Shown one piece after another: positions 1 to 64,000 of a stretch of 64,000 bases of DNA. The stretch comes from a bacterium. Lineage in GTDB: Bacteria > Calditrichota > Calditrichia > RBG-13-44-9 > J042. The notes beneath the pieces are model-generated. The model was not told where the DNA came from. It saw only the letters and a list, made by a program, of their open reading frames with translations, and made no database searches. Position numbers and translations under genes: made by a program. The stretch spans positions 1-64,000 of the forward strand of contig WFTQ01000076.1 in assembly GCA_015485355.1 (NCBI GenBank), in the 5' to 3' direction. Position 1 is the stretch's first letter. Each line of letters starts with the position of its first letter.

Positions 1-721
1 CCGCAATCGCGGTGTAGCGTCCCGCCCAGAGCTTACTGCCGAACCCGCCCCCCATGTGTTCACAAATGACCCGCACCCGGGAAACGGGGATATTCAGCGC
101 TTTGGCGACCCCTTCGCGCACGCCGTGCACGGCCTGAGTGGAATCGTAAATGATCAATTGATCCCCCTCCCAGGTGACCACACTGCCATGGGGTTCCAGG
201 GGAACATGAACCTGTACCTGGGTTCGAAAAGTTCGTTCGATGATCACGTCCGCTTCGGCAAAGCCCTTTTCGATATCGCCTTCCTGCCGTTCCCGGGGCT
301 TGCGCACATTGGGGCGGTCTTGAAAGACCCGAGGCGCATCGGATTGCATGGCACTTTCCAGATCCGCAACAAAAGGCAAGGGCTCGTATTGCACCCGGAA
401 TAACCGCAGGGCGTCTTCCAGGACCTCTGGAGACGTGGCGGCCACCGCCGCCACTTCCTCTCCCGCATAGCGGATCCGACCGGTGGGATGCACATCGGTG
501 AGTATCGCCCGCACCTCAGGATGTTGCCGGACCCGGGAATCATCGATACGAACGATTCGTGCGGCGGGATAGGGCGAGCTCAATAGAGCACCGTACAGCA
601 TTCCGGGCAAGGAAACATCGTAAACAAACCTGGCCTTTCCCTGCACTTTTAAGGGAGCTTCAATCCGGGGATAATATGTGCTGAGTATTTTCATTTCTTT
701 CAAGGATTTCCACTTTGCCAT
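1..721 (-). CDS. Molybdenum hydroxylase large subunit (xanthine dehydrogenase family), N-terminal part
   Basis: The molybdopterin-binding catalytic subunit of a xanthine dehydrogenase/aldehyde oxidase family enzyme; only the first 240 residues lie in the window and the 3' part runs off its left edge. The visible part has the family's opening a/b hammerhead domain (APLKVQGKARFVYDV, PGMLYGALLSSPYP) and, near residue 230, a GGGFGSK motif of the cofactor domain. The ATG at 721 follows a strong GGAGGGAAG ribosome site inside the end of the upstream Fe-S subunit gene, two bases after its stop, so the two are one operon. No signal peptide is seen on this subunit, whereas its partner has a Tat signal. 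No FAD subunit gene is present upstream, as in isoquinoline-oxidoreductase-type two-subunit enzymes. The substrate cannot be told. Confidence 0.88.
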   Translation of the reverse strand, partial: MAKWKSLKEMKILSTYYPRIEAPLKVQGKARFVYDVSLPGMLYGALLSSPYPAARIVRIDDSRVRQHPEVRAILTDVHPTGRIRYAGEEVAAVAATSPEVLEDALRLFRVQYEPLPFVADLESAMQSDAPRVFQDRPNVRKPRERQEGDIEKGFAEADVIIERTFRTQVQVHVPLEPHGSVVTWEGDQLIIYDSTQAVHGVREGVAKALNIPVSRVRVICEHMGGGFGSKLWAGRYTAIA

Positions 722-723
722 GG

Positions 724-1353
724 CTACTTCCCTCCTTCCATCATGCGGGCCGCCTGCTGAACCGCTTCAAAAATTTTATTGTAGGCTCCACAACGGCATA
801 AATTCCCCGATAATCCTTCACGAATTACCTCCGGTGTTGGATGGGGATGCCTTTTGAGCAAGGCAGTGGTCGCCACAATAAAACCCGGGGTACAAAATCC
901 ACACATCAGTCCGTCCTTTTCGACAAAAGCCTGCTGGACGGCGTTTAGTGTGTTCCCCCGGCTTAACCCCTCCACCGTAATAATCTCTTTATCCCGAACA
1001 TCCACAGCCAGGATACTACAAGCTAACATGGCTTTATCGTCCACCAGTACCGTACAGGCACCACATTCACCCCGATTACAGGCGGGCTTGGCACCCGTCA
1101 ACCCCAATTGCTCCCTCAGGACTTCCAGCAGTGTGGTACGGGGTTCCACGGTAACTTGATGCGTTTTTCGGTTAACCTTCAGAGCCATTTTCACTTTTCC
1201 GGAAATCCTTTCGGCAGCCTCCCCGGCAAAAACGGCGGTTGCCGTTTCCGGTAGCAAACCGCCGCTCACAACGGCAGTACCAATGAGTGTGGTACCCATC
1301 CCTTTTAGAAAATCCCTGCGGGAGAGTCCAGACGATTTCTCTTTTCTGGGCAT
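724..1353 (-). CDS. Tat-exported (2Fe-2S)2 subunit of molybdenum hydroxylase
   Basis: Electron-transfer subunit, 209 residues, carrying two [2Fe-2S] clusters. The plant-ferredoxin cluster is ligated by Cys92, Cys97, Cys100 and Cys112 (CNRGECGAC...C); the second by the CGFC and CRC motifs around residues 151-154 and 186-188. Residues 11-17 are SRRDFLK, a twin-arginine signal, followed by a hydrophobic stretch to about residue 34. I chose the ATG at 1353 because it has a GGAGG site 8-9 bases upstream and places the Tat motif near the N terminus; a longer reading from 1452 lacks this. The large subunit gene follows after two bases. The complex probably acts in the periplasm, the large subunit being carried through Tat with this one (inference). 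Confidence 0.93.
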   Translation of the reverse strand: MPRKEKSSGLSRRDFLKGMGTTLIGTAVVSGGLLPETATAVFAGEAAERISGKVKMALKVNRKTHQVTVEPRTTLLEVLREQLGLTGAKPACNRGECGACTVLVDDKAMLACSILAVDVRDKEIITVEGLSRGNTLNAVQQAFVEKDGLMCGFCTPGFIVATTALLKRHPHPTPEVIREGLSGNLCRCGAYNKIFEAVQQAARMMEGGK

Positions 1354-1537
1354 GGATATCAGGCCTCCTCCATTTGTCCATCGTGTTCGGTGCTCATCAA
1401 AGATAAGCGAACCTCTCGTGGAATTCAAGAAAAAGAGTGCGAGCTTTTCCACAACAGCCCGGTTCGCTTAAACACCCTTGAATCCCAAAAAGGAAGCTTT
1501 AAAAAATTCCGCCAATACCTTGGCATCGGGGGAAAAC

Positions 1538-2002
1538 TCAGCGACTTGGTTGTTCCTGCGATGTAACGTTCTCTGAAGTTGTCGAGGGTGTATGATGTGT
1601 ACCGTACCAACGCTTGAAGCGTTCCAGTTCGTCGTGAATGGCCTTCACCACCAGGGCAAGCACGGTGGCATCATCCACAAACCCGATGCCCGTTAAAAAA
1701 TCGGGAACCAGGTCCAAGGGATTCAGGAAATACAGTAATGCGGCGGTTCCATAGACGATGGCCCGCCAGGGTACTTCCCGGTACCGGCGTTTTCGGAAGG
1801 CATCCAACATCCGAAGCAACCATTGCAAGTTGTCCCACATTTTATGCAATGCTTCCCGATGTCGCCGGGCCTTCCGGGCTGTTTCTCGGATTAAGTGTTC
1901 CAAGCGGGGCTCCTCCCCGGCAATAATTTCGGCACGTTGCTTCATCTGTTCCAGGGCATGGATAAGATTCCCGATTTTCATATGGATTTTCGCGTTATCC
2001 AC
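1538..2002 (-). CDS. DUF1232 (YkvA-like) membrane protein
   Basis: A 154-residue protein of the DUF1232/YkvA family, function unknown. Residues about 90-125 hold the family signature: basic residues, then VPWRAIVYGTAALLYFLNP and the acidic turn LVPDFLTGIGFVDDA, a short hydrophobic hairpin ending in conserved Asp residues. The N-terminal 70 residues are rich in Arg, Lys and Glu and are probably helical. The start is uncertain: the GTG at 2002 and the in-frame ATG at 1981 both lack a clear ribosome site. It is divergent from the metalloprotease-like gene at 2059, with 56 bases between them. Confidence 0.8.
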   Translation of the reverse strand: MDNAKIHMKIGNLIHALEQMKQRAEIIAGEEPRLEHLIRETARKARRHREALHKMWDNLQWLLRMLDAFRKRRYREVPWRAIVYGTAALLYFLNPLDLVPDFLTGIGFVDDATVLALVVKAIHDELERFKRWYGTHHTPSTTSENVTSQEQPSR

Positions 2003-2058
2003 TCTTAAAATAATGGCTGAAATAAGATAAGGGTAGTCAATAGCAAACGCAATTTCCG

Positions 2059-2730
2059 ATGGAAAGAATCATTAAATTTTTCCTGTTCCCGGCCGCCTTG
2101 GTGGGTACCAGCGGATTTGCAGTGGCCCTGTGGCAAAGTATTCCTTCGGCATTGACCCAATGGCAATCCCATTGGCCCTTTCTAGCCGGGATGATTCTCT
2201 ACCTGTTGTTATGGCGATTATATTTTTCTCGGCGAGCTCCCTTCTGGTCGATTGTTGAACACGAACTAACCCACGCGGTGTTTGCCTTGTTATGCTTTAA
2301 ACGGGTTCGCGCCTTGAACGCTTATCGGAAACGCGGAGGCCGTGTGGTTGTGGAAGGCGGTAATTTTGTGATAGCCCTGGCACCCTATGTCTTTCCGTTA
2401 CCTATTCTGTTCTTGATCCTGGCCAAATGGATGATCGTTCCCCAATATAATGCTCTGTTAAACTTTTTTCTGGGTTTCTTTCTCATGTTTCACCTGATTC
2501 CCCTTTTCTACGAATATCACCCTTCTCAACCCGATATCCGTGGGACGGGGATACTGTTTTCAACAATCATTATACTGTTCGGCAATTTGTTTTTCATCGG
2601 TCTTACCCTGGCTGCCCTGGAACCCGGTGCGGTACACATCCCTCGCTATTTAAAAACCGGGTGGGAAGTCTCTCTTCACAATGCCCATTGGCTAAGCCAA
2701 TGGATCTGGCAACAATTAATGACCCGGTAG
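2059..2730 (+). CDS. Multi-spanning membrane protein with HELTH motif (M50-like)
   Basis: A 223-residue integral membrane protein with about five or six hydrophobic segments. After the second segment comes EHELTHAVF (HELTH at residues 68-72), which fits the HExxH zinc site of membrane metalloproteases, and later GGNFVIALAPYVFPLP, which resembles the re-entrant part of M50B-type proteins. A zinc-dependent protease role is therefore likely but not shown. The third metal ligand could be His or Glu in the C-terminal half (FHLIPLFYEYHP) and cannot be fixed by eye. The ATG at 2059 has no good ribosome site. The gene stands alone on the plus strand, 195 bases before queE. Confidence 0.7.
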   Translation: MERIIKFFLFPAALVGTSGFAVALWQSIPSALTQWQSHWPFLAGMILYLLLWRLYFSRRAPFWSIVEHELTHAVFALLCFKRVRALNAYRKRGGRVVVEGGNFVIALAPYVFPLPILFLILAKWMIVPQYNALLNFFLGFFLMFHLIPLFYEYHPSQPDIRGTGILFSTIIILFGNLFFIGLTLAALEPGAVHIPRYLKTGWEVSLHNAHWLSQWIWQQLMTR

Positions 2731-2925
2731 CGCAGAAAGGCCCGCTTCTTTTCCCGGTTGCTTTCACCCTGCGAAAAAAGTATAATTGGAAGAAATTTGT
2801 AGTGGCAATAAAGTGCGGAAGGAGGCAAACAACGGCCAAGAACAGGCACAAGCCGGATTTTCGTTTCCGTTTTTTGGGAAGCGTTCAGATAGTTCAAATA
2901 ACTGGTTTATCGTAGGGATCGATCC

Positions 2926-3633
2926 ATGAAAGCGGGAACCGCCGCCACAGGTATTAAACCCCGGGTGGATGCTCAAACCCTGATGATCAATGAAATTTTC
3001 TACAGCATTCAGGGAGAATCCACGCATGCCGGGAAACCATGCGTGTTTGTCCGGTTAACTTACTGCAACTTGCGCTGTGTGTATTGCGACACGGCCTATG
3101 CTTTTTACGAGGGTTCCCCCATGGCATTGTGCGATGTCCTGAAAAAGGTGGCATCCTATCACTGTTCTCTGGTGGAAATTACCGGTGGGGAACCGCTCTT
3201 ACAACCGGCTGTGTTGTCCTTAATGAAGCAACTATGCGATCAGGGATATCAGGTATTGTTAGAAACCAGTGGAAGCCGTTCCGTGAGGCGGGTAGATCCG
3301 CGCGTGATTAAAATTATGGATATTAAATGCCCTTCCAGTGCAATGGCTCATAAGAACTTTCCGGGCAATCTGGATTATCTGTTACCTCATGACGAGGTGA
3401 AGTTTGTACTGGGGGACCGTCGGGATTACGAATGGGCAAAGGCATTCATTCGAACCCATGGGCTTCATCAAAAAGTACATGCCATTCTGTTTTCGCCGGT
3501 ATTCGAATGGCTTGCGCCGGCGACCCTTGCCAACTGGATGCTGGAGGATCATTTACAGAAACAATTCCCTAATGTTCGGTTGCAGTTGCAGTTACATAAA
3601 TACATATGGAGTCCGGATCAACGGGGCGTTTAA
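2926..3633 (+). CDS. queE: 7-carboxy-7-deazaguanine synthase QueE
   Basis: A radical SAM enzyme that contracts 6-carboxytetrahydropterin to 7-carboxy-7-deazaguanine in preQ0/queuosine synthesis. It has the family opening MINEIFYSIQGES (residues 20-32), the cluster motif CNLRCVYC (CX3CX2C) followed by DTAYAF, and the radical SAM glycine motif EITGGEPLLQ. At 235 residues it is of usual size for the shorter QueE forms. Translation may begin at residue 1 or at the internal Met20. It heads a plus-strand run queE-queD-queC with gaps of 17 and 25 bases, so the three are probably one operon. Confidence 0.94.
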   Translation: MKAGTAATGIKPRVDAQTLMINEIFYSIQGESTHAGKPCVFVRLTYCNLRCVYCDTAYAFYEGSPMALCDVLKKVASYHCSLVEITGGEPLLQPAVLSLMKQLCDQGYQVLLETSGSRSVRRVDPRVIKIMDIKCPSSAMAHKNFPGNLDYLLPHDEVKFVLGDRRDYEWAKAFIRTHGLHQKVHAILFSPVFEWLAPATLANWMLEDHLQKQFPNVRLQLQLHKYIWSPDQRGV

Positions 3634-3650
3634 GAAAAAGGAGCAGAGCT

Positions 3651-4127
3651 ATGCAGCGGAAGCTGACCAGAGTTGCGCAAACTTTCCGATGGGAAATGGG
3701 ACATCGAATTCCCTACCATCGGAGCGGGTGTCAGAATTTTCATGGTCATTCTTACCGGATGATTGTGGAAGTAGAGGGAGAGGTACGAACCACCGGTATG
3801 GTCATCGATTTTTTCGACTTGCGGGACTTGATCCATCCGATAGTGGCGGAGCTGGATCATGCTTTTATGTGCTCCAACGATGACGAACTGGCACGGGATT
3901 TTCTACAGACCTCGGGTCTAAAAGTATGCTTTGTGGATTTCCATTCCACCGTGGAAAATATCGCCCATTACCTTTTGCAGAGGATACGTCCCCTGTTGAA
4001 CCCTTACCCTAATTTGCATCGGTTGCGCATCCGGATTTACGAAACGCCGGAAGAGTTTGCCGAGGTGGTGGCACCATTAACAGCGAATAGACCGGAATCG
4101 GAACCCAATTCTGATAAAGTCCATTAA
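3651..4127 (+). CDS. queD: 6-carboxytetrahydropterin synthase QueD
   Basis: Converts 7,8-dihydroneopterin triphosphate to 6-carboxy-tetrahydropterin, the step before QueE. Zinc ligands are His18, His31 and His33, the last two in the motif CQNFHGHSY, where Cys27 is the catalytic cysteine. A second active-site patch is ELDHAFM, and STVENIA and ETPEEFAEV close the fold. The start is the ATG at 3651, preceded by AAAGGAG; a reading from 3606 would overlap queE. At 158 residues it is longer than the usual 120, the extra length lying in the middle and in a polar tail. Confidence 0.94.
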
Positions 4128-4152
4128 TGTTGAACCAAATGAAGAAGGGGTT

Positions 4153-4860
4153 ATGAAGCACAACCGATCTCGTGCCCTGGCGGTGGTGCTGGTTAGTGGA
4201 GGATTGGACAGTTGCGTAACGGCGGCCATCGCGGCCCAGGAGTACGAGCTGGCCATGTTGCACGTCAATTACGGCCAGCGTACCGAAGCCCGGGAGCTAA
4301 AGGCGTTTCAGGATATTTGTGCCTTTTATGGGGTCCCTGCCTCCCGTCGACTGGTGAGCTCAATCGCTCATTTGAAGCAGATCGGGGGGTCTTCTTTAAC
4401 CGACCAACGGATACCGGTTTCCCGGGCTGATCTGCAATCGAAGGAGATCCCCACTTCTTACGTTCCGTTTCGCAATGCGCATTTATTGTCCATCGCTGTA
4501 AGCTGGGGCGAAGTGCTGGGCGCCCGCGCCATTTTCATCGGTGCGGTAGAAGAGGATTCATCCGGATATCCGGATTGCCGATTGTCCTTTTTCCAGGCCT
4601 TTAATCGCGTCATTCAACTGGGCACCCGTCCCGATACCCGATTAACCATCCAGGCACCCCTTATTCACCTGAAAAAGTTTGAAATTGTTCAAAAGGGAGT
4701 GGAATTGAAAGCCCCTTTGCATCTGACCTGGTCCTGTTACCAACGGGAAGACATCGCCTGTGGAATATGCGACAGTTGTGCGCTGCGGTTACGGGCCTTC
4801 CAGAAACTGGGACTGGAAGATCCCATCCCCTATCGGGAAAGACCCCGGTATTCCTATTGA
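4153..4860 (+). CDS. queC: 7-cyano-7-deazaguanine synthase QueC
   Basis: ATP-dependent conversion of 7-carboxy-7-deazaguanine to preQ0. The PP-loop motif SGGLDS is at residues 15-20 and the zinc site is formed by Cys195, Cys203, Cys206 and Cys209 (C-X7-CGICDSC). [13 protein letters not shown] and [13 protein letters not shown] are typical of the family. The start follows GAAGGGG by a few bases. It is the last gene of the que run and overlaps tail to tail by seven bases with the phosphatase gene on the other strand; no terminator was seen there. Confidence 0.95.
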
Positions 4861-5363
4861 TTCGAAGAAGGATTCACGTATTGGGCCTTTTTAAGCGCCC
4901 GCCTCTTCAATTCCGTCCAGATCCGTTCAATTTCCCGGAGAATTTCTCCAAAGGTCTTTCGATAAGCCTGTAAATTCCTGCCATACGGATCGTCGATGGA
5001 CAAGGAACGGTGGTTCTCTTTGGCGGCAAATTCTCTCAGGGTAAATATCTTATTACGAAAATGGGGATATATGGTCAACAAGTCCAATTTATGCTGTTCG
5101 GCCAGGCACAAAATAATATCCGCCTTTTTCACCATGGCGTGGTCAATGGGTCTCGCTCGATGAGCGGAGACCTCCAGACCATGCTCCAGGCACACCCGAC
5201 GGGTATTCTCCGAAACGGGATTGCCTTCCATGGCCCAGGTGCCGGCCGACTCCACACTCATCACATTTTCCAGGCGCTCTCTATCGATCAATTGTCGCAA
5301 CAGGGCCTCGGCCATGGGAGTGCGACAGATATTCCCGGTGCATACCAACAACACTCTATACAT
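4854..5363 (-). CDS. Low-molecular-weight protein tyrosine phosphatase
   Basis: A 169-residue LMW-PTP of the YwlE/Wzb type. The P-loop is [13 protein letters not shown] with nucleophile Cys8 and Arg14, and the general-acid loop is IDDPYGR near residue 125. I take the ATG at 5363 because AAGGGG lies about 11 bases upstream; an in-frame TTG at 5384 is less likely. It is the last gene of the minus-strand group with the Sua5/YrdC gene. That Sua5-LMWPTP neighbourhood recurs in bacteria (ywlC-ywlE in Bacillus). It could dephosphorylate arginine or tyrosine residues, and the exopolysaccharide tyrosine kinase at 62617 is one conceivable target (inference). Confidence 0.92.
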
Positions 5364-5421
5364 AGATCGTTTGACCCCTTCCAATTTTGGTGTAAGACAC
5401 TGCTATATTCGACCGGCTAAT

Positions 5422-6072
5422 TTAGTTTTCAAGTGTTTCGAAAAAAATGCTTTTAATTTTTCCAAAATCGATGGCCCCGGAACGGATACATTTGATGTCC
5501 CGTTGAGGCCAGGAGATTTGCACAATGGTCGAAGGAACTTTAAAGCGGGTCTCTCCCCCATCCAGAAATACATCCACCCCATCGCGGATAAGGGGATCCA
5601 GATCCTCAGGGCTTGAAGGGGCCGGCCGGCCCGACCGGTTGGCACTGGTAGTGATCATCGGTTTTCGGACCCCCTCCACCAGTGCCCGACTCAAGGGATG
5701 GTCCGGTAAGCGAAATCCCAGATATTCAAATTGATTCCAGTATGCGATGTCCAGAGACCGAATTCTGGGAAGCAGAATGGTTAACGGAGCGGGAAACACT
5801 CTCCGCAAAAACGCCAGTAAAACCGCATCCCTGATGCCGGTCAACCTTTCGATCCAGTGAAGATCGTTTATCATTATCGAAAAAGGCTGGTATGCCTGCC
5901 GCCCTTTCAATCGCCTTACTTTTTGCAGGGCAGGCTCGTTGTCATACACCACTGCCAGACCATAAACGGTTTCTGTGGGATGCAAGACGACCCCTCCCTT
6001 TCGCAGGACCTGTGCGGCGACATCGACGACCTCCTGGTTCGGCTGAAACGGATCGATGATGTATCTCCTCAT
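5422..6072 (-). CDS. tsaC: Threonylcarbamoyl-AMP synthase (Sua5/YciO/YrdC family)
   Basis: Makes threonylcarbamoyl-AMP for the t6A modification of ANN-decoding tRNAs. It carries the family's PTETVYGL motif, the KxR of RLKGR and the SxN of TTSANRSG, with the double-stranded-RNA-binding-like fold filling its 216 residues. This is the short form without the C-terminal Sua5 domain. Its ATG overlaps the stop of the upstream heptosyltransferase gene by four bases (ATGA), so the two are translationally coupled. YciO-type proteins look alike, so the exact subfamily is less certain than the fold. Confidence 0.88.
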   Translation of the reverse strand: MRRYIIDPFQPNQEVVDVAAQVLRKGGVVLHPTETVYGLAVVYDNEPALQKVRRLKGRQAYQPFSIMINDLHWIERLTGIRDAVLLAFLRRVFPAPLTILLPRIRSLDIAYWNQFEYLGFRLPDHPLSRALVEGVRKPMITTSANRSGRPAPSSPEDLDPLIRDGVDVFLDGGETRFKVPSTIVQISWPQRDIKCIRSGAIDFGKIKSIFFETLEN

Positions 6073-7166
6073 GGCTGCTCCCTATGGGATGGAATGACAC
6101 CGAGTTCTTTTAATTTGGTTAAGACGGACATGAAAACGCGTTCAGGTTTTAATTCAAGCATACACTCGTGAGTACCGACGGGACAACGATGCCCACCGTG
6201 AATACCACAGGGTCGACAATCCAGTTCCTTTCGCTCTATCACCTGATCGTGTGGCCCCCAGGGGTAAAACCCGAAAGCCGGCACCGTTGGACCGAAAATA
6301 GCAACGACCGGGATGCGTACGGCCACCCCCAGGTGAAGGGGGGCGCTATCATTGGTAACCAGCATTTTCGATTGTTGGATCAGCAATGCGGATTGCCGCA
6401 GGCTCATTTGTCCCACCGCATTTCGGACGGCCGGGCCCGCCCGGTGTTGAATCCGATCGGCAAGGTCTTGATCCAGGGGACCTCCGACCAGAATACTGAC
6501 GATCCCATGCGCGTAAAGCCGTTGGGCCAGTGCGCTGTAATAGGCTGCAGGCCATCGCTTGGTGGCCCACACCGATCCAGGAGCCAGGGTCACAAACGGC
6601 TGCTCCCCCCCAATCCCCTGTCTGCGGAGCCAGTCGGAGACCGTTGCATGATCCCGCGGGGTAAAAAACAGTTCCGGATAAGGTTTTCCCTCGGGTGCCC
6701 CTCCCAGGGGATTCAGGAGCTGCAGGTTGCGTTCGACCTCGTGCATTCCTTTATGGTATGGCACTAAGTGGGAAAATAAATATTTTCCAGCGCTATTGTG
6801 GAAACCGATTCGAATTCGTATCCCCGCGGCGGTGACCAGTAGAGCGCTCCGCAACGATCGGTGAGGAACGAAGGCAAGATCATATTTCCCATGACGCAAA
6901 CGCCGGATCAACCGGATCAGGGGAACGATTCCCTTCTCCTTTCCGTGTTTATCGTACAACCACAACTGCTGGATATAGGGCAGAGTCTCTGCTATATTTT
7001 TGGAGGCGGGGATGGTCAGAAAGTCCAGCCGGGCATGGGGAAAGCGCTCCCGAATAGCTTTTATTAATGGAAGGGTCAAAATGACATCCCCCAAGAACGC
7101 CGTTTGAACGACCAGAATGGCGGTGGGGACGTAAGGGTCGGGAAAACGAATCTGTGTTTTACGCAT
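6069..7166 (-). CDS. ADP-heptose:LPS heptosyltransferase family protein (GT9)
   Basis: A 365-residue glycosyltransferase family 9 protein, probably adding heptose to lipopolysaccharide core at the inner face of the inner membrane. The N-terminal Rossmann domain starts ILVVQTAFLGDVILTLP (acceptor side). The C-terminal domain has LAPGSVWATKRWP and TNDSAPLHLGVAVRIPVVAIFGPT, the ADP-sugar binding region of WaaF/WaaC proteins. A Cys-rich segment near residue 320 (CRPCGIHGGHRCPVGTHEC) is common in WaaF-like proteins. It overlaps the response regulator upstream by eight bases and tsaC downstream by four, so the three are co-translated. Whether the sugar is heptose cannot be shown here. Confidence 0.88.
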   Translation of the reverse strand: MRKTQIRFPDPYVPTAILVVQTAFLGDVILTLPLIKAIRERFPHARLDFLTIPASKNIAETLPYIQQLWLYDKHGKEKGIVPLIRLIRRLRHGKYDLAFVPHRSLRSALLVTAAGIRIRIGFHNSAGKYLFSHLVPYHKGMHEVERNLQLLNPLGGAPEGKPYPELFFTPRDHATVSDWLRRQGIGGEQPFVTLAPGSVWATKRWPAAYYSALAQRLYAHGIVSILVGGPLDQDLADRIQHRAGPAVRNAVGQMSLRQSALLIQQSKMLVTNDSAPLHLGVAVRIPVVAIFGPTVPAFGFYPWGPHDQVIERKELDCRPCGIHGGHRCPVGTHECMLELKPERVFMSVLTKLKELGVIPSHREQP

Positions 7167-7548
7167 GCTGAATCAAGCGGTCAATGGTTCGAACCAATTC
7201 CGTTAAGTCGAACGGTTTGATCAGATACGCCGATACCCCCAGACGTTCCAAACGATTTCTCTGGGCCTGGTCTTCTGAGCCCGTTGTGATAATGATGGGA
7301 ATCTCCGGCAGGACTTTTAAAAATTCCATCGCCACCTCCTCCCCGTCTTTGTCGGGTAGGGACAGGTCCAGGATAACGACCGCTATTTCGAAGATATACC
7401 GGGAGAACACCTCGATTGCCTGAGCGGCTGTGACTGCGGTCAAAACCTGAAAGCCGCTACTCGACAACAGCTTGTGGATCATCCACATGAGGTCGAAGTC
7501 GTCTTCGACGATGAGAATAATGTTTTGATTATCTTCTTGTTTCTTCAT
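7159..7548 (-). CDS. Single-domain response regulator (CheY-like receiver)
   Basis: A 129-residue stand-alone receiver domain. The acidic pocket is Asp16/Asp17, the phosphorylation site Asp61 (ILDLSLPDKDG), the switch Thr88 or Thr89 (IITTGSE), and the conserved Lys111 precedes Pro112 (LIKPFD). There is no output domain, so it must act by protein contact or as a phosphorelay step. No histidine kinase is encoded nearby. Its end overlaps the start of the heptosyltransferase gene by eight bases, which ties it to envelope genes and not to a chemotaxis locus. Confidence 0.93.
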   Translation of the reverse strand: MKKQEDNQNIILIVEDDFDLMWMIHKLLSSSGFQVLTAVTAAQAIEVFSRYIFEIAVVILDLSLPDKDGEEVAMEFLKVLPEIPIIITTGSEDQAQRNRLERLGVSAYLIKPFDLTELVRTIDRLIQHA

Positions 7549-7720
7549 GGGTTAGAATAACACCCCATTTGCTCCGCTTCCTCAACATCTTCCCGAACAG
7601 CCGTTCCCTCAAAACCAGGTGGGTTGAAAATACCCTCAAATTTTTTGCCTCTCTGTAACCTGAATCAAATCAAAATGGTTTTCCCCCACTTATCATTCAA
7701 GAAAAAACAGGGGGAAGGGT

Positions 7721-7933
7721 ATGAAAAGTTTATTAGAAATCCGCAAGGCGTACGAAGAAAATTATCGCCAGATGCTGGAAGTCATCCGTCAAATGGGTGG
7801 CGACGATAAGATTAAATTGCATCGCAAACGCAATACCTCCCTTTATCGAAAACTCCGCCAGCTTCAAAAACGGGAACACTATCTGGACCAACTGGAAAAC
7901 CGATTGTTTATGGAAAAACAGTACCTGCATTGA
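7721..7933 (+). CDS. Small hypothetical basic coiled-coil protein
   Basis: A 70-residue protein that I do not recognise. It is about a third charged, with many Lys, Arg and Glu and a heptad-like spacing of Leu (LYRKLRQLQKREHYLDQLENRL), so a helical or coiled-coil protein is likely. Support for a real gene is a good ribosome site (GGGGGAAGGG) just before the ATG and a strong rho-independent terminator 50 bases after the stop. It lies alone on the plus strand between two minus-strand operons. Confidence 0.6.
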   Translation: MKSLLEIRKAYEENYRQMLEVIRQMGGDDKIKLHRKRNTSLYRKLRQLQKREHYLDQLENRLFMEKQYLH

Positions 7934-7983
7934 ATACACATTTTTGCATTCGAGCCCCACGCCGGCCTGCTCACAGGCCCTCC

Positions 7984-8040
7984 CCCACTCTCTTGACCCG
8001 GTCGCCCCGTGGACGCTCAGGAGAGTGGGTTTTATTTTTC
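7984..8040 (+). terminator. Rho-independent terminator after the 70-residue gene
   Basis: The arms CCCACTCTC (7984-7992) and GAGAGTGGG (8021-8029) form a perfect 9-bp stem, closed by a 28-base loop and followed by TTTTATTTTT. It would stop plus-strand transcription of the gene at 7721-7933. There is no T-run on the other strand. Confidence 0.85.
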
Positions 8041-8086
8041 CATCGCATAACAACCCCGCCTATGCCAGATTCCAGGCGTCTTTGGC

Positions 8087-8518
8087 TTAAGCGACCTTTT
8101 GTTCGGTGGCCACCAGGTCTTTCACCTTTTGTTCAATAGCATCACAGAGCTTTTCGATCGCTCTCTTCATCTCTTCCTCAGAACCTTCTTGCAAGGTGGG
8201 ATCCTCAAACTCCCAGCTGATGACCTCGTGGGGATAGGGAATTCCGGGAAGTTTTTCCTTTAGCGATGGATGTAGCAATATGATCAAATCCAATGGCTGC
8301 CGCTCCACCACCTCATACCGCTTGGAAAAATAATACGTCATCCGGAAACCACGGGATTGTAAAACTTCCTGCACTAAGTAATGGACCCGATCCGATTCCA
8401 GACCGAAGCTGAAACATTCGAAGGTCTCCTGGCCCAATCGTTTAGCATAAGCCTCGGCGATAATGCTCCGACAGGCGTTCCGCTGGGACACAAATGCCAC
8501 CATTTTCTTACGTGCCAT
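8087..8518 (-). CDS. ArsC/LMW-PTP-fold protein with catalytic Cys replaced by Ser
   Basis: A 143-residue protein of the thioredoxin-type arsenate reductase/LMW-PTP fold. The P-loop reads FVSQRNACRSIIAEAY, where relatives have FVCxxNxCRSQMAEA: the nucleophilic cysteine is Ser11 (codon TCC), while Cys16, Arg17 and Ser18 remain. The WEFEDPT motif near residue 108 matches the ArsC acid-loop region, but the resolving cysteines of the arsenate reductase redox relay are absent. The ATG at 8518 follows GGAGGATC. A normal reductase or phosphatase reaction is therefore unlikely; it may bind oxyanions or phosphorylated partners (inference). It follows the FemAB/GNAT gene on the same strand. Confidence 0.85.
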   Translation of the reverse strand: MARKKMVAFVSQRNACRSIIAEAYAKRLGQETFECFSFGLESDRVHYLVQEVLQSRGFRMTYYFSKRYEVVERQPLDLIILLHPSLKEKLPGIPYPHEVISWEFEDPTLQEGSEEEMKRAIEKLCDAIEQKVKDLVATEQKVA

Positions 8519-8610
8519 TCTTGATCCTCCGTACTCATCATTCCGTTTCAAAACCCGCTGAAGTGTAAAAAACCCGCTTTTGATTTGCAAGCAGAAAATA
8601 TCCCGGCCCT

Positions 8611-9636
8611 TCAGGAGCGGCGTCTTTTCCACCGATTCCACTCGTCGCGCCAATTCAGGGCCCATCGGATCGGGCGGTTCCGGGTCCACAGGCAACGGAA
8701 ATACGGTACCAACCGGGCCCCCAACCGCAATTTGAATCTGGCAATATGCGGGATCATGGCCCCCCCCAGATCGAATTGCTGTTGTCCCCTACCCTGTAAA
8801 AGGCTTGCGGTTTCTGCAATCAACCGCAGCGATGCCAGATTCCCTTCCGTTCCGGGACGCCGGCCTAAAAACAGACCATAGCCCGTATGGGCATCCCACA
8901 CCACCAGAGTGGCTGCCAGGATTGCCCCGGCTGGATTTTGAACAGCAAACACATCCCCCACTCCCGCTCGCTTTATAAATCGGGCAAATGCCGTCAATCG
9001 GGACATTTCCACCGGCGGCACGAGAGCATCCCGGGCATAGTTTTCTTCAACTAGTTCGTAGAGCGATGGCCCATCGTCCGTGCTTGAGAATTGCCAATCG
9101 GTGCGCTCCAAAGAACGCCGCCACAATCGATGGCTTTCGGGATTCATGGTGTTTACGAAATATCGCTCGGGAGTCAACGACAGTATCGCACTATATTGAG
9201 GTTCCACCTGCCAGCCGCGCCAGTAAAAAGGGCGAACGTCCTGCAAAAACGGATGAGTGGAAAAACTGGCGATGGGATAAGCTCTCTCCAAGTACTGCAG
9301 GAGGGGAAAAGCAACCTCGTGAAACGCTTCGATCTCCCGGTAAGGGCGTTCCGTGGGAATGGCCAGTATGCGTACGGGATTGTACCACACATAAAAGGGA
9401 GTGATTGCAAGGGTAAGCCCCACCCGGTGCCGTTCCCAAATGACCATACCCCCGACGGGGGTGTTCCCCTTGAACAGCACAAGGGGTCTGGGATGCAGAG
9501 AAAATACTTCCTGAACAATGCTCCAGAATTCCGGTTGGTGAAACAGCACCAGCGGACGAGTGTGAGAAAGCAGTCGGCGCCAGACGTCCATTTCTTCCGG
9601 AGGGAGCGGCTGAACATTATAGTTCGTTTTCGACAT
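8611..9636 (-). CDS. GNAT/FemAB-like acyltransferase
   Basis: A 341-residue protein resembling the double-GNAT FemAB-like family (BioF2-type acetyltransferase domain). Typical segments are VGGMVIWERHRVG in the first half, then the second GNAT domain with AGAILAATLVVWD, YGLFLGRRPG and the closing FDLGGAMIPHIARFKLRLGARLVPYF. Such proteins transfer aminoacyl or acyl groups to cell-wall or polysaccharide acceptors; the substrate here is unknown. It lies downstream of argF with a 102-base gap that contains a possible promoter (TTGATG-N17-TAAGTT). Confidence 0.8.
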   Translation of the reverse strand: MSKTNYNVQPLPPEEMDVWRRLLSHTRPLVLFHQPEFWSIVQEVFSLHPRPLVLFKGNTPVGGMVIWERHRVGLTLAITPFYVWYNPVRILAIPTERPYREIEAFHEVAFPLLQYLERAYPIASFSTHPFLQDVRPFYWRGWQVEPQYSAILSLTPERYFVNTMNPESHRLWRRSLERTDWQFSSTDDGPSLYELVEENYARDALVPPVEMSRLTAFARFIKRAGVGDVFAVQNPAGAILAATLVVWDAHTGYGLFLGRRPGTEGNLASLRLIAETASLLQGRGQQQFDLGGAMIPHIARFKLRLGARLVPYFRCLWTRNRPIRWALNWRDEWNRWKRRRS

Positions 9637-9738
9637 GAAAAATTAAACCGGTCCTTCTCATTGATGTCACCAGTGGAACAATTGTTTAACTTACGCAATA
9701 GGGCAACAAGCATCAAACTTTGACTTATGCCTATGACC

Positions 9739-10656
9739 TCATGCTTTGCCGGCCAGCTTGACCATAATGGCCTTTTGCACATGCAACCGATTTTCCGCCT
9801 CATCGAACACGATGGAGTGTGGTCCATCCAGCACGTCGTCTGTAATCTCTTCTCCCCTGTGTGCCGGCAAGCAGTGCATGACCAGAACATCGTCCTTGGC
9901 GTGGGTCAACAGTTCAGCGTTGACCTGATAGGGTTTAAACACCTGCCGCCGCAATTCGGCTTCGTTTTCCTTCCCCATACTGGCCCAAACATCCGTATAA
10001 ACCACATCGGCATTTTTGACCGCCTCCACGGGATCGGAAATGAGCTGGATCGTACTGCACCCGGCTTCCCGGGCGCGGTTCAGCGTCGCGGCATCGGGTT
10101 GGTATGCTCGTGGAGTACAGATGACCAGATGTATGGGCACCCGGTAGGCGAAGTTGATCCAGGAATGGGCCACATTATTGCCATCGCCGATATACACAAT
10201 TTTTAATCCGTCCAGCGTCCCCCGATGTTCCAGGATCGTAAAGGCATCGGCCATGATTTGACAGGGATGATTGTAATCGGTCAGCCCGTTGATGACCGGA
10301 ACACCGGCATATCGGGCCAACTCTTCCATGTCGGCATGGTCAAACAGGCGAGCCATGATCATATCGTTGTAACGGGAGATCACCCGGGCGATATCTTTCA
10401 CCGCCTCGCGTTGCCCCAGGCCGATGTCCTGAGGAGACAAATAAAGGGCATGGCCTCCCAGCTGGAACATTCCCGTTTCGAACGAAATACGGGTGCGGGC
10501 ACTGGGCTTGGCAAAGATCATGGCCAAGGTGTACCCTTTCAGCAAAGGATGCCATTCCCCCTTCCGGGTTTTTTCTTTCAACTCCCGAGTAAGGGCAAAA
10601 ATATCAAAGATTTCCTCCCGGCTCAAATCGGCAATCGATATAAAATCCTTTTTCAC
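9739..10656 (-). CDS. argF: Ornithine carbamoyltransferase
   Basis: Makes citrulline from ornithine and carbamoyl phosphate in arginine synthesis. The 305-residue protein has the carbamoyl-phosphate motif KPSARTR (SARTR at residues 52-56), DYNHPCQ in the middle, TDVWASMG, and the ornithine-binding HCLPAHRG near the C terminus. These are the OTC forms and not those of the N-acetyl- or N-succinyl-ornithine enzymes of Bacteroidetes. No other arginine gene is nearby. It starts 33 bases after hslU on the same strand. Confidence 0.95.
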   Translation of the reverse strand: MKKDFISIADLSREEIFDIFALTRELKEKTRKGEWHPLLKGYTLAMIFAKPSARTRISFETGMFQLGGHALYLSPQDIGLGQREAVKDIARVISRYNDMIMARLFDHADMEELARYAGVPVINGLTDYNHPCQIMADAFTILEHRGTLDGLKIVYIGDGNNVAHSWINFAYRVPIHLVICTPRAYQPDAATLNRAREAGCSTIQLISDPVEAVKNADVVYTDVWASMGKENEAELRRQVFKPYQVNAELLTHAKDDVLVMHCLPAHRGEEITDDVLDGPHSIVFDEAENRLHVQKAIMVKLAGKA

Positions 10657-10689
10657 GGTGGCCTCCCATTTTATCGTTGCACATCCGCC

Positions 10690-12066
10690 CTAAAGAATGA
10701 ATTTCCGCAAATCCTCGTCTTCCAGGATATCCTTCAACCGTTCTTTGACGAACTCTCCCGTAATGACAATCGTTTTTTCCTTCATTTCCGGAGCTTCGAA
10801 TAGGAAGTCTTCCAGCAGGGTGGTCATGATAGTGTGCAGGCGTCGCGCACCAATGTTTTCCGCCTTGGAATTGACAAAACTGGCCGTTTCGGCTATCACC
10901 TGAACGGCGTCTTCGGTAAATTCCAGTTCGACCCCCTCGGTGGCCAAGAGGGCCTTATACTGTTTCGTTAGGGCATTCTCGGGTTCGGTAAGAATGCGGA
11001 TGAAATCTTCTGTGGTGAGGCTGTCCAGTTCCACGCGAATAGGGAATCGTCCCTGGAGCTCTGGAATCAGGTCCGAGGGTTTGGAAATATGGAAGGCCCC
11101 GGAGGCGATAAACAGGATGTGATCCGTTCGGACCATTCCGTATTTCGTTACCACAGTGGTGCCTTCGACCACGGGCAGTAAATCCCGTTGGACACCTTCC
11201 CGGGAAACGTCCGGCCCATGCTTGGAGCCGGAACCGGCGATCTTGTCGATTTCATCCAGAAACACAATACCTGAATTTTCCACCCGCTGAATGGCTTCCC
11301 GGATGACTTCTTCCATATCGATGAGTTTCTGTGCCTCCTGCTGGGTTAGAATAGTCAGAGCCTCGGGAACTTTTACTTTACGCTTTTTAATCTTCTTGGG
11401 CATAAGATTACCGAACAGTTCCTGAATGTTGATCCCCATTTCCTCGATACCGACCGGTGAAAAAATCTGCATCATGGGCATGGTTTCGGAAGGCATATCG
11501 ATCTCCACCACCCGATCATCCAGTTCCCCGTTCAAGAGTTTTTGGCGGAATTTTTCCCGGGTACGTTGATGTTTGGCTTCGGGACTATCGGTGGTTTCTG
11601 TTGCTTCGAGGGAAAATCCCGGTTGAGAGGGGAAGTTCGGCGTGGGGATCAGGATATCCAGTAAACGTTCGACGGCCTGTTCCTGCGCCCGGGGCTCCAC
11701 GGCCTTTTTCTTTTCTTCTCGTACCATGTTCATGGCAATATCCACCAGGTCCCGGATAATGCTTTCCACATCTCTCCCCACATATCCCACTTCGGTAAAT
11801 TTGGTTGCTTCGACTTTGATAAAGGGAGCACGTGCCAATTTGGCCAGGCGACGGGATATTTCCGTCTTACCGACCCCGGTGGGCCCAATTAAAATAATGT
11901 TGTTGGGCAGGATTTCTTCTCGCAAATGGCCTTCCACTTGCTGCCGTCGCCAACGATTTCGCAGGGCAATGGCCACAGAGCGCTTGGCTTTATCTTGCCC
12001 GATGATGTATTTATCCAGTTCCTGAACGATTTCCCTGGGGGTTAATTCCCGGGCATTCGGTTTCAT
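10690..12066 (-). CDS. hslU: ATP-dependent protease ATPase subunit HslU
   Basis: The AAA+ unfoldase of the HslUV (ClpQY) protease. Residues 61-68 are the Walker A motif GPTGVGKT and [12 protein letters not shown] near residue 265 is Walker B; the I-domain lies between, with an acidic region around residues 160-230. The C terminus ends LRKFIL, the hydrophobic tail that docks into HslV. At 458 residues the size is normal. It follows hslV with a 21-base gap carrying a GGGAGG ribosome site. Confidence 0.97.
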
Positions 12067-12087
12067 TGTTCCTCCCGTCCTTTATTC

Positions 12088-12633
12088 TTAAAGCGTTTCC
12101 ACCAAAATATTGCGATTCGTATAGATGCAGATATCGGCGGCGATTTCCAGAGACTTTTTCACGATCTCCGCCGCACTCAGGTCCGGCATCTGTTTGAATG
12201 CCCGCGCGGCCGCCAGTGCAAACGGCCCGCCCGAACCGATCGCCAGGATCTGGTCGTCCGGTTCCACCACGTCCCCGGTTCCACTGACTATTAAGGCGGT
12301 GCGTCCATCCAGAACGGCCAGCATGGCCTCCAGACGACGTAAAAATTTATCGGTACGCCAATCCTTCGCCAGCTCTACCGCCGACTTGGTCAGGTTCCCG
12401 TTATAGCGTTCCAATTTTTCCTCCAATCGTTCAAACAGCGTAAACGCATCCGCCGCGGCACCCGCAAAACCCGCCAGAATTTGATCATGGTACAACCGCC
12501 GAATCTTGCGGCTGTTATGCTTCAAGACCGTGTTTCCAAAAGTAACCTGCCCATCTCCTCCAAGAGCCGCCTCTCCCTTGTGCAGAACTCCCAGAATCGT
12601 CGTGCCATGTATTTCCGGATAATTGAAAGCCAT
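12088..12633 (-). CDS. hslV: ATP-dependent protease catalytic subunit HslV, with propeptide
   Basis: The threonine peptidase of HslUV. The mature N terminus is expected at Thr11 in HGTTILGV, followed by [24 protein letters not shown], so the protein has a ten-residue propeptide where many HslV proteins have only Met. I chose the ATG at 12633 because GGAG lies 8 bases upstream; the ATG at 12645 has no ribosome site. A probable sigma-70 promoter lies at 12662-12689. It is followed by hslU in the usual order. Confidence 0.95.
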
Positions 12634-13055
12634 GATGCGCTCCATTTTTCATTAACCAAAAATTTAACCACTTTATGAAGCGATAACAATGGATTTACAA
12701 AAGAGCCCTGCCCCACCAGGTCCACTGGGCTGCCTGCCCCACCTCCCCTATCCGGTTCAAAACGGTTGTGCTCCCTGTTGCAACTCCAGAGTATGTGGCC
12801 GGGCAACTCTAATGGAATGGCCAATGGTGGTGAAACCGATACAGCCTGCCGCCCGCCGCGGAAAAAGAGAAAAACAGGAGGTTGCAGAAATGTCTCCCCT
12901 GGACGGAAACGATTTCGGATGGTCCGACGTCACCATCGGGCAAATCAACGAGAACGGGAGGAGATGCTGGGAGGAGCTCCAGCGGTGGGGCGCAGAGCTC
13001 GTTTTCCAACTATTCCAAAGACGGGGGTCTGGAAATGTCGGGTCGTGGGGCGGGT
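12634..13055. other. Non-coding gap between rpoN and hslV
   Basis: Some 420 bases without a convincing gene. Open frames on both strands are short, Pro/Gly/Arg-rich and have no ribosome site. On the minus strand GGTGGGGCAGG occurs twice, about 23 bases apart, near 12706-12745, and CCAG-GTCCA-CTGG there can form a small hairpin. I looked for tRNA, tmRNA, SRP, RNase P and 6S features and did not find them. The hslV promoter candidate lies at the left end. Confidence 0.5.
12662..12689 (-). promoter_or_regulatory. Probable sigma-70 promoter of hslVU
   Basis: On the minus strand TTGTTA (12689-12684) and TTAAAT (12667-12662) are 16 bases apart and 29 bases upstream of the hslV ATG. The -35 box matches 4 of 6 and the -10 box is weak, so this is only a candidate. 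Confidence 0.4.
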
Positions 13056-14525
13056 TCAAATCTTCCGGCGGAGGCGAGCAATGGGAATCTCCAGCTGCTC
13101 CCGGTACTTCGCCACCGTGCGACGGGCGATGGGAATACCCTCTTTGTTCAAGATTTCGGCTAATTTCTCGTCACTATACGGTTTATCGGGATCTTCATGC
13201 TCAATAATTTCTCTCAAACGTTCCTTTATCCGCAAGGTGCTGACTTCTTCCCCCGCTGCGGTTTCCATGCCTTCATTAAAAAAATACTTCAATTCAAACA
13301 CGCCGTAATCCGTTTGCACATACTTGCCGTTTACCACACGGCTTACGGTAGAAATATCCATGCCGATCATGTCGGCCACGTCTTTCATAATCATGGGTTT
13401 AATGTGTTCCGGGCCCTTTTCAAAAAAGTCTCTTTGTTTTTCCACAATGGCATGCATCACCTTCAGCATGGTAGCGCGGCGTTGATGCAGGGCCATTAAA
13501 AACCAGCGCGCACTCTCCACTTTCTTCCGAAGAAATTTCCTGACATCCTTGCCCAGCTTGCGCGCCTGACTCAATAATTTCAAATAATGAGGGCTGATCC
13601 GCAACCCCGGCATGTTCCACTCGTTCAGTGAAATCACCAATTCGTCATCCACCTTTTCCACAATGAAATCTGGAATCACATAGTTCTGGCGCACATCCCA
13701 GAAACCTTCACCGGGTTTGGGATTCAAACGGCTAATTTCATGAACGGCCCTTTTAACGTCTTCCATGGAAAGGTTTAACTTTTCCGCAATCTTTTCATAC
13801 CGCTTGTTGACAAAATCTTCATAATCTTCGGTTAAAATACGTATGGCGGTATCGTATTCGCCGTTCTCGTTCTTGGCTTCCAGCTGCACCAGCAGGCACT
13901 CCCGTAAATTCCGGGCGGCTATTCCCACCGGATCAAACTGCTGGATCATTTTCAAAATTCTCTCCACATGCTCAGGGTCCACATTAAAAATCTGGGCGAT
14001 GCTTTCCAGGCTCACCTCGGGATCCAGATATCCATCGTCTCTTAAGTTGTAAATAATGTATTCTCCAATGCGGAAATCCTCTTCCTGGAGATTCAATAAG
14101 CGCAATTGATTGAGCAAATACTCGGCCATCGTGGCGTGGTAAACTTCGGGCCGCTCGTACTCATCTTCATCTTTCTGAGAAGGCATTTTCAATTCATAAG
14201 AACTCTCATCGTTGATTAGGTCTTCCCAATTGATGTCTTCTTCCACTTCCTCATAAATTTCTTCTTCTTCGCTCTTGTTATTTTCTTCCAGCTGTTCAAA
14301 TTCTTCTTGAATCTCTTCCGCCTCCTGAGCATTCTCTTCGATTTCCATCTCTTCGTCCTGAATTTCTTCCAATTCATCCGATTCTTCCAGGACTGGGTTC
14401 AGCTCCAGTTCGGTTTTAATTTTCTGCTCCAAACTAAGCATGGGGAGTTGTAACAGGGTGGAAAGCAGGATCTGCTGGGGGGTGAGCCGCTGTTCCAGAG
14501 ACAATTGCTGGCTTAATCGGACCAT
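13056..14525 (-). CDS. rpoN: RNA polymerase sigma-54 factor RpoN
   Basis: Sigma-54, needed for enhancer-dependent promoters of the -24/-12 type. The 489 residues show region I (SQQLSLEQRLTPQQILLSTLLQLP, Gln/Leu rich), a very acidic region II from about 48 to 112 dominated by Glu, the core-binding domain, the helix-turn-helix around ISTVSRVVNGKYV, and the RpoN box ARRTVAKYRE near residue 470. No enhancer-binding activator is encoded in the window. Its own promoter is a clean sigma-70 type (14578-14606). Confidence 0.97.
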   Translation of the reverse strand: MVRLSQQLSLEQRLTPQQILLSTLLQLPMLSLEQKIKTELELNPVLEESDELEEIQDEEMEIEENAQEAEEIQEEFEQLEENNKSEEEEIYEEVEEDINWEDLINDESSYELKMPSQKDEDEYERPEVYHATMAEYLLNQLRLLNLQEEDFRIGEYIIYNLRDDGYLDPEVSLESIAQIFNVDPEHVERILKMIQQFDPVGIAARNLRECLLVQLEAKNENGEYDTAIRILTEDYEDFVNKRYEKIAEKLNLSMEDVKRAVHEISRLNPKPGEGFWDVRQNYVIPDFIVEKVDDELVISLNEWNMPGLRISPHYLKLLSQARKLGKDVRKFLRKKVESARWFLMALHQRRATMLKVMHAIVEKQRDFFEKGPEHIKPMIMKDVADMIGMDISTVSRVVNGKYVQTDYGVFELKYFFNEGMETAAGEEVSTLRIKERLREIIEHEDPDKPYSDEKLAEILNKEGIPIARRTVAKYREQLEIPIARLRRKI

Positions 14526-14577
14526 CGTTCCGTCTCGCTATCCTTCAAGAAATTCATTAAGTTATAACCGCTGCAAA

Positions 14578-14606
14578 AAATTACTCACAGGGAACTGATT
14601 TGTCAA
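14578..14606 (-). promoter_or_regulatory. Sigma-70 promoter of rpoN
   Basis: On the minus strand TTGACA (14606-14601), a 17-base spacer and TAATTT (14583-14578). The -35 box is a perfect consensus; the start of rpoN is 52 bases further on, at 14525. Confidence 0.7.
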
Positions 14607-14740
14607 GAAAAAAGTATTTGCAAGGAACACGCGTTTTCCCCTTATTTTACAGGGGGATAGCCACGCTTTTTCAACGGTTCTCTCTTCTTCCTTTCCCTAA
14701 TTTCATGGCATTTCGCGGGTAATCCCCGATTAATTCGAAC

Positions 14741-14769
14741 TTGGTTTGACAGCACCATTTTCGTAAACT
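14741..14769 (+). promoter_or_regulatory. Possible promoter of the YkgJ-like gene
   Basis: TTGGTT (14741-14746), a 17-base spacer and TAAACT (14764-14769), 25 bases before the ATG at 14795. Both boxes are imperfect. Confidence 0.4.
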
Positions 14770-14794
14770 TGGGGTTTTTAAATACAGGAAGCCT

Positions 14795-15229
14795 ATGCCC
14801 CCTAAGTTTTATCAGAAAGGATTACGCTTTCGCTGCATAGGATGCGGCCATTGCTGTATAGACCCTAACGGCATTGTGTGTTGCAGCGACGAGGAGGCCC
14901 AAAATATGGCCCGTTTTCTGAACTTAACCGAACACGATTTTATGGAACATTATCTGGAAATCCATCCCACCGGCCAATGGCAAATCCGGTCTTTCCCTGA
15001 CGGACGCTGTATTTTTCTCGAGGGACAGGGGTGTTCCATTTATCCCGTCCGTCCCCTGCAATGCCGAACATATCCCTTCTGGCCGGAAAACCTTAAATCC
15101 GCCTACCGCTGGAAGCAAGTGGGTAAAGAATGTCCTGGAATCGGAAAAGGAAAGAAAGTGACCCACCAGGAAATTCAACATCGGGTTTCCCTGCTTAAAA
15201 AGCATCCCCGCCTTCAACGGAACCCATAA
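14795..15229 (+). CDS. YkgJ-family cysteine-cluster protein
   Basis: A 144-residue protein of the YkgJ (CxxCxxCC) family, thought to bind zinc or an iron-sulfur cluster; the molecular role is not established. The N-terminal cluster is RCIGCGHCC followed by VCC; the second part has CIFLEGQGCSIYPVRPLQCRTYPFWP, the most conserved stretch of the family, and a last Cys in GKECPGIGKG. It is divergent from rpoN with 269 bases between them, and CAGGAAG precedes its ATG. Confidence 0.88.
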   Translation: MPPKFYQKGLRFRCIGCGHCCIDPNGIVCCSDEEAQNMARFLNLTEHDFMEHYLEIHPTGQWQIRSFPDGRCIFLEGQGCSIYPVRPLQCRTYPFWPENLKSAYRWKQVGKECPGIGKGKKVTHQEIQHRVSLLKKHPRLQRNP

Positions 15230-15561
15230 TCCTTCCGCTCCTTTTGGGACGACCCGGCATGGGCGAGAAGGTTTCTGAATACGGCAATTATAACTCCAAT
15301 TTGCAAAATATATATAAGGTTCCCCAATTTTTTTCCGAAAGAATATAAATATGGGTAGAGGTTTGGGTGTAGGGGTTTTGTTCCGGTAACGAGGGTTTCA
15401 TCAGGTTCAGCAGGATGTTTTAACGAAGACAGTAAGTTTTTCCGTGTTGTTTTTCGCAGTCTATGCCTGCTGCTGCGGCTTGCCGAATGGAAAATGATTT
15501 TTAAATATATCCACCAACAAACAACAACCTGTTTTCGATGGTAAGTATAAAGGAGGTTGAT
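15230..15561 (+). other. Non-coding leader region before the CsgG-like gene
   Basis: Some 330 bases with AT-rich stretches (TATATATAAGG, AATATAAATATGG near 15308-15355) and no credible gene; the longest plus-strand frame with an ATG (15258) is 29 codons. The region presumably holds the promoter of the two-gene unit that follows, but I cannot fix -35 and -10 boxes. Confidence 0.4.
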
Positions 15562-16419
15562 ATGGCAAGGCTGTTGATGTGTTTTTTACTCACGTTTTTC
15601 TTCCCATGGCAACCCCTCGGTCAATCGTTGTCAGGGCAAACAGCCCAAGCCACGGTGACTCTGGCGGTGTTCGATTTTGAAGGCAAAGGAATTTCCTCGT
15701 CCGAAGCCGCGGCTCTGACCGATCGATTTCGCTCTGTGCTGATTGCCACGCAGAAATTCACAGTCGTGGAAAGGGACAAGATCAACCTCATCTTGGAAGA
15801 AATCGGCTTGCAAATGAGTGGTGTCATCTCTGAGGAAACAATCAGTCAGGCCGGGAAGTTACTGGGAGTCCAACAAATAATTACCGGGAGTATCGGGCGG
15901 ATTGAAGACACTTACACGGTTGATTTGCGGATAGTGAATGTGGAAACCGGGAAAGTGATTCAAAGCATCAGCGAGAACACTTCCGGGAGTAAGGAAAATC
16001 TGATCGCTTTACTGGAGCGCCTGGCCAAACAACTGGCCGGACTTAAAGTCCGCTTACAAACCTATCGGATCAAAATCTTCTCCGATCCCGAAAACGGCTC
16101 GGTGTATGTGGACGGGAAATATATGGGGATTGCCCCGCTTGTGGTTTCCCTCGAAGAGGGAGTCCATGAGGTCCGCATAAAACATGAGGGTTATCGGGAA
16201 TGGAGGGGGAAAGTGAAAGTCAACCAGTCAGGTAAGTTGGTGGCCAAGCTATCGAAAAAAACAGCTCGCAAAAAAACCTGGTTCTGGATTGGTGCCGGCA
16301 CGCTGGTCGCCGGGGGAGGGATTGTGGCCGCCGTTTTGTTAGGCTCTCAACAAACCGGTGGGACCGCTCCCGAACCAGAGCCCATTGGCTTACCCCCGCT
16401 TCCCCCAGGCGAAAAGTAA
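15562..16419 (+). CDS. Secreted CsgG-like/PEGA domain protein
   Basis: A 285-residue exported protein. Residues 1 to about 25 are a signal peptide. Residues about 30-165 match CsgG/FlgO-like domains (VTLAVFDFEGKGISSSEAAAL, VVERDKINLILEEIG, LLGVQQIITGSIGRI, the last typical of this fold). About 172-240 is a PEGA domain (SDPENGSVYVDGKYMG, then GVHEVRIKHEGYREW). A Gly/Ala-rich hydrophobic helix at about 246-266 follows a Lys-rich patch, so the protein is probably anchored near its C terminus, with a Pro-rich tail. The ATG at 15562 has a perfect AAGGAGG site. The giant secreted protein follows after 35 bases; the two probably form an operon. Function unknown. Confidence 0.82.
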   Translation: MARLLMCFLLTFFFPWQPLGQSLSGQTAQATVTLAVFDFEGKGISSSEAAALTDRFRSVLIATQKFTVVERDKINLILEEIGLQMSGVISEETISQAGKLLGVQQIITGSIGRIEDTYTVDLRIVNVETGKVIQSISENTSGSKENLIALLERLAKQLAGLKVRLQTYRIKIFSDPENGSVYVDGKYMGIAPLVVSLEEGVHEVRIKHEGYREWRGKVKVNQSGKLVAKLSKKTARKKTWFWIGAGTLVAGGGIVAAVLLGSQQTGGTAPEPEPIGLPPLPPGEK

Positions 16420-16454
16420 GCGCTTCAGGAATCAAACCATAAGGAGAGCCGAAA

Positions 16455-19400
16455 ATGAAACGCTTTATTTCAACATCCCTGATGATAACCTTTCTCCTTT
16501 GCGGCATGGGATTGTCACAGCCTTATAACGTGTGGGAACAACTGCCCGTTTATGGCGAAACCGCCCGGGCCGCCGACATTTCCCAAAGTGCCCCCGATTC
16601 CATCATTCTTTTCGGGCTGGAGGACAGCTATTACACCACCGATGGTGCGCTTCATTGGAATAATTTTGAAAAAGATTTTTCTCTGGTTTTCAGCGCCTAC
16701 ATTCATCCCCGCTTCAGCGACAGCATTTTTGTGAACAATTACAATCATTTAACCTTAAGCGGGGACTTTGGCGTATCCTGGATATCGAAACCTTACCCCA
16801 ATTATCAGCCCTTTGTAAAATTAGTCATCTCGTTTGCTAACACACGATACATGTATGGAATCACAACGACTTCCGATAGGGTCTATGCCAGTACGGACAA
16901 AGGCGATTCCTGGCAGGTTGTATTTCAACGGTCGAATGTAAATGTCAAAGATATTGCGGTTTCCCAGGAGAATCCTTTATTGGTTTTTATAACCACGTCG
17001 GATAGCATTTATAAATCCGCCGATGGGGGTGCCGGTTGGTCGAATATTACCAACAACGCCTGGAACCTTGTTGCACCGGGGATACATTATATAGCCGTAT
17101 CTCCCTATGATGACAGCCTTCTGGTGCTTTACAAAGACTTTTATACCAACTACGTTTTGTTGTCTTACGATCAGGGTGCGACCTGGGAGAAGGCATTCTT
17201 AGACCCGAAGGTCAGTATAGGCATTCAATCGATTCGTTTTGCTCCGGATAATTCCACGATTTACGCGACTGCCAGAAAAAGCGTTGACCAGGGAGGGGTG
17301 TATGTATCCTACGATCGGGGCCGAAGCTGGCAAAAACTACCCACCAACGGGTTGATGAATACCAACGTCACTGACCTGTTGATCGATTCTAACAATGCTC
17401 AGATCCTGTATGCCGTTACCAGGGGAAATGGAGTCTTCAAAACCATTGACGGGGGGAACAACTGGTTACCGTATAATCAGAATCTAAACGGCGCATACAT
17501 TTTAGAAGTCGTCGAATCCCCAACCAACCCAGACATTATCATTGCGGCTTCCTGGAACGGCGGCGTTTTCCGCAGTTTGAATGGAGGAACCTCCTGGGCA
17601 ATGGTAAACGTCGGGCTATCCGATCTGAATATCAGGGATATTATCTGGCCAAAAGATGAACCGGGTAAAATATTGCTGCTGACCGAAAAAGACGGTTTCT
17701 TTATCAGCGAAAACAACGGCCAGAGTTGGCAGCGTCGCCAGTTCACGGATTCCCTGTTTACTTATTATGACATGACCTACGACTCGAGCAATAAGCGCCT
17801 ATATCTCGGCGGGCGTTCTTTTTACGCAGACGGCTCTCCGATTCTCTATTCCGACGATTGGGGACAAACCTGGCAGAGACTCAACGTACCGACCGGATTC
17901 CCCACGTTTGCTTTCGGCGTGGCCTATAATCACATGAACGCTTCCCTATATGTCGGTACTTCTTCCGAACTGTATCGCTACGACGGAATGTCCTGGGTGA
18001 ATCTGAGCGGCACTTTTTTTCAGGATGTCGGGCAATATCCCGAAACCATTATCTTTTATCCCCACACGGTGGATACGTTGTACATTCTTAGTTCGGCGGA
18101 TCAGGTCTATCGGGGCACCAACGGAGGCACTCAATGGCAAAAACTGAACAACATGTATACTTCAAAAAAAATTATCATTGATCCGGTGAATCCTCGCATT
18201 CACTATGCCCTTGGCTTTTACCGATACATTAGTTTTGATTACGGGCGCACATGGCTTGATTTTTACGACAAAGAAGGATTGCCCAGGATAAATTCCTTTG
18301 GTGGAAGCCTCTCCCCACACAACCGGAACCTTATTTATTTCAATACCACCAAAGGATTGTATCGGATGACTGTGGCCCCGGAAGTGGCAACCAACCAATT
18401 GACCCCCATCCGGACGAATGTGGGCCAACGGGATACCATCGAGGTCGTTTTCCAGAACACCGGGAACTCCATCCTGGAACTCTCGAATTTTCAATTAACG
18501 GGAATTCACAGTTCCCATTGGAACCTGCTTGATCCCCCGAACACGATCTCATTAATTCTTTTTGAATACGATACCCTCCGGGTGGTTTTCCAGCCGGACT
18601 CCATTGGCGATCTTTCCACCATGCTATCGCTGCAAACCAACGATCCGAACCATAACACGCTTCAAGTTCCGTTGTCCGGCAACGGCCTGGGAGGAACCCT
18701 CTCCCTTTCTCAGGAATCCATTGACTTCGGTTCGGTTTACGTTCAACAAACCAAAGAGATGGCATTGACCCTGACCAATCAGGGAAATGACGTTCTTACC
18801 ATCAGCGATTTGGACATTTTTGGAAAGAATAGGACTTCATTTCAGGTCGTTAATACCACGCTTCCCTTTGATATCGATGTGGGTGACCAGAAAAACATCA
18901 CCCTTCGCTTTACCCCCGATAGTATGGGAACGTTTAATGCCGATCTGGTTATTCTTTCCAACGACGTGTACCAGGCAAGACAGACGGTGGCCCTAAATGG
19001 TGTTGGAGTTGCCGGCGATATCGATCTGGTCGATGTGCAATCCCTGGATTTTGGCAGTGTTTATTTAGGATATTCCTCGGAAACCACGTTGACCATAAGG
19101 AACGCGGGAAATGCCAATCTGGTGATTCATAGGATGGATATCAGCGATACGGTTTTCCAATTGGTAAATGATCCTCTGCCGCTGACGATCGCTCCCGGCC
19201 AGAGTCAAAACGTCGCCTTATCCTTTTCCCCTCAGGAATTGAGGAGTTACCAGGCAACGCTGTCTATCTACTCCAATGATCCCGACACGGAGGAAAACCC
19301 CGTTACCATCGTCCTCACGGGAAAAGGGAGTCATCGCTCTCCCGCAGAGTTGGTATTATCTCAGAATGAACAAAATTTTGGTGAAGTGAATGTGGGATTT

Positions 19401-21926
19401 ACCTCCGATCCTTGGGTGTTAACCTTAACCAACAGCAGCAATACCTACGATCTCAAAATCGATTCGATTCACATCAACGAAGCGGCCTTTTTCTTGGAAG
19501 AAACGCCAACTTTTCCCTATACATTGGACCCTGGAGCATCCCTGGCTTTACCGGTGTATTTTCGCCCGGATACCACCCGAAACTACTACGGGATAATGAC
19601 CATTTCCGGTAATGCCAGCAACAGTCCCCTCCAGGTCAACCTGAGCGGTAAAGGGGTGCTGCAGATTGGAAGCATTCGTGTTTCTCCAACGGAATTAGAT
19701 TTCGGGCAGACGCCCATTGCCGATCGGGGCGACACGCTTTCGGTGTTGATATCGAACACCCATTCACAATATCCGGTGAAAATTAAACAGTTTACTGTCA
19801 GCGGAAACCGCTTTTATTGGGCCGACCCCGATACTTCGATTTTCCCCTTCTACCTGGCAGCTCAAAACTCTTATTTCATTCCCATCGTGTTCATGCCCGA
19901 CCAGGAAGGAACGTTTCAGGGAGAGTTACGCATTTACACGAACGATCCCAACAATTCCCTGGTAAGCGTTTCCCTGACGGGTGAAGGGATTTATTCCAAA
20001 GGAACAATTGCCGTATCGACAGAAACGTTGCAATTCGGCGAGGTGCTGGTCGATTCCGTTTCGGCTCCCCTGGAATTTACCATATCCAATGTTCACGATG
20101 TCAGCCCATTCACCATCGACAGCATTCGGATCGACAGAGCGGAATTTTCTTATCAAGTGTCGGGCAATTTCCCCATGGAACTGGTTCCCCAACAACAGCT
20201 TCCGATCCAGGTGTATTTTCATCCCACCGAAGCGAAAACCTACCAGGGGGTGTTGACGATTTACTCTGACGCCAACAATTTTCCGGCATTGAATATTTCG
20301 TTAAACGGAACGGGTAAAAATCCGGAGCCGCCCCGCGTCCATTTTGATCCCACCACGGTCAGCGGGACCTCCGGAAGTCAGCTGCAAATCGGCATTTCGC
20401 TCAGTTCAGATCTTCCCATCCAATACGCCCGGATTTTTTATCACGCGGGAGGGAAAACGCAATTCGATTCAACCGACCTTCAGAAAGATAACAGTGGAAA
20501 ATATACCGCCACCCTGCCCTCTCAACTTCTTTCCGAAAGAGGGTTGGTTTATTACTTTAAAATTTCCGATGGGCAATACATAATTCGTTTCCCTCAGGAG
20601 GGGATTCTTAATCTTCCTGTCAAATTGCAAAACCTGGATCGGACTATTGTGGGGAATGGTGCCTACCAAATGATTTCGGTTCCTCTGCAACTGGATGATC
20701 CTTCTCCCCTGGCGGTTTTGGGAGACAATTTAGGGGAATATAACGAATACCAATGGCGCTTATTCCGCTGGGTAAATGGTCAATATATCGAATTGAGCGA
20801 TCAGAAAAAGACGATCGGCGTTTTTGAGCCCGGTGCGGCTTTCTGGCTGGCGACACGATCCGGCAATTCTTTTAATACCGGTTCCGGGGTATCCACTCCC
20901 GTGGCCGATTCGTTTGTGGTTGCGCTTCAGGAAGGCTGGAACCAGATTGGCAACCCCTTTGCTTTTCCGGTGGACTGGAGCTCGGTGAAAAAGATTGGAA
21001 ATATCAGCTCCGACTTATGGGGGTATAATCCCCAGGCGGGAGGGTACGAAGCGGCCACCGTGCTTAAACCCTGGGAAGGGTATTTTGTACACGCTCTGGA
21101 AAACAACACCCGACTGGTATTTTATCCTCAAGAAACCGGCTTGACGAAACGCAATCTCTTGCCCTCCCTGGAAAACGGTTGGGCCATGCGGATCGAAGCC
21201 ATCGGTCAACAGGGGGTGGATCGGGATAATTTTATCGGCATGGTGACCAGCGCCGCGGAAGAGTACGATCCCTTAGACTGGTTAGAACCACCGGCGATCG
21301 GAGATCACGTGGCGTTATTCTTTTCCCGACCCGAATGGGATATTCCCGGTACCTACAGTGCCGATTGGCGTCCTGTTCGGCAGGACGGCGATGTCTGGTC
21401 GTTTACCCTCAGCGCCACCCACTCGACCCAGCCAATCCAGTTGCAATTCACCCCCCTGGGCGACTTGCCCGGCAATTTTGAAATCTGGTTGTGGGACAGC
21501 GCATTAAACATTCCCGTTAACCTGCAAGAACAATCCTCGTACAAGGTACAGTTGCGGGAAAAAGAAGGCTCTCGGGATTTTCAACTCATTGTGGGAACAT
21601 CCCCATTTATCCAAAAGATTTTTGGCGAAATGGAGATCATCCCCAAACAACTCACCCTCTATCCCAATTTCCCAAATCCCTTCAATCCGGAGACGGTGAT
21701 CAAATTCAGTATACCAACCGAAATGCCGGTGTATTTGGCGGTTTATAATGTTCTGGGCCAACAAATCCGCGCGTTATATACCGGCCAACGCCTGAAGCGG
21801 GGATATCACACCATTATCTGGAAAGGAGAAAATGACGGCGGCGTTCCCCAGGCAAGTGGGATTTATTTTCTGGTTTTACGAGCAGGTCGAGAGGTAAAGA
21901 CCCGGAAAATGATGCTTATTCGTTAG
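16455..21926 (+). CDS. Giant secreted beta-propeller/ASH-repeat protein with T9SS-type sorting domain
   Basis: An 1823-residue secreted protein. Residues 1-21 are a signal peptide. About 30-635 are sortilin/BNR-type propeller repeats with Asp-box-like motifs (SADGGAGW, SYDRGRSWQ, TIDGGNNW, SLNGGTSW). About 640-1290 hold six ASH/choice-of-anchor-D repeats of roughly 108 residues each, recurring as DFGSVYV/DFGQTPI and ending in SNDPD/TNDPN plus LxGxG. About 1290-1390 is Ig/Fn3-like, then a region with WNQIGNPFAFPVDW. The last 96 residues are a FlgD-like/T9SS type A domain (NFPNPFNPET, SGIYFLVLRAG, KMMLIR). It is probably displayed or released outside the cell; the ligand is unknown. A terminator follows at 21960. 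Confidence 0.9.
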   Translation: MKRFISTSLMITFLLCGMGLSQPYNVWEQLPVYGETARAADISQSAPDSIILFGLEDSYYTTDGALHWNNFEKDFSLVFSAYIHPRFSDSIFVNNYNHLTLSGDFGVSWISKPYPNYQPFVKLVISFANTRYMYGITTTSDRVYASTDKGDSWQVVFQRSNVNVKDIAVSQENPLLVFITTSDSIYKSADGGAGWSNITNNAWNLVAPGIHYIAVSPYDDSLLVLYKDFYTNYVLLSYDQGATWEKAFLDPKVSIGIQSIRFAPDNSTIYATARKSVDQGGVYVSYDRGRSWQKLPTNGLMNTNVTDLLIDSNNAQILYAVTRGNGVFKTIDGGNNWLPYNQNLNGAYILEVVESPTNPDIIIAASWNGGVFRSLNGGTSWAMVNVGLSDLNIRDIIWPKDEPGKILLLTEKDGFFISENNGQSWQRRQFTDSLFTYYDMTYDSSNKRLYLGGRSFYADGSPILYSDDWGQTWQRLNVPTGFPTFAFGVAYNHMNASLYVGTSSELYRYDGMSWVNLSGTFFQDVGQYPETIIFYPHTVDTLYILSSADQVYRGTNGGTQWQKLNNMYTSKKIIIDPVNPRIHYALGFYRYISFDYGRTWLDFYDKEGLPRINSFGGSLSPHNRNLIYFNTTKGLYRMTVAPEVATNQLTPIRTNVGQRDTIEVVFQNTGNSILELSNFQLTGIHSSHWNLLDPPNTISLILFEYDTLRVVFQPDSIGDLSTMLSLQTNDPNHNTLQVPLSGNGLGGTLSLSQESIDFGSVYVQQTKEMALTLTNQGNDVLTISDLDIFGKNRTSFQVVNTTLPFDIDVGDQKNITLRFTPDSMGTFNADLVILSNDVYQARQTVALNGVGVAGDIDLVDVQSLDFGSVYLGYSSETTLTIRNAGNANLVIHRMDISDTVFQLVNDPLPLTIAPGQSQNVALSFSPQELRSYQATLSIYSNDPDTEENPVTIVLTGKGSHRSPAELVLSQNEQNFGEVNVGFTSDPWVLTLTNSSNTYDLKIDSIHINEAAFFLEETPTFPYTLDPGASLALPVYFRPDTTRNYYGIMTISGNASNSPLQVNLSGKGVLQIGSIRVSPTELDFGQTPIADRGDTLSVLISNTHSQYPVKIKQFTVSGNRFYWADPDTSIFPFYLAAQNSYFIPIVFMPDQEGTFQGELRIYTNDPNNSLVSVSLTGEGIYSKGTIAVSTETLQFGEVLVDSVSAPLEFTISNVHDVSPFTIDSIRIDRAEFSYQVSGNFPMELVPQQQLPIQVYFHPTEAKTYQGVLTIYSDANNFPALNISLNGTGKNPEPPRVHFDPTTVSGTSGSQLQIGISLSSDLPIQYARIFYHAGGKTQFDSTDLQKDNSGKYTATLPSQLLSERGLVYYFKISDGQYIIRFPQEGILNLPVKLQNLDRTIVGNGAYQMISVPLQLDDPSPLAVLGDNLGEYNEYQWRLFRWVNGQYIELSDQKKTIGVFEPGAAFWLATRSGNSFNTGSGVSTPVADSFVVALQEGWNQIGNPFAFPVDWSSVKKIGNISSDLWGYNPQAGGYEAATVLKPWEGYFVHALENNTRLVFYPQETGLTKRNLLPSLENGWAMRIEAIGQQGVDRDNFIGMVTSAAEEYDPLDWLEPPAIGDHVALFFSRPEWDIPGTYSADWRPVRQDGDVWSFTLSATHSTQPIQLQFTPLGDLPGNFEIWLWDSALNIPVNLQEQSSYKVQLREKEGSRDFQLIVGTSPFIQKIFGEMEIIPKQLTLYPNFPNPFNPETVIKFSIPTEMPVYLAVYNVLGQQIRALYTGQRLKRGYHTIIWKGENDGGVPQASGIYFLVLRAGREVKTRKMMLIR

Positions 21927-21959
21927 GGGCAACGGAAAGAGGAGAGGCGGATGAGTGAT

Positions 21960-21993
21960 GCCCGGCGCCGAACCGGCCGCCGGGCTTTTTTTT
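21960..21993 (+). terminator. Rho-independent terminator of the CsgG-like/giant protein unit
   Basis: GCCCGGCG (21960-21967) and CGCCGGGC (21978-21985) form an 8-bp GC stem with a ten-base loop, followed by eight T. It lies 33 bases after the stop of the giant gene. Confidence 0.9.
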
Positions 21994-22253
21994 ATCCGGT
22001 GCGCCCGGCGGGATAAGCCCCCCTGGCATTCTGAGTCCCGCCGCAGGCGGGGCGAAGCACCTCCCTCGCCGTGCTGGAGAGGCTTCGTCGCCGGCGCTCC
22101 TCAGCATGACACATTGCCGCCTCCTCTGTCGGTTGGCGCACCGCCGGATACGGTACCGTATGTCCCACGGCGTGAGAAGTCCAAGGGCGCAAATCCTCCG
22201 CCGATTCGATGGAGAAAGCTCGAGCCATCGAACACGGGCCGCCCGGTCAACCG
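21994..22253. other. Non-coding region with REP-like palindrome
   Basis: About 260 bases between the terminator and rnhB (with the terminator, 327 bases without a gene). It is GC-rich. The left half is filled by the palindromic element at 22026-22111; the right half (22112-22253) shows nothing I recognise. Arg- and Pro-rich open frames across it are by-products of its base composition. Confidence 0.6.
22026..22111. repeat. REP-like palindromic element
   Basis: An 86-base imperfect palindrome. The ends CATTCTGAG and CTCAGCATG pair at 8 of 9 positions, GGCGAAGC pairs with GCTTCGTC at 7 of 8, AGCAC pairs with GTGCT, and an inner hairpin CCCGCC-GCA-GGCGGG sits in the left half. The CATTCTGAG...GCGAAGC...CTCAGCATGAC wording matches a class of short dispersed palindromes seen in many bacterial genomes. 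Only one copy lies in the window. Confidence 0.65.
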
Positions 22254-22904
22254 TTAGTCGGCACGACTGTCGCCGGTGGGGGGCTCTTCCAACAGCTTTC
22301 GCAAAAAAGTGCGCCGATGAATGGGGCAAGGCCCATATTTTATAATCATTTCTCGATGTTGGGCGGTGCCATATCCTTTATGTCGGTGGAATCCGTATTG
22401 CGGATATTTTTCATGACATTCCATCATCAGACGATCTCGAGTGACCTTGGCCAGGATCGAGGCGGCGGCAATGGTAAAACTTCTTGTATCCCCGGAGACC
22501 AGGGCCTCTTGCGGGAAGATGTTTTCCGGCAGTTCCTCCCCATCGATCAGCAGATACTGAGGACGTATCCGTAATCGCCCAACGGCCATTCGCATGGCTT
22601 TAAAGGTAGCCTGTCGGATATTGATACGATCGATTTCTCGAGCGTCGACGATGCCAATCCCGAAACTGAGCGCCGTTTGAACAATCTGATGGTACAACCG
22701 TTCCCTCTGATCGGGGGATAATTGTTTAGAATCTTTAACGCCCTCGATGTGAGTATACGGTTCAAAAATGACCGCAGCAGCCACCACCGGTCCGGCCAGC
22801 GGCCCTCGACCCGCTTCATCGATCCCCGCAATGTAGCGGATGTCCTGTTGCCAGATCAGGTGCTCAAATTCCAGCTCCGGGGGCAAGTTCGTTAAAAGAT
22901 TCAT
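22254..22904 (-). CDS. rnhB: Ribonuclease HII
   Basis: Removes RNA from RNA:DNA hybrids and single ribonucleotides from DNA. The 216-residue protein has the catalytic opening GIDEAGRGPLAGPVVAAAV (Asp and Glu ligands), KDSKQLSPDQRE, LLIDGEELP and SILAKVTRDRLM, all characteristic of RNase HII. The N-terminal 26 residues before the catalytic domain are a short family-typical extension. It follows the DUF5916 gene by 18 bases on the same strand, so they are probably co-transcribed. Confidence 0.96.
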   Translation of the reverse strand: MNLLTNLPPELEFEHLIWQQDIRYIAGIDEAGRGPLAGPVVAAAVIFEPYTHIEGVKDSKQLSPDQRERLYHQIVQTALSFGIGIVDAREIDRINIRQATFKAMRMAVGRLRIRPQYLLIDGEELPENIFPQEALVSGDTRSFTIAAASILAKVTRDRLMMECHEKYPQYGFHRHKGYGTAQHREMIIKYGPCPIHRRTFLRKLLEEPPTGDSRAD

Positions 22905-22922
22905 CGTCTTCCATCCCGGCCG

Positions 22923-25220
22923 TTACCAGCTGAAAAGATAAGATAATTTGAAAAACAATATGCGATTCCGGGAGCCAAGCTGCGCTCTCCGAAAGTTGTT
23001 CCATTCTTCCGTATATACCAGGTACGCTGCGCTGAGCGGGGTAAACCGCCAACCCAGCAGAATATTGGCACTGATCCGATCAAAAACGGTATATCTTAAG
23101 TAATAATCGCCCGAAGCGTCCTGCACATATTCATAAAATTCCGCTCCGTTGGTATATTGAGCAAAGATGCGGGCGAAAACATCCCGAGTAAAAAGATAGC
23201 GTCCCCGGAAGATCCAGACCTGGGCATCGTTTTGTCCAATCGCCTCCATGGGCATGTAACGAAATCGGTCATCGAGGAACATCCGCCTTTCAAAACTCAA
23301 TTCAAAGAAGGTATTGGACAGGGGTTTAACCATGACCGAAGCCAACAGGCCTCGGTCATAACCGGTGGAATATGTTTGGAAATAATACTGACGATTTTGG
23401 CTCAGGGTCAACCGAAGGGAAACCGGCTTACCGATATCGGTTTGCAGGGACAATCTCACATCGGTACCCCGATACACGATATCTTTAAAAGGTTGAGCCC
23501 GATAATCCGTTTCCACATCCTGATAATTGGCAACAGCAAATTCGATCCGGCTTTGATCCGGAAATTCCAACCAGAAGCGATTATTCACCCCTACACTGGG
23601 ATTTTGCTCCAAGGTTTCGCGAATGTACCCTAACCCTGCGCTGAGTCCCCAACTCCGTAAAAACCGTCGATTGACAATCGGGTGCGTCTCTGCATACAGC
23701 GTCCATTGTTGATGGCCCTTATCGGGAAGTTTCCAGAAAAATCCCGTTCCGTTGACTTCGAAGTCTGCATCATAAAAATAGCCGTCCAGATAAAAGAGGA
23801 AGGTTTGATCGTAATGGCCCAGAGTAAACCGGGCGGCGTTGCCGTCCCCGCCCGGACCGTAAGTGGCCGACCGCACCATCTGACCGGTAAAAAATTGGTG
23901 AGCCCCAATGAAGAGATTCCAGTCTACGGAAGCGGATCGGTTAAAAGAATAATTTCGTCCCCCCAAATTTTCTTCCACCCCGGTGAACATAAAACCCACG
24001 TTGGAACTGCGAAAAATGTCCCGCTGGATACGCAAAACGGTAAATATTTCTTCCGGAGGTCCCTGATTGGGATCCCCCAAACCCCTGTTCCGCCAGTCTC
24101 CTGTGACTACGCCGATAAGACCAAAGGAATAGGGCCCGCTCTTTCCGGTCAATTTTACCCCTCCCTTGATATCCGATCCGGCCCCGATCCGGCGAGAATA
24201 AAATGTTTGAATCGGAAGCTGGAATAGATTGGTGTTTTCCAGGAAAAAGGGGCGCTTTTCCTGCAGGAACAGCTCGTAGCGTTTATCCAGATTGATTTGC
24301 TCTTCATCAATTTCGACCTGTCCAAAATCGGGATTGAGAGTCACATTGAGGGTAACATCGGAAGTAATACCATACCGTAAATCCAAACCTCCCTTATAGA
24401 GCCATCGATTGACGCCCGAGCGGGTTTGCATTTGTAAGGTTCCGAAAGGCAGAAAATCCAGATGATTTCCCGAACTCACCTGGCGATCGATGCCGATCAG
24501 AACGCCCCCCTTGTCCAGACGAAACATTTGATAATTCTGGTCCACCAGGCTCCAGTAGGAGATTTCCCGGTTAACTTTGCGAATCCGCCAGACGTTGAAT
24601 CCCCATACCTGATATTTTCGTGAGTTATCGAAGCGTAACGATTTAAATGGAATGGCAAATTCGGCCACCCATCCGTATTTGTTTCTTCGGGCGGCGACGT
24701 GAAACACACAATCCCAGGACATATCGACTTTGTTGCCGTTTTCACTGATCAGCCCATCCTGTTCCACTCCCAGCGGATTGGTGGAAAAGTAATAGGCCCT
24801 CTGGCTGTCATTGAAAGTGTCCAGGTAAAAATTGATGCTATCATCGGGATAGAACATATAATCCCGTTCCACCAGGCGGGCGGGAATGGCCTCGGGTTCC
24901 GGATCAATCATGATAAACAGCAGGTAAAGGTAATCATCGTCATACATGATGTAGAATTTGGTGTCGACAAACGCTTTCTCCCCTTGATGAGGAAACCGCT
25001 GCACAAAATCCTGTTGGGCCGGTGCTTTTAACCACAGGGGGTCCACGTAGCCATCGATCTGGGGTGGTGGGTTGGTTCGAACGGCCACCGCATAGCGACG
25101 CCCTTTAAAGAAATTCTTTTCTTCGGCCGCGACAGAGGCCCCTACGTACAGCCAGAAAAAGGCCACCAGAAGTGCGTAATATCCCCCTTTCAATAACCGC
25201 TTCCTCTCCACAAGATCCAT
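22923..25220 (-). CDS. Outer-membrane DUF5916 protein with CBM9-like domain
   Basis: A 765-residue exported protein. A signal peptide covers about residues 1-33. Residues about 45-240 are a CBM9-like/DOMON beta-sandwich (PPPQIDGYVDPLW, DDDYLYLLFIMIDPEP, DDSINFYLDTFNDSQRAYYFSTNPLG, WVAEFAIPFKSLRF). The rest is the DUF5916 part (DLRYGITSDVTLNVTLNPDFGQVEIDEEQINLDKRYELF and many alternating aromatic strands), which looks like an outer-membrane beta-barrel ending in a terminal aromatic strand (LSYLFSW). The family is common in FCB bacteria and its role is unknown, with glycan or small-molecule binding suggested by the sandwich. I take the ATG at 25220 over the upstream TTG at 25229. Confidence 0.85.
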   Translation of the reverse strand: MDLVERKRLLKGGYYALLVAFFWLYVGASVAAEEKNFFKGRRYAVAVRTNPPPQIDGYVDPLWLKAPAQQDFVQRFPHQGEKAFVDTKFYIMYDDDYLYLLFIMIDPEPEAIPARLVERDYMFYPDDSINFYLDTFNDSQRAYYFSTNPLGVEQDGLISENGNKVDMSWDCVFHVAARRNKYGWVAEFAIPFKSLRFDNSRKYQVWGFNVWRIRKVNREISYWSLVDQNYQMFRLDKGGVLIGIDRQVSSGNHLDFLPFGTLQMQTRSGVNRWLYKGGLDLRYGITSDVTLNVTLNPDFGQVEIDEEQINLDKRYELFLQEKRPFFLENTNLFQLPIQTFYSRRIGAGSDIKGGVKLTGKSGPYSFGLIGVVTGDWRNRGLGDPNQGPPEEIFTVLRIQRDIFRSSNVGFMFTGVEENLGGRNYSFNRSASVDWNLFIGAHQFFTGQMVRSATYGPGGDGNAARFTLGHYDQTFLFYLDGYFYDADFEVNGTGFFWKLPDKGHQQWTLYAETHPIVNRRFLRSWGLSAGLGYIRETLEQNPSVGVNNRFWLEFPDQSRIEFAVANYQDVETDYRAQPFKDIVYRGTDVRLSLQTDIGKPVSLRLTLSQNRQYYFQTYSTGYDRGLLASVMVKPLSNTFFELSFERRMFLDDRFRYMPMEAIGQNDAQVWIFRGRYLFTRDVFARIFAQYTNGAEFYEYVQDASGDYYLRYTVFDRISANILLGWRFTPLSAAYLVYTEEWNNFRRAQLGSRNRILFFKLSYLFSW

Positions 25221-25571
25221 AGGCCTCAATTGATTTCAACACCGGTATTCTCTTGACGGCAAATGCTAATTATTAATTTCGAAGGAATATAAATTGTGAT
25301 TTTTGTCAAATTCAAGTCAAAACTCATTTTCTAAAATTCAATTTTTTTGAAAATATCAATATTTTCTACACCTATCCGGACTCCAGGCGTGGCCTGCCGA
25401 AGGCATTTTGCACCATGGCTTCATCTGAACAGCGGGTTCCATCCCCCCGGGAAATGCTTCGGAAGAATCCCACTAACCCGGATCATCGGTTCATATCAAA
25501 TAAGCCTTCGATGGGCTGAAAAACCTACGAGGGGGGAGAACCATTCGACACTGGAACAAAACCCTTGCACA
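25221..25571. other. Non-coding AT-rich region upstream of the DUF5916 gene
   Basis: About 350 bases without a credible gene. The part at 25255-25365 is strongly AT-rich and holds a possible minus-strand promoter for the DUF5916 gene (TTGAAT-N17-TTATAT, with -10 near 25287-25292). The right part, near the end of the zinc-ribbon gene, shows nothing I recognise; no terminator is evident. Confidence 0.4.
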
Positions 25572-25886
25572 TCACATCAACAGGGTATGGAAAATGCGGG
25601 GACGGGAGACCAATTTATATTGGATATCCTTAACTTTAATGCGGTGATAACACTCCGGGCAAATGACCTGCACCCGGTTCAATAATCGATCCATCCAGAT
25701 GAACAAGATTCCCAACACAGGAAGTTCATATTTTACCGGAACCTGGAATGCCTTATAGACGTCGTGATGGCACACCGGGCACTGAGATATGGTGGGAAAC
25801 TCTTCCTGGCAATGCTCGCAAACGGCCAGGTATTCATTTTCGATGTTCAATCGTTGCCCACATTGGGGACATTGCAAACCATTCAT
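25572..25886 (-). CDS. Small double zinc-ribbon protein
   Basis: A 104-residue protein with two zinc-binding knuckle sets: CPQCG with CEHC, then CPVCH and, after a hydrophobic segment (LPVLGILFIWMDRLL), CPEC. The layout suggests one complete zinc ribbon at the N terminus and a second split by the hydrophobic stretch, which could be a membrane-associated helix. I do not recognise a named family. GGAGAG lies seven bases before the ATG, which supports expression. It is divergent from the YchF-like GTPase. Confidence 0.65.
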   Translation of the reverse strand: MNGLQCPQCGQRLNIENEYLAVCEHCQEEFPTISQCPVCHHDVYKAFQVPVKYELPVLGILFIWMDRLLNRVQVICPECYHRIKVKDIQYKLVSRPRIFHTLLM

Positions 25887-26223
25887 TTTTAGTCTCTCCG
25901 GCGTTGTTTGCTAAGAATTTAACCGCAAAAAAGCATATTATCAAGGCATTTTCCTCCGATTTCTTCATCGATCGTTCTTTTCCGGGAACGATCGATGGAT
26001 GGTTGGGGCGGCTTCGGCCCCCAAGAACCGCCACCCGGTCTCAGCCTGTCAGTTTCTCACGTAAGGCAGGAGATTTCGTTCCGGCGGCCATGGAGGCCCT
26101 AAAAATGGATTCCTCTGTCCGGTCTTCCGTGGAGTTCGGGAAGCGGTTGGATTGATCATCATAATATCTTAAATTTCAATGCGATATTGAATAGACATAC
26201 AGGCACTTGCGAAAGGGCTGCTT
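25887..26223. other. Non-coding divergent region with two hairpins
   Basis: A 337-base gap between the divergent zinc-ribbon and YchF-like genes. It holds the perfect 11-bp inverted repeat at 25967-25996, and about 10 bases later a UUCG-loop hairpin (GGGGCGGCTTCGGCCCC, 26004-26020). Neither is followed by a T-run, so they are not terminators; they may be operator or leader structures. Short open frames here lack ribosome sites. Confidence 0.5.
25967..25996. repeat. Perfect 11-bp inverted repeat
   Basis: ATCGATCGTTC (25967-25977) and GAACGATCGAT (25986-25996) separated by eight bases (TTTTCCGG). It lies 80 bases from the start of the zinc-ribbon gene and about 230 bases from the GTPase gene. 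It could be an operator or an RNA hairpin. Confidence 0.6.
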
Positions 26224-27312
26224 ATGGAAGTGGGAATCATTGGATTGCCGGTATCCGGGAAGACAACGCTTTTTGATACCTTGATCGGTCAGGCGGCCAA
26301 GAGTTCTTACCGAATGGGTAAGGTTGAACTCCATCGCGGCATTGTAAAGGTACCCGACAAGCGACTGGATAACCTGGGGGCTGTTTTTCGGCCGAAACGG
26401 GTGGTTCACGCCACTATCGAGTATATTGAAGTGGGCGGTTTCGAAAAGGATGCCGCACGTTCGGGAGGGATCGATCCGAACATTTTACAGGCACTCAAAA
26501 ACACCGATGCCTTGTGTCTGGTGGTGCGAGCTTTCGAAAACGAATATCATCCCCACCCGTATGGCGGCATCGACCCGGAGCGCGATATCCGCATTCTGGA
26601 AACGGAATTTCTTTTATCCGATCTTCAGATTGTGGAAAACCGGATGACCCGTCTGGAAAAGCAGGTGATGAAGGCAAAAGACGAGAAAGGAATTAAAGAA
26701 CTGGAGTTGTTGAAGCGATGCCGCGCCTGCCTGGAGCAAGAAACGCCCCTGCGGGAACTCTCTTTCACCCGGGAAGAAGCGCTGCAGATCCGGGGCTTTC
26801 AATTCTTATCGGCAAAACCGTTGCTGCTGGTTTTCAACATCAACGAAGCGGACATTCATCGGGAAAAGGAAATTCTGGAGCAATTTCACGCCTACCGCCG
26901 CAAGCCCCGGATAAACGTCGTGGGTTTATCGGCCCGCCTGGAAGCCGAAATCGCCCAATTGCCCCCGGAAGATGCCCAATTATTTTTAAAAGATTTGGGT
27001 ATCCGGGAGCCGGCGGTCGACAAGATGATCCGGGCATCCTACGAGCTTCTGGGGGTCATTTCCTTTTTTACCGTGAATAAAGAAGAATGTCGGGCCTGGA
27101 CGATTCCAAAGGGAACATCCGCCCAGAAGGCGGCCGGCGCCATCCATTCCGATATGGAGCGGGGTTTTATCCGAGCCGAAGTGATTCATTACGATGAGTT
27201 TATGAAATATCAAAGCATCACCCGTTGCCGGGAAGAGGGCATTCTTCGCCTGGAAGGCAAGGATTATATTGTACAAGACGGGGACATTGTAACGATTCGA
27301 TTCAACGTTTAA
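26224..27312 (+). CDS. Divergent YchF/Obg-family GTPase (DUF933)
   Basis: A 362-residue protein, the usual length of YchF. The C-terminal TGS/DUF933 part is well kept (WTIPKGTSAQKAAGAIH, GFIRAEVIHYDEF, LEGKDYIVQDGDIVTIRFNV), and a coiled-coil insert lies at about 130-175. The nucleotide site is altered: the P-loop is GLPVSGKTT (residues 7-15) where YchF has GLPNVGKST, the DxAG switch is IEVGGF with Glu in place of Asp, and NxxE is seen as NINE. YchF proteins bind ATP or GTP and associate with ribosomes; this looks like a separate subfamily. AAAGGG lies seven bases before the ATG. It converges on the DUF4835 gene with seven bases between stops. Confidence 0.85.
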   Translation: MEVGIIGLPVSGKTTLFDTLIGQAAKSSYRMGKVELHRGIVKVPDKRLDNLGAVFRPKRVVHATIEYIEVGGFEKDAARSGGIDPNILQALKNTDALCLVVRAFENEYHPHPYGGIDPERDIRILETEFLLSDLQIVENRMTRLEKQVMKAKDEKGIKELELLKRCRACLEQETPLRELSFTREEALQIRGFQFLSAKPLLLVFNINEADIHREKEILEQFHAYRRKPRINVVGLSARLEAEIAQLPPEDAQLFLKDLGIREPAVDKMIRASYELLGVISFFTVNKEECRAWTIPKGTSAQKAAGAIHSDMERGFIRAEVIHYDEFMKYQSITRCREEGILRLEGKDYIVQDGDIVTIRFNV

Positions 27313-27319
27313 TGGGCCA

Positions 27320-28195
27320 TTAGAGGCATTCTTCGTACGTTTCCCGATGCGATGGATCCATGGAAATCAGCCGCCGAACATTATTGCGATTTTCGTCGAA
27401 CACGAATAGATTACAAAATTCTTGGTAATGGGCGTCCAGAAATCGTTTCAGAGCCACGCTATTAGGCACCCGGTTGTAAACCTGTTCCAGCAGGTCCACT
27501 ACTTTCCGGGACAGTTCCCGGGCCTTTTCCTCATCCTGCTCGGCCTCGATGTAATACAAACAGTCATAATAATAATATTTCGCCTGTCTCAGGGGGACGT
27601 GATCACCATCGGTAATCAATTTTACCTGTTCCAAACGAGCCGTCCAACCCCGGGCATATAGACTGATGGTGCCCTGGTTAGCAATGGTTAACGCCCGATT
27701 ATAGTAAGGGGTACCCCCAAGCAGGATATAAGTATCCAGCTCTCCGGCAATCACCAGGTTGATATAATAATCCACCATATCCAGAAGAGGATCGAACTGA
27801 GACCGCTGATGATCGAAGGCCTGACCCGGTTGATACAGAAATTGCCATGCCTGATCCCGAAAATTTTCTCCCGACGGAGAGCTGATTAAAAATTGTGCCA
27901 GGTACAGCTTGTCTGCCCCCCGGGTGGTATACGTTTCGACTAATATATGAATGGTGCACTCGATTTCAATATTGTCATTGACATCCGCCCATTCATACGT
28001 GTTAATATAGTCTTCCAGCTGGGAGGGAAGCCCCATCAACAGAGTCTGCTCCTCCGAAGGAAGAGTGGTCGCTTCCACAGTCACCCGGGCTTTCACCACC
28101 TGACCGTCCACAACACCCGGGAATTTCAGAGCACTGACTAAACCCGCCGTTATGACCCAAAGGATTACCTGTTTTGCCATGGTATGCTTACCCAT
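27320..28195 (-). CDS. Exported DUF4835 protein
   Basis: A 291-residue exported protein that matches what I know of DUF4835, a family described mostly from Bacteroidetes with unknown role. A hydrophobic signal lies at about residues 7-33. Conserved-looking pieces are LPSQLEDYINTYEWA, LAQFLISSPSGENFRDQAWQFLYQPG, DMVDYYINLVIAGELDTYILLGGTPYYNRA and the Tyr-rich YYYYDCLYYIEAE. The ATG at 28195 has AGGGAT upstream; 28180 and 28231 are other possible starts. No lipobox is seen. Confidence 0.75.
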   Translation of the reverse strand: MGKHTMAKQVILWVITAGLVSALKFPGVVDGQVVKARVTVEATTLPSEEQTLLMGLPSQLEDYINTYEWADVNDNIEIECTIHILVETYTTRGADKLYLAQFLISSPSGENFRDQAWQFLYQPGQAFDHQRSQFDPLLDMVDYYINLVIAGELDTYILLGGTPYYNRALTIANQGTISLYARGWTARLEQVKLITDGDHVPLRQAKYYYYDCLYYIEAEQDEEKARELSRKVVDLLEQVYNRVPNSVALKRFLDAHYQEFCNLFVFDENRNNVRRLISMDPSHRETYEECL

Positions 28196-28428
28196 TTTTT
28201 TCGAAATCCCTTTGAATGATCCAACCATCATTGCTTCATCATAAGCCCCACTTCGGCCCGGGATTTTGCCTCGGACGTAATTTAAGTGCCTTCGATCCGC
28301 TTTTCAAATCCTCAAAAATTTGGGTACGATTTTCCCACCGGCTACTCTGTCAATTTCAAATCGATAGGATATTCTTCACCGAATTTGAGAAGATCGTTTA
28401 AAGGAATGAAAAAAATCCCACCGAGATA

Positions 28429-28457
28429 TTGACAAAATGACCAAAATTCCCTAATAT
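28429..28457 (+). promoter_or_regulatory. Sigma-70 promoter of the exported GyrI-like gene
   Basis: TTGACA (28429-28434), a 17-base spacer and TAATAT (28452-28457). The -35 box is perfect and the -10 box matches 5 of 6. The ATG is 26 bases downstream. Confidence 0.75.
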
Positions 28458-28483
28458 TTGGCTGTTAAAATTGAAAGTGGTCT

Positions 28484-29056
28484 ATGAAAAAGTTTATATA
28501 TATCAGCAGCATTGCCTTGTTGGCGGTTCTGTTCCTTGAGCAAAAAGGGGGAAACGTTAAGGTTTTCACCAACCATTTCAACCCGCGGGTAGAAAATATC
28601 AATTCTTTTCCCTACGTTGCTTTTTCGTTCCGGGGCCATTTCTCGGAGCAATTCCTGGCGTTAAAAGCTTTTCTGGACGAAATCGAAAAGCAACAAATCA
28701 TCCCCACCGGTCCGCTTTTCATCGTTTATCGGGAAATTCCGGACTATCCCGGAACGACTGAAACGGTGATGGAATTTTGTTTTCCCACGGCGGAAGGAAC
28801 CATGGTGAAAGAGCCCCTGCACCTGAAAACATGGGATTATAGTCAGGTGCTGTCTCTGGAACTCATGGGCTCCGTGGACGAAATCACCCAGCCTGACATC
28901 GCCTTTCTGAAATCGCTTCGAAAGGGGCGGTTAAAAGCGAACGGACCGGTTGTGGTGCGGGTTATCGATTATCAGAAAGTTTCCACCAGTAAAAACGATT
29001 TCCAGGGGGAAATCTGGGTTCCCTTAACCGACAAACCCCAGGGCATCAGCAATTGA
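28484..29056 (+). CDS. Exported GyrI-like effector-binding domain protein
   Basis: A 190-residue protein. Residues about 1-20 are a signal peptide or membrane anchor. The rest resembles the GyrI-like/AraC effector-binding fold: PYVAFSFRGHFSEQFLALKAFLDEIEKQQIIPTGPLFIVY, the pattern of an effector-binding half repeat, then VMEFCFP, and the second repeat ending GEIWVPL. Such domains bind small hydrophobic ligands or interact with enzymes; an exported version with no DNA-binding part is unusual. It has its own sigma-70 promoter and is followed by two terminators, so it is probably monocistronic. Confidence 0.7.
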   Translation: MKKFIYISSIALLAVLFLEQKGGNVKVFTNHFNPRVENINSFPYVAFSFRGHFSEQFLALKAFLDEIEKQQIIPTGPLFIVYREIPDYPGTTETVMEFCFPTAEGTMVKEPLHLKTWDYSQVLSLELMGSVDEITQPDIAFLKSLRKGRLKANGPVVVRVIDYQKVSTSKNDFQGEIWVPLTDKPQGISN

Positions 29057-29075
29057 ATGCTCTATTTGAATCGGG

Positions 29076-29106
29076 AAGGCGCCTCCCTCAGTGAAGGCGC
29101 CTTTTG
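29076..29106 (+). terminator. Rho-independent terminator 1 after the GyrI-like gene
   Basis: AAGGCGCC (29076-29083) and GGCGCCTT (29096-29103) form an 8-bp stem with a 12-base loop, running into TTTT. It lies 20 bases after the stop. Confidence 0.8.
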
Positions 29107-29149
29107 CTCTCCCGGCATGGATGTCATTCACCCCCCAGAAACGGTCGGT

Positions 29150-29178
29150 GGCAGGGCAACGCCCTTGCCGGTTTTTTT
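29150..29178 (+). terminator. Rho-independent terminator 2 after the GyrI-like gene
   Basis: GGCAGGGC (29150-29157), a three-base loop and GCCCTTGCC (29161-29169) pair with a single bulge, followed by GG and seven T. It may act as a back-up to the first terminator. Confidence 0.7.
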
Positions 29179-29252
29179 CGTTACATGCCTGATTCGGCCG
29201 ATGCCTTTCATGCACTTCTTGGGGAAAGCCGTTTCCTGATGGTGTCCCCTTT

Positions 29253-31259
29253 TTATTGGGCACTCTCGCCCTTTACGTAACGGTCATACCATTCGAGAAC
29301 TCGTTTTATGTAATCCAGTTGATGTTCCCTTTCCAACAGCCCATGAGGCTCTCTGGGATAAATCACCAGTTCCACGGGAACGTTGCGCATTTCCAGCGCC
29401 CGGTACAATTCGTATCCCTGTCCAATCGGCACTCGCAGGTCTTTTTCCCCATGGCAGATCAGCGTGGGGGTGCGGGCATTGCGGATGTGTGCCAGTGGAG
29501 AACGTTCCCAGCTCAATCGTTCGTTTTCCTCGCTGTCCAGCCAGAAAAGGGCCCAATGCACCAGGCTGTTTTCCCGAGGGATATCGGTGGTACCGGTAAA
29601 GCTGATCCAATTGCTGATACCCGCAAACACCACCGCGGCGGCAAAGCGTTCGCTGTGACGGGTAGCCGCCCAGGCGGAAAAATACCCGCCATAAGAGCCA
29701 CCACCTATGCCCACTTTCCCGCGATCGACCCAGCCTTTTTCAATCAAATCATCAATGCCGTCCAGCACATCGTTGAACTCGGCACCGGCAAGATCTTTGT
29801 GATCCGCCTTGGAGAATTGAACCCCTCTCCCTGTACTCCCGCGATAATTGGGCATGAGTACCAGATAGCCTCGTGCAGCCAGCAGTTGCGACCAGCGACT
29901 GTAATACGTCACCCATCCGTGATGATAGGCTGCTTCCGGACCCCCATGAATTTGCACGATTAAGGGATGCCGCTTGCCCGCTTCGAAATCGAGTGGCTTT
30001 AGCAACACGCCTTCTATTTCCAGTCCATCCCGGGCCTTCCAGCGAACGACTTCCTGATCAGCGAGCCGGATTTCTTTCAACCAATCATTGGAATCGGTTA
30101 AACGACGATATTTGCCCTTCTTTGTGGCAATAAAGACCTCATTAGGATGTTCCGGGGTGTTGCCGGCAAAAGCAAAATTGTGGCTCTCCCGGTGCAAAGA
30201 AACGGAGAAGAAAACGGGACCCCGGGCCAGAAGGGGGCGAAAGGTTCGCTGTTTCAATTCCCAGAGCAACAGGTTCGTATAAACACCCTGTTCCGCCACC
30301 GTGATCACCCGACGATTGTCCCACCAATCCACGAATCGATTGGTCCCCTCGAAATCGCCGGAAATGTTCACCACCTTTCCGGTGTTCAGATCCAGTATAA
30401 AGAGAGTCCCGGATGCGGGATCATGGGTATCCACACCGGCTAAAAACGCCAGTCGGCTGCCATCGGGGGAGACCCGCATGCTCCCGATCTTTGCCTGGGG
30501 ATCGTACAAGAGCCGGGCTTCTTTCTCGGAAATGGGTATCCGATAAATCCGCTTGAACATGTAGGAATGATCGGTAAACGGTTTGTCCGACGCGGTAAAG
30601 ATAATCTCTTGCGAATTGGGCGCCCAGGTAAAATCCCATACCGTGAAATCCTCTGTTGTGAGCACCTGCTGGTCTCCATGGTTCAGATTTAACAGCCATA
30701 AACGGGCATGTTTATAATCCTTTTCAAAAACTTTCCAATCTTTTCCGGCTTCGCGGGCCTTTTTCTCCTCATCATTTTCCGGATCAACCATCCGATAAAC
30801 CAGCCATTTCCCGTCCGGAGAAACCGCAAAACCGCCAACCGAATTTAATGCCTGGGTAACCGGATAAGCTTCGCCACCCTTGAGGGGCAAGGCGTAAACC
30901 TGGGTATGGGTTTCCGGTTCTCGCCGGGACAGGAAATAGAGCAACGTTCCGTCAGGGCTCCAGCGAGGGGATCGGGAATTAACTCCCTCCAGGGTGAGTC
31001 GACGATTCTCGGTCCCTTTCCTGTCGGTCAACCAGATCTCGTAACGATAACCACCGGGTTTCTCACCCTCGTCCCGGGGTTTCCTCAGCACATAGGCAAT
31101 GCGTTCACCATCCGGAGAAATTTGGACTTCGGTAACCAATTTTAAAGCCACCACATCTTCGGGTTGAATGATCCGCTTTCCCTGTCCCTGAAGCCCCTGG
31201 AACAGGACAACAACGACTAAAACGACGGGCCACATCAATCCACTCCGCTGGATCCTCAT
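29253..31259 (-). CDS. Secreted S9-family serine peptidase (1)
   Basis: A 668-residue peptidase of the prolyl oligopeptidase/acylaminoacyl peptidase family. A signal peptide covers about 1-25; residues 30-400 are a WD40-like propeller (SPDGERIAYVLRKP, SPRWSPDGTLLYFLSRR) and 410-668 the alpha/beta hydrolase domain. The catalytic triad is Ser522 (GGSYGG), Asp607 (HGEKDLRVP) and His639 (PHG). It probably cleaves short peptides in the periplasm. A strong AGAGGAGG ribosome site precedes the ATG. A second, more distant relative lies at 51366. Confidence 0.93.
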   Translation of the reverse strand: MRIQRSGLMWPVVLVVVVLFQGLQGQGKRIIQPEDVVALKLVTEVQISPDGERIAYVLRKPRDEGEKPGGYRYEIWLTDRKGTENRRLTLEGVNSRSPRWSPDGTLLYFLSRREPETHTQVYALPLKGGEAYPVTQALNSVGGFAVSPDGKWLVYRMVDPENDEEKKAREAGKDWKVFEKDYKHARLWLLNLNHGDQQVLTTEDFTVWDFTWAPNSQEIIFTASDKPFTDHSYMFKRIYRIPISEKEARLLYDPQAKIGSMRVSPDGSRLAFLAGVDTHDPASGTLFILDLNTGKVVNISGDFEGTNRFVDWWDNRRVITVAEQGVYTNLLLWELKQRTFRPLLARGPVFFSVSLHRESHNFAFAGNTPEHPNEVFIATKKGKYRRLTDSNDWLKEIRLADQEVVRWKARDGLEIEGVLLKPLDFEAGKRHPLIVQIHGGPEAAYHHGWVTYYSRWSQLLAARGYLVLMPNYRGSTGRGVQFSKADHKDLAGAEFNDVLDGIDDLIEKGWVDRGKVGIGGGSYGGYFSAWAATRHSERFAAAVVFAGISNWISFTGTTDIPRENSLVHWALFWLDSEENERLSWERSPLAHIRNARTPTLICHGEKDLRVPIGQGYELYRALEMRNVPVELVIYPREPHGLLEREHQLDYIKRVLEWYDRYVKGESAQ

Positions 31260-31616
31260 AACAACCTCCTCTTTTGTATCTCAAGCACTACGCAATCTTT
31301 AGAATGTACGAACGGCCGTTCCAGGATTTCAACAACAGAGAAAAAATCCATTGATCGCCCCGAGGAAGTAAAAAAGGATTCCTGGAACCACGGTTGGACG
31401 GGTTCTGTTTACGCAGGCCTTTCCGGGACGGTGGATCGTCCCCCAACAACCCGATCGGTCCCGCTACGGTCCGGTTGCCGATATTTTGAAATTCGACAAA
31501 AATATTCCAGGGCCTTCCTCCTCTGCGGTGGTATCCCCTTTGGATGGAGCATTTGCTTTTCTCAAGGGCCGAGGGGAATGCCTTCGTAGGGGCCGTCTTA
31601 TTCTGATCGTTCGATG
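31260..31616. other. Non-coding region between sucB and the S9 peptidase gene
   Basis: About 357 bases. Near its left end GTTCCAGGA (31318-31326) and TCCTGGAAC (31380-31388) form a perfect 9-bp inverted repeat with 53 bases between the arms; there is no T-run, so it is not an ordinary terminator. No credible gene or other structure was seen. The region should hold the 3' end of the sucAB transcript and the promoter of the peptidase. Confidence 0.4.
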
Positions 31617-32861
31617 TTAAACGTTCAATAGCATGCGGGTGGGCTCTTCCAGAAGTTCTTTCACCCGGAACAGAAAACGAACCGATTCCCGCCCATCGAT
31701 AATTCGATGGTCGTAAGAGAGGGCCACATACATCATGGGGCGGATAACAACTTCTCCCTGCACCACGACCGGTCTTTCCTGAATCGCATGCATTCCCAGA
31801 ATGGCCGATTGAGGATAATTCAGCAGCGGTGTAGACAGCAGGGATCCGAATACTCCGCCGTTGGTGATGGTGAAGGTCCCGCCGCTCATTTCTTCGATAC
31901 TCAGTTTGTTCCGGCGGGCTTTTTCGGCCAGGCGGGCGATTTCCTTTTCAATTTCCGCCAGGGAAAACCGTTCGGCATTGCGGATCACGGGCACGACCAG
32001 ACCTCGATCCGTAGATACGGCGATACCGATGTCACAATACTCATAGAAAATGATGTCCGTTCCATCGATTTGCGCGTTGACCGCCGGAAAGTCACTTAAC
32101 GCAATTGTGCAGGCCTTTACAAAAAAGGACATGAAGCCCAGTTTGATACCAAACTTTTGTTGGAAAACTTCCTGATATTCCTTCCGCAGCCGGATAATCC
32201 GGGACATGTCCACTTCGTTAAACGTGGTGAGCATGGCCGTTTCGTTTTTCGCCGCCACCAGGCGGCGGGAAATGGTCTGCCGCAGGGTGGACATGCGTTC
32301 TCTGCGGATTTTCCGAGAAACCGCCTTTTCCTCCACCTGCGGTTCGGGAGGTTCTTCTTGCTCCGGTTCAATTTCCTTCCTGGAGGGCGCAGCGGCCGGT
32401 TCCCGTGCCACGGCCCGTAGTGCATCGTCTTTAGTAATCTTCCCCCCCGTTCCCGTTCCTTGGACCTCCCCGGGATCGATCCCCGCTTCTTGAAGAATCC
32501 GTGCCGCTACCGGGGACACTTTTATTCCCGACGTCCGGGGGGCCCGGGCCGGCGCTTCCGGTTGCTCTTCCACTACCGATTCCGCTGCCTTCACCCCGCC
32601 GGGAGCCGGCTTCGCCACTCGATCGGCGGAGGTCTCGATCTCCCCGATCACATCCCCTACCCGTACCGTTTGCCCCTCCGGGATGAGTATTTTTAACGTC
32701 CCGGCTTCCTCGGCGGGCACTTCGAAGGTCGCCTTTTCCGACTCGATTTCACAAACCGGTTCATCACGCTCGACGTAGGTCCCCTCTTTCTTCAACCATT
32801 GTCCGATGGTCACCTCGGCAATAGACTCGCCAACTTCAGGAACTTTGATGGCCACTTTCAT
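31617..32861 (-). CDS. sucB: 2-oxoglutarate dehydrogenase E2 (dihydrolipoyl succinyltransferase)
   Basis: The E2 core of 2-oxoglutarate dehydrogenase in the TCA cycle. The lipoyl domain is residues 1-77 with the attachment Lys43 in ESEKATF. A Pro/Glu/Ala linker leads to the E3-binding domain at about 116-150 ([33 protein letters not shown]), a second linker, and the catalytic domain from about 185, with the active-site HRIIDG (His385, Asp389). The [29 protein letters not shown] stretch is typical of SucB. It follows sucA by 22 bases with a GAGGAG site; the E3 gene is not in the window. Confidence 0.95.
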
Positions 32862-32883
32862 GTATCTTGATCTCCTCTGTTAT

Positions 32884-35646
32884 TCATCCGATCACGGTAA
32901 TGGATGATTTTGTTTTTCGGGATGGGGCTAAGATCCGAAACACTTTTTCGATGATTTCGCTGTGTTCGATGGCGTGTACTTTATGGAAACCGGTAGCAGG
33001 GCTGGCACTTTCGCGTCGGGCGATTACTTCCAGGCGTACCAGATTGAATTTCCGGCGCAGGAAAGGCCAGGCTCCCATATTTTCGGGTTCTTCCTGAACC
33101 CAAACGAACTTTTGGGCCCGGGAATAGCGCTTGCGTATTGCTTCTAAACGATGGATCGGCAGAGGATAGAGCTGTTCCAATCGGACGAAGGCCACATCGG
33201 TCCGGCCGCGTTTTTCCCGCTCTTGAATCAAATCATAATACATTTTCCCGCTGCAAAAAAAGACCACTTTAACCTCCTTGGGATCCCCGGCAGGATCGTC
33301 GATTACTTCCTGAAACCCCCGCCCGGAAAATTCCTCCAGGCTGCTGATGCAGAGAGGATGCCGCAACAGACTTTTGGGGGCAAAAACGATCAGCGGTATC
33401 CGAAAGGGAAACTTCATCTGCCGCCGTAGAACATGGAACATGTTGGCGGGTGTGGTGGGATACACGACCTGCCAGTTCAAGCCGGCGGACAGGGTTAAAA
33501 ATCGTTCTATCCGGGCGGAAGAGTGTTCCGGACCCTGCCCTTCGTATCCATGAGGCAGATAAACCACCAAACCGTTTACCTTTTTCCACTTTTGGTAGGA
33601 ACAACATAGAAATTGGTCAATGATGATCTGGGCGCCGTTTGCAAAATCGCCAAATTGGGCTTCCCAGATGGTTAATCCTCGGGGGGTGGCCCAGGCATAC
33701 CCGAACTCAAAACCCAACACCCCATACTCGCTTAATGGGGAATTGAAAATGTCAAACTTGGGTTGATTTTTTTTGATATGATTCAAGGGGATATATACCG
33801 CTTCGGTATCTTCATTGAGCAATACTGCGTGTCGATGGGCAAAGGTTCCCCGGCGACTATCCTGTCCGCTTAATCGGATCGGGATACCTTCGTCCAGCAG
33901 GGTGGCATAGGCTAACCATTCGGCAATGGCCCAGTCGGCTTCCTGCTTATCCAGCACGCGGCGCTTGCGTTCCTCGAATAAACGACGGATTTTGCGAAAG
34001 ACCTTAACTTCCTTTGGAATGGTAAAAATGCGCTGGGTCAGATCCAGCAATCGGTTCTTATCCACGGCGGTATCGGGTGGGTTGAAAAAATCTTCCCGGC
34101 GGGGTTCCCGGAATCCTTCCCAATAGGATTGGAAGGGTGCGATACGGGGTTTAACGGGCTTCTTCTTGACCTTCTCCAGGCGCTCCTGAAGCATGGTTTG
34201 AAACTCCTTTTCCATTTCCTCGGCAATCCCCCGTTCCACTTCCCCACCCTCTAAGAGTTTCTGATAATAAATCCGGCGGGGATCGGGATGTTTTTCAATA
34301 ACCGTATACAACTGGGGCTGGGTGAACCGCGGTTCATCGGCTTCGTTGTGACCATAACGCCGATATCCCAGTAAATCGATAAACACATCCGTATGAAATT
34401 GCTGTCGGTATGCCACAGCCAATTGCACCGCCCAGACCACCGCTTCCACATCGTCCGCATTGACATGAAAGATAGGCGAATGGGTGACTTTACCCACATC
34501 GGTACAGTAAATGCTGCTTCGTCCCTCCAGATAATTGGTGGTGAAACCGACCTGGTTATTGATAACAAGATGAATCGTTCCGCCGGTGCGGTAGCCCGGC
34601 AGCTGAGCCATTTGCACCACCTCGTATATCACCCCCTGCCCTGCAATGGCGGCGTCTCCGTGGATCAGAATGGGAATCAATTTATTCAAATCCCCATTGT
34701 ACAGATGATCGATTTTTGCTCGGGCGATTCCTTCCACCACCGGATCGACCGCTTCCAGATGGGAGGGGTTAGGCGATAGGCTTAAGTGGACGGTTCGTCC
34801 TGAACGGGTTTTCACATCGTTGGAATATCCCAGGTGATACTTCACATCCCCCTCAAATAGATCGCTTTCCAACAACTCGCCCTCAAATTCGGTAAATATC
34901 TCTTCGTAGGATTTGTTCAAAATGTTGGCCAGCACATTCAATCGGCCCCGGTGGGCCATGCCGATGACAAATTCCCTGGCGCCCAGTTGGGCCCCTTTGT
35001 CAATGATGGCATCCAGTCCCGGGATCAACGTTTCGCCCCCGGAAAGCGCAAACCGCTTTTGCCCCACGTACTTGGTATGCAGAAATTTTTCGAATACCAC
35101 CGCCTGATTCAGCTTGTGCAGGATATGGCGCTTATCGGCACCGGTCAAATCGGGACGATTGCGGGTCGATTCCATTCGTTCCTGCAACCACTTCACCCGT
35201 TCAGGATAACGAATGTACATGTACTCCACACCAATCGAGCCGCAATAGGTTTGTTGGAGGTGGTCAATAATATCCCGCAACCGCGCCGCTCCTAAGCCGA
35301 TCGCACTTCCGGCCTGAAAGACCTTGTCCAGGTCGGCCGAAGAGAGACCGAAGTTCCCGATGTCCAGCGTAGGGCGATACTTGCGGCGTGCCCTGACGGG
35401 ATTGGTACGGGTAAAAAAATGCCCTCGGGTTCGATAGCCATGGATCAAATTGAGCACCCGGAACTCTTTCTCGATCTCCTCGGGAATGGCGGGTGCCTGA
35501 ATCCGGTGCTTCCGGGCATAGTCGTACCCTTCAAAAAATTGGCGCCATTGGGGATCCACCGACTCCGGATCCGTTTGATAGTCCCGATACAAAGACTCAA
35601 TGAAGGCCGGGTGCGCCTGAAATAGATACGTGAATTTATGATTCAT
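32884..35646 (-). CDS. sucA: 2-oxoglutarate dehydrogenase E1
   Basis: Thiamine-diphosphate-dependent decarboxylase of the 2-oxoglutarate dehydrogenase complex, 920 residues. The N terminus has the SucA-specific pattern (HPAFIESLYRDYQTDPESVDPQWRQFFEG), then GMAHRGRLNVLANIL, the ThDP-binding region HGDAAIAGQGVIYE, and the C-terminal transketolase half with HAVLLNEDTEAVYIPLNH, WEAQFGDFANGAQ and LPHGYEGQGPEHSS. Homodimeric E1 of this type pairs with SucB directly downstream, so this is a sucAB operon. Confidence 0.97.
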   Translation of the reverse strand: MNHKFTYLFQAHPAFIESLYRDYQTDPESVDPQWRQFFEGYDYARKHRIQAPAIPEEIEKEFRVLNLIHGYRTRGHFFTRTNPVRARRKYRPTLDIGNFGLSSADLDKVFQAGSAIGLGAARLRDIIDHLQQTYCGSIGVEYMYIRYPERVKWLQERMESTRNRPDLTGADKRHILHKLNQAVVFEKFLHTKYVGQKRFALSGGETLIPGLDAIIDKGAQLGAREFVIGMAHRGRLNVLANILNKSYEEIFTEFEGELLESDLFEGDVKYHLGYSNDVKTRSGRTVHLSLSPNPSHLEAVDPVVEGIARAKIDHLYNGDLNKLIPILIHGDAAIAGQGVIYEVVQMAQLPGYRTGGTIHLVINNQVGFTTNYLEGRSSIYCTDVGKVTHSPIFHVNADDVEAVVWAVQLAVAYRQQFHTDVFIDLLGYRRYGHNEADEPRFTQPQLYTVIEKHPDPRRIYYQKLLEGGEVERGIAEEMEKEFQTMLQERLEKVKKKPVKPRIAPFQSYWEGFREPRREDFFNPPDTAVDKNRLLDLTQRIFTIPKEVKVFRKIRRLFEERKRRVLDKQEADWAIAEWLAYATLLDEGIPIRLSGQDSRRGTFAHRHAVLLNEDTEAVYIPLNHIKKNQPKFDIFNSPLSEYGVLGFEFGYAWATPRGLTIWEAQFGDFANGAQIIIDQFLCCSYQKWKKVNGLVVYLPHGYEGQGPEHSSARIERFLTLSAGLNWQVVYPTTPANMFHVLRRQMKFPFRIPLIVFAPKSLLRHPLCISSLEEFSGRGFQEVIDDPAGDPKEVKVVFFCSGKMYYDLIQEREKRGRTDVAFVRLEQLYPLPIHRLEAIRKRYSRAQKFVWVQEEPENMGAWPFLRRKFNLVRLEVIARRESASPATGFHKVHAIEHSEIIEKVFRILAPSRKTKSSITVIG

Positions 35647-35998
35647 CGTCTGGCAATCCTTTTTAAATATTTATACAGAATTATGCCTACATATCTTCGG
35701 GCGGTTGTTTAAAATTTTAAGGGATTAAAACCAGTCGCTTTGTCATACCCATCCACTCCTTACGCGTTTTCATTAAGCAATCGTCCCCCAACAAGTGTCC
35801 CCGGGAATGGCGACTTCGCAGGCAGCCTTGAGCCTTCGTTGCCAGTCGATCCGAATCAGGGGAAATAGAACGCCGTTTGCGGGTGGCCTCAACGCGGCGA
35901 TCCGAACCCACGTCACCGCCACAGTGTTGGCGGTCACCGGCGGGGTCATACCCATCGCAGAAATCCGAAAACACCGGAGCGAGGCTCCGCCGTCGGCT
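35647..35998. other. Non-coding region between queF and sucA
   Basis: About 352 bases. It holds a perfect 7-bp hairpin, ACCGCCA-N6-TGGCGGT (35915-35934), without a T-run. Nearer sucA the sequence is AT-rich (CATAAT and TATAAA on the minus strand near 35670-35685), a likely promoter zone, though no -35 box can be assigned. Open frames here are overlaps of shadow reading from queF and look non-coding. Confidence 0.4.
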
Positions 35999-36448
35999 TT
36001 ACGATCGAACATTGCCAATCCGATCCTTAATGGCTTCCCGTGCCGCGGGTGTCCGCAGGTGTTCCGCATCCACCGTAATGGCTATGCCACCGCGGATGTT
36101 AAACCGACCGATGACCCGACACCAGTGCGGATTCAGCGTCTGCACCAGATCCTCCAGAATCCGGTTCACCACGTGCTCGTGAAAGACGCCTTCGTCGCGG
36201 TAGGACCATAAATACAATTTGAAGGACTTGGATTCCACAATTTTCTGATCGGGCACATACTCCACTCGTATGCGGGCAAAATCCGGTTGCCCCGTTATGG
36301 GACACAGGCACGTGAATTCGCTGGTTTCCAGAATCACCAGGTAATAGCGACCCGGCGTCCGGTTGGGAAAGGCCTCCAGTTTTTTACTGGGTTTTGCCTT
36401 TCGTCCCAGAACCGTCAATTCCCGATACTCTTGGTCTTTTGGGCTCAT
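35999..36448 (-). CDS. queF: NADPH-dependent 7-cyano-7-deazaguanine reductase QueF
   Basis: Reduces preQ0 to preQ1 in queuosine synthesis, 149 residues, unimodular type. It has the catalytic Cys in EFTCLCPITGQPDFA and the QueF motif ESKSFKLYLWSYRDEGVFHEH. I chose the ATG at 36448, which has AGAGGGG upstream; a reading from 36481 lacks this. It completes the pathway of queEDC at 2926-4860 but is a separate transcription unit. Confidence 0.95.
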   Translation of the reverse strand: MSPKDQEYRELTVLGRKAKPSKKLEAFPNRTPGRYYLVILETSEFTCLCPITGQPDFARIRVEYVPDQKIVESKSFKLYLWSYRDEGVFHEHVVNRILEDLVQTLNPHWCRVIGRFNIRGGIAITVDAEHLRTPAAREAIKDRIGNVRS

Positions 36449-36659
36449 GATCGCCCCTCTCGTGATAAAAGTGGGTTTCAAATTTATGCTATCCGCAACG
36501 GGATCGAAAGAGTTTACAAAAATTCATCCGTGTTAGCAGGCGATACCCGTTCCCGGATCAACTCCGGGCTGACGGTGCCATGGACGGGATTTTACTTGTG
36601 AATTTGTGCACACTCGGTAAATTGTTCCAATTTTTTTCATAATTCGGCGCTTAGGGGTA
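36449..36659. other. Divergent region queF-susC, upstream part
   Basis: About 210 bases from the queF start to the susC promoter; with the susC leader, 425 bases have no gene. It is AT-rich towards its right end (CCAATTTTTTTCATAATTCGG near 36628) and should include the queF promoter. I see no other defined element here. Confidence 0.4.
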
Positions 36660-36687
36660 TTGACTTTTTATTTTATTTCATTAAATT
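36660..36687 (+). promoter_or_regulatory. Probable sigma-70 promoter of the susC-susD operon
   Basis: TTGACT (36660-36665), a 16-base spacer and TAAATT (36682-36687). A start near 36694 would give a leader of about 180 bases before the susC ATG at 36874. Confidence 0.6.
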
Positions 36688-36693
36688 ATCGAA

Positions 36694-36873
36694 TGGAGAT
36701 ACGGAAGGACATCCTGCCGAGCACTCCGAGCGAGTGCTCATTTTTTTATCCCCCATTTGATCGGCTGCTGCCGCGCCTGATTCGGGCGCCCTGACCCCAA
36801 CCCGGCAACCCGTGGGGAGTACGATTAATGGAAAAATTGGAAATCGGGTCAATTTTTTAGGAGAGGAGAAACG
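36694..36873 (+). promoter_or_regulatory. Structured susC leader with intrinsic-terminator hairpin
   Basis: About 180 bases of presumed 5' leader with four stem-loops. First, GAGCACTC-CGAGC-GAGTGCTC (36719-36739) followed by A and seven T, a complete intrinsic terminator. Second, GCGCC-N7-GGCGC (36773-36789). Third, CCCCA-N13-TGGGG (36795-36817). Fourth, AAAAATTG-N10-CAATTTTT (36832-36857), just before the AGGAGAGGAG ribosome site. No gene ends upstream on this strand, so the first hairpin would act on susC itself, as an attenuator or a conditional terminator. The effector is unknown; I could not match a known riboswitch. Confidence 0.6.
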
Positions 36874-39800
36874 ATGGGCAAATTCAAATTAGGGATATTG
36901 TCTTTACTCATATCCTTGCTGATGAGCACCCTGGCATTGGCGGAAACGATAAAGGTTACCGGACGCGTTGTGGACAAGGAGACCGGGGAACCGTTGCCCG
37001 GTGCGGAAATCACCGTAAAGGGCACTTTTCAGGGTACGGCCACCGATGTGGATGGGTTGTTCATTCTGGAAATTGCCGATATGGACGAGGCCGAGCTGGA
37101 GATTACTTACATAGGGTATAAGACGGTAACGGTGAAAGTGACCGGCAATACAGACAACCTGATTATTCAAATGGAAGAAGATATTTTAAAAACCTCCGAA
37201 GTGGTCGTAACCGGTTTTGCCACGACGGTAAAGCGTCAGAATCTGGCCAATGCCGTGGCCACCATTAATGCAGAAGAGTTATTGCCCGCCCCGACGCAGA
37301 CGTTGGAACGGGCTCTGGAGGGGAAATTAGCCGGTATTCGGGTGACTCAGAACACCGGCGCCCCCGGAGGCGGCATCGATGTGAACCTGCGAGGGGTTTC
37401 CACCATCGAAGGTTCCACCCAGCCCTTGTACGTGGTTGATGGTGTCATTGTCAATAACGATGCCATTCAATCGGGGATTGATTTGGTCACCAAGGCCGCC
37501 GCCGCCGGAAGCCGGAGTCCCCAGGGGCAACCCACGAACCGCATTGCAGACATCAACCCTAACGACATCGAAAGCATCGAAATTCTTAAAGGCGCCAGTG
37601 CCGCGGCCATTTACGGTTCGAAGGCCGCCAATGGAGTGATCATTATTACCACCAAGCGCGGCGTTCCCGGAAAAACGCGCATCGATGTCAACCAGCGCTT
37701 TGGATATAACTCCATTCTGAAAAAGATCGGTACCCGGCGGTTTACCGAAAAAACGGCTCTGGAAGCCTACGGTCAGCAGGGTCTGGACATTTTCAAGGCC
37801 AACAACGGCATTTACATCGATTACGAAGATGAAATGTATGGCGAAAGGGGCTTCCTGTCGGAAACCAGCGTGAGTCTCCGGGGAGGCAGCAATAAATCCC
37901 GTTTTTATGTGTCGGGGCTGGCTCGTACCGAAGACGGGATCATTAAAAACACTGGATACCAAAAATATGCGACCCGTTTCAACCTGGAGCACAAACTCAG
38001 CGACCGTTCCGAGATCAGTGTTTTTACCAATTATATCCGTACCGAATCCGATCGGGGGGTGACCGGTAACGACAACACCAACATTACCTACGGTTTTTCC
38101 TTAGCCTTTACCCCCAGTTTTCTGGACATCCGTCCCAAAAACGGTACGTACCCCGATCATCCTTTCAATCCTTCCAACCCCTTACATACGCGGGATGTTT
38201 TTGTGAACAAGGAGCTGGTAAACCGCTTCATTATTTCCAGTCAATTTAAGCAAAATCTTTACAGTAGTCAGAAGCAGACATTGAACTTCGTTGTTAATGC
38301 CGGTGTGGATTTCTTTTCCCAGGAAAACAAGGTCATTTCGCCTCCCGAACTTCAATTTGAAAAGAATGCCACTTTTCCCGGCGCCTCGCTTCTGGGCGAG
38401 ACCGTGAGCACCAATTCCAATCTCTATTTAAACCTGGTACACAATGTTTCACTGAACCCCAGCGTATTGTTTACCACCGCGGCCGGATTGCAATACGAAA
38501 ACGCCAATCTGAACAACAGCCTGATCGAATCCCGGGGGTTGATCCCCACCCAGGAGAACATCGACCAGGCTTCGGTGAGCACCACCTACCAGGAACGCAC
38601 GATTAAACGCGACCGTGGTTTTTTTATTCAGGAAGAAGTGGACATTCAGGGCAGAATATTTCTGACCGCGGGGCTACGAGGGGACGCCAGCAGTGCCAAC
38701 GGCGATCCGGACAAATACTATTTATATCCCAAAATTAACGGTTCGGTGCGTTTATCGGAATTTCCTTTCTGGACGTTTAAGCATTGGGTACCGGAATTCA
38801 AAATCCGGGCGGCGTATGGCGCTACGGGTAACCAGCCGCCGGCCAATGCCAAATACACCGAACTGGTGCCCTCCAACATCGACGGCCGAGCCGGGTTACT
38901 GCCCTCCACGCGTCGCGGTTCCAAGGACATCCGTCCCGAACGCACCGAAGAGCTGGAGATGGGTGTGGACGCCTTGTTTTTCGGAGGACGGGCCAGCCTG
39001 GAGTTCACATACTACACCCAGAACATCTCGGACCTGTTTTTGATCTCTTCCCTGCCCCCCTCGTCCGGGTTTAACGAAGAATTCACCAACGGCGGAGCCA
39101 TGCGGACCAATGGCATTGAGGTATCTCTGGGGATCACGCCGGTACATTCCCGGATGTTGCTCTGGAATGCCCGGATCAACTTCTACAAAACACGCTCCGA
39201 GATCACGGAACTGACGGTGGATCCTTTTAATAAGGGTGGATTTGCCACCTTTCTGGGAACGTTCCGGATTCAGGAGGGGTGGTCTCCCACCACCATCATC
39301 GGTGCCGATGTGGATGCCAATGGCAACACCATCATTCTGGGCGATGCCACGCCCGATTTTCAGCTTTCTTTCAGCAACAACTTGAATTTCACCTTCAGCT
39401 TCGGGAAATTGGATTTGTATTTCCTCTGGGATTGGCGCCAGGGCGGCGAGGTCATCAATCTGGGGAAATTGATCACCGATCTGGGCGCCACCAGTGCCGA
39501 TTACGAAGATCCGGCCACCGATGCCAGTCTCAATTTGCCCGCCAATGGTGTGGTAAAGGCGGGCGATTGCACCGACAATCGGCTGGGTCCCTGTCGTCTG
39601 GAACTCCTGGGGAAATCCACAGCACCCTATGTGGAAGATGGCTCTTTTGTCAAGCTGCGCGAATTGAGCGTGAATTATTCGGTCCCTGACGGCTGGCTGC
39701 GCAATTTCTTTAACGGCTACGTTTCCTATTGGAAGATCGGCATTTCCGGTCGAAATCTATTCATGTTCACCCGATACAAGGGCTACGATCCCGAGGTCAG

Positions 39801-39894
39801 CCAATTTGGCAACGTGGCTATCGGGCGAGCCATCGATACCATTCCCTACCCTTCTTCCCGGACTTTTTATTTTAACATGTCTTTTGGATTATAA
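36874..39894 (+). CDS. SusC/RagA-family TonB-dependent outer-membrane receptor
   Basis: A 1006-residue TonB-dependent transporter. A signal peptide (about 1-23) is followed by a carboxypeptidase-regulatory-like domain (VTGRVVDKETGEPLPGAEITVKGTFQGTATDVDG, about 27-110), a TonB-box-like region at SEVVVTGF, the plug with VDGVIVNNDA and IESIEILKGASAAAIYGSKAANGVIIITTKRG, and a barrel ending in a terminal Phe-containing strand (FYFNMSFGL). It works with the SusD-type lipoprotein downstream to import an oligosaccharide or peptide ligand. The ATG has an AGGAGAGGAG site. The stop is one base from the first possible start of susD. Confidence 0.95.
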   Translation: MGKFKLGILSLLISLLMSTLALAETIKVTGRVVDKETGEPLPGAEITVKGTFQGTATDVDGLFILEIADMDEAELEITYIGYKTVTVKVTGNTDNLIIQMEEDILKTSEVVVTGFATTVKRQNLANAVATINAEELLPAPTQTLERALEGKLAGIRVTQNTGAPGGGIDVNLRGVSTIEGSTQPLYVVDGVIVNNDAIQSGIDLVTKAAAAGSRSPQGQPTNRIADINPNDIESIEILKGASAAAIYGSKAANGVIIITTKRGVPGKTRIDVNQRFGYNSILKKIGTRRFTEKTALEAYGQQGLDIFKANNGIYIDYEDEMYGERGFLSETSVSLRGGSNKSRFYVSGLARTEDGIIKNTGYQKYATRFNLEHKLSDRSEISVFTNYIRTESDRGVTGNDNTNITYGFSLAFTPSFLDIRPKNGTYPDHPFNPSNPLHTRDVFVNKELVNRFIISSQFKQNLYSSQKQTLNFVVNAGVDFFSQENKVISPPELQFEKNATFPGASLLGETVSTNSNLYLNLVHNVSLNPSVLFTTAAGLQYENANLNNSLIESRGLIPTQENIDQASVSTTYQERTIKRDRGFFIQEEVDIQGRIFLTAGLRGDASSANGDPDKYYLYPKINGSVRLSEFPFWTFKHWVPEFKIRAAYGATGNQPPANAKYTELVPSNIDGRAGLLPSTRRGSKDIRPERTEELEMGVDALFFGGRASLEFTYYTQNISDLFLISSLPPSSGFNEEFTNGGAMRTNGIEVSLGITPVHSRMLLWNARINFYKTRSEITELTVDPFNKGGFATFLGTFRIQEGWSPTTIIGADVDANGNTIILGDATPDFQLSFSNNLNFTFSFGKLDLYFLWDWRQGGEVINLGKLITDLGATSADYEDPATDASLNLPANGVVKAGDCTDNRLGPCRLELLGKSTAPYVEDGSFVKLRELSVNYSVPDGWLRNFFNGYVSYWKIGISGRNLFMFTRYKGYDPEVSQFGNVAIGRAIDTIPYPSSRTFYFNMSFGL

Positions 39895-39913
39895 CATGAA
39901 AGGAAGCATGAAA

Positions 39914-41224
39914 ATGACCCGACGACATTTACGAAAATTGCATCCCTTCCGGGCCCTTCTTTTCCTGATTGCGGTGGCATCGGCCATGGTGCTTTCCTGC
40001 GGGGAGATGAATTTTCCCAACCCTAATGCCCCGGATCTGGAAAACGTTCCCATTCAAACGCTGGTTTCGGGTGCCGAAGCGGGCATGCGAATCGATTATG
40101 CCATCTATTTACGCGCCGTTTCCGTGGTGGGGCGGGAAGCATATTACTTCGAACCGGCCGACCCCCGTTATACCGGGGAATTGATGTTTGGTCGTCCAGA
40201 CCCCGGAGGATTTATCGTGAACCGTCCCTGGTCCGCCCGATACCGGGTGGTCGCCGATTGCCGGTTTTTGCTGGACAAAGCGGAGGGCTTTTCCGGCGCC
40301 GAGAAGGCCGGCATCGAAGGATACGCCAAAACCATTTTGGCCTACCAGTTATTGCTGAATCTGAATTACATGGATGAAAACGGGATTAAATTGGACTTTT
40401 CCGGGGATTTGAACATCCCCATGGCCAGTAAAACAGAAGCCTTTGCGTTTATTGAAACGAACCTGGATGAGGCCTATACCGCACTCCAGAACGCTGGCAA
40501 CGCGTTTCCCTTCCAGCTTTCTTCTGGATTTGCCGGCTTCGATACCCCGGAGAAATTCGCCCAATTTAATCGGGCACTGAGGGCCCGGGTAGCTATCTAT
40601 CAAAACAAATATCAGGACGCACTGAATGCCCTGGACAATTCCTTTATCGATCCCAACGGGGCCATGACTCTGGGCGTATATATGGTGTATGGTACGGGAC
40701 TGGGTGATCAAACGAATGAGATTTACGAAAATCCTGAAGCGCCTTTCGTGAAATTCATGGCGCATCCCAGTTTCGAAAGCGACGCCGAAGCCGGGGATCA
40801 GCGTTTCAGCAACAAGGTTTTCAAGCGTACTACGGCCACCACCTTCGATGATCTGACTACCGATCTGGCCATTACGGTCACTTCCAGTGCGATCGACCGT
40901 TTACCCATTATTCGCAACGAAGAGCTTTTGTTGATTCGCGCCGAGGCCAATATCGGGCTCGGAAACCTGACGGCCGCCCAGGCGGATATCAATCTTGTTC
41001 GCGCAGCCGCCGGATTGGCACCCGTGACCCTTACCGATGCGAATCAGGCCATCGATCAGCTGTTACACGAACGCCGTTATTCCCTGTTCATCGAAGGCCA
41101 TCGCTGGGTGGATATGCGCCGCTTTGGTCGGCTGAACCAGCTGCCCATCGATCGGGCCGGAAAAGACAAAATTCTGGATAAAATGCCCATTCCCGAAACG
41201 GAACTTCCCGAGAGCGGTGGATAA
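39914..41224 (+). CDS. SusD/RagB-like surface lipoprotein
   Basis: A 436-residue SusD-like glycan-binding lipoprotein that caps the SusC barrel. The lipobox is VLSC with Cys28, so lipidation is expected. Later motifs are NRALRARVAIYQNKYQDAL (TPR-like helices), LPIIRNEELLLIRAEANI and the family-typical ALNLIR-like region (AQADINLVRAAAGL), then ERRYSLFIEGHRWVDMRRFG near the C terminus. I chose ATG 39914, seven bases after AGGAAG; ATGs at 39896 and 39908 are alternatives. It is co-transcribed with susC and ends at the terminator at 41239. Confidence 0.92.
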   Translation: MTRRHLRKLHPFRALLFLIAVASAMVLSCGEMNFPNPNAPDLENVPIQTLVSGAEAGMRIDYAIYLRAVSVVGREAYYFEPADPRYTGELMFGRPDPGGFIVNRPWSARYRVVADCRFLLDKAEGFSGAEKAGIEGYAKTILAYQLLLNLNYMDENGIKLDFSGDLNIPMASKTEAFAFIETNLDEAYTALQNAGNAFPFQLSSGFAGFDTPEKFAQFNRALRARVAIYQNKYQDALNALDNSFIDPNGAMTLGVYMVYGTGLGDQTNEIYENPEAPFVKFMAHPSFESDAEAGDQRFSNKVFKRTTATTFDDLTTDLAITVTSSAIDRLPIIRNEELLLIRAEANIGLGNLTAAQADINLVRAAAGLAPVTLTDANQAIDQLLHERRYSLFIEGHRWVDMRRFGRLNQLPIDRAGKDKILDKMPIPETELPESGG

Positions 41225-41238
41225 AACCCTCCAATCCA

Positions 41239-41269
41239 AAAAGCCAGGGGATCCTTCCCCTGGCTTTTC
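41239..41269. terminator. Bidirectional terminator between susD and the GH31 gene
   Basis: AAAAGCCAGGGG (41239-41250) and CCCCTGGCTTTT (41257-41268) form a perfect 12-bp stem with a six-base loop. The A-run on one side and the T-run on the other let it work for both susCD and the convergent GH31 gene. Confidence 0.9.
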
Positions 41270-41687
41270 TGGTTGACCTCCGTGGTATATCGGAGGAGCT
41301 ATGAGGCTGATCTCTCTTTCTTTAGAATGGGGAGGGAAACGCCTTCAGAAAACCCCCGTCGGCCCGCTCGCATAGTGACCCCCGTGCTTTCCCCACTAAT
41401 TCTATGAAAATCATATTAATAAAACGGTTAAACGACCGGAATGTTCCCTGGAAACGGCTCCTCGACCACTCAATCGGGGGAGCCCAAGAACCCGGTTCCG
41501 GATGAATAACGATACCACCGGGTTCCGTCGCTGCCTCGCCAAAAAGAGCGTTCTTAGAACCGCTTCCCCATCCTTAAACAAACCGGGTGCCTCGGTCAGG
41601 CATCGAGCACCGCCTCCATCAAAACCCATCCGATTTCCGGATCATCCTGCAGCGCCGGTGTATTGCTTCCCGGGCTTTGGACAACGA
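41270..41687. other. Non-coding region between terminator and GH31 gene
   Basis: About 420 bases that would be a long 3' tail of the GH31 transcript. A 24-codon plus-strand frame at 41301-41375 has a GGAGGAGC site but no other support. No other feature was recognised. Confidence 0.4.
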
Positions 41688-44138
41688 TCACTGAATTTCC
41701 AGAGCCATCCTGCGGGTGCGTGTTTCCACCCATACAGTCAACGTCTGTTCTTCCTGGTCATAGGCGAAACCGGTTTTATTCATCGCGGATTTCCGGGGAA
41801 TCTTCTTCCCGTTCAGTAATAATCGGCGTGGTGGTTTGGGCCAGTCATAAAATGTAAGGATCAAAGGTCCTGAGCCGCCGGCAATCCCCTGAACCAGGGG
41901 CTCCGCACTAAAGTGAAATTTTTTGCCACTGCGTAAAAATTCGAAAGCGGTCAGGCGATAGGCGCCCTTTTCCCGGGCACGCGGCGAACCTTCATCCTCA
42001 TAGAGAACAAACCGCCCGAATGTTCCTGCCGGAAAAACGGTCAGTTCCAGAGAATCGGGGATTTCGTTGGTGATATATTGGCGAAGCGGATAATACGGGA
42101 GCATCCCCCCCTCCCGTAAGAAGATGGGCAACACCTCCAATGAAGTGTCCAGATAAATTGTGCCAGGGCCTTCAAATACTTTTCGGAGGTTCAATTCGAA
42201 CCATTTTCCCTCAGGAAGATACACTTTTATTATGCGTTGGTTTTCGGAAATGACCGGGGCAATCATCAAATGGCTTCCCACCAGAAATTGATGTTGAACG
42301 GTTTCTTCATAAACCCGGGGGTCATTCTGAAACTCCCAGAAAAGCGGTCGCATAAGGGGAATGCCGGTCTCGCTGGCTTCCCAGAAAAGGGTATAAAAAT
42401 AAGGGAACATACGATAGCGCAGGCGCACAAACTTTCGGCTTATCCGCTCAATCTCTTCCCCAAACACCCAGGGTTCCTGTCGATTGGAGCCATAATGGGT
42501 ATGCCCCCGGAAGAGGGGAGAGAAGGCCCCGATCTGCATCCAGCGAGCAAACAATTCCTGAGACGGGGTGCCGATAAATCCTCCCACATCGGTGCCAACA
42601 AAGGGTAATCCCGATAGGCCCATCCCCAGCAACATGCGGATTCCCAGAGCCAGATGGTCTTCGGAGGCGACGTTATCGCCTGTCCAAACAGCGGCGTATC
42701 GCTGGATGCCTGCAAATCCCGCGCGAGTTAAAATAAAGGGACGTTCCTGGGGCAAATACCGACGAAAGGCATCGAAGGTTGCCTGGGCCATAAGAAAACC
42801 GTACAGGTTGTGCATCTTTTTTTGATTTTGCCAACGCCCTTCGTCGTGGAACAAAACTTCCAGGGGGAATGCTTTGCCCCAGACCGCCGGTTCATTCATA
42901 TCATTCCAGATCCCCCGTACACCGACCTGGAAGAGTTGTTGCAGCCCTCTACCCCACCACCCCCGGGCTGCGGGGTTGCTGAAATCCGGAAAATAGGAGG
43001 GGCCCGGCCAGACCTCTCCAATATAGACTTCCCCATCCGGATATTTCACGAAATAATCCTGGGCCAGGCCTTCCCGGGCAACCGGATAATCGGGATCCGC
43101 CTTTACGCCGGGATCCACAATCACCACCGTCTTAAATCCCAAATCACTCAATTGTTGCACAAGCCTTGCGGGGGACGGAAAGCGGCGAGGGTGCCAGGTA
43201 AATATCCGATAATCATCCATGTAATGGATATCCAGATAAATGACATCGGCGGGAATGCCCTTGTCCCGAAAAGTACGGGCCACGCGCAAAACCTCCCGAT
43301 CAGGGAAATAGCTCCAGCGGCACTGCTGATAACCCAACGCCCATTTCGGTGGTAAAGGCGGACGGCCGGTAATTTCGGTATACGTTTGGACAACCTGGCT
43401 AATACGCGGCCCGTAAATAAAAAAATAATCCATTATCCCACCATCCACAGAAAAGGAATAGTATCGTAAATTTCCCGCACCCAGGTTGAACACGCTACGA
43501 TAACTGTTATTCACATAAATGCCATAGGCCTTACCCGACCGTAAACCAATGAAAAAAGGAATGGATTGATACAAGGGGTCCGTTTGGTCGTCATATCCCG
43601 GGAAGTCGCTGTTCCACATGACCCATTCGCGGCCACGTTTGTTCACGTTTCCGGTCTTTTCCCCCAGCCCGAAAAACCGTTCTTCCGGATGAATACTTTT
43701 CCAGCAACGAATCTCATTCCCCTCCCAGCCGATTCCCATCCCAGGATCATCGGCATTCAATAACTCTCCTTCCTTGTTCCATATTTGTATCCGGCAAGGA
43801 AATTTCTGAATGTGTAGGTCCAGGGCAGTGGATTTCAATAGGATGGTTTCTGCACCTTGTTCCATCTCCAGCGCCACCCGAGGCCATTGCCGTCGATAAA
43901 TCGGGTAATCAAGCTTGTCGGCTTCTTCTTGACCGGGTAAAAACAGGGTAAAACGGACCAGATTGGGCAACAAAAATCGAATCTCCAGGCGTACCGCATC
44001 CTGGCAAATCAGGGTTATACCATTCTCTCGGATCTGATGATCCACTACGTCGCCCAGAAAACGATAGTTGGCCAGGGCCGACGTGGATAACAGCCAAATC
44101 AACCCGCTCAAAGTGACCCATCTTCCTAACGATCTCAT
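41688..44138 (-). CDS. Secreted GH31 alpha-glucosidase
   Basis: An 816-residue glycoside hydrolase of family 31, probably an alpha-glucosidase or alpha-xylosidase acting in the periplasm. A signal peptide covers about 1-23. The nucleophile is Asp413 in WNDMNEPAV and the acid/base Asp488 in WTGDNVAS. PPKWALGYQQCRWSY, DVIYLDIHYMDDYRIFTWHP and GLPFVGTDVGGF complete the family pattern, and a C-terminal beta-sandwich follows. It converges on susCD and shares their bidirectional terminator, so it probably works on the same glycan. Its promoter is at 44183-44211 and AGGAGA precedes the ATG. Confidence 0.94.
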   Translation of the reverse strand: MRSLGRWVTLSGLIWLLSTSALANYRFLGDVVDHQIRENGITLICQDAVRLEIRFLLPNLVRFTLFLPGQEEADKLDYPIYRRQWPRVALEMEQGAETILLKSTALDLHIQKFPCRIQIWNKEGELLNADDPGMGIGWEGNEIRCWKSIHPEERFFGLGEKTGNVNKRGREWVMWNSDFPGYDDQTDPLYQSIPFFIGLRSGKAYGIYVNNSYRSVFNLGAGNLRYYSFSVDGGIMDYFFIYGPRISQVVQTYTEITGRPPLPPKWALGYQQCRWSYFPDREVLRVARTFRDKGIPADVIYLDIHYMDDYRIFTWHPRRFPSPARLVQQLSDLGFKTVVIVDPGVKADPDYPVAREGLAQDYFVKYPDGEVYIGEVWPGPSYFPDFSNPAARGWWGRGLQQLFQVGVRGIWNDMNEPAVWGKAFPLEVLFHDEGRWQNQKKMHNLYGFLMAQATFDAFRRYLPQERPFILTRAGFAGIQRYAAVWTGDNVASEDHLALGIRMLLGMGLSGLPFVGTDVGGFIGTPSQELFARWMQIGAFSPLFRGHTHYGSNRQEPWVFGEEIERISRKFVRLRYRMFPYFYTLFWEASETGIPLMRPLFWEFQNDPRVYEETVQHQFLVGSHLMIAPVISENQRIIKVYLPEGKWFELNLRKVFEGPGTIYLDTSLEVLPIFLREGGMLPYYPLRQYITNEIPDSLELTVFPAGTFGRFVLYEDEGSPRAREKGAYRLTAFEFLRSGKKFHFSAEPLVQGIAGGSGPLILTFYDWPKPPRRLLLNGKKIPRKSAMNKTGFAYDQEEQTLTVWVETRTRRMALEIQ

Positions 44139-44657
44139 ATTTCCGGTTCTCCTGTTTCAAAAGCAAAAGTTTCGATCCTTGAAAATTATCATTTTTTCAT
44201 GAAATAATCAAAACCATCCGGTATTCTTTCATGCAAAGAGGGGGTTCAATAGAATATTGCCATTTGACCACGAGTGGGTTCTCCTCCTTTATCCCACCGG
44301 GTTATTCGATAAATACTTTTCAGACCTCCGTAAACATCGTCAAAGATCATTCCATCGGTTTGCCGTCACCCTCTGGAGGAAACGCTGTTCAAAGGTTGCA
44401 ACCGAGAAAAAACGGCTCGATCGGACTCCCGATACCGTTTATGGAAAAGCAACGATGAAACCGGCAAAAGCATGAACCTCTCATCCGTACGGAAAGACAG
44501 GGACAGCCTATTCCTTCACTAAACCAAAGGATTCTCCTTCGGTTCCTTGCGGGTTTCCAACCCGATGGGCACCATCCGAACTCCCCATCATTGCATCGGC
44601 AATGGTATTTGGATCGGATAAACAAGGGATTTCCCAACGGATGGTTTCCCAGGGAAA
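44139..44657. other. 519-base non-coding region with tandem hairpins
   Basis: Holds the GH31 promoter at its left end. Further right, AACC-A-AAGGA-TTC-TCCTT-C-GGTT (44522-44544) and CGGGTT-TCC-AACCCG (44550-44564) make two adjacent hairpins, without T-runs. They lie downstream of the propeller protein gene at 44658. No credible gene was found on either strand. Confidence 0.45.
44183..44211 (-). promoter_or_regulatory. Sigma-70 promoter of the GH31 gene
   Basis: On the minus strand TTGATT (44211-44206), 17 bases, then TAATTT (44188-44183), 45 bases before the GH31 ATG at 44138. The pattern is the same as at rpoN and the exported GyrI-like gene. Confidence 0.65.
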
Positions 44658-45602
44658 TTAATTTTCTTTTTCCCTATAGATCCAGCAGGCCTGGGGGGTA
44701 AGCACATAAAAAAGCCTTTGGCGTTGGTTTTTATAATAGCGCACCGAGAGATCCATCACGGGTTCAGCGATCCGGGGAAAACGCAGTGTGGTCACCCAGG
44801 TCAGTTGAGGCGAGAAGACAAAAACTTCGTTTCCCTCGAGGTCGACGACATAGAGGCGGTTATCCCACCCCCAGGCCAAGCCGGTGGGCCGCTGCAGATC
44901 CGGATGTTTCAACGTTTGCAGATAGTTGCCCAGGTAATCGAATACCACCACAGCTTCCTGCCCCGGATCGCTCACGAACACATGATTGACTTCGTCCACG
45001 GTCAGTTGTACGGGCTCCAGTAACTGACCGTAAGGATCGTCCAGACCCCCGAATACCTGTACGGGCTCGCTGAAGCGGTTAAATTTAATGATTTTCTTGG
45101 TTATATCATCCAGAAGAAAGAGATCGAACTGAGTCGTAACCGCCACGCTGAGTACCTGGTCGAAATCGTAAGGGGGATCCCATCGGGGTATCAACTCGTT
45201 TAGGTAATTCATATACCGATCCAGACGCACCACTCGCTGATTATTATAATCGGCCACAAAAATGTTTAGCGTGGTATGGGCATCCACGTCCCGGGGATCA
45301 TCGAATTGGTCGCCTTGGGTTCCAAATCCACCGATTTCGTGAATAAAATTTCCTTCGCCATCCAGTTTTAACAATCGATGGCGTCCCCGATCCACAATGT
45401 ACAGATTGCCCTCTGAATCCAGGTCGATGGCGGAGGCCTGTTTCAACGGGCCGCCGGGACTTTGGGCCAAATCGATGCGCCGTAGTAAGGTCAACTCCTT
45501 CCGGGGAGTGGATCGGGCAGTACCCCCCATCCATGCCAGAGCTGCCAGGAGACCATAAACCATCGCTCGATATGGAATCCTCATATTACAGGTAGGCAGC
45601 AT
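44658..45602 (-). CDS. Exported NHL/6-bladed beta-propeller protein
   Basis: A 314-residue exported protein with a signal peptide at about 8-30 and repeated NHL-type blades: ASAIDLDSEGNLYIVDRGRHRLLKLDGEGN, DDPRDVDAHTTLNIFVADYNNQRVVRLDR, EPVQLTVDEVNHVFVSDPGQEAVVVFDY and RPTGLAWGWDNRLYVVDLEGNEVFVFS. Such propellers bind proteins or small ligands; function here is unknown. The ATG at 45602 has GGAG six bases upstream. It follows fadJ on the same strand by 156 bases. Confidence 0.8.
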   Translation of the reverse strand: MLPTCNMRIPYRAMVYGLLAALAWMGGTARSTPRKELTLLRRIDLAQSPGGPLKQASAIDLDSEGNLYIVDRGRHRLLKLDGEGNFIHEIGGFGTQGDQFDDPRDVDAHTTLNIFVADYNNQRVVRLDRYMNYLNELIPRWDPPYDFDQVLSVAVTTQFDLFLLDDITKKIIKFNRFSEPVQVFGGLDDPYGQLLEPVQLTVDEVNHVFVSDPGQEAVVVFDYLGNYLQTLKHPDLQRPTGLAWGWDNRLYVVDLEGNEVFVFSPQLTWVTTLRFPRIAEPVMDLSVRYYKNQRQRLFYVLTPQACWIYREKEN

Positions 45603-45758
45603 TGTTCTCCATCATTAAAAATTCCCGATAAAGTCTCCGGCACAAGCGAGCACACGCCCCTTACAGGCCAGAATCTTTCCCCTGGATTCCAACAGAGAAC
45701 CATCATAAACCCTCAAACCTGTATTTATACGCTTTTTGGTACCGTGTTCATGTCCGCG

Positions 45759-47924
45759 TCAGGAGGTAGCGCCGCTAAAATAGTCATAAAACCCTTTTCC
45801 GGAATCGGCGATCTGTTGCAACAGTTTTGTCGGTTGATATCGCTCTCCCACTTCGGCGGCCATCGCCGTCATGTCCTGTACCACCTGATCTACACCTAAC
45901 CGATCCACATACACGAGCAATCCTCCCCGGAAAGGCGGGAAGCCTATGCCGAAGATGAGACCGATATCCACATCGCGGGGACTCCGGACGATATTTTCGT
46001 CCAGGCAGCGCGCTGCCTCGTTAAGCATCAGGTAAATTAATCGCTTTTGGATCGTCTCCGGGGGCATTTGCTTTTCCGGCTTCACCCCCAGAAAGGCATA
46101 CACGGCAGGGTCCACCTTTCGGGGACTCCCTTTTTTCTCCTTGGGCAAATAAAACCCTTTTCCCGACTTGATTCCCAAGCGCCCCGCCTTAACCATTTTT
46201 TCAATGCTTTCGGACTCCGGTAGTCGGTCGCCGATATAGTCCTTCATGACCCTTGCCGCCTTGTAGGCCACATCAATGCCCACCTCGTCATAGAGGCGGA
46301 AAGGCCCCATGGGCATTCCAAAATCCAGCATCGCCCGGTCGATATCTTGAATCGATACCCCGGCATCCAGCAAGACCACGGCTTCTGCCATGTAAGGCAT
46401 GAGCAAACGATTGATCAGGAAGCCCGGACCATCATTGACCACAATAGGGGTCTTTCCCCATTTTTTCGATAATTCCACAATGGTAACAACGGTCTGATCG
46501 GAGGTCTTTTTACCCCGAATAACCTCTATCAGGGGCATACGATGTACGGGGTTGAAGAAGTGCATTCCCACCATCCGTTCCGGGTGGGTAACGGCTTTCG
46601 CTAATTCTGTGATGGGGATGGTCGAGGTATTGCTGGCCACAATGGTGTCCTTCGAAATGTGTTCCATCAGCTCCTGAAACACCTTTTTTTTGATGGACAC
46701 GTCTTCCACCACCGCCTCGATGACCAGATCCGTGTGTTTAAACCCGCTGTAATCCAGGGTCGTACTGATGAGCCCCATCTTCAGGTCCGCTTCCCGCTGA
46801 CTCAACCGGCGCCGTTTTACCAGGCCGTCGAAGAGAGATTTGGCGTGGGCCAGTGCGGTCACCAGGGGTTTTTCATCGATATCTTTCAGGCGCACCGGAT
46901 GGTCTCGATAGGCAGCCAGTTGGGCTATGCCTCCGCCCATTATCCCGGCCCCCAGGACACCAATTTTATGAATCGGCCGGGGTTTGACGTCCGGTTTATC
47001 CACGCCGTTTTCTTTTTTAATTTCTTCAGTGAAAAAGAAGATTCGAATCAGATTTTTCGATACTTCGGTAACGGCCATTTCGGCGAACTTGCGGGCTTCG
47101 TATTCCAACCCCTGGGCGAAATCGTGTTCGGTGCCGTATTTCACGGCATCCAGAGCGGCCAAGGGGGCCGGATAGTGTCCCCGAGTTTCCTTCAGCACCA
47201 TTTCTCTGGACTTTTTAAATATCTGGCTGCGTCCCAAACCGGTGGCTTCCAGGGCAACTTCCATAAGGGGTCGTTTCTTCCGGCGAGACAGGTAGGTTTT
47301 ACCACCATCAGCCAGAATGTTTCGAGCTACCTGCAATGCGGCATCTTCCACAATATTATAGGGCACCACTTCATCCACCAAATGACTTCTGTAGGCCCGC
47401 CGTGCATCCACGGGATTACCGGTAAGAATCATCCTCAAGGCGTTGGATAACCCCACCAGGCGGGGCAAACGCTGCGTCCCCCCCCAGCCGGGAATCACAC
47501 CCAGTTTTACCTCCGGTAACCCAATGCGGGTCTTACTGTGATCGCTGGCTATGCGAAAGGTGCATCCGAGAATAAATTCCGTTCCTCCTCCCATGCAGGC
47601 CCCATGAACTACCGCCAGGGTGGGAAACGGTAGATTTGCCCAGCGATCGATCAGATTCTGACCCAACCGCGATTTTTCATACGCATCATCCACCGTGGTA
47701 ATCTTGAAAATCTCATGCACATCGGCACCGGCAATGAAAATATTCTCCTTGCCACTGACCAGATAGGCCAACCGAATCTCTCCATTGACTTCCAGCTCAT
47801 CGATCAACGCGGGTAATTCCTCCAGAACCGCCCGATTGAAAATGTTGGCCCGGCTGTCAGGAAGGTCAAACACAATTTTCAGAATACCCTTGTCTACAAA
47901 TTCGGTGTGAAAAACTTTGCCCAT
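45759..47924 (-). CDS. fadJ: Beta-oxidation multifunctional protein (enoyl-CoA hydratase/3-hydroxyacyl-CoA dehydrogenase)
   Basis: A 721-residue fusion, the usual FadJ size. Residues 1-200 are the crotonase domain (AGADVHEIF, HGACMGGGTEFILGC, KLGVIPGWGGTQRLPR). About 320 onwards is the NAD-binding 3-hydroxyacyl-CoA dehydrogenase (IGVLGAGIMGGGIAQLAA, SNTSTIPITELA, GMHFFNPVHRMPLIEVIRG, VVNDGPGFLINRLLMPYMAEA), followed by a second C-terminal helical domain. The thiolase gene lies upstream, 111 bases before it, so this is a fadIJ-type pair for fatty acid degradation. A GAGGAG site precedes the ATG. Confidence 0.94.
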   Translation of the reverse strand: MGKVFHTEFVDKGILKIVFDLPDSRANIFNRAVLEELPALIDELEVNGEIRLAYLVSGKENIFIAGADVHEIFKITTVDDAYEKSRLGQNLIDRWANLPFPTLAVVHGACMGGGTEFILGCTFRIASDHSKTRIGLPEVKLGVIPGWGGTQRLPRLVGLSNALRMILTGNPVDARRAYRSHLVDEVVPYNIVEDAALQVARNILADGGKTYLSRRKKRPLMEVALEATGLGRSQIFKKSREMVLKETRGHYPAPLAALDAVKYGTEHDFAQGLEYEARKFAEMAVTEVSKNLIRIFFFTEEIKKENGVDKPDVKPRPIHKIGVLGAGIMGGGIAQLAAYRDHPVRLKDIDEKPLVTALAHAKSLFDGLVKRRRLSQREADLKMGLISTTLDYSGFKHTDLVIEAVVEDVSIKKKVFQELMEHISKDTIVASNTSTIPITELAKAVTHPERMVGMHFFNPVHRMPLIEVIRGKKTSDQTVVTIVELSKKWGKTPIVVNDGPGFLINRLLMPYMAEAVVLLDAGVSIQDIDRAMLDFGMPMGPFRLYDEVGIDVAYKAARVMKDYIGDRLPESESIEKMVKAGRLGIKSGKGFYLPKEKKGSPRKVDPAVYAFLGVKPEKQMPPETIQKRLIYLMLNEAARCLDENIVRSPRDVDIGLIFGIGFPPFRGGLLVYVDRLGVDQVVQDMTAMAAEVGERYQPTKLLQQIADSGKGFYDYFSGATS

Positions 47925-48035
47925 GTTTGGCTCCTCTCTCTATTAAATCCATCCGGCAATTTAATCGCCCCCACAGCCTTACTTTGCCTCGGGGGCAGGC
48001 CATGGCGGCGGAAATCCTCTCGAAGCCGGCTTCGG

Positions 48036-49322
48036 CTACCGTCTTTCCAGTATGATCGCCCCTCCCTGTCCCCCTCCAATACACATCGAAGCGACTCCCA
48101 ATTCCAGATCCCGACGTTTCATCTCTTTTAATAACGTAAGAACCAATCGGGCCGCAGAGGATCCGACCGGATGTCCGAGCGCAATGGCACCGCCATTGAC
48201 GTTGAGCCGCTCTCGGTCCAGAGGTTCCAGAAGGGTTTGATCCCCGAAAGTCTGTTCCACAAAACGGCGATCGGCGAATAGCCGTTCGTTGGCGATCACC
48301 ACGGCGGCAAAGGCTTCGTTAATTTCCCATAGCTGCACGTCTCGGGACTTCAGGCCGGCCTTTTTCAAGGCCTTGGCAATGGCGTAGGTTGGGGCAATGC
48401 CCATATGTGAGGGGTCTACCCCGGCAAATGCATATCCCCGGATATAGCCCAATGGTTCCAATCCCATCGCCTTGGCCTTCTCTTCCGTCATCAAAATCAC
48501 GGCCGCCGCCCCATCGGTAATTTGGGAGGAGTTGCCAGCGGTGACGGAACCAAATTTCCGATCAAATACGGGTTTAAGCTTCGCCAGGGCTTCCATCGAC
48601 TGATTGTGACGGATTCCATTGTCTTCTTCTTGCAGGGTATCGAACCGGGGTGGAAGAGGAACGGGGACAATTTCTTCCCGAAAGAGGCCCAATTTGGTGG
48701 CCTGACTGGCCCGCTGATGACTCAGCAGCGCATAGGCATCCATTTCCTCGCGTGAAATCTGCAATTCCCTGGCCAGCAGTTCCGCCGTCTCTCCCATGAT
48801 CATTCCACAGAAGTAATCGGTTAACCCCAGTTGCAAACTATTGATGGGTTTTAGAAACCGAAGACGCCATCGGGGCAACAAGGCCAATTTTTCGCCCAGG
48901 GTCTTCGCCCGGTTGAAGCGCAGAAGCCAGTCCATAAAGGCCTTGGGGTAAAGCAAGGGGAAGTGGCTCATCGATTCGACGCCCCCCGCCAGTACAACTT
49001 GGGCATCGCCACAGGCAATTTCATAAAACGCTGAAATAATGGCCTGTAAACCGGAACCACAATTTCTTTGCACGGTAAAGGCGGGCACCTGTTCGGGAAT
49101 TCCCGATTTTAGAGCGATAATGCGGGCGATATTGATGGCCTCTACCGGCTGGCCAATATTGCCCCAGATCACCTCGTCAATCTCCCCCGGTGGGATTTCG
49201 GTGCGTTCCAGCAATTCCCGGGTTACTATCCGTCCCAGATCATAAGCGGGAATATCGTTGAACACGGTCCAGGCTCTGGTATAAGGGGTACGCAATCCTT
49301 CCACAATCGCAATCCGCGTCAT
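48036..49322 (-). CDS. fadI: Acetyl-CoA C-acyltransferase (thiolase)
   Basis: A 428-residue thiolase, close to the FadI length. The nucleophile is Cys88 in NCGSGLQAI; the other catalytic residues are His384 in GHPVGSSAAR and Cys414 in CIGGGQGGA, and NEAFA is also present (EINEAFAAV). It carries a long middle insert (about residues 140-230) typical of degradative thiolases. It precedes fadJ on the same strand, and GGGGAGG precedes its ATG. Confidence 0.94.
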   Translation of the reverse strand: MTRIAIVEGLRTPYTRAWTVFNDIPAYDLGRIVTRELLERTEIPPGEIDEVIWGNIGQPVEAINIARIIALKSGIPEQVPAFTVQRNCGSGLQAIISAFYEIACGDAQVVLAGGVESMSHFPLLYPKAFMDWLLRFNRAKTLGEKLALLPRWRLRFLKPINSLQLGLTDYFCGMIMGETAELLARELQISREEMDAYALLSHQRASQATKLGLFREEIVPVPLPPRFDTLQEEDNGIRHNQSMEALAKLKPVFDRKFGSVTAGNSSQITDGAAAVILMTEEKAKAMGLEPLGYIRGYAFAGVDPSHMGIAPTYAIAKALKKAGLKSRDVQLWEINEAFAAVVIANERLFADRRFVEQTFGDQTLLEPLDRERLNVNGGAIALGHPVGSSAARLVLTLLKEMKRRDLELGVASMCIGGGQGGAIILERR

Positions 49323-49397
49323 ACGCCGCCTCCCCTGTTTCGATCAAGACACAAGATAATAAAGAAGGTTATACCAGAAAAGGGATAAGATGAGTTT

Positions 49398-49428
49398 TCC
49401 CGGATCATGGGGGTGCTTCGATCCGGGA
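49398..49428. repeat. Inverted repeat upstream of the thiolase gene
   Basis: TCCCGGATC (49398-49406) and GATCCGGGA (49420-49428) are a perfect 9-bp inverted repeat separated by 13 bases, 76 bases upstream of the thiolase ATG. It could be an operator for the beta-oxidation genes. There is no T-run. Confidence 0.5.
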
Positions 49429-49590
49429 TTACCGTTTGGGCATCGTTTGTCCGTCGCCACGATCCATCGGAAAAGAAGGCGACCCCGATGAGCCTCCGGC
49501 GCATACCCCATGCACAACCGCGGGTAGCTTTTCCAATGACAGGAAGTCGGGGCTCCTGTCCCCACCCTCTGCGACATGCGTTCGGGGAAG

Positions 49591-49713
49591 CTATTGTTGA
49601 GTATCCCCCGATGAAGGTTTATTACGCAAGAATTCCCTCATCTTTTTGCGCTGCCGTTTGATGTAGCGTTTTCTCCTTTTGCGCTTTTCCCTGGGGTTAT
49701 AGCGCTTGCCCAT
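49591..49713 (-). CDS. 40-residue very basic protein, mS38/bS22 (AURKAIP1/COX24)-like
   Basis: A 40-codon gene with ATG at 49713 and TAG at 49591-49593. Of the first 33 residues 19 are Lys or Arg, from MGKRYNPREKRKRRKRYIKR onwards, then the motif KKMREFLRN and a polar tail. A GGGAGGTG ribosome site lies three bases before the ATG. Small basic proteins of this pattern in other lineages (DUF1713/AURKAIP1-COX24 domain; bS22 in actinobacteria, mS38 in mitochondria) are ribosomal proteins at the decoding side of the small subunit. The assignment rests on composition and the KRRKR...RKKMR pattern only. It lies between the nucleotidase and thiolase genes, same strand. Confidence 0.65.
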   Translation of the reverse strand: MGKRYNPREKRKRRKRYIKRQRKKMREFLRNKPSSGDTQQ

Positions 49714-49773
49714 GGTCACCTCCCGCTTTATTGAATAAAATAACCATTGTCCCGGCAACAATCCAAATGAATT

Positions 49774-50340
49774 TCACCCCTCCGGATTCCGGCTGTTTAC
49801 CGCTTCCAGCACGAATTGATAAAACTCGTTCAACGAAGTCACCCGCGGTCCCGTCCAGTCCTGATTCCAGGGCTGATCCATACAGACGGCCAGCCGGCCG
49901 GTCGCCCGAAACGCCTCTAAGTTATCCACAAAATCATCCAGTAAAGCCAGGCCCTCCACGGCTTCTTTATGATAGCAGATGTGAATTTCATTGGTGGGGA
50001 CTTTAAATTTTCCCAGCCAGATAAATGTGGGATAGCGCCATCGACGGGGCTGCGCAGTTACAATGACATTTTCGAATCGGTGTTCCCAGCGCCTCATGGC
50101 CTCGATGGCGCCAGGATACGGTGGTGCCCCGGTCAAAATTTCTTCCAGGAACTGGCGATCGATGAAATCGTAAATGCGCTCGCCAATGGGGAAGAAGGCT
50201 TCCAGCCGCCGGGAACGCACCGTTTTGATCACATGATCGGGGAATTCTCGACGGTAAATCCGGGTCAAGCCGCCGATAAAATCTCGTATCACGCCATCCA
50301 GATCGACCAGCACCCGGATTTTTTGCGAGTTGTGGCTCAT
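49774..50340 (-). CDS. HAD-fold 5'-nucleotidase (NT5C)-like protein
   Basis: A 188-residue HAD-superfamily protein resembling the 5'(3')-deoxyribonucleotidase NT5C group. Motif I is DLDGVIRDF near residue 13 (nucleophile Asp and acid Asp two residues on), motif II is the Thr of VIVTAQ, and motif III/IV is the acidic LLDDFVDN. Segments such as PPYPGAIEAMRRW match the family. It probably dephosphorylates nucleotides. Its ATG overlaps the stop of the upstream reductase gene by four bases, and AAAGGAG lies in that gene's last codons. Confidence 0.85.
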   Translation of the reverse strand: MSHNSQKIRVLVDLDGVIRDFIGGLTRIYRREFPDHVIKTVRSRRLEAFFPIGERIYDFIDRQFLEEILTGAPPYPGAIEAMRRWEHRFENVIVTAQPRRWRYPTFIWLGKFKVPTNEIHICYHKEAVEGLALLDDFVDNLEAFRATGRLAVCMDQPWNQDWTGPRVTSLNEFYQFVLEAVNSRNPEG

Positions 50341-51152
50341 ACCTCTCCTTTATCCATCACCAACTCCCCGCCGTCGACCGGGATGACCCCTCCGTTGATC
50401 CATTGCGCTTCCGGACGCACCAGCAAAGAAATAACATTCGCCACATCCTCGGGAGTGGTGAGTCGTCCCCCGGCATTGCGTTGACGGGCCATCTCGATCA
50501 TTTTCTCATGACCGGGAATTTTCCGCAGCGCCGGCGTATCGGTAACACCCGCCATAATGGCATTCACCGTCACCCCTAAATGCCCCAGTTCCATACCCAG
50601 CTGTTTGACATGATTTTCGAGAGCCGCCTTGGCCGCGGATACCGCCCCGTAATGGGGAAATACCACCTTGCTCCCGCTGCTGGTCATGGCAAAAATACGG
50701 CTCCCCCGCCCCAACAACCCGGCCCAGTACAGTTCTTGAGTCCAGTACACCAGGGAATGGGCCATCACATCCATGGTCATCACCATGCTCGCCTTATTAA
50801 TCGCCTGGTTGGGGGCATCTGCAATGAAGGGTTTTAATGCACCAAACGCCAAACTATGGAGCATGACGTCGATATAGGCTCCGGCAGGGAGCTGCTTTTT
50901 AATCTCGGCCACCACCATCTGGCGTTTTTCATCATCCGCCGCATTCACATTAAAAAAAACCGCCCCCACCCCCTGGCTGCGAATCTGATCCATTACCGCT
51001 TCCACCTTCGGCATTGTGGCTTTCCGATCCAGATGCACCCCAAAAATATGGAAACCGTCCCGCGCCAGCCGAACGGCCGTGGCGGCTCCAAATCCACTGC
51101 TGCTTCCCAGAATTAATGCATATTTTACCCGTTCTGATTGATTGGTACCCAT
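50337..51152 (-). CDS. SDR-family reductase, FabL/FabI-like enoyl-ACP reductase
   Basis: A 271-residue short-chain dehydrogenase. The NADP-binding motif is LGSSSGFGAATAVRL, and MLHSLAFGALKPF matches enoyl-ACP reductases of the FabI/FabL group. The active site is SSGSKVVFPHYGAVSAAKAAL, with Tyr-X6-Lys and the Ser/Thr region before it; the closing NGGVIPVDGGELVM is usual for SDRs. FabL-type enoyl-ACP reduction in fatty acid synthesis is the likeliest reading; a general SDR role cannot be excluded. The nucleotidase gene is translationally coupled to it (four-base overlap). Confidence 0.8.
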   Translation of the reverse strand: MGTNQSERVKYALILGSSSGFGAATAVRLARDGFHIFGVHLDRKATMPKVEAVMDQIRSQGVGAVFFNVNAADDEKRQMVVAEIKKQLPAGAYIDVMLHSLAFGALKPFIADAPNQAINKASMVMTMDVMAHSLVYWTQELYWAGLLGRGSRIFAMTSSGSKVVFPHYGAVSAAKAALENHVKQLGMELGHLGVTVNAIMAGVTDTPALRKIPGHEKMIEMARQRNAGGRLTTPEDVANVISLLVRPEAQWINGGVIPVDGGELVMDKGEV

Positions 51153-51365
51153 TCCTTCTCCTTCATTTTAATGAACTTCAATTGAATCTGTGATCTTCAT
51201 TTCACCGGCCACGATATCGGAAATATTGACGCTTTCCTCCCCAAACCCAAACGATTTTTCAGGTCATTCGAACAGAACTTCGTTGCCCATGTCGGAAAAG
51301 CATCTGCCGATTCGGGTGTTTCGAAAAGAGAGGCCGGAAAACCCGGCCCCATCAGGCACCCATTT

Positions 51366-53399
51366 TCAAGGCGTCTTCAAATGGGTCTCAAACCACCGGA
51401 GCGCCCGCAGAAACACGTCCTTACGATGATTGGGCTCCCGCCCCAGCCCGTGGCCCTCCCTGGGATAGATCACAAACCGGACCGGTCGCCCTAAGGTCTT
51501 TAAAGCCTGGTACATCTCTTGCGAATTGGCCAGATTGGTGTAACGATCCTCCTCTCCGTGGAGAATCAACACCGGTGTCCGTATATTTGCCACATAAAAA
51601 GCGGGAGAATACTTCACATAAGGATGATCCGGGGTAATGGGCTGCTCCCAATAATAGATGCCCAGATACATTTTCTCCCAGCTGGGCTGCCAGGAATTGC
51701 TCCAATCGGTAAAAAGGCTAAAAATTCCAAAAAGGGACACGGCCGCAGCAAATCGCTGGTTCTGGGAGATGATCCAGTTGGTCATGTACCCTCCATAACT
51801 GCCCCCAATAACCCCCATCCGGGTGGAATCCACCCAGCCCTTCTGGATCACCGCATCCACTCCCGCCATGATGTCCTGGTAATCGATGCCGCCCATGTGC
51901 CCCCCCGCCCGGTACCAAATGGCTTTTCCAAACGCATCGTCGTAACCAGAGCTTCCCCTGGGATTGGGGGCCAACAACAGATATCCGTGATTGGCATATA
52001 TTTGATGATAGTACGCCTGACGAAAGACATTACGAAAACGCCCGTACGGCCCGCCATGGATGGTTAAGATGAAGGGGTATTTCCGCCCCGGTTGATAATC
52101 CACGGGGAAAACAACCAGCGCCTCGATCTCCTGCCCATCGATACTGGTATAGCGGAAAACGATCTGTCGTCCCAGGTTGTACGCCGTCAACTGCTTCGAG
52201 AAGTCGGTTAAATAGTGGACTTTGCCTTTGCGAAGACGTACAATTTCCGGAAGCCGCCGGGCATCTTCTGCCAGGGCAAACGCCTGCCCCTTTGAGGCGA
52301 ATATCAACTGATAGAAATTCCCCCCGTCGGGCGTCCAGCGTACGTATCGTTGCGACGAGCGTCGCCAGAAAAATCGGTAAAGATGGGTTTCGGTGCCCTC
52401 GGCCACCTGAATGTACAGATTCCCCGAAGGATCAAAGGCGAATGTCTGGATGGAGCGATGCAGGTCCCGGGTCAGCGTATCGGCGCGGGAGACCCGATGG
52501 TCCGGCTGAAAAGGGATACGGGCCAGATCCCATTCCGCAAACTCGATATCCGGAGTCGTTTGCTGGATATAAAACACCCACCGACCATCGGGAGAAAACC
52601 GAGGTCGATACTCCGGTCCGGGAAAACGGGTCAACGGCCGGTTCCGCCCGCTCTCCAGCTGGAGGCACCAAAGATCATATTTCTGTTCGTCATCGTAGGC
52701 GCCGGTATAATTCGTTTCATACACCATCCACTGTCCGTCGGGGGATAGATCGAATTCACGAACACCGGGATCGAGAACGGCGATTCGGCGGGAAGTTAAG
52801 GATGGATAGTCTACCTTCCAGACGGTTTTACGCACCACGCCACTATCCTTCACCACCGCATCGAATTTAAGGCGCTTTCTGCGCTCTTCCCGTTTGCGAA
52901 TGGAATCGGGTTTGGATTCGGTCGAAATACAAACCAAGAACCGCCCGCCGGGCTCCCACTGATACTGTTCCACCCCTTGGGGCAGGTCGGTCCAGCGCAC
53001 CGCTTCCCCGCCGTCGGCCGGTAGGGCCCATACCTGTACCGTCCCCCGCACCCGTTCTCCAGCCCCTCGGGAATAGGGTCTCGCCGCTAAAAAGGTAATC
53101 CATTTTCCATCGGGAGACCAGCGGGGGGCGTATTCATTGCCGGTGCCGTAGGTAAGTCGACGGGGTTTTTCACCGGGAGCGTCCAGTATCCAGAGCTGGG
53201 TTCGCCAACGGCTTTGTTGAAAATCGGGAACGCGTAGGGTAAAAACAATTCGCCGTCCATCGGGGGAAACGTCAAACCTCTGCGGATATTGGAAACCAAG
53301 CACCGCATCGATGGAAAGGGGCTGCTTTTCGGCGGCCCACAACCCCATGGTCAGCCCGAAACCCATTACCGCCGCCATCCCCAAGGCCCACCGTTTCAT
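51366..53399 (-). CDS. Secreted S9-family serine peptidase (2)
   Basis: About 677 residues, with a signal peptide at about 1-22, a WD40-like propeller (YPQRFDVSPDGRRIVFTLRVP, APRWSPDGKWITFLA) and the C-terminal hydrolase domain. Triad, numbered from the TTG start at 53402: Ser535 (GGSYGG), Asp619 (HGEEDRY) and His651 (GHG). AGGAGG lies ten bases before that TTG and 13 before the ATG at 53399, so either may start translation. It is related to the peptidase at 29253 but is not a close copy. It probably degrades peptides in the periplasm. Confidence 0.92.
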   Translation of the reverse strand: MKRWALGMAAVMGFGLTMGLWAAEKQPLSIDAVLGFQYPQRFDVSPDGRRIVFTLRVPDFQQSRWRTQLWILDAPGEKPRRLTYGTGNEYAPRWSPDGKWITFLAARPYSRGAGERVRGTVQVWALPADGGEAVRWTDLPQGVEQYQWEPGGRFLVCISTESKPDSIRKREERRKRLKFDAVVKDSGVVRKTVWKVDYPSLTSRRIAVLDPGVREFDLSPDGQWMVYETNYTGAYDDEQKYDLWCLQLESGRNRPLTRFPGPEYRPRFSPDGRWVFYIQQTTPDIEFAEWDLARIPFQPDHRVSRADTLTRDLHRSIQTFAFDPSGNLYIQVAEGTETHLYRFFWRRSSQRYVRWTPDGGNFYQLIFASKGQAFALAEDARRLPEIVRLRKGKVHYLTDFSKQLTAYNLGRQIVFRYTSIDGQEIEALVVFPVDYQPGRKYPFILTIHGGPYGRFRNVFRQAYYHQIYANHGYLLLAPNPRGSSGYDDAFGKAIWYRAGGHMGGIDYQDIMAGVDAVIQKGWVDSTRMGVIGGSYGGYMTNWIISQNQRFAAAVSLFGIFSLFTDWSNSWQPSWEKMYLGIYYWEQPITPDHPYVKYSPAFYVANIRTPVLILHGEEDRYTNLANSQEMYQALKTLGRPVRFVIYPREGHGLGREPNHRKDVFLRALRWFETHLKTP

Positions 53400-53659
53400 C
53401 AAGGGAATTTCACCTCCTCCATATTTGAAAGCGGTAATTTAAAAAAATAATCCGAAATTTCAACAGGGAAATCATCCCTTAGAGTGGGAGCCTTCCTTTT
53501 CCGGCCCTTCCCGACGCCCCGCGGCCCTGGAAAGCCCCTTCTGCACGGGTCATCCCAATGCCGCACCCATCGCTGGATCGGCCTCTTGCCGCAGAGGAAC
53601 GGCGGGGTGTCATTCCGGTTCTGCCGAGGTTCCCCAGAAGCATCAACAGTCCGGTCCTG

Positions 53660-55546
53660 TTAAAATGCGAACGATATTCCCAGGTGAATCTCGTACCGGC
53701 GTTCTCCCGGTTGAGGGGTCAGTTTATATCCATAATCCAGCCGAACAGGGCCCACCGGGGTCATCAGGGCCAAACCCAATCCGGTACTAAATTTCAGGTC
53801 CAGAAGCCGCACCTCGCGAAGTTCGGCCCACACATATCCACCATCCAGAAAAACCTCTCCGTACAGAAGCCAGAATAACGGGATTCGCAATTCCACATTG
53901 GAGAGCCAGAGGGCTTTCCCTCCCAGGGGTACCGGGTGTCCGCGGGTGTCGTAGACCACCGGACCCAACAATTGTTCCGCATAGCCTCGCACAGAAGAGG
54001 CTCCGCCCAGAAAGAACCGCTCGACGAAGGGGATGCGGGTGGCCGGTTTGAATTCGACAATGGCTCCGGCCCGCAAGCGGGAGGCCAGTACCCAACCAGG
54101 GTTGCGGGGCACAGGCTGATAACGGTTCCACTGAACCGTCACCTTGATAAACCGGTTGATGGAGCGCCGGCCGGTATCCATATCCAGTATCGTAGAATAG
54201 ACCACTTTGCTGCGAAATTCCAGTAAGGAACCATCCTGGGGGGAAAGATAATTGTCCCGATGATCGCGAATGACCTGAAAGGAGAACGCGTAAATTAAAT
54301 CTTGTCCCTGAGTCAGCTTTTGCAGCAGGGTGTCCAGCCGCGTATTCACGCGTCTGGCAGAAAGTATCCCCTCAACACTCCAGTCATCCGGAAATGCATG
54401 GCGCATGTTGAAAGAAGCCGTCCACAGGGTCAAATCGGCCGGATAAATGGGTTTGCGATATTCGCTGTAAGCGAATTGAAAAATGCCCGGGGTCCGGGTA
54501 TATCCAATCCAGGGTTCCACAAAGGTTAAACGAATCTGGTTTTTCGGATTCCGGAGTTTTCCCCGGGAGACATCATACAGAAACGATGGGATCAGACTGA
54601 TCGACAGGCTACGCGCGGTGCCGAAGAGGTTTCGATGTCCCGCCTGCGCGGTGATGTCGAAAGTGCTGGTGGCCCGTCCAAATTCCTTTTCCTCTTCATA
54701 GGTCACACCGAAGCGGACGCCCAACCACCGAGGCCGTTTTTCGACCACAAAAATTTTCAGCCGCACCCGCGAGCGGGAATCATCTATGGGATCCAATTTG
54801 AAATTCACCGATTTGAACAATCCGGTCCCGTAAATATTCCGCTGGGAAAGCTCCAATTTCCGACGGGAATATCGATCCCCTTTTTGAATTTCCAGTTCCC
54901 GGCGAATAATAAATTCCTTCACCCAGCGAAGCCCGAAATACTGGATATCCTCGATGTAAACGGTTTCATTTTCCTGAATATGGATGATTAAATCGATCAG
55001 CGAGTCCTGCACCACGTTCCGCTCCGGTTGAAGCCGGACGTACAATTTACCTCGATCCAGGTAGTACGCTTCCACGGCATTGAGGCCCTTCTCGATAAGT
55101 GTCGGCTGGTACGGATCACCGGGTTTGATATCGAAAAAACGGCGCAGCACCCTCTCGTCGGCCGATCGGTTCCCCCGAAACGCGATCCCACGCAGAAAAT
55201 AGCGCCTTCCCTCCCGGATGGTGTATACGATCGTGATCTTTTCGCCATCCCGCTTAAAGTCCGAGGAAACAAAAACGTCCAGATATCCATGCAACTGGTA
55301 ATAATTGACCAGAAGGATTTGGTCCAATTTCAAGAACTTGGCATTAAAGGGTCGGCCTTCCCGGGATTTAAGAATCTTTTTTAATTGCCCTTCACTGAAC
55401 GCCTGCCGGCCGTGAAGGACGATGCGCTCCACTTGTAAAAGCTGAGCCAGGCCTGAACCGGGAAAGAATCCGAAGACCAGAAAAACCAACCACCAGCCCC
55501 GGTTAAAAATTAACCTGCCAGCTGATGTCGAATTTGATGCGCGCAT
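53660..55546 (-). CDS. Omp85-family outer-membrane protein, TamA-like, paired with TamB
   Basis: About 628 residues. After a signal peptide (WWLVFLVFGFFPGSGLAQ) come three POTRA-like repeats, roughly 35-280 (VERIVLHGRQAFSEGQLKKIL, YFLRGIAFRGNRSADERVLRRFF, VYIEDIQYFGLRWVKEFIIRREL), then a beta-barrel with GGASSVRGYAEQLLGP, the conserved VRGY motif of the barrel's loop 6, and a Phe-ended last strand (HLGISFAF). This is the TamA/BamA family. I chose ATG 55546 with GAGGGT just upstream; it starts inside the tamB gene, which it overlaps by 44 bases. With TamB it probably inserts proteins or moves lipids to the outer membrane. Confidence 0.88.
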   Translation of the reverse strand: MRASNSTSAGRLIFNRGWWLVFLVFGFFPGSGLAQLLQVERIVLHGRQAFSEGQLKKILKSREGRPFNAKFLKLDQILLVNYYQLHGYLDVFVSSDFKRDGEKITIVYTIREGRRYFLRGIAFRGNRSADERVLRRFFDIKPGDPYQPTLIEKGLNAVEAYYLDRGKLYVRLQPERNVVQDSLIDLIIHIQENETVYIEDIQYFGLRWVKEFIIRRELEIQKGDRYSRRKLELSQRNIYGTGLFKSVNFKLDPIDDSRSRVRLKIFVVEKRPRWLGVRFGVTYEEEKEFGRATSTFDITAQAGHRNLFGTARSLSISLIPSFLYDVSRGKLRNPKNQIRLTFVEPWIGYTRTPGIFQFAYSEYRKPIYPADLTLWTASFNMRHAFPDDWSVEGILSARRVNTRLDTLLQKLTQGQDLIYAFSFQVIRDHRDNYLSPQDGSLLEFRSKVVYSTILDMDTGRRSINRFIKVTVQWNRYQPVPRNPGWVLASRLRAGAIVEFKPATRIPFVERFFLGGASSVRGYAEQLLGPVVYDTRGHPVPLGGKALWLSNVELRIPLFWLLYGEVFLDGGYVWAELREVRLLDLKFSTGLGLALMTPVGPVRLDYGYKLTPQPGERRYEIHLGISFAF

Positions 55547-58500
55547 TACCCTCGGTGGTTTTTTCATAAAAGGAGGAAACAGACCAGTTCCGTCCAATTC
55601 GATATTCCAGGTAAATTTGATTCCCCGCCTCCCAGCGGAGTTGAGGCGTAGGAATGTTCATGAGCCCCGGTATCCGTGTGGAAGCCAATCGGGATTTATA
55701 CTCGAAATATAATTTGGGTGTCAGATATTTGCCCAGGGCCAGGGTCGCCGGAGCCGGATTTAACCGAGCATCCTCCATCAAAGCAGCACTCTGTGTCGTC
55801 TCGATGCGAATCTGATCCAATCCGATAAAATGACGGGCCTCCTTCTCGATCCGGGAAATCAACGTGCGGGTCAATATCTCTTCACCCTTTTCCAACAATT
55901 TGCTTCCCACTTTGGACTGCAATTCGGAAAACGGCACGCCGAACATCAACAAGGCCATTTGATCTTTCACGTCCGGATAAGGAAGGGGTTGAGAGGGATC
56001 CCGAGCATCATAAATGGTAATCTCTTTCACCGGGTTGTTTAATCGACCCCGTACCGTTAACACAAAAATTAAATCGTACTTGCGTTTCTGAGCCACAATA
56101 TGGAGTTCCGGCAATTCTTTGGGATTAACAAAATTGATGCGTCCCTCCTGAATGTTGAACTCTTCTATCTGAACAAAATATTTTCCTTTCAGAATTTCCA
56201 GATATCCGTTCATCTCCAGAGCGGCCCGGGGTTCCTGGATGATTTGAAGGTCTCCGCTGATTTCCAACGTAAACGTGTTAAAAGGTGCGTGGTTTGTAAT
56301 AAAAAAGTTGCCGGGGATTCGCACATCCAGGTCGTAAGCCACCAATGGAGGAATTTCCCGCACGGTGGGCGACAGTAATAAATTTTTTTCCGTTTCGGCG
56401 ATGTCCAGTTCCACATCGCCTTCATCGGCGTATACCGTTCCGCGCACCCATATGGTGTCCCTCCCCGTAACGGTTAACTGGTCCGTGCTGAATACCAGGT
56501 GGGCATTTTCGATAAAATAATTGATATATGCCTGATCGGCCGCAAAGCGCAATTGATAGCCCGGACGGGAAAGGTCGGAGAGGTCGATCTTACCCTCACC
56601 GGTGATGCGCCCGCTTCCTTCCTCCTTTAATCCCAGGAATTGGAACGGTCGGGTAACCACACGCCAAATGCGGTTCCAGAAGCTTTGTTCGTTCACCGTG
56701 CGGGAGGCGTAGCCCTCCAGACGGTCGAAAATCAAATAGTGATCCTCCAGATGGGCTTCCAGTTGAACATCGGTAATGGGATTCGCCACTTTGCTCAGAT
56801 ACACCCGCGCGTTGTGCAAGCGCGCCTCTGCTTCCAGCAGTCGAGGCCGATCGATCGCTCCACCCAATTTAAAAAACGTATAAATATCCCCCGTAATCCG
56901 ATCCAGTTCGGGTTCTATCACACTGAGAAAATTTAAACTATCCTCCTGAATGCGGCACAACAATCCAAAACCCTTAGAGGCGAATACAACGCCCGGATTT
57001 TGCGGATCCCAATTAATGGCTTTCCATCCATTGAAACGCATTTCGGTATGCATAAAATTGACCCGGGCAAAATCCAACAATATCTTTCGCGGCTGAATCC
57101 TCCCGTCCAGTTCGGCGTAGGGGAAAATGTAGTCCCCATAACGAAAATCGTTTACCCGGATCACGTAAGTTCCTCTGGGAGACCCCATCGTACCGCCGAT
57201 TTCAATTTGACCATCGATTCGGCCGGTGATCGGCACATTGGTCTTGAAAAAGAAGCCGGCATCCTCCACCCGGAAATCCTGAAATTGTATCCGCATTTCA
57301 ATACGATTGGATGGTGCCATCACGTTTTGCAAAGAAAATCTTTGCTCGGGTAGATGCAAACGGGCATACCATTCCACCCGTCCCCCATTGTTTTGTGAAA
57401 AAGTCATCCGATCGATTTCGAACCGACGATTTTGCAATCCAGCCCGTATCGTGAGGTCTCCAAAAACATGCTCATCCATGGACAAATCGTTCACCACGGC
57501 ATGGAAAGAAAAATTCGGATCTCGCAGGTGTCCCTGAAACCGGGTGGTTACATTCAATTTCCCGTCCAGTTCATATTCCGGGGTCCAGAACTGGTTTAAC
57601 GCCGCCAGGCGGATGTGCCGCATCTTCAGGACGACATCGCTGCTCCCATGGAAAGCAACCCGCCCTTGCAATGACAGCTCCCCTCCTCCCCGGGTAAAAA
57701 GGGCCAATTGTTGCACCTGCAAGGTGTCCTTACCCCAGACGAAGCGGAAGGGCAAACGGTTTTCCAACCGATAATCACGGTAACGAAACTGAAATTGCCT
57801 CAGGGTAAACCACCATTTTTGTTGTGCATAGGAAAGCAGCCCCGAAGCAAACACTCGATTTTTCCGGCTAACAAATTGGATTGAATCCAGGAATACCACG
57901 TTGCGCTGGATCCGAAAGCGCATTCGGGCGTCGGTAATGGGGAGTTCCCACCACCGTCCGGAGGCAACATCCAGGGCAAAACGTCCCAGCCGATGGCTCA
58001 AAAAGCTCCGAATTTGAACATGGGCCCGCACGCCATATAATCGAACCGTTTCATATCGAAGGCTATCCAGAAATATACGGCCTTCCAGATCAGGATTGTT
58101 CAGGGTTCCGCTGAAATGGAGGTTTAAGCTTCCCTTTCCCGACAAGGACGGTAGATTCAGCCGGCGCGCCAGCACCTCCAGGCGATGATTCCCGCTTTCG
58201 ATCCACACATCAAGCCGTTTTTGGCGCTCCACTCTTCCCCGGATACCAAACCGGCTGGACGGGCCCACCACGATACGAGAACCCTCTTTTAAAAAAAACC
58301 GGCCCCGATCCCAGGCCAGCTCAAACTTTACCGAATCTATACGCAGGGTATCCAGGTGCACCGGATGCATAACCAGGTCGGCCGTCCCCTGCATTCGGCG
58401 CCAGGACCAGTGGCGAAATCGAAGCCTTAATTGACCGGATATTCGCGTAGAAAAAGGACTGTTTACCAGAGGCCGGATGTTCAGACGGGAAAACCAGAGC

Positions 58501-59528
58501 TTCACCGTGTTCCAGGAGTCCGGGGACAGGATACCGGAACCATGCCACCGGCCGACGTTTGAGCTAACCCGAATGTCTTCAAGCTCATAACGGCGGGCTT
58601 TTTTTTTATAACGTAAGCTCAGTCGATCAATTCGTAAACTATCCAGCAACGCCTGAAGAAACAGCTCCCCGGAATATTCCTGAAAATTACCCATAAACGA
58701 ACCGTATAGGCGAACATAGCCCGTCCGGTAGGGTAAAGAGGGGAAAATGGCATGCAGGGTGGAAAGATTAATGGTACTGGTATCGGTAAACAGGTAGAAC
58801 TTCAATTCCGGAACAAACTCTACTTCTCCGTGACCTATCAATTGGGAATCTTCAAAAAAGGCTTCCAATTGATTAACGGTAATTCGTTTACGGGTCCCGA
58901 TGAGTTGAAATTTCAATTGCTGTAATCGCAAATGGTAATTTTCCCAGAATCCCCGAATATAACGGGGTCTGAGCTCAATTTTTTCTTCACTGAGTTCGCC
59001 CTTTAGTTCAACCTGGATGTCTTTCAGCGTTTGAACGGTATCATCTTTCTGAACAACAAACACCCGGCCGTCCTGGATAACCAATTGACGGATTACGATC
59101 ACCGGCACACCCGAGAGATCCAGCGGTGCGGGTACCGGAATTACGGCTTTGTCTTCCGATGCCATCGACGCCCTGGAGGTGTCGGGAAGCCCGGTTATTG
59201 TAAGCTTCGGACCGGAAAGCACGATGCGGTTAAAAAGGTAACGCCGGTTTAAAACATCGAGCAGATTGTAGTGAACCATCGCCTTTTTAACCGACAAGGA
59301 TGCCGTGGGGGTTGTGATTTCCAGATCATCCAGTCGGACTTCCCCTATTAAATTGCCGGAAAGATCGCTGTAGCTTACCTGGACGTCCGGACCGGAGGCT
59401 ATTTCCAGTAATTTTACCACCGCCGTATCCACCACCGGGGTAAACCGGTATAGCAGCCATACCAGGAGAACCAGTGCGGTCAGAAACAGGATCAGGCAAA
59501 GCACTATGTAGCGAATCCTTCGTGCCAT
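55503..59528 (-). CDS. tamB: TamB-like translocation and assembly module (DUF490)
   Basis: A 1341-residue protein with one N-terminal transmembrane helix (about 7-27) and a very long beta-helical body of alternating strands, as in TamB/AsmA-like bridge proteins. N-terminal VSYSDLSGNLIGEVRLDDLEI and the C-terminal DUF490 region (MALLMFGVPFSELQSKVGSKLLEKGEEILTRTLISRIEKEARHFIGLDQIRIET, LALGKYLTPKLYFEY) are diagnostic. It spans the periplasm from inner to outer membrane and docks with the TamA-like barrel encoded directly after it. It is separated from the exopolysaccharide operon by the terminator at 59728. Confidence 0.93.
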   Translation of the reverse strand: MARRIRYIVLCLILFLTALVLLVWLLYRFTPVVDTAVVKLLEIASGPDVQVSYSDLSGNLIGEVRLDDLEITTPTASLSVKKAMVHYNLLDVLNRRYLFNRIVLSGPKLTITGLPDTSRASMASEDKAVIPVPAPLDLSGVPVIVIRQLVIQDGRVFVVQKDDTVQTLKDIQVELKGELSEEKIELRPRYIRGFWENYHLRLQQLKFQLIGTRKRITVNQLEAFFEDSQLIGHGEVEFVPELKFYLFTDTSTINLSTLHAIFPSLPYRTGYVRLYGSFMGNFQEYSGELFLQALLDSLRIDRLSLRYKKKARRYELEDIRVSSNVGRWHGSGILSPDSWNTVKLWFSRLNIRPLVNSPFSTRISGQLRLRFRHWSWRRMQGTADLVMHPVHLDTLRIDSVKFELAWDRGRFFLKEGSRIVVGPSSRFGIRGRVERQKRLDVWIESGNHRLEVLARRLNLPSLSGKGSLNLHFSGTLNNPDLEGRIFLDSLRYETVRLYGVRAHVQIRSFLSHRLGRFALDVASGRWWELPITDARMRFRIQRNVVFLDSIQFVSRKNRVFASGLLSYAQQKWWFTLRQFQFRYRDYRLENRLPFRFVWGKDTLQVQQLALFTRGGGELSLQGRVAFHGSSDVVLKMRHIRLAALNQFWTPEYELDGKLNVTTRFQGHLRDPNFSFHAVVNDLSMDEHVFGDLTIRAGLQNRRFEIDRMTFSQNNGGRVEWYARLHLPEQRFSLQNVMAPSNRIEMRIQFQDFRVEDAGFFFKTNVPITGRIDGQIEIGGTMGSPRGTYVIRVNDFRYGDYIFPYAELDGRIQPRKILLDFARVNFMHTEMRFNGWKAINWDPQNPGVVFASKGFGLLCRIQEDSLNFLSVIEPELDRITGDIYTFFKLGGAIDRPRLLEAEARLHNARVYLSKVANPITDVQLEAHLEDHYLIFDRLEGYASRTVNEQSFWNRIWRVVTRPFQFLGLKEEGSGRITGEGKIDLSDLSRPGYQLRFAADQAYINYFIENAHLVFSTDQLTVTGRDTIWVRGTVYADEGDVELDIAETEKNLLLSPTVREIPPLVAYDLDVRIPGNFFITNHAPFNTFTLEISGDLQIIQEPRAALEMNGYLEILKGKYFVQIEEFNIQEGRINFVNPKELPELHIVAQKRKYDLIFVLTVRGRLNNPVKEITIYDARDPSQPLPYPDVKDQMALLMFGVPFSELQSKVGSKLLEKGEEILTRTLISRIEKEARHFIGLDQIRIETTQSAALMEDARLNPAPATLALGKYLTPKLYFEYKSRLASTRIPGLMNIPTPQLRWEAGNQIYLEYRIGRNWSVSSFYEKTTEGNARIKFDISWQVNF

Positions 59529-59727
59529 GGCCTCTGTTTATTTTTAGTAAGGAATTTAGAAGAAATCAAGAAATGAAAAAAGAAATTAAATCCCGATCGA
59601 TCGAAACCACCAGCTTTTTCCCGCTCGGATATGCTCTCCATTCTCCGGGGGGGAATCCCCTGTTGGGCGGGAGAGCGACAGAAAGATCGGATTTCGAAGA
59701 ATCGTAATACCGATCTCGGTTTGTTCG

Positions 59728-59762
59728 AAAAAAAACGGCGAACCCGTTTTTTCGGATTCGCC
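59728..59762 (-). terminator. Rho-independent terminator of the exopolysaccharide operon
   Basis: On the minus strand GGCGAATCCG (59762-59753), loop AAAAAA, and CGGGTTCGCC (59746-59737) form a 10-bp stem with one GU pair, followed by G and then nine T. It lies 26 bases after the stop of the UDP-sugar dehydrogenase gene at 59788. Confidence 0.9.
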
Positions 59763-59787
59763 GGGGCCTGCTGGATGCCTGTTCCTT

Positions 59788-61098
59788 CTACGCCTTGTAT
59801 ATTTTTTCCCGGTACCGTTTGACGTTCTGGGTCGCATTGCGGGTGTCGATAACGATCCGGGCATGTTCCACAATGTCATCCCAGTGGTACGCCGAATGAT
59901 CCGTAGAAATCAACACCGCATCGTAGGAACGCAAATTTTCCGGCGTCAGCTCCACACTTTTGTTGTTGAATTTGTAATGGCGTGTTTCCCATAATTCCGG
60001 AATATAAGGATCGTTGTAATCCACAATGGCCCCTTTTTTATAAAGAATGTCCATCAGTTTTAAGGTGGGCGATTCGCGCAAGTCGTCCACATCTTTTTTA
60101 TAAGCCATTCCCAGAATGAGAATGCGAGAACCTTTGAGAGATTTTCGATGTTCATTCAATGCATCGACCAGTTTGTTAACCACATAATAGGGCATAAAGG
60201 TGTTAATTTCTCCTGCCAGTTCAATGAATTTGGTGTTGATATCAAATTCCCGGGCTTTCCAGGTTAAATAGAAGGGATCGATGGGGATGCAGTGCCCCCC
60301 GAGTCCGGGTCCGGGATAAAACGGCATAAATCCAAACGGTTTGGTTGCCGCGGCATTGATCACCTCCCAGACGTCGATGCCCATGCGGTCGAGGATGATT
60401 TTCATTTCGTTGACCAGCGCGATATTCACGCTGCGGAAAATATTTTCCAGCAGCTTGGTCGCCTCGGCCGCCTGAGAAGAACTGACCGGCACGGTTTTAA
60501 CAATGACCTGATCGTACAACGTCTTCGCCAGCTCCAGCGAAGTAGGGTGATTGGCTCCCACCACTTTGGGAATGGTTTTGGTGGTATACTTCGGGTTGTT
60601 AGGATCTTCCCGCTCGGGGGAAAACGCCAGGAAAAAATCTTCGTGACAGGTTAAGCCGGAACGTTCCAGAATGGGCCGCATGATTTCTTCCGTAGTCCCC
60701 GGAAAAGTGGAACTTTCCAGAACAACCAGCTGGTTTTTGCGCAAATATTGGGAAATGGTTTCGGAGGTTTTCACGATAAAGGAGATGTCCGGTTCTCGAT
60801 ACTTGTTTAAAGGGGTCGGTACGCACACCAGAATGCAATCGGCTTCTTTTAATTGACTGAAATCATCGGTGGCCCGAAATCGCCGGGCGTTCACGGCCTT
60901 TTTGACGCGCTCCGGGCCGATGTGTTTAATGTATGATTCGCCCGCATTTAACATTTCGACTTTTTCCGGATCGATATCAAAGCCGAGGGCCGGAAATCCT
61001 TCTTCCACAAACTCCAGCACCAGGGGCAATCCCACGTAACCCAATCCCACCACACCTACCGTGGCTTCCCGATTTTTGATCTTTTGCAACAATTCCAT
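59788..61098 (-). CDS. UDP-sugar dehydrogenase (WbpA/WecC-type)
   Basis: A 436-residue nucleotide-sugar dehydrogenase, probably oxidising UDP-GlcNAc or UDP-ManNAc to the uronic acid. N-terminal NAD domain VGVVGLGYVGLPLVLEF, then KEADCILVCVPTPL, the middle helix SSQAAEATKLLENIFRSVNIALVNE, and the catalytic Cys in GPGLGGHCIPIDPFYL. The HCIPIDP form separates this group from UDP-glucose dehydrogenases. It is the last gene of the polysaccharide operon, 192 bases after the other dehydrogenase, and has a GGGGAAG site. Confidence 0.92.
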   Translation of the reverse strand: MELLQKIKNREATVGVVGLGYVGLPLVLEFVEEGFPALGFDIDPEKVEMLNAGESYIKHIGPERVKKAVNARRFRATDDFSQLKEADCILVCVPTPLNKYREPDISFIVKTSETISQYLRKNQLVVLESSTFPGTTEEIMRPILERSGLTCHEDFFLAFSPEREDPNNPKYTTKTIPKVVGANHPTSLELAKTLYDQVIVKTVPVSSSQAAEATKLLENIFRSVNIALVNEMKIILDRMGIDVWEVINAAATKPFGFMPFYPGPGLGGHCIPIDPFYLTWKAREFDINTKFIELAGEINTFMPYYVVNKLVDALNEHRKSLKGSRILILGMAYKKDVDDLRESPTLKLMDILYKKGAIVDYNDPYIPELWETRHYKFNNKSVELTPENLRSYDAVLISTDHSAYHWDDIVEHARIVIDTRNATQNVKRYREKIYKA

Positions 61099-61290
61099 AA
61101 CCCCAACTTCCCCATTTGTTTATGTTGTTAAACAAGCGCAGAATATACGTCACGGGTTTATCTTCGTCTTGACAAAAATCAAACTTTAGATAAGGTCGTT
61201 ATTTTTATTGGAGTTTCCGGCATCAATAGGTGAAGCCCCAATGCCCTCACAAACCAAAGCTCCTGCTCTACCCGGACGTTTCCATCCCGG

Positions 61291-62595
61291 CTAACGGCGC
61301 CCCACCCCGTAGTAAGCGAATCCCATTTTCTTCAGCTTTTTGGGTGAGTAAATATTACGGCCGTCGAAAATCACCGGGTTGCTTAACAGCTCTTTGATGC
61401 GTTCAAAGTCCGGTTCTCGATAATCCAGCCATTCGGTCACCAAAATCAATCCATCGGCGCCTCTCAGGGCATCGTAATTGTTTTCAAAAAATGTGGCATA
61501 GTGATCCAGTTTCAACCGACGGGCTTCCGGAATGGCTACGGGATCATGGGCCTGCACCCGGGCCCCCAGCTCGTGCAACTTTTTCATGATGGAAATGGAA
61601 GGGGCCTCGCGCATGTCGTTGGTGCGGGGTTTAAAGCTCAGGCCCCACATGGCGAAGGTTTTCCCCTGAATGTCTCCCCTGAAATGACGCAAAATTTTGG
61701 GGATAAGCACCAGCTTCTGCTCTTGGTTCACCGCCTGCACGGCTTCTAAAATGCGCAACCGATAGTTGTATTCCCGGGCGGTTCGGATGATGGCCTGCAC
61801 ATCCTTGGGGAAACAGGAGCCCCCGTATCCTGTACCCGGAAAAATAAAGGAATAGCCGATACGTTTATCCGAACCGATCCCCCGGCGGACCATTTCCACG
61901 TCGGCGCCTACCAGATCGCACAGATTGGCCATCTCGTTCATAAACGAAATCTTGGTGGCCAGAATGGAATTGGCGGCATACTTCGTCAATTCCGCGCTGC
62001 GCTCGTCCATTACAATGATCGGGTTGCCCGTTCGTACAAATGGTGCGTAGAGTTCTTTCATGATTTCGGCGACTTCTTCGTTACGGGTGCCAATCACCAC
62101 CCGATCGGGATACATGAAATCATCCACGGCGGCGCCTTCTTTCAAGAATTCAGGATTGGATACGACCTCGAAAGCGAAATCGGTTTCTCGGGCAATGGTT
62201 TCCCGCACCTTATCGGCCGTACCCACGGGCACGGTGCTCTTATTGACGATGATCTTAAAGCCGTTCATATGTTTGCCTATGGATGCCGCCACGGCAAGCA
62301 CATGGGATAAGTCCGCCGACCCATCTTCTCCCGGAGGCGTTCCCACGGCGATAAAGATGATATCCGACAATTGGACGGCCTCTTGAATGGCTGTGGTAAA
62401 GCGTAATCGCCCATTGTCCAGATTGCGCCGTACCAGGCTATCCAAACCCGGTTCATAGATCGGAATTTCTCCCAGACGAAGCCGCTCTATTTTGTCTTCA
62501 TCTTTGTCCATACATATCACGGTGTTCCCACTTTCCGCAAAGCAGGCCCCGGCAACCAGCCCCACATATCCAGTACCTATTACCGTAATCTTCAT
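61291..62595 (-). CDS. ugd: UDP-glucose 6-dehydrogenase
   Basis: A 434-residue enzyme making UDP-glucuronate from UDP-glucose for polysaccharide synthesis. It has [19 protein letters not shown] for [35 protein letters not shown], the Lys of [15 protein letters not shown], and the catalytic Cys in [16 protein letters not shown]. The C-terminal [17 protein letters not shown] is typical of Ugd. It follows the tyrosine autokinase gene by 21 bases, with GGAGAA as ribosome site. Confidence 0.95.
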
Positions 62596-62616
62596 GTCAA
62601 TCGTTCTCCATTCATT

Positions 62617-64000
62617 TTAAAAAATCTTCAAACGATTGCGTCGCTTTAAATCGGCCCCGTAATAGTTGTAATAGTGGTAATAGTAATAATAGTAATAGGA
62701 ACCGTACGTTTTTTCGATCTGTACACTGTTCAACAAGCACCCCAGGATGTTGGCCTTCACATTGTCCAGAAGGTGTTTGGTGCGCCGAATGGCATCCCGC
62801 TGGGTCTGGTGGGCCTTGATGACCAGCACCAGTCCATCCACAAAAGCGCTCAGTACCGCCGCATCGGTGACCGCAATGACCGGCGGACTATCGAATAAAA
62901 TCATGTCGAAGTTCTCTCTGGCCGTCTGGATAAATTCCCGCATTCCATCGGAAGCCAGAATCTCCGATGGATTCGGAGGAATGGGTCCCGAGGTCACCAC
63001 AAAAAGATTGTCCACGATGGTGGGCTTGACGACGTCGTCGAAACCGTTTTTGCCCAATAAATAATTGGTGATGCCTTTGTCTTTTTTCAGACTGAAAATG
63101 GAATGGATTACCGGACGGCGCAGATCGGTGTCCACCAAAAGGGTACGGCTACCCATTTGCGCCATGGTAATCGCCAGGTTGGAAACGGTGGTCGATTTGC
63201 CCTCCTTAGGTGCAGAGCTGGTCACCAGTACGGTACGGGCTTTACTTTCGGCCCCGATATTTTTGAATTGCAAGTTGGTCCTCAATGTTCGGTAGGCCTC
63301 AGAAATTGGTGATTTGGGGTCAAAATGAGTGACCAGGCGCGTTTCGATTAATCGTCCCTCTTCGTATTCAAAGTTCGAATCCCCGTTCTTAGAGAAAATC
63401 TTCTTACTGATTTCATTGGTGGAAATTTCGGGAATAATGGCCAATATGGGAAACCCCATGCGTTCCAGTTCGTCGGGATTTTTGATGGAGTTATCGAAAT
63501 ACTCGATCATGAACGTGAGGCCGATACCCAGGCCCAGGCCGATCAGAGCCCCCAGCAGAAGATTCAACTTTTTCTTGGGTTTGATGGGGAACAAGGGCTC
63601 GATGGCCATATCCACAATCCGAATATTCTCCCTCTGCCCGGCCTCGGAGATTTTTGTTTCCTCCAGTTTTTCGGTCATCAGAATGTAGGTGTTCTGATCG
63701 ACTTCCAGCTGCCGCTGCAATCGGGCCAGCTCCAGGGCCTGTCCCGGCAAGAGGGCCAAGCGTTGCTCGTACTCATTCACCAGATCCCGCAACGCCTCTA
63801 TCTTCGCCCGATACCCTTTGATTTGCGTTTCCAGTTCCAGAATAGAACTCACCAGATTCTGAGCAATCATCAGGGGATCGGAAATCATGCTGGTATTGGC
63901 GATGCGAAGCGCTTCTTCCCTTAATCGCTCCCGGATGGCCTTGATTTGATTGTTCATGCTCCGCAATTTGACCTGGTACACCTGCGGGTCCACCTTTTCC
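62617..64000 (-). CDS. Polysaccharide biosynthesis tyrosine autokinase (Wzc-like), C-terminal part
   Basis: The 3' 460 codons of a BY-kinase/polysaccharide co-polymerase; the gene begins beyond the right edge (the GTG at 63993 is an internal Val). A coiled-coil periplasmic part (RDLVNEYEQRLALLPGQALELARLQRQLEVDQNTY) leads to GNVR-type SEAGQRENIRIVDMAIEP, a transmembrane helix (LNLLLGALIGLGLGIGLTFM) and the kinase: Walker A SSAPKEGKSTT, Walker A' LLVDTDLRRP, Walker B ILFDSPP. The tail is a Tyr cluster, SYYYYYYYHYYNYYG, the autophosphorylation site of such kinases, then a basic end. It heads the operon with ugd and the WbpA/WecC-type gene. Confidence 0.94.
   Translation of the reverse strand, partial: EKVDPQVYQVKLRSMNNQIKAIRERLREEALRIANTSMISDPLMIAQNLVSSILELETQIKGYRAKIEALRDLVNEYEQRLALLPGQALELARLQRQLEVDQNTYILMTEKLEETKISEAGQRENIRIVDMAIEPLFPIKPKKKLNLLLGALIGLGLGIGLTFMIEYFDNSIKNPDELERMGFPILAIIPEISTNEISKKIFSKNGDSNFEYEEGRLIETRLVTHFDPKSPISEAYRTLRTNLQFKNIGAESKARTVLVTSSAPKEGKSTTVSNLAITMAQMGSRTLLVDTDLRRPVIHSIFSLKKDKGITNYLLGKNGFDDVVKPTIVDNLFVVTSGPIPPNPSEILASDGMREFIQTARENFDMILFDSPPVIAVTDAAVLSAFVDGLVLVIKAHQTQRDAIRRTKHLLDNVKANILGCLLNSVQIEKTYGSYYYYYYYHYYNYYGADLKRRNRLKIF

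Follow-up and report, generated by a model that had tools for sequence, protein, structure and literature searches.

The window analysed here, a stretch of 64,000 nucleotides from a genome of the Calditrichota, contains a gene at 8087-8518 whose product resembles arsenate reductase (ArsC) and carries a serine where the catalytic cysteine belongs. The question raised by this locus is whether such a protein is a remnant, an enzyme with altered chemistry or a protein that works by binding. The reading that we prefer, and to which we give an even chance, is that this Ser-type protein is a bacterial STYX-type pseudophosphatase, which holds a phosphoryl group or another oxyanion without turnover and works by binding. 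That the Cys-based chemistry was lost, and that this loss is fixed in the clade, we take to be nearly certain.

The gene, its domain and its predicted fold

The features of the gene, together with an active-type relative encoded in the same window, are the following.

8087-8518, minus strand: Ser-type gene of 143 aa, a putative pseudo-enzyme with the ArsC fold (translation, profile match and model)
8465-8488, minus strand: P-loop S11-Q-R-N14-A-C16-R17-S18, with the Ser11 codon TCC at 8486-8488
8201-8203, minus strand: Asp106 of the FEDP loop, which occupies the general-acid position and is retained in the window protein
8526-8530, minus strand: GGAGG, resembling a ribosome-binding site, ahead of the ATG at 8516-8518
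4854-5384, minus strand: canonical low-molecular-weight phosphatase (LMW-PTP) paralogue with the P-loop CTGNICRT, separate from the Ser-type gene

The ATG at 8516-8518, preceded by the GGAGG, is the likely start of the gene, and it was preferred over the TTG at 8695, which only begins the longest mechanical reading frame. The window protein matched the LMWPc profile PF01451 with 50.9 bits (cut-off 23.2), and in a sequence search of solved structures its closest matches were arsenate reductases, in agreement with the ArsC-like character that had been assigned to it in the original prediction. The ArsC equivalog profile of NCBIfam, TIGR02691, gave 61.3 bits, below its cut-off of 174.3. The P-loop region reads FVSQRNACRS, and the counterpart pattern in ArsC is C-x-x-N-x-C-R-S. 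In HMMER alignments to ArsC structures, Ser11 falls in the column of the catalytic Cys, C16 in that of the second Cys and R17 in that of the P-loop Arg, as had been claimed from the TCC codon and the neighbouring residues. His83 and Leu90 stand where B. subtilis ArsC has its two C-terminal redox Cys. Arsenate reduction of the thioredoxin type requires three thiols and the phosphatase reaction requires one (ArsC, LMW-PTP). The window genome encodes three PF01451 members; besides the Ser-type protein these are the LMW-PTP at 4854-5384 and, on contig 90, a canonical ArsC, and the presence of these two elsewhere in the genome was counted in favour of a pseudophosphatase.

The AlphaFold2 model of the window protein (30-row alignment) had a pLDDT of 93.3 and a pTM of 0.88, and arsenate reductases ranked first when it was searched with Foldseek. 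In VIA-align the best match was ArsC2 of Deinococcus indicus (8p6m; Z 21.8, rmsd 1.4, 131 aligned residues), followed by B. subtilis ArsC (1jl3; Z 20.9) and pI258 ArsC (Z 20.7); the glutaredoxin-type ArsC 2myu reached Z 18.4. According to this model, the protein has the LMW-PTP/ArsC fold. With the ArsC proteins (8p6m, 1jl3, 2myu) it shares the full-length fold and the Asn, second Cys, Arg and Ser of the P-loop, and it differs from them by the Ser at the nucleophile, the lack of redox Cys and the low TIGR02691 score. With YwlE and the LMW-PTPs it shares the fold and the PF01451 membership, but it lacks their Cys nucleophile, and the DP loop is missing in part of the clade.

Two further matches bear on rival explanations. 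The YwlE structures 4kk3 and 4kk4 aligned with Z 18.0 and 17.9 (17-20% identity to the YwlE chains), and the PDB title of the latter is "YwlE arginine phosphatase - C7S mutant with phosphorylated active site serine". Going by this title, a Ser at the nucleophile of an LMW phosphatase can, by analogy, still take a phosphoryl group. It is on account of this phosphorylated C7S mutant that a nucleophilic Ser11 stays among the rivals: it would be a phospho-Ser acceptor, in a single turnover or as a phosphocarrier, or belong to a very slow phosphatase. The retention of Asp106 in the window protein fits this explanation, which we consider unlikely in view of the orthologues described below; moreover, no result of the analysis links a phosphodonor to the protein. 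The second match was an assembly chain of the T. brucei mitoribosomal small subunit (7pua_FW; Z 18.6, 142 residues aligned), which shares the fold and is in line with a pure scaffold or assembly factor, in which the P-loop would be kept only for the fold and the action would run through surface contacts. We regard this explanation as rather unlikely, and the residues that bear on it are given below.

The Ser clade and its pocket

Among 60 genomes searched at the protein level, the genome of the window and 59 more, there were ten clear members, that of the window included, with 45-100% identity to the window protein, the next relatives being at about 32%. In the 40 genomes of the class (a search of the phylum covered the same 40), the profile recovered the same ten and no further Ser-type member. 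In a collection of genome contigs a single-protein query found nothing, and an alignment-based query recovered the clade as nine loci, which are the nine members outside the window; the next match was at 1e-14.

Ser11, N14, C16, R17 and S18 are invariant in all ten orthologues. The Ser11 codons are all TCN and use four third bases (TCC, TCT, TCG and TCA). A sequencing error at the TCC codon, raised as an objection to the original prediction, is therefore excluded, and the alignment of homologues for which the prediction had called finds Ser11 conserved throughout the subfamily. The columns of the two redox Cys contain no Cys in any member (column 83, HHHHSHHEHN; column 90, LLLLLLLMLL), so that the absence of the redox relay noted in the window protein extends to the whole clade. 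The marks of a thioredoxin-type ArsC, a CX5R Cys and two further redox Cys, are thus lacking in 10/10. Those of an LMW protein-tyrosine or arginine phosphatase, a Cys nucleophile and a general-acid Asp, are not found together either: with Ser11 in every member, the aligned Asp is present in five, the window protein included, a DP stands one column before it in two, and the other three lack both, which speaks against Ser11 as a nucleophile. Taken together, Ser11 fixed over synonymous changes, the missing redox Cys and the partly lost general acid point to a pseudo-enzyme throughout the lineage, as had been suspected for the window protein.

The features of a STYX-type protein, a CX5R motif with its nucleophile replaced and its Arg kept, both fixed in a clade, are found here: Ser11 and Arg17 occur in 10/10, and the clade is supported with 100/100. 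As the sequence and the model show, the ArsC/LMW-PTP fold and the P-loop are retained, with Ser clade-wide in place of the Cys nucleophile and without the relay of thiols that arsenate reduction requires. In the preferred mechanism, the kept Arg17 and the P-loop amides would still hold a phosphoryl group or another tetrahedral oxyanion and, since the thiolate is absent, the held ligand would not be turned over. The protein would then most likely work by binding: it may read or shield a phosphorylated partner, either a protein or a small molecule, and signal onward by protein contact; we give this role as phosphoryl reader about an even chance.

The P-loop is one of several conserved places. 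Eight of the 136 eight-residue segments of the ten-orthologue alignment, the P-loop among them, hold as many invariant columns, and S37-F38-G39 and F64-S65-K66, which by comparison with ArsC and LMW-PTP structures border the active site, are likewise invariant. Position 12 of the P-loop is acidic (D/E) in 7/10 orthologues, which may weaken anion binding. This counts against the preferred reading and likewise against an arsenate or phosphate sensor, an explanation that would be in keeping with Arg17 and the P-loop retained on an arsenate-reductase scaffold; no arsenic gene was found among the part of the neighbours that was scanned, the canonical ArsC lies on another contig, and we consider a sensor very unlikely. 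A redox switch at Cys16 was also considered and rejected, no Cys other than Cys16 being invariant (Cys8 in 6/10, Cys125 in 8/10, Cys35 in 2/10); therefore, a conserved disulfide is unlikely.

The Ser-type gene was present in 10/16 genomes of one order of the Calditrichota, spread over the families f1, f2 and f3, and the profile search did not find it in the other six, three of which are less than 90% complete. In two of these (G006 and G010), argF and the gene of a 70-aa protein are neighbours with no match to the Ser-type gene between them (the intervals measure about 330 and 95 bases); in the other four (G005, G009 and G011, of one genus, and G013, 62% complete) the profile search found no Ser-type gene, and argF and a GNAT-like gene are present in the stretches covered. 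The gene looks dispensable because of these absences, which weigh against the preferred reading and are also what would be expected of a decaying remnant or an assembly error. Such an origin has a negligible chance, being contradicted by the open frame, Ser11, P-loop and ATG start conserved in all ten genomes. The dN/dS ratio was 0.13-0.20 in the few pairs of the clade for which it was computable (YN00 1/45, NG86 4/45), and three of the four NG86 pairs carry little weight because their dS exceeds 2.5.

The tree was computed from 79 proteins and 135 columns, leaving out L102-L140, duplicates and pieces shorter than 100 aa. In it the Ser clade is monophyletic on a single long stem (100/100) and is placed, with weak support (93/83), beside two proteins of the Bacillota/Izimaplasma type. 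The deep forks are unsure because there are only 135 columns for 79 rows.

The contig scan kept the best 80 of 281 relatives, 71 of which lie outside the Ser clade. The nucleophile is Cys in 70 of these and Ser in one; the scan pattern NxCRSIIAE demands C16, R17 and S18, and therefore this set is silent on these residues. The exception, L081:7995-8453, is an alphaproteobacterial ArsC-like protein with the P-loop LSTNNICRS, in which both C-terminal redox Cys are kept. By its sequence it represents a third, separate Cys-to-Ser change.

Gene neighbourhood of the Ser-type gene

The genes around the Ser-type gene in the window, with their occurrence at the ten loci of the clade, are listed below.

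7159-7548, minus strand: single-domain response regulator, downstream in 6/10 (tblastn E <1e-15)
7721-7933, plus strand: convergent gene of a 70-aa small protein, downstream in 9/10 and kept in two genomes without the Ser-type gene
8611-9636, minus strand: GNAT-like gene with a weak match to Acetyltransf_6 (GNAT/FemAB-like) below the cut-off, upstream of the Ser-type gene
9739-10656, minus strand: argF-like gene (ornithine carbamoyltransferase), upstream on the same strand in 10/10
10690-12645, minus strand: hslU and hslV, further upstream in the same block

The genes at 9739-10656 and 10690-12645 are those that we take, by their families, to be argF and hslU/hslV. argF lies directly before the Ser-type gene in six loci, and the GNAT-like gene lies between them in the other four, one of which also holds a polysaccharide-synthesis gene before the Ser-type gene. 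hslU was found on the contig of the Ser-type gene in 8/10, and the other two contigs end inside argF. At one locus (L062) the other strand encodes, close by, a protein of 1237 aa whose receiver domain is related; it is outside the count of six response regulators. Between the window and L065 the identity was 51% for the Ser-type protein, 79% for hslU, 76% for argF and 61% for the 70-aa protein; the Ser-type protein evolves faster than its neighbours, which is a further point against the preferred reading. The neighbourhood was given little weight for function because the flanks persist without the Ser-type gene in G006 and G010: argF and the 70-aa gene remain side by side there, so that synteny does not establish a common pathway. 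A phosphoarginine link was considered, since YwlE has the same fold and hslVU lies upstream, and arginine kinase (PF00217) was searched for; it was found in 0/40 genomes of the class and 0/4 others, but also in none of 14 control genomes, so that these zeros speak neither for its absence nor for or against the link.

The 70-aa protein is charged and is 95.7% identical between the window and L061, the corresponding value for the Ser-type protein being 76%. It matched no family above the cut-off in the family profile scan.

A second lineage with Gly, and known pseudophosphatases

The profile search of the class also detected further ArsC-like proteins in the families f4 to f6. In 17 genomes the residue at the nucleophile is Gly, and each of these genes lies near a gene of an NhaD/CitMHS-type transporter (PF16980 in L156, the one scanned).

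L156:7833-8258 (G017) and 16 further genomes, e.g. L150, L152, L154, L155, L157-L165, L188, L189 and L199: Gly-type loci

In seven Gly-type loci a reading frame of 930-1040 aa lies directly upstream, and the one scanned (L160) encodes a hybrid sensor kinase (domains PAS, HATPase and receiver); several Gly-type genes precede what is presumably a mutL-like gene. The P-loop Arg is kept in 4/17 genomes (G027, G030, G038 and G039), and in the G028 copy the loop is changed further. This suggests that the fold can be kept without the anion site, as the scaffold explanation would have it; the Ser clade, unlike the Gly lineage, has Arg17 invariant in 10/10, which argues against that explanation for the Ser-type protein.

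Two relatives in family f4, in G018 (L151:1966-2385) and G019 (L153:3555-3995), still have Cys at the nucleophile. The same transporter gene adjoins the relative in G019 and is two genes away in G018, and these proteins possibly represent the active ancestral state of the Gly lineage. In the tree, 13 Gly proteins group together (100/100), and the two Cys proteins branch at the base of this clade (100/100 for the 15 combined); the Ser clade lies elsewhere. Therefore, two separate losses of the Cys are most likely in the class. That the Ser and Gly types are orthologous was considered and is supported neither by the tree (135 columns, 79 rows) nor by the neighbours. As a tentative proposal, STYX-like pseudophosphatases may have been invented twice from the ArsC fold in the Calditrichota: the Ser type, beside hslVU-argF, may still read a phosphoryl mark and possibly itself hold a stable phospho-serine, and the Gly type, encoded next to a sensor kinase and an NhaD/CitMHS-type transporter, may descend from a Cys-bearing ancestor, both being readers or scaffolds of phosphorylation.

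To our knowledge, pseudophosphatases are known mainly from eukaryotes. The fold of MK-STYX and STYX differs from the LMW-PTP/ArsC fold: these are eukaryotic proteins of the dual-specificity phosphatase fold with known partners, whereas the Ser-type protein is known from sequence and model. MK-STYX reads IFSTQGISRS and STYX has Gly, and both are described as inactive and as having cellular roles (PMC4257672). The CX5R Cys is thus replaced as in the two Calditrichota types, by Ser in MK-STYX and the Ser type and by Gly in STYX and the Gly type. Restoring the Cys of MK-STYX is reported to give phosphatase activity (PMC4257672). MK-STYX is also reported to affect stress granules independently of partner phosphorylation at one tested site (PMC4257672), because of which a retained pocket need not mean phospho-reading. 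Kinetoplastid ArsC homologues are described with Gly for the catalytic Cys, both landmark Cys lost and the Arg kept (PMC2175518), which is again consistent with a scaffold. They resemble the Ser-type protein in the ArsC scaffold, the loss of nucleophile and landmark Cys and the kept Arg, and differ from it by the Gly and two long insertions. The mitoribosomal chain FW may be such a kinetoplastid ArsC-like protein.

Among the literature matches listed (titles and beginnings of abstracts, with few subscription journals), no report was found of a bacterial pseudophosphatase on the LMW-PTP/ArsC scaffold, nor of Ser- or Gly-type proteins in those on ArsC pseudoenzymes, Calditrichota and arsenate reductase, Caldithrix abyssi and arsenate, YwlE C7S, HslUV adaptors and mitoribosomal ArsC. 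Two independent losses of Cys in one bacterial class, with the anion site kept in one lineage and eroding in the other, form a ready series that, with the Cys-bearing relatives basal to one lineage, can serve for studying the change from enzyme to binder. They also advise caution against annotating Ser- and Gly-type genes as arsenate reductase.

As a separate observation on the window, which also holds the LMW-PTP at 4854-5384, the product of 62617-63993, which we take to be Wzc-like, is a protein of the BY-kinase or chain-length type with the tyrosine-rich end YYYYYYYHYYNYYG.

Follow-up and report, generated by a model that had tools for sequence, protein, structure and literature searches.

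What does a very short and very basic reading frame in the genome of a member of the Calditrichota (G000) encode, and is its product the ribosomal protein bS22/mS38, whose features a preliminary description of the locus saw in it? The frame lies in a stretch of 64,000 nucleotides, the whole of which was analysed (hereafter the window), together with the following features:

49713 to 49591, minus strand: small basic-protein ORF, ATG to TAG (stop included), 40 aa, MGKRYNPREKRKRRKRYIKRQRKKMREFLRNKPSSGDTQQ; from sequence, conservation, selection and AlphaFold
49716 to 49723, minus strand: Shine-Dalgarno (SD) sequence GGAGGTGA, 2 nt 5' of the small-protein ATG; from sequence
49774 to 50340, minus strand: NT5C-like HAD 5'-nucleotidase, upstream neighbour; Pfam PF06941, and the same neighbour in families f1 and f3 (synteny)
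50337 to 51152, minus strand: SDR / enoyl-ACP-reductase-like protein, 5' of NT5C; Pfam, kept in f1 and f3 (synteny)
48036 to 49322, minus strand: FadI-like thiolase, downstream neighbour; Pfam and NCBIfam, kept in f1 and f2 (synteny)

The coordinates 49591-49713 and the 40-codon ATG-to-TAG frame of the preliminary description hold, and the coding strand is the minus strand, since a stop codon interrupts the plus strand over this interval. The strong ribosome site that it reported is present as the SD sequence listed above; the 19 Lys/Arg that it counted among the first 33 residues are in fact 18, and the computed pI of the protein is 11.8. As had also been proposed, this is not a shadow frame: the ORF is intergenic, lying between two genes of the same strand, 60 nt after the NT5C-like gene and 268 nt before the FadI-like thiolase gene, and it overlaps no longer gene. 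An Rfam search gave no match near the ORF, and a terminator scan around the gene returned 3 sites for 1.3 expected, which is non-discriminating.

The same-genus genome G001 carries an orthologue with 83% identity. The two copies differ in 28 codons, 21 of them synonymously and 7 non-synonymously; over codons 1-28, there are 15 synonymous and 2 non-synonymous differences and 0 changes at second positions. Over the downstream 200 bases, the alignment is gapped and shows no clear homology. An excess of synonymous differences of this size, next to a flank that does not align cleanly, goes beyond chance. The small ORF is a genuine gene under strong purifying selection. Its frame is conserved in relatives: orthologues without stops or frameshifts occur in 13/40 Calditrichota genomes (32-40 aa, ATG start, mostly with an SD; profile E 3e-15 to 1e-10), and no family member was detected in f5 and f6, two families of the same class. 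Within the order, the small gene has SDR and NT5C genes on its 5' side in f1 and f3, and in f1 and f2 it has thiolase and FadJ-like genes on its 3' side; the search for syntenic copies that had been recommended thus finds SDR/NT5C or thiolase neighbours kept across f1-f3. The gene is nonetheless a stand-alone one, with neighbours that vary between lineages and a place that is stable inside the order.

To identify bS22 itself, we aligned the sequences of solved bS22 proteins (PDB 7JIL, 9I5V, 8FMW) and searched the genomes with them. The source genome encodes a canonical bS22 elsewhere (G000:C103:28162-28248, E 6e-15, MPCGRKRKRHKMATHKRKKRLRKNRHKKKLR; L113 about 4163-4249; L066:1501-1587), and so do 38/40 of its relatives, including all 23 high-quality ones. 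Matches were also obtained in 27/30 carriers of the small protein from other lineages; 20 of these were read and are clear bS22 (e.g. MGSLKKRRKAKINKHKRSKRMRQNRHKKRLRYKS). The small-protein family and bS22 coexist in Calditrichota, in G519 and G536 and in almost all Verrucomicrobiota carriers tested. The bS22 on C103 is of the Bacteroidota/Borrelia type, while that of Verrucomicrobiota follows the pattern MG[SN]LKK...HKR.K...NRHKK; we found no bS22 paper that mentions Verrucomicrobia.

Comparison of the small-protein family with the bS22 alignment by hhalign gave a probability of 0.4-0.5%, i.e. no profile relationship, and the motif KRK..K..THKRKKR..NRHKK (in its shorter form THKRKK..NRHKK) is missing from the small protein. 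The consensus of bS22 reads MPxGKKRKRHKxATHKRKKRxRxNRHKKK, that of the small protein MGKQxNKxEKRxRRKxYxKR. The Pfam model PF08213 does not match the small protein, a result that is uninformative alone because it misses the bS22 of Flavobacterium as well. Pfam and NCBIfam models both fail on the latter. The two proteins do have much in common: about 30-40 aa, at least 45% Lys/Arg, a (predicted) helix, a stand-alone small gene that family models miss, and the same host lineages. However, since C103 of the source genome encodes a canonical bS22, and with a profile probability below 1%, we reject the identification of the small protein as the bS22/mS38 (AURKAIP1/COX24) of Calditrichota, which we regard as extremely improbable. 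The broader suggestion of the preliminary description, a ribosomal protein of this phylum, survives as a plausible candidate, but not as mS38/bS22.

To which family, then, does the small protein belong? When the Calditrichota alignment was run against 84,980 species genomes, 18 loci came out, belonging to KSB1, Lentisphaerae and Verrucomicrobia besides Calditrichota itself. In the Verrucomicrobiota-type phylum, 217/388 genomes have a single match (E 1e-3 or better), and 106 genomes from the rest of the domain added three further carriers, G519, G536 and G509 (cut-off E 1e-4). The family is present in 6/7 genomes of the phylum of G509, probably Dictyoglomota, and there is essentially one copy per carrier genome. 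A profile built from Calditrichota only recovers 25/25 outgroup loci tested (E 4e-11 to 3e-3), with almost every match beginning at model position 1 or 2. Composition alone is insufficient to produce such matches, because reversed and column-shuffled family profiles retrieved none from the same kind of DNA; a compositional artefact is ruled out by these controls. The core of the family, M[GS]KQxNKxEKRxRRKxYxKR, is position-specific, spans 22 residues and is non-repetitive; M1, K10 and R13 are invariant, R11 and R20 nearly so. The small protein is a genuine member of an undescribed orthologous family that spans Calditrichota, Verrucomicrobiota/Lentisphaerae and no fewer than three lineages besides.

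Tiny basic proteins escape gene callers and family databases, and both bS22 and bL38 were missed until cryo-EM. The family reported here, real, conserved and previously unnamed, is another easily missed one, as had been foreseen: Pfam and NCBIfam gave no meaningful match to the core of its members. Genome comparison alone nevertheless reveals it as a conserved, nearly single-copy, multi-phylum family without a family model, and also shows bS22 in the phyla that host it.

What could such a protein do? AlphaFold predicts a single helix over residues 7-30 (block pLDDT 97 and 94). With its size, its charge, a gene that stands alone in nearly one copy per genome and its conservation across whole clades, the small protein resembles the rRNA-packing proteins bS22, eL41 and bTHX. 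The pocket of bS22 (16S h2/h27/h44/h45) and the analogy with eL41/mS38 have been described (PMC10618245). Our leading hypothesis is a ribosomal role; RNA binding, a location on the ribosome and the function itself are what we infer from leads, namely the predicted helix, the coexistence with bS22, the lack of bTHX in tested carriers and a yacP/NYN adjacency discussed below. The conserved core would form one rigid Lys/Arg-rich helix, seated in an rRNA groove, where it would neutralise and lock rRNA helices. The protein would then be a constitutive accessory component of the ribosome, of the kind represented by bS22, eL41 and bTHX, and its site may be one left empty by the absence of bTHX. That it is a second, undescribed single-helix RNA-binding ribosomal protein, analogous and not homologous to bS22/eL41/bTHX, strikes us as an evenly balanced proposal. 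Slightly short of that balance, we would place the fuller version, an undescribed ribosomal family of Calditrichota, Verrucomicrobiota and other deep lineages that acts alongside bS22 and possibly compensates for the absence of bTHX. If the family is ribosomal, the ribosome parts list of the carrier phyla is incomplete.

Several observations speak against a ribosomal role. Searches of the PDB with one sequence and two profiles (the profile up to E 10) returned no relevant chain, no ribosomal-protein gene lies close to the small ORF in the window, and the family is not universal, as its non-detection in f5/f6 illustrates. Conservation within the family has no significant helical periodicity (p 0.7). 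Moreover, some Verrucomicrobiota members (L042, L043, L045, L047, L048, L055, L057 and L133) carry long, length-variable, Lys/Ala/Pro-rich C-terminal tails of the histone H1-like (Hc2/AlgP) type. These tails bring up the main rival, namely that the small protein belongs to the nucleoid or binds nucleic acids in general, either as an H1/Hc2-like condenser or as an RNA chaperone, with the conserved N-terminus as its binding helix. The KKAPAKKA repeats of the tails are weakly similar to H1/HC2. On the other hand, such repeats are absent from the window protein, and tails are missing in Calditrichota, in the probable Dictyoglomota and in many Verrucomicrobiota members; what is conserved is the position-specific core, which H1-like models miss, and comparable tails exist on ribosomal proteins, e.g. 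some L21 (a weak L21 model match). We consider this rival unlikely, albeit deserving of attention.

A possible link to translation comes from the neighbourhood of the gene in Verrucomicrobiota. At 10 loci (L042, L046-L048, L055-L057, L115, L124 and L129), the small gene is followed directly by a yacP/NYN-domain gene, and YacP/Rae1 of B. subtilis is a ribosome-dependent RNase. This adjacency, a weak link, would also suit a ribosome-associated factor that is not constitutive, involved in biogenesis, hibernation or mRNA decay, for instance as a partner of YacP/NYN. Yet it is absent in Calditrichota and in L141-L143, and within Verrucomicrobiota it may reflect mere shared ancestry; we hold a factor of this kind to be somewhat less likely than a nucleoid protein.

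Returning to the candidate ribosomal protein, the site that it might occupy draws attention to bTHX, which was absent from 13/13 Calditrichota carriers and from 44/44 other carriers tested. Eight non-carrier f5 genomes have bTHX (G017, G024, G025, G028, G032, G033, G034 and G036; L171-L173). Within this class of Calditrichota, bTHX is restricted to f5, and none occurs in small-protein carriers. The exclusion is suggestive only, because it is a clade-level pattern (Fisher p 0.04, uncorrected) and bTHX is equally missing from the 36 Verrucomicrobiota where the search detected no family member. A pair of proteins never found together in the genomes tested, both tiny, basic, lineage-restricted and patchily distributed, with an MGK start, could be one and the same, the small protein being a divergent bTHX. 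We reject this identification, now highly improbable, as motif and predicted fold disagree: RGKI..G[ST]YG..RP, with its Gly-Thr/Ser-Tyr-Gly core, occurs in no family member, and a helix is predicted instead. PF17070 (bTHX) does not match the small protein in Pfam at E 10, and Thx chains are present in the PDB, where the family profile finds no chain at E 10.

A fragment of bS21 was rejected too. The basic helix recalls the C-terminal helix of bS21 (PF01165), but the small protein lacks the bS21 N-terminal domain and has no Pfam match to PF01165, and C91 of the source genome encodes a normal bS21. Within Calditrichota, one bS21 gene or none was detected in f1-f3, and many f5/f6 genomes carry two (e.g. 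G017:C1:1896679 and 3192531).
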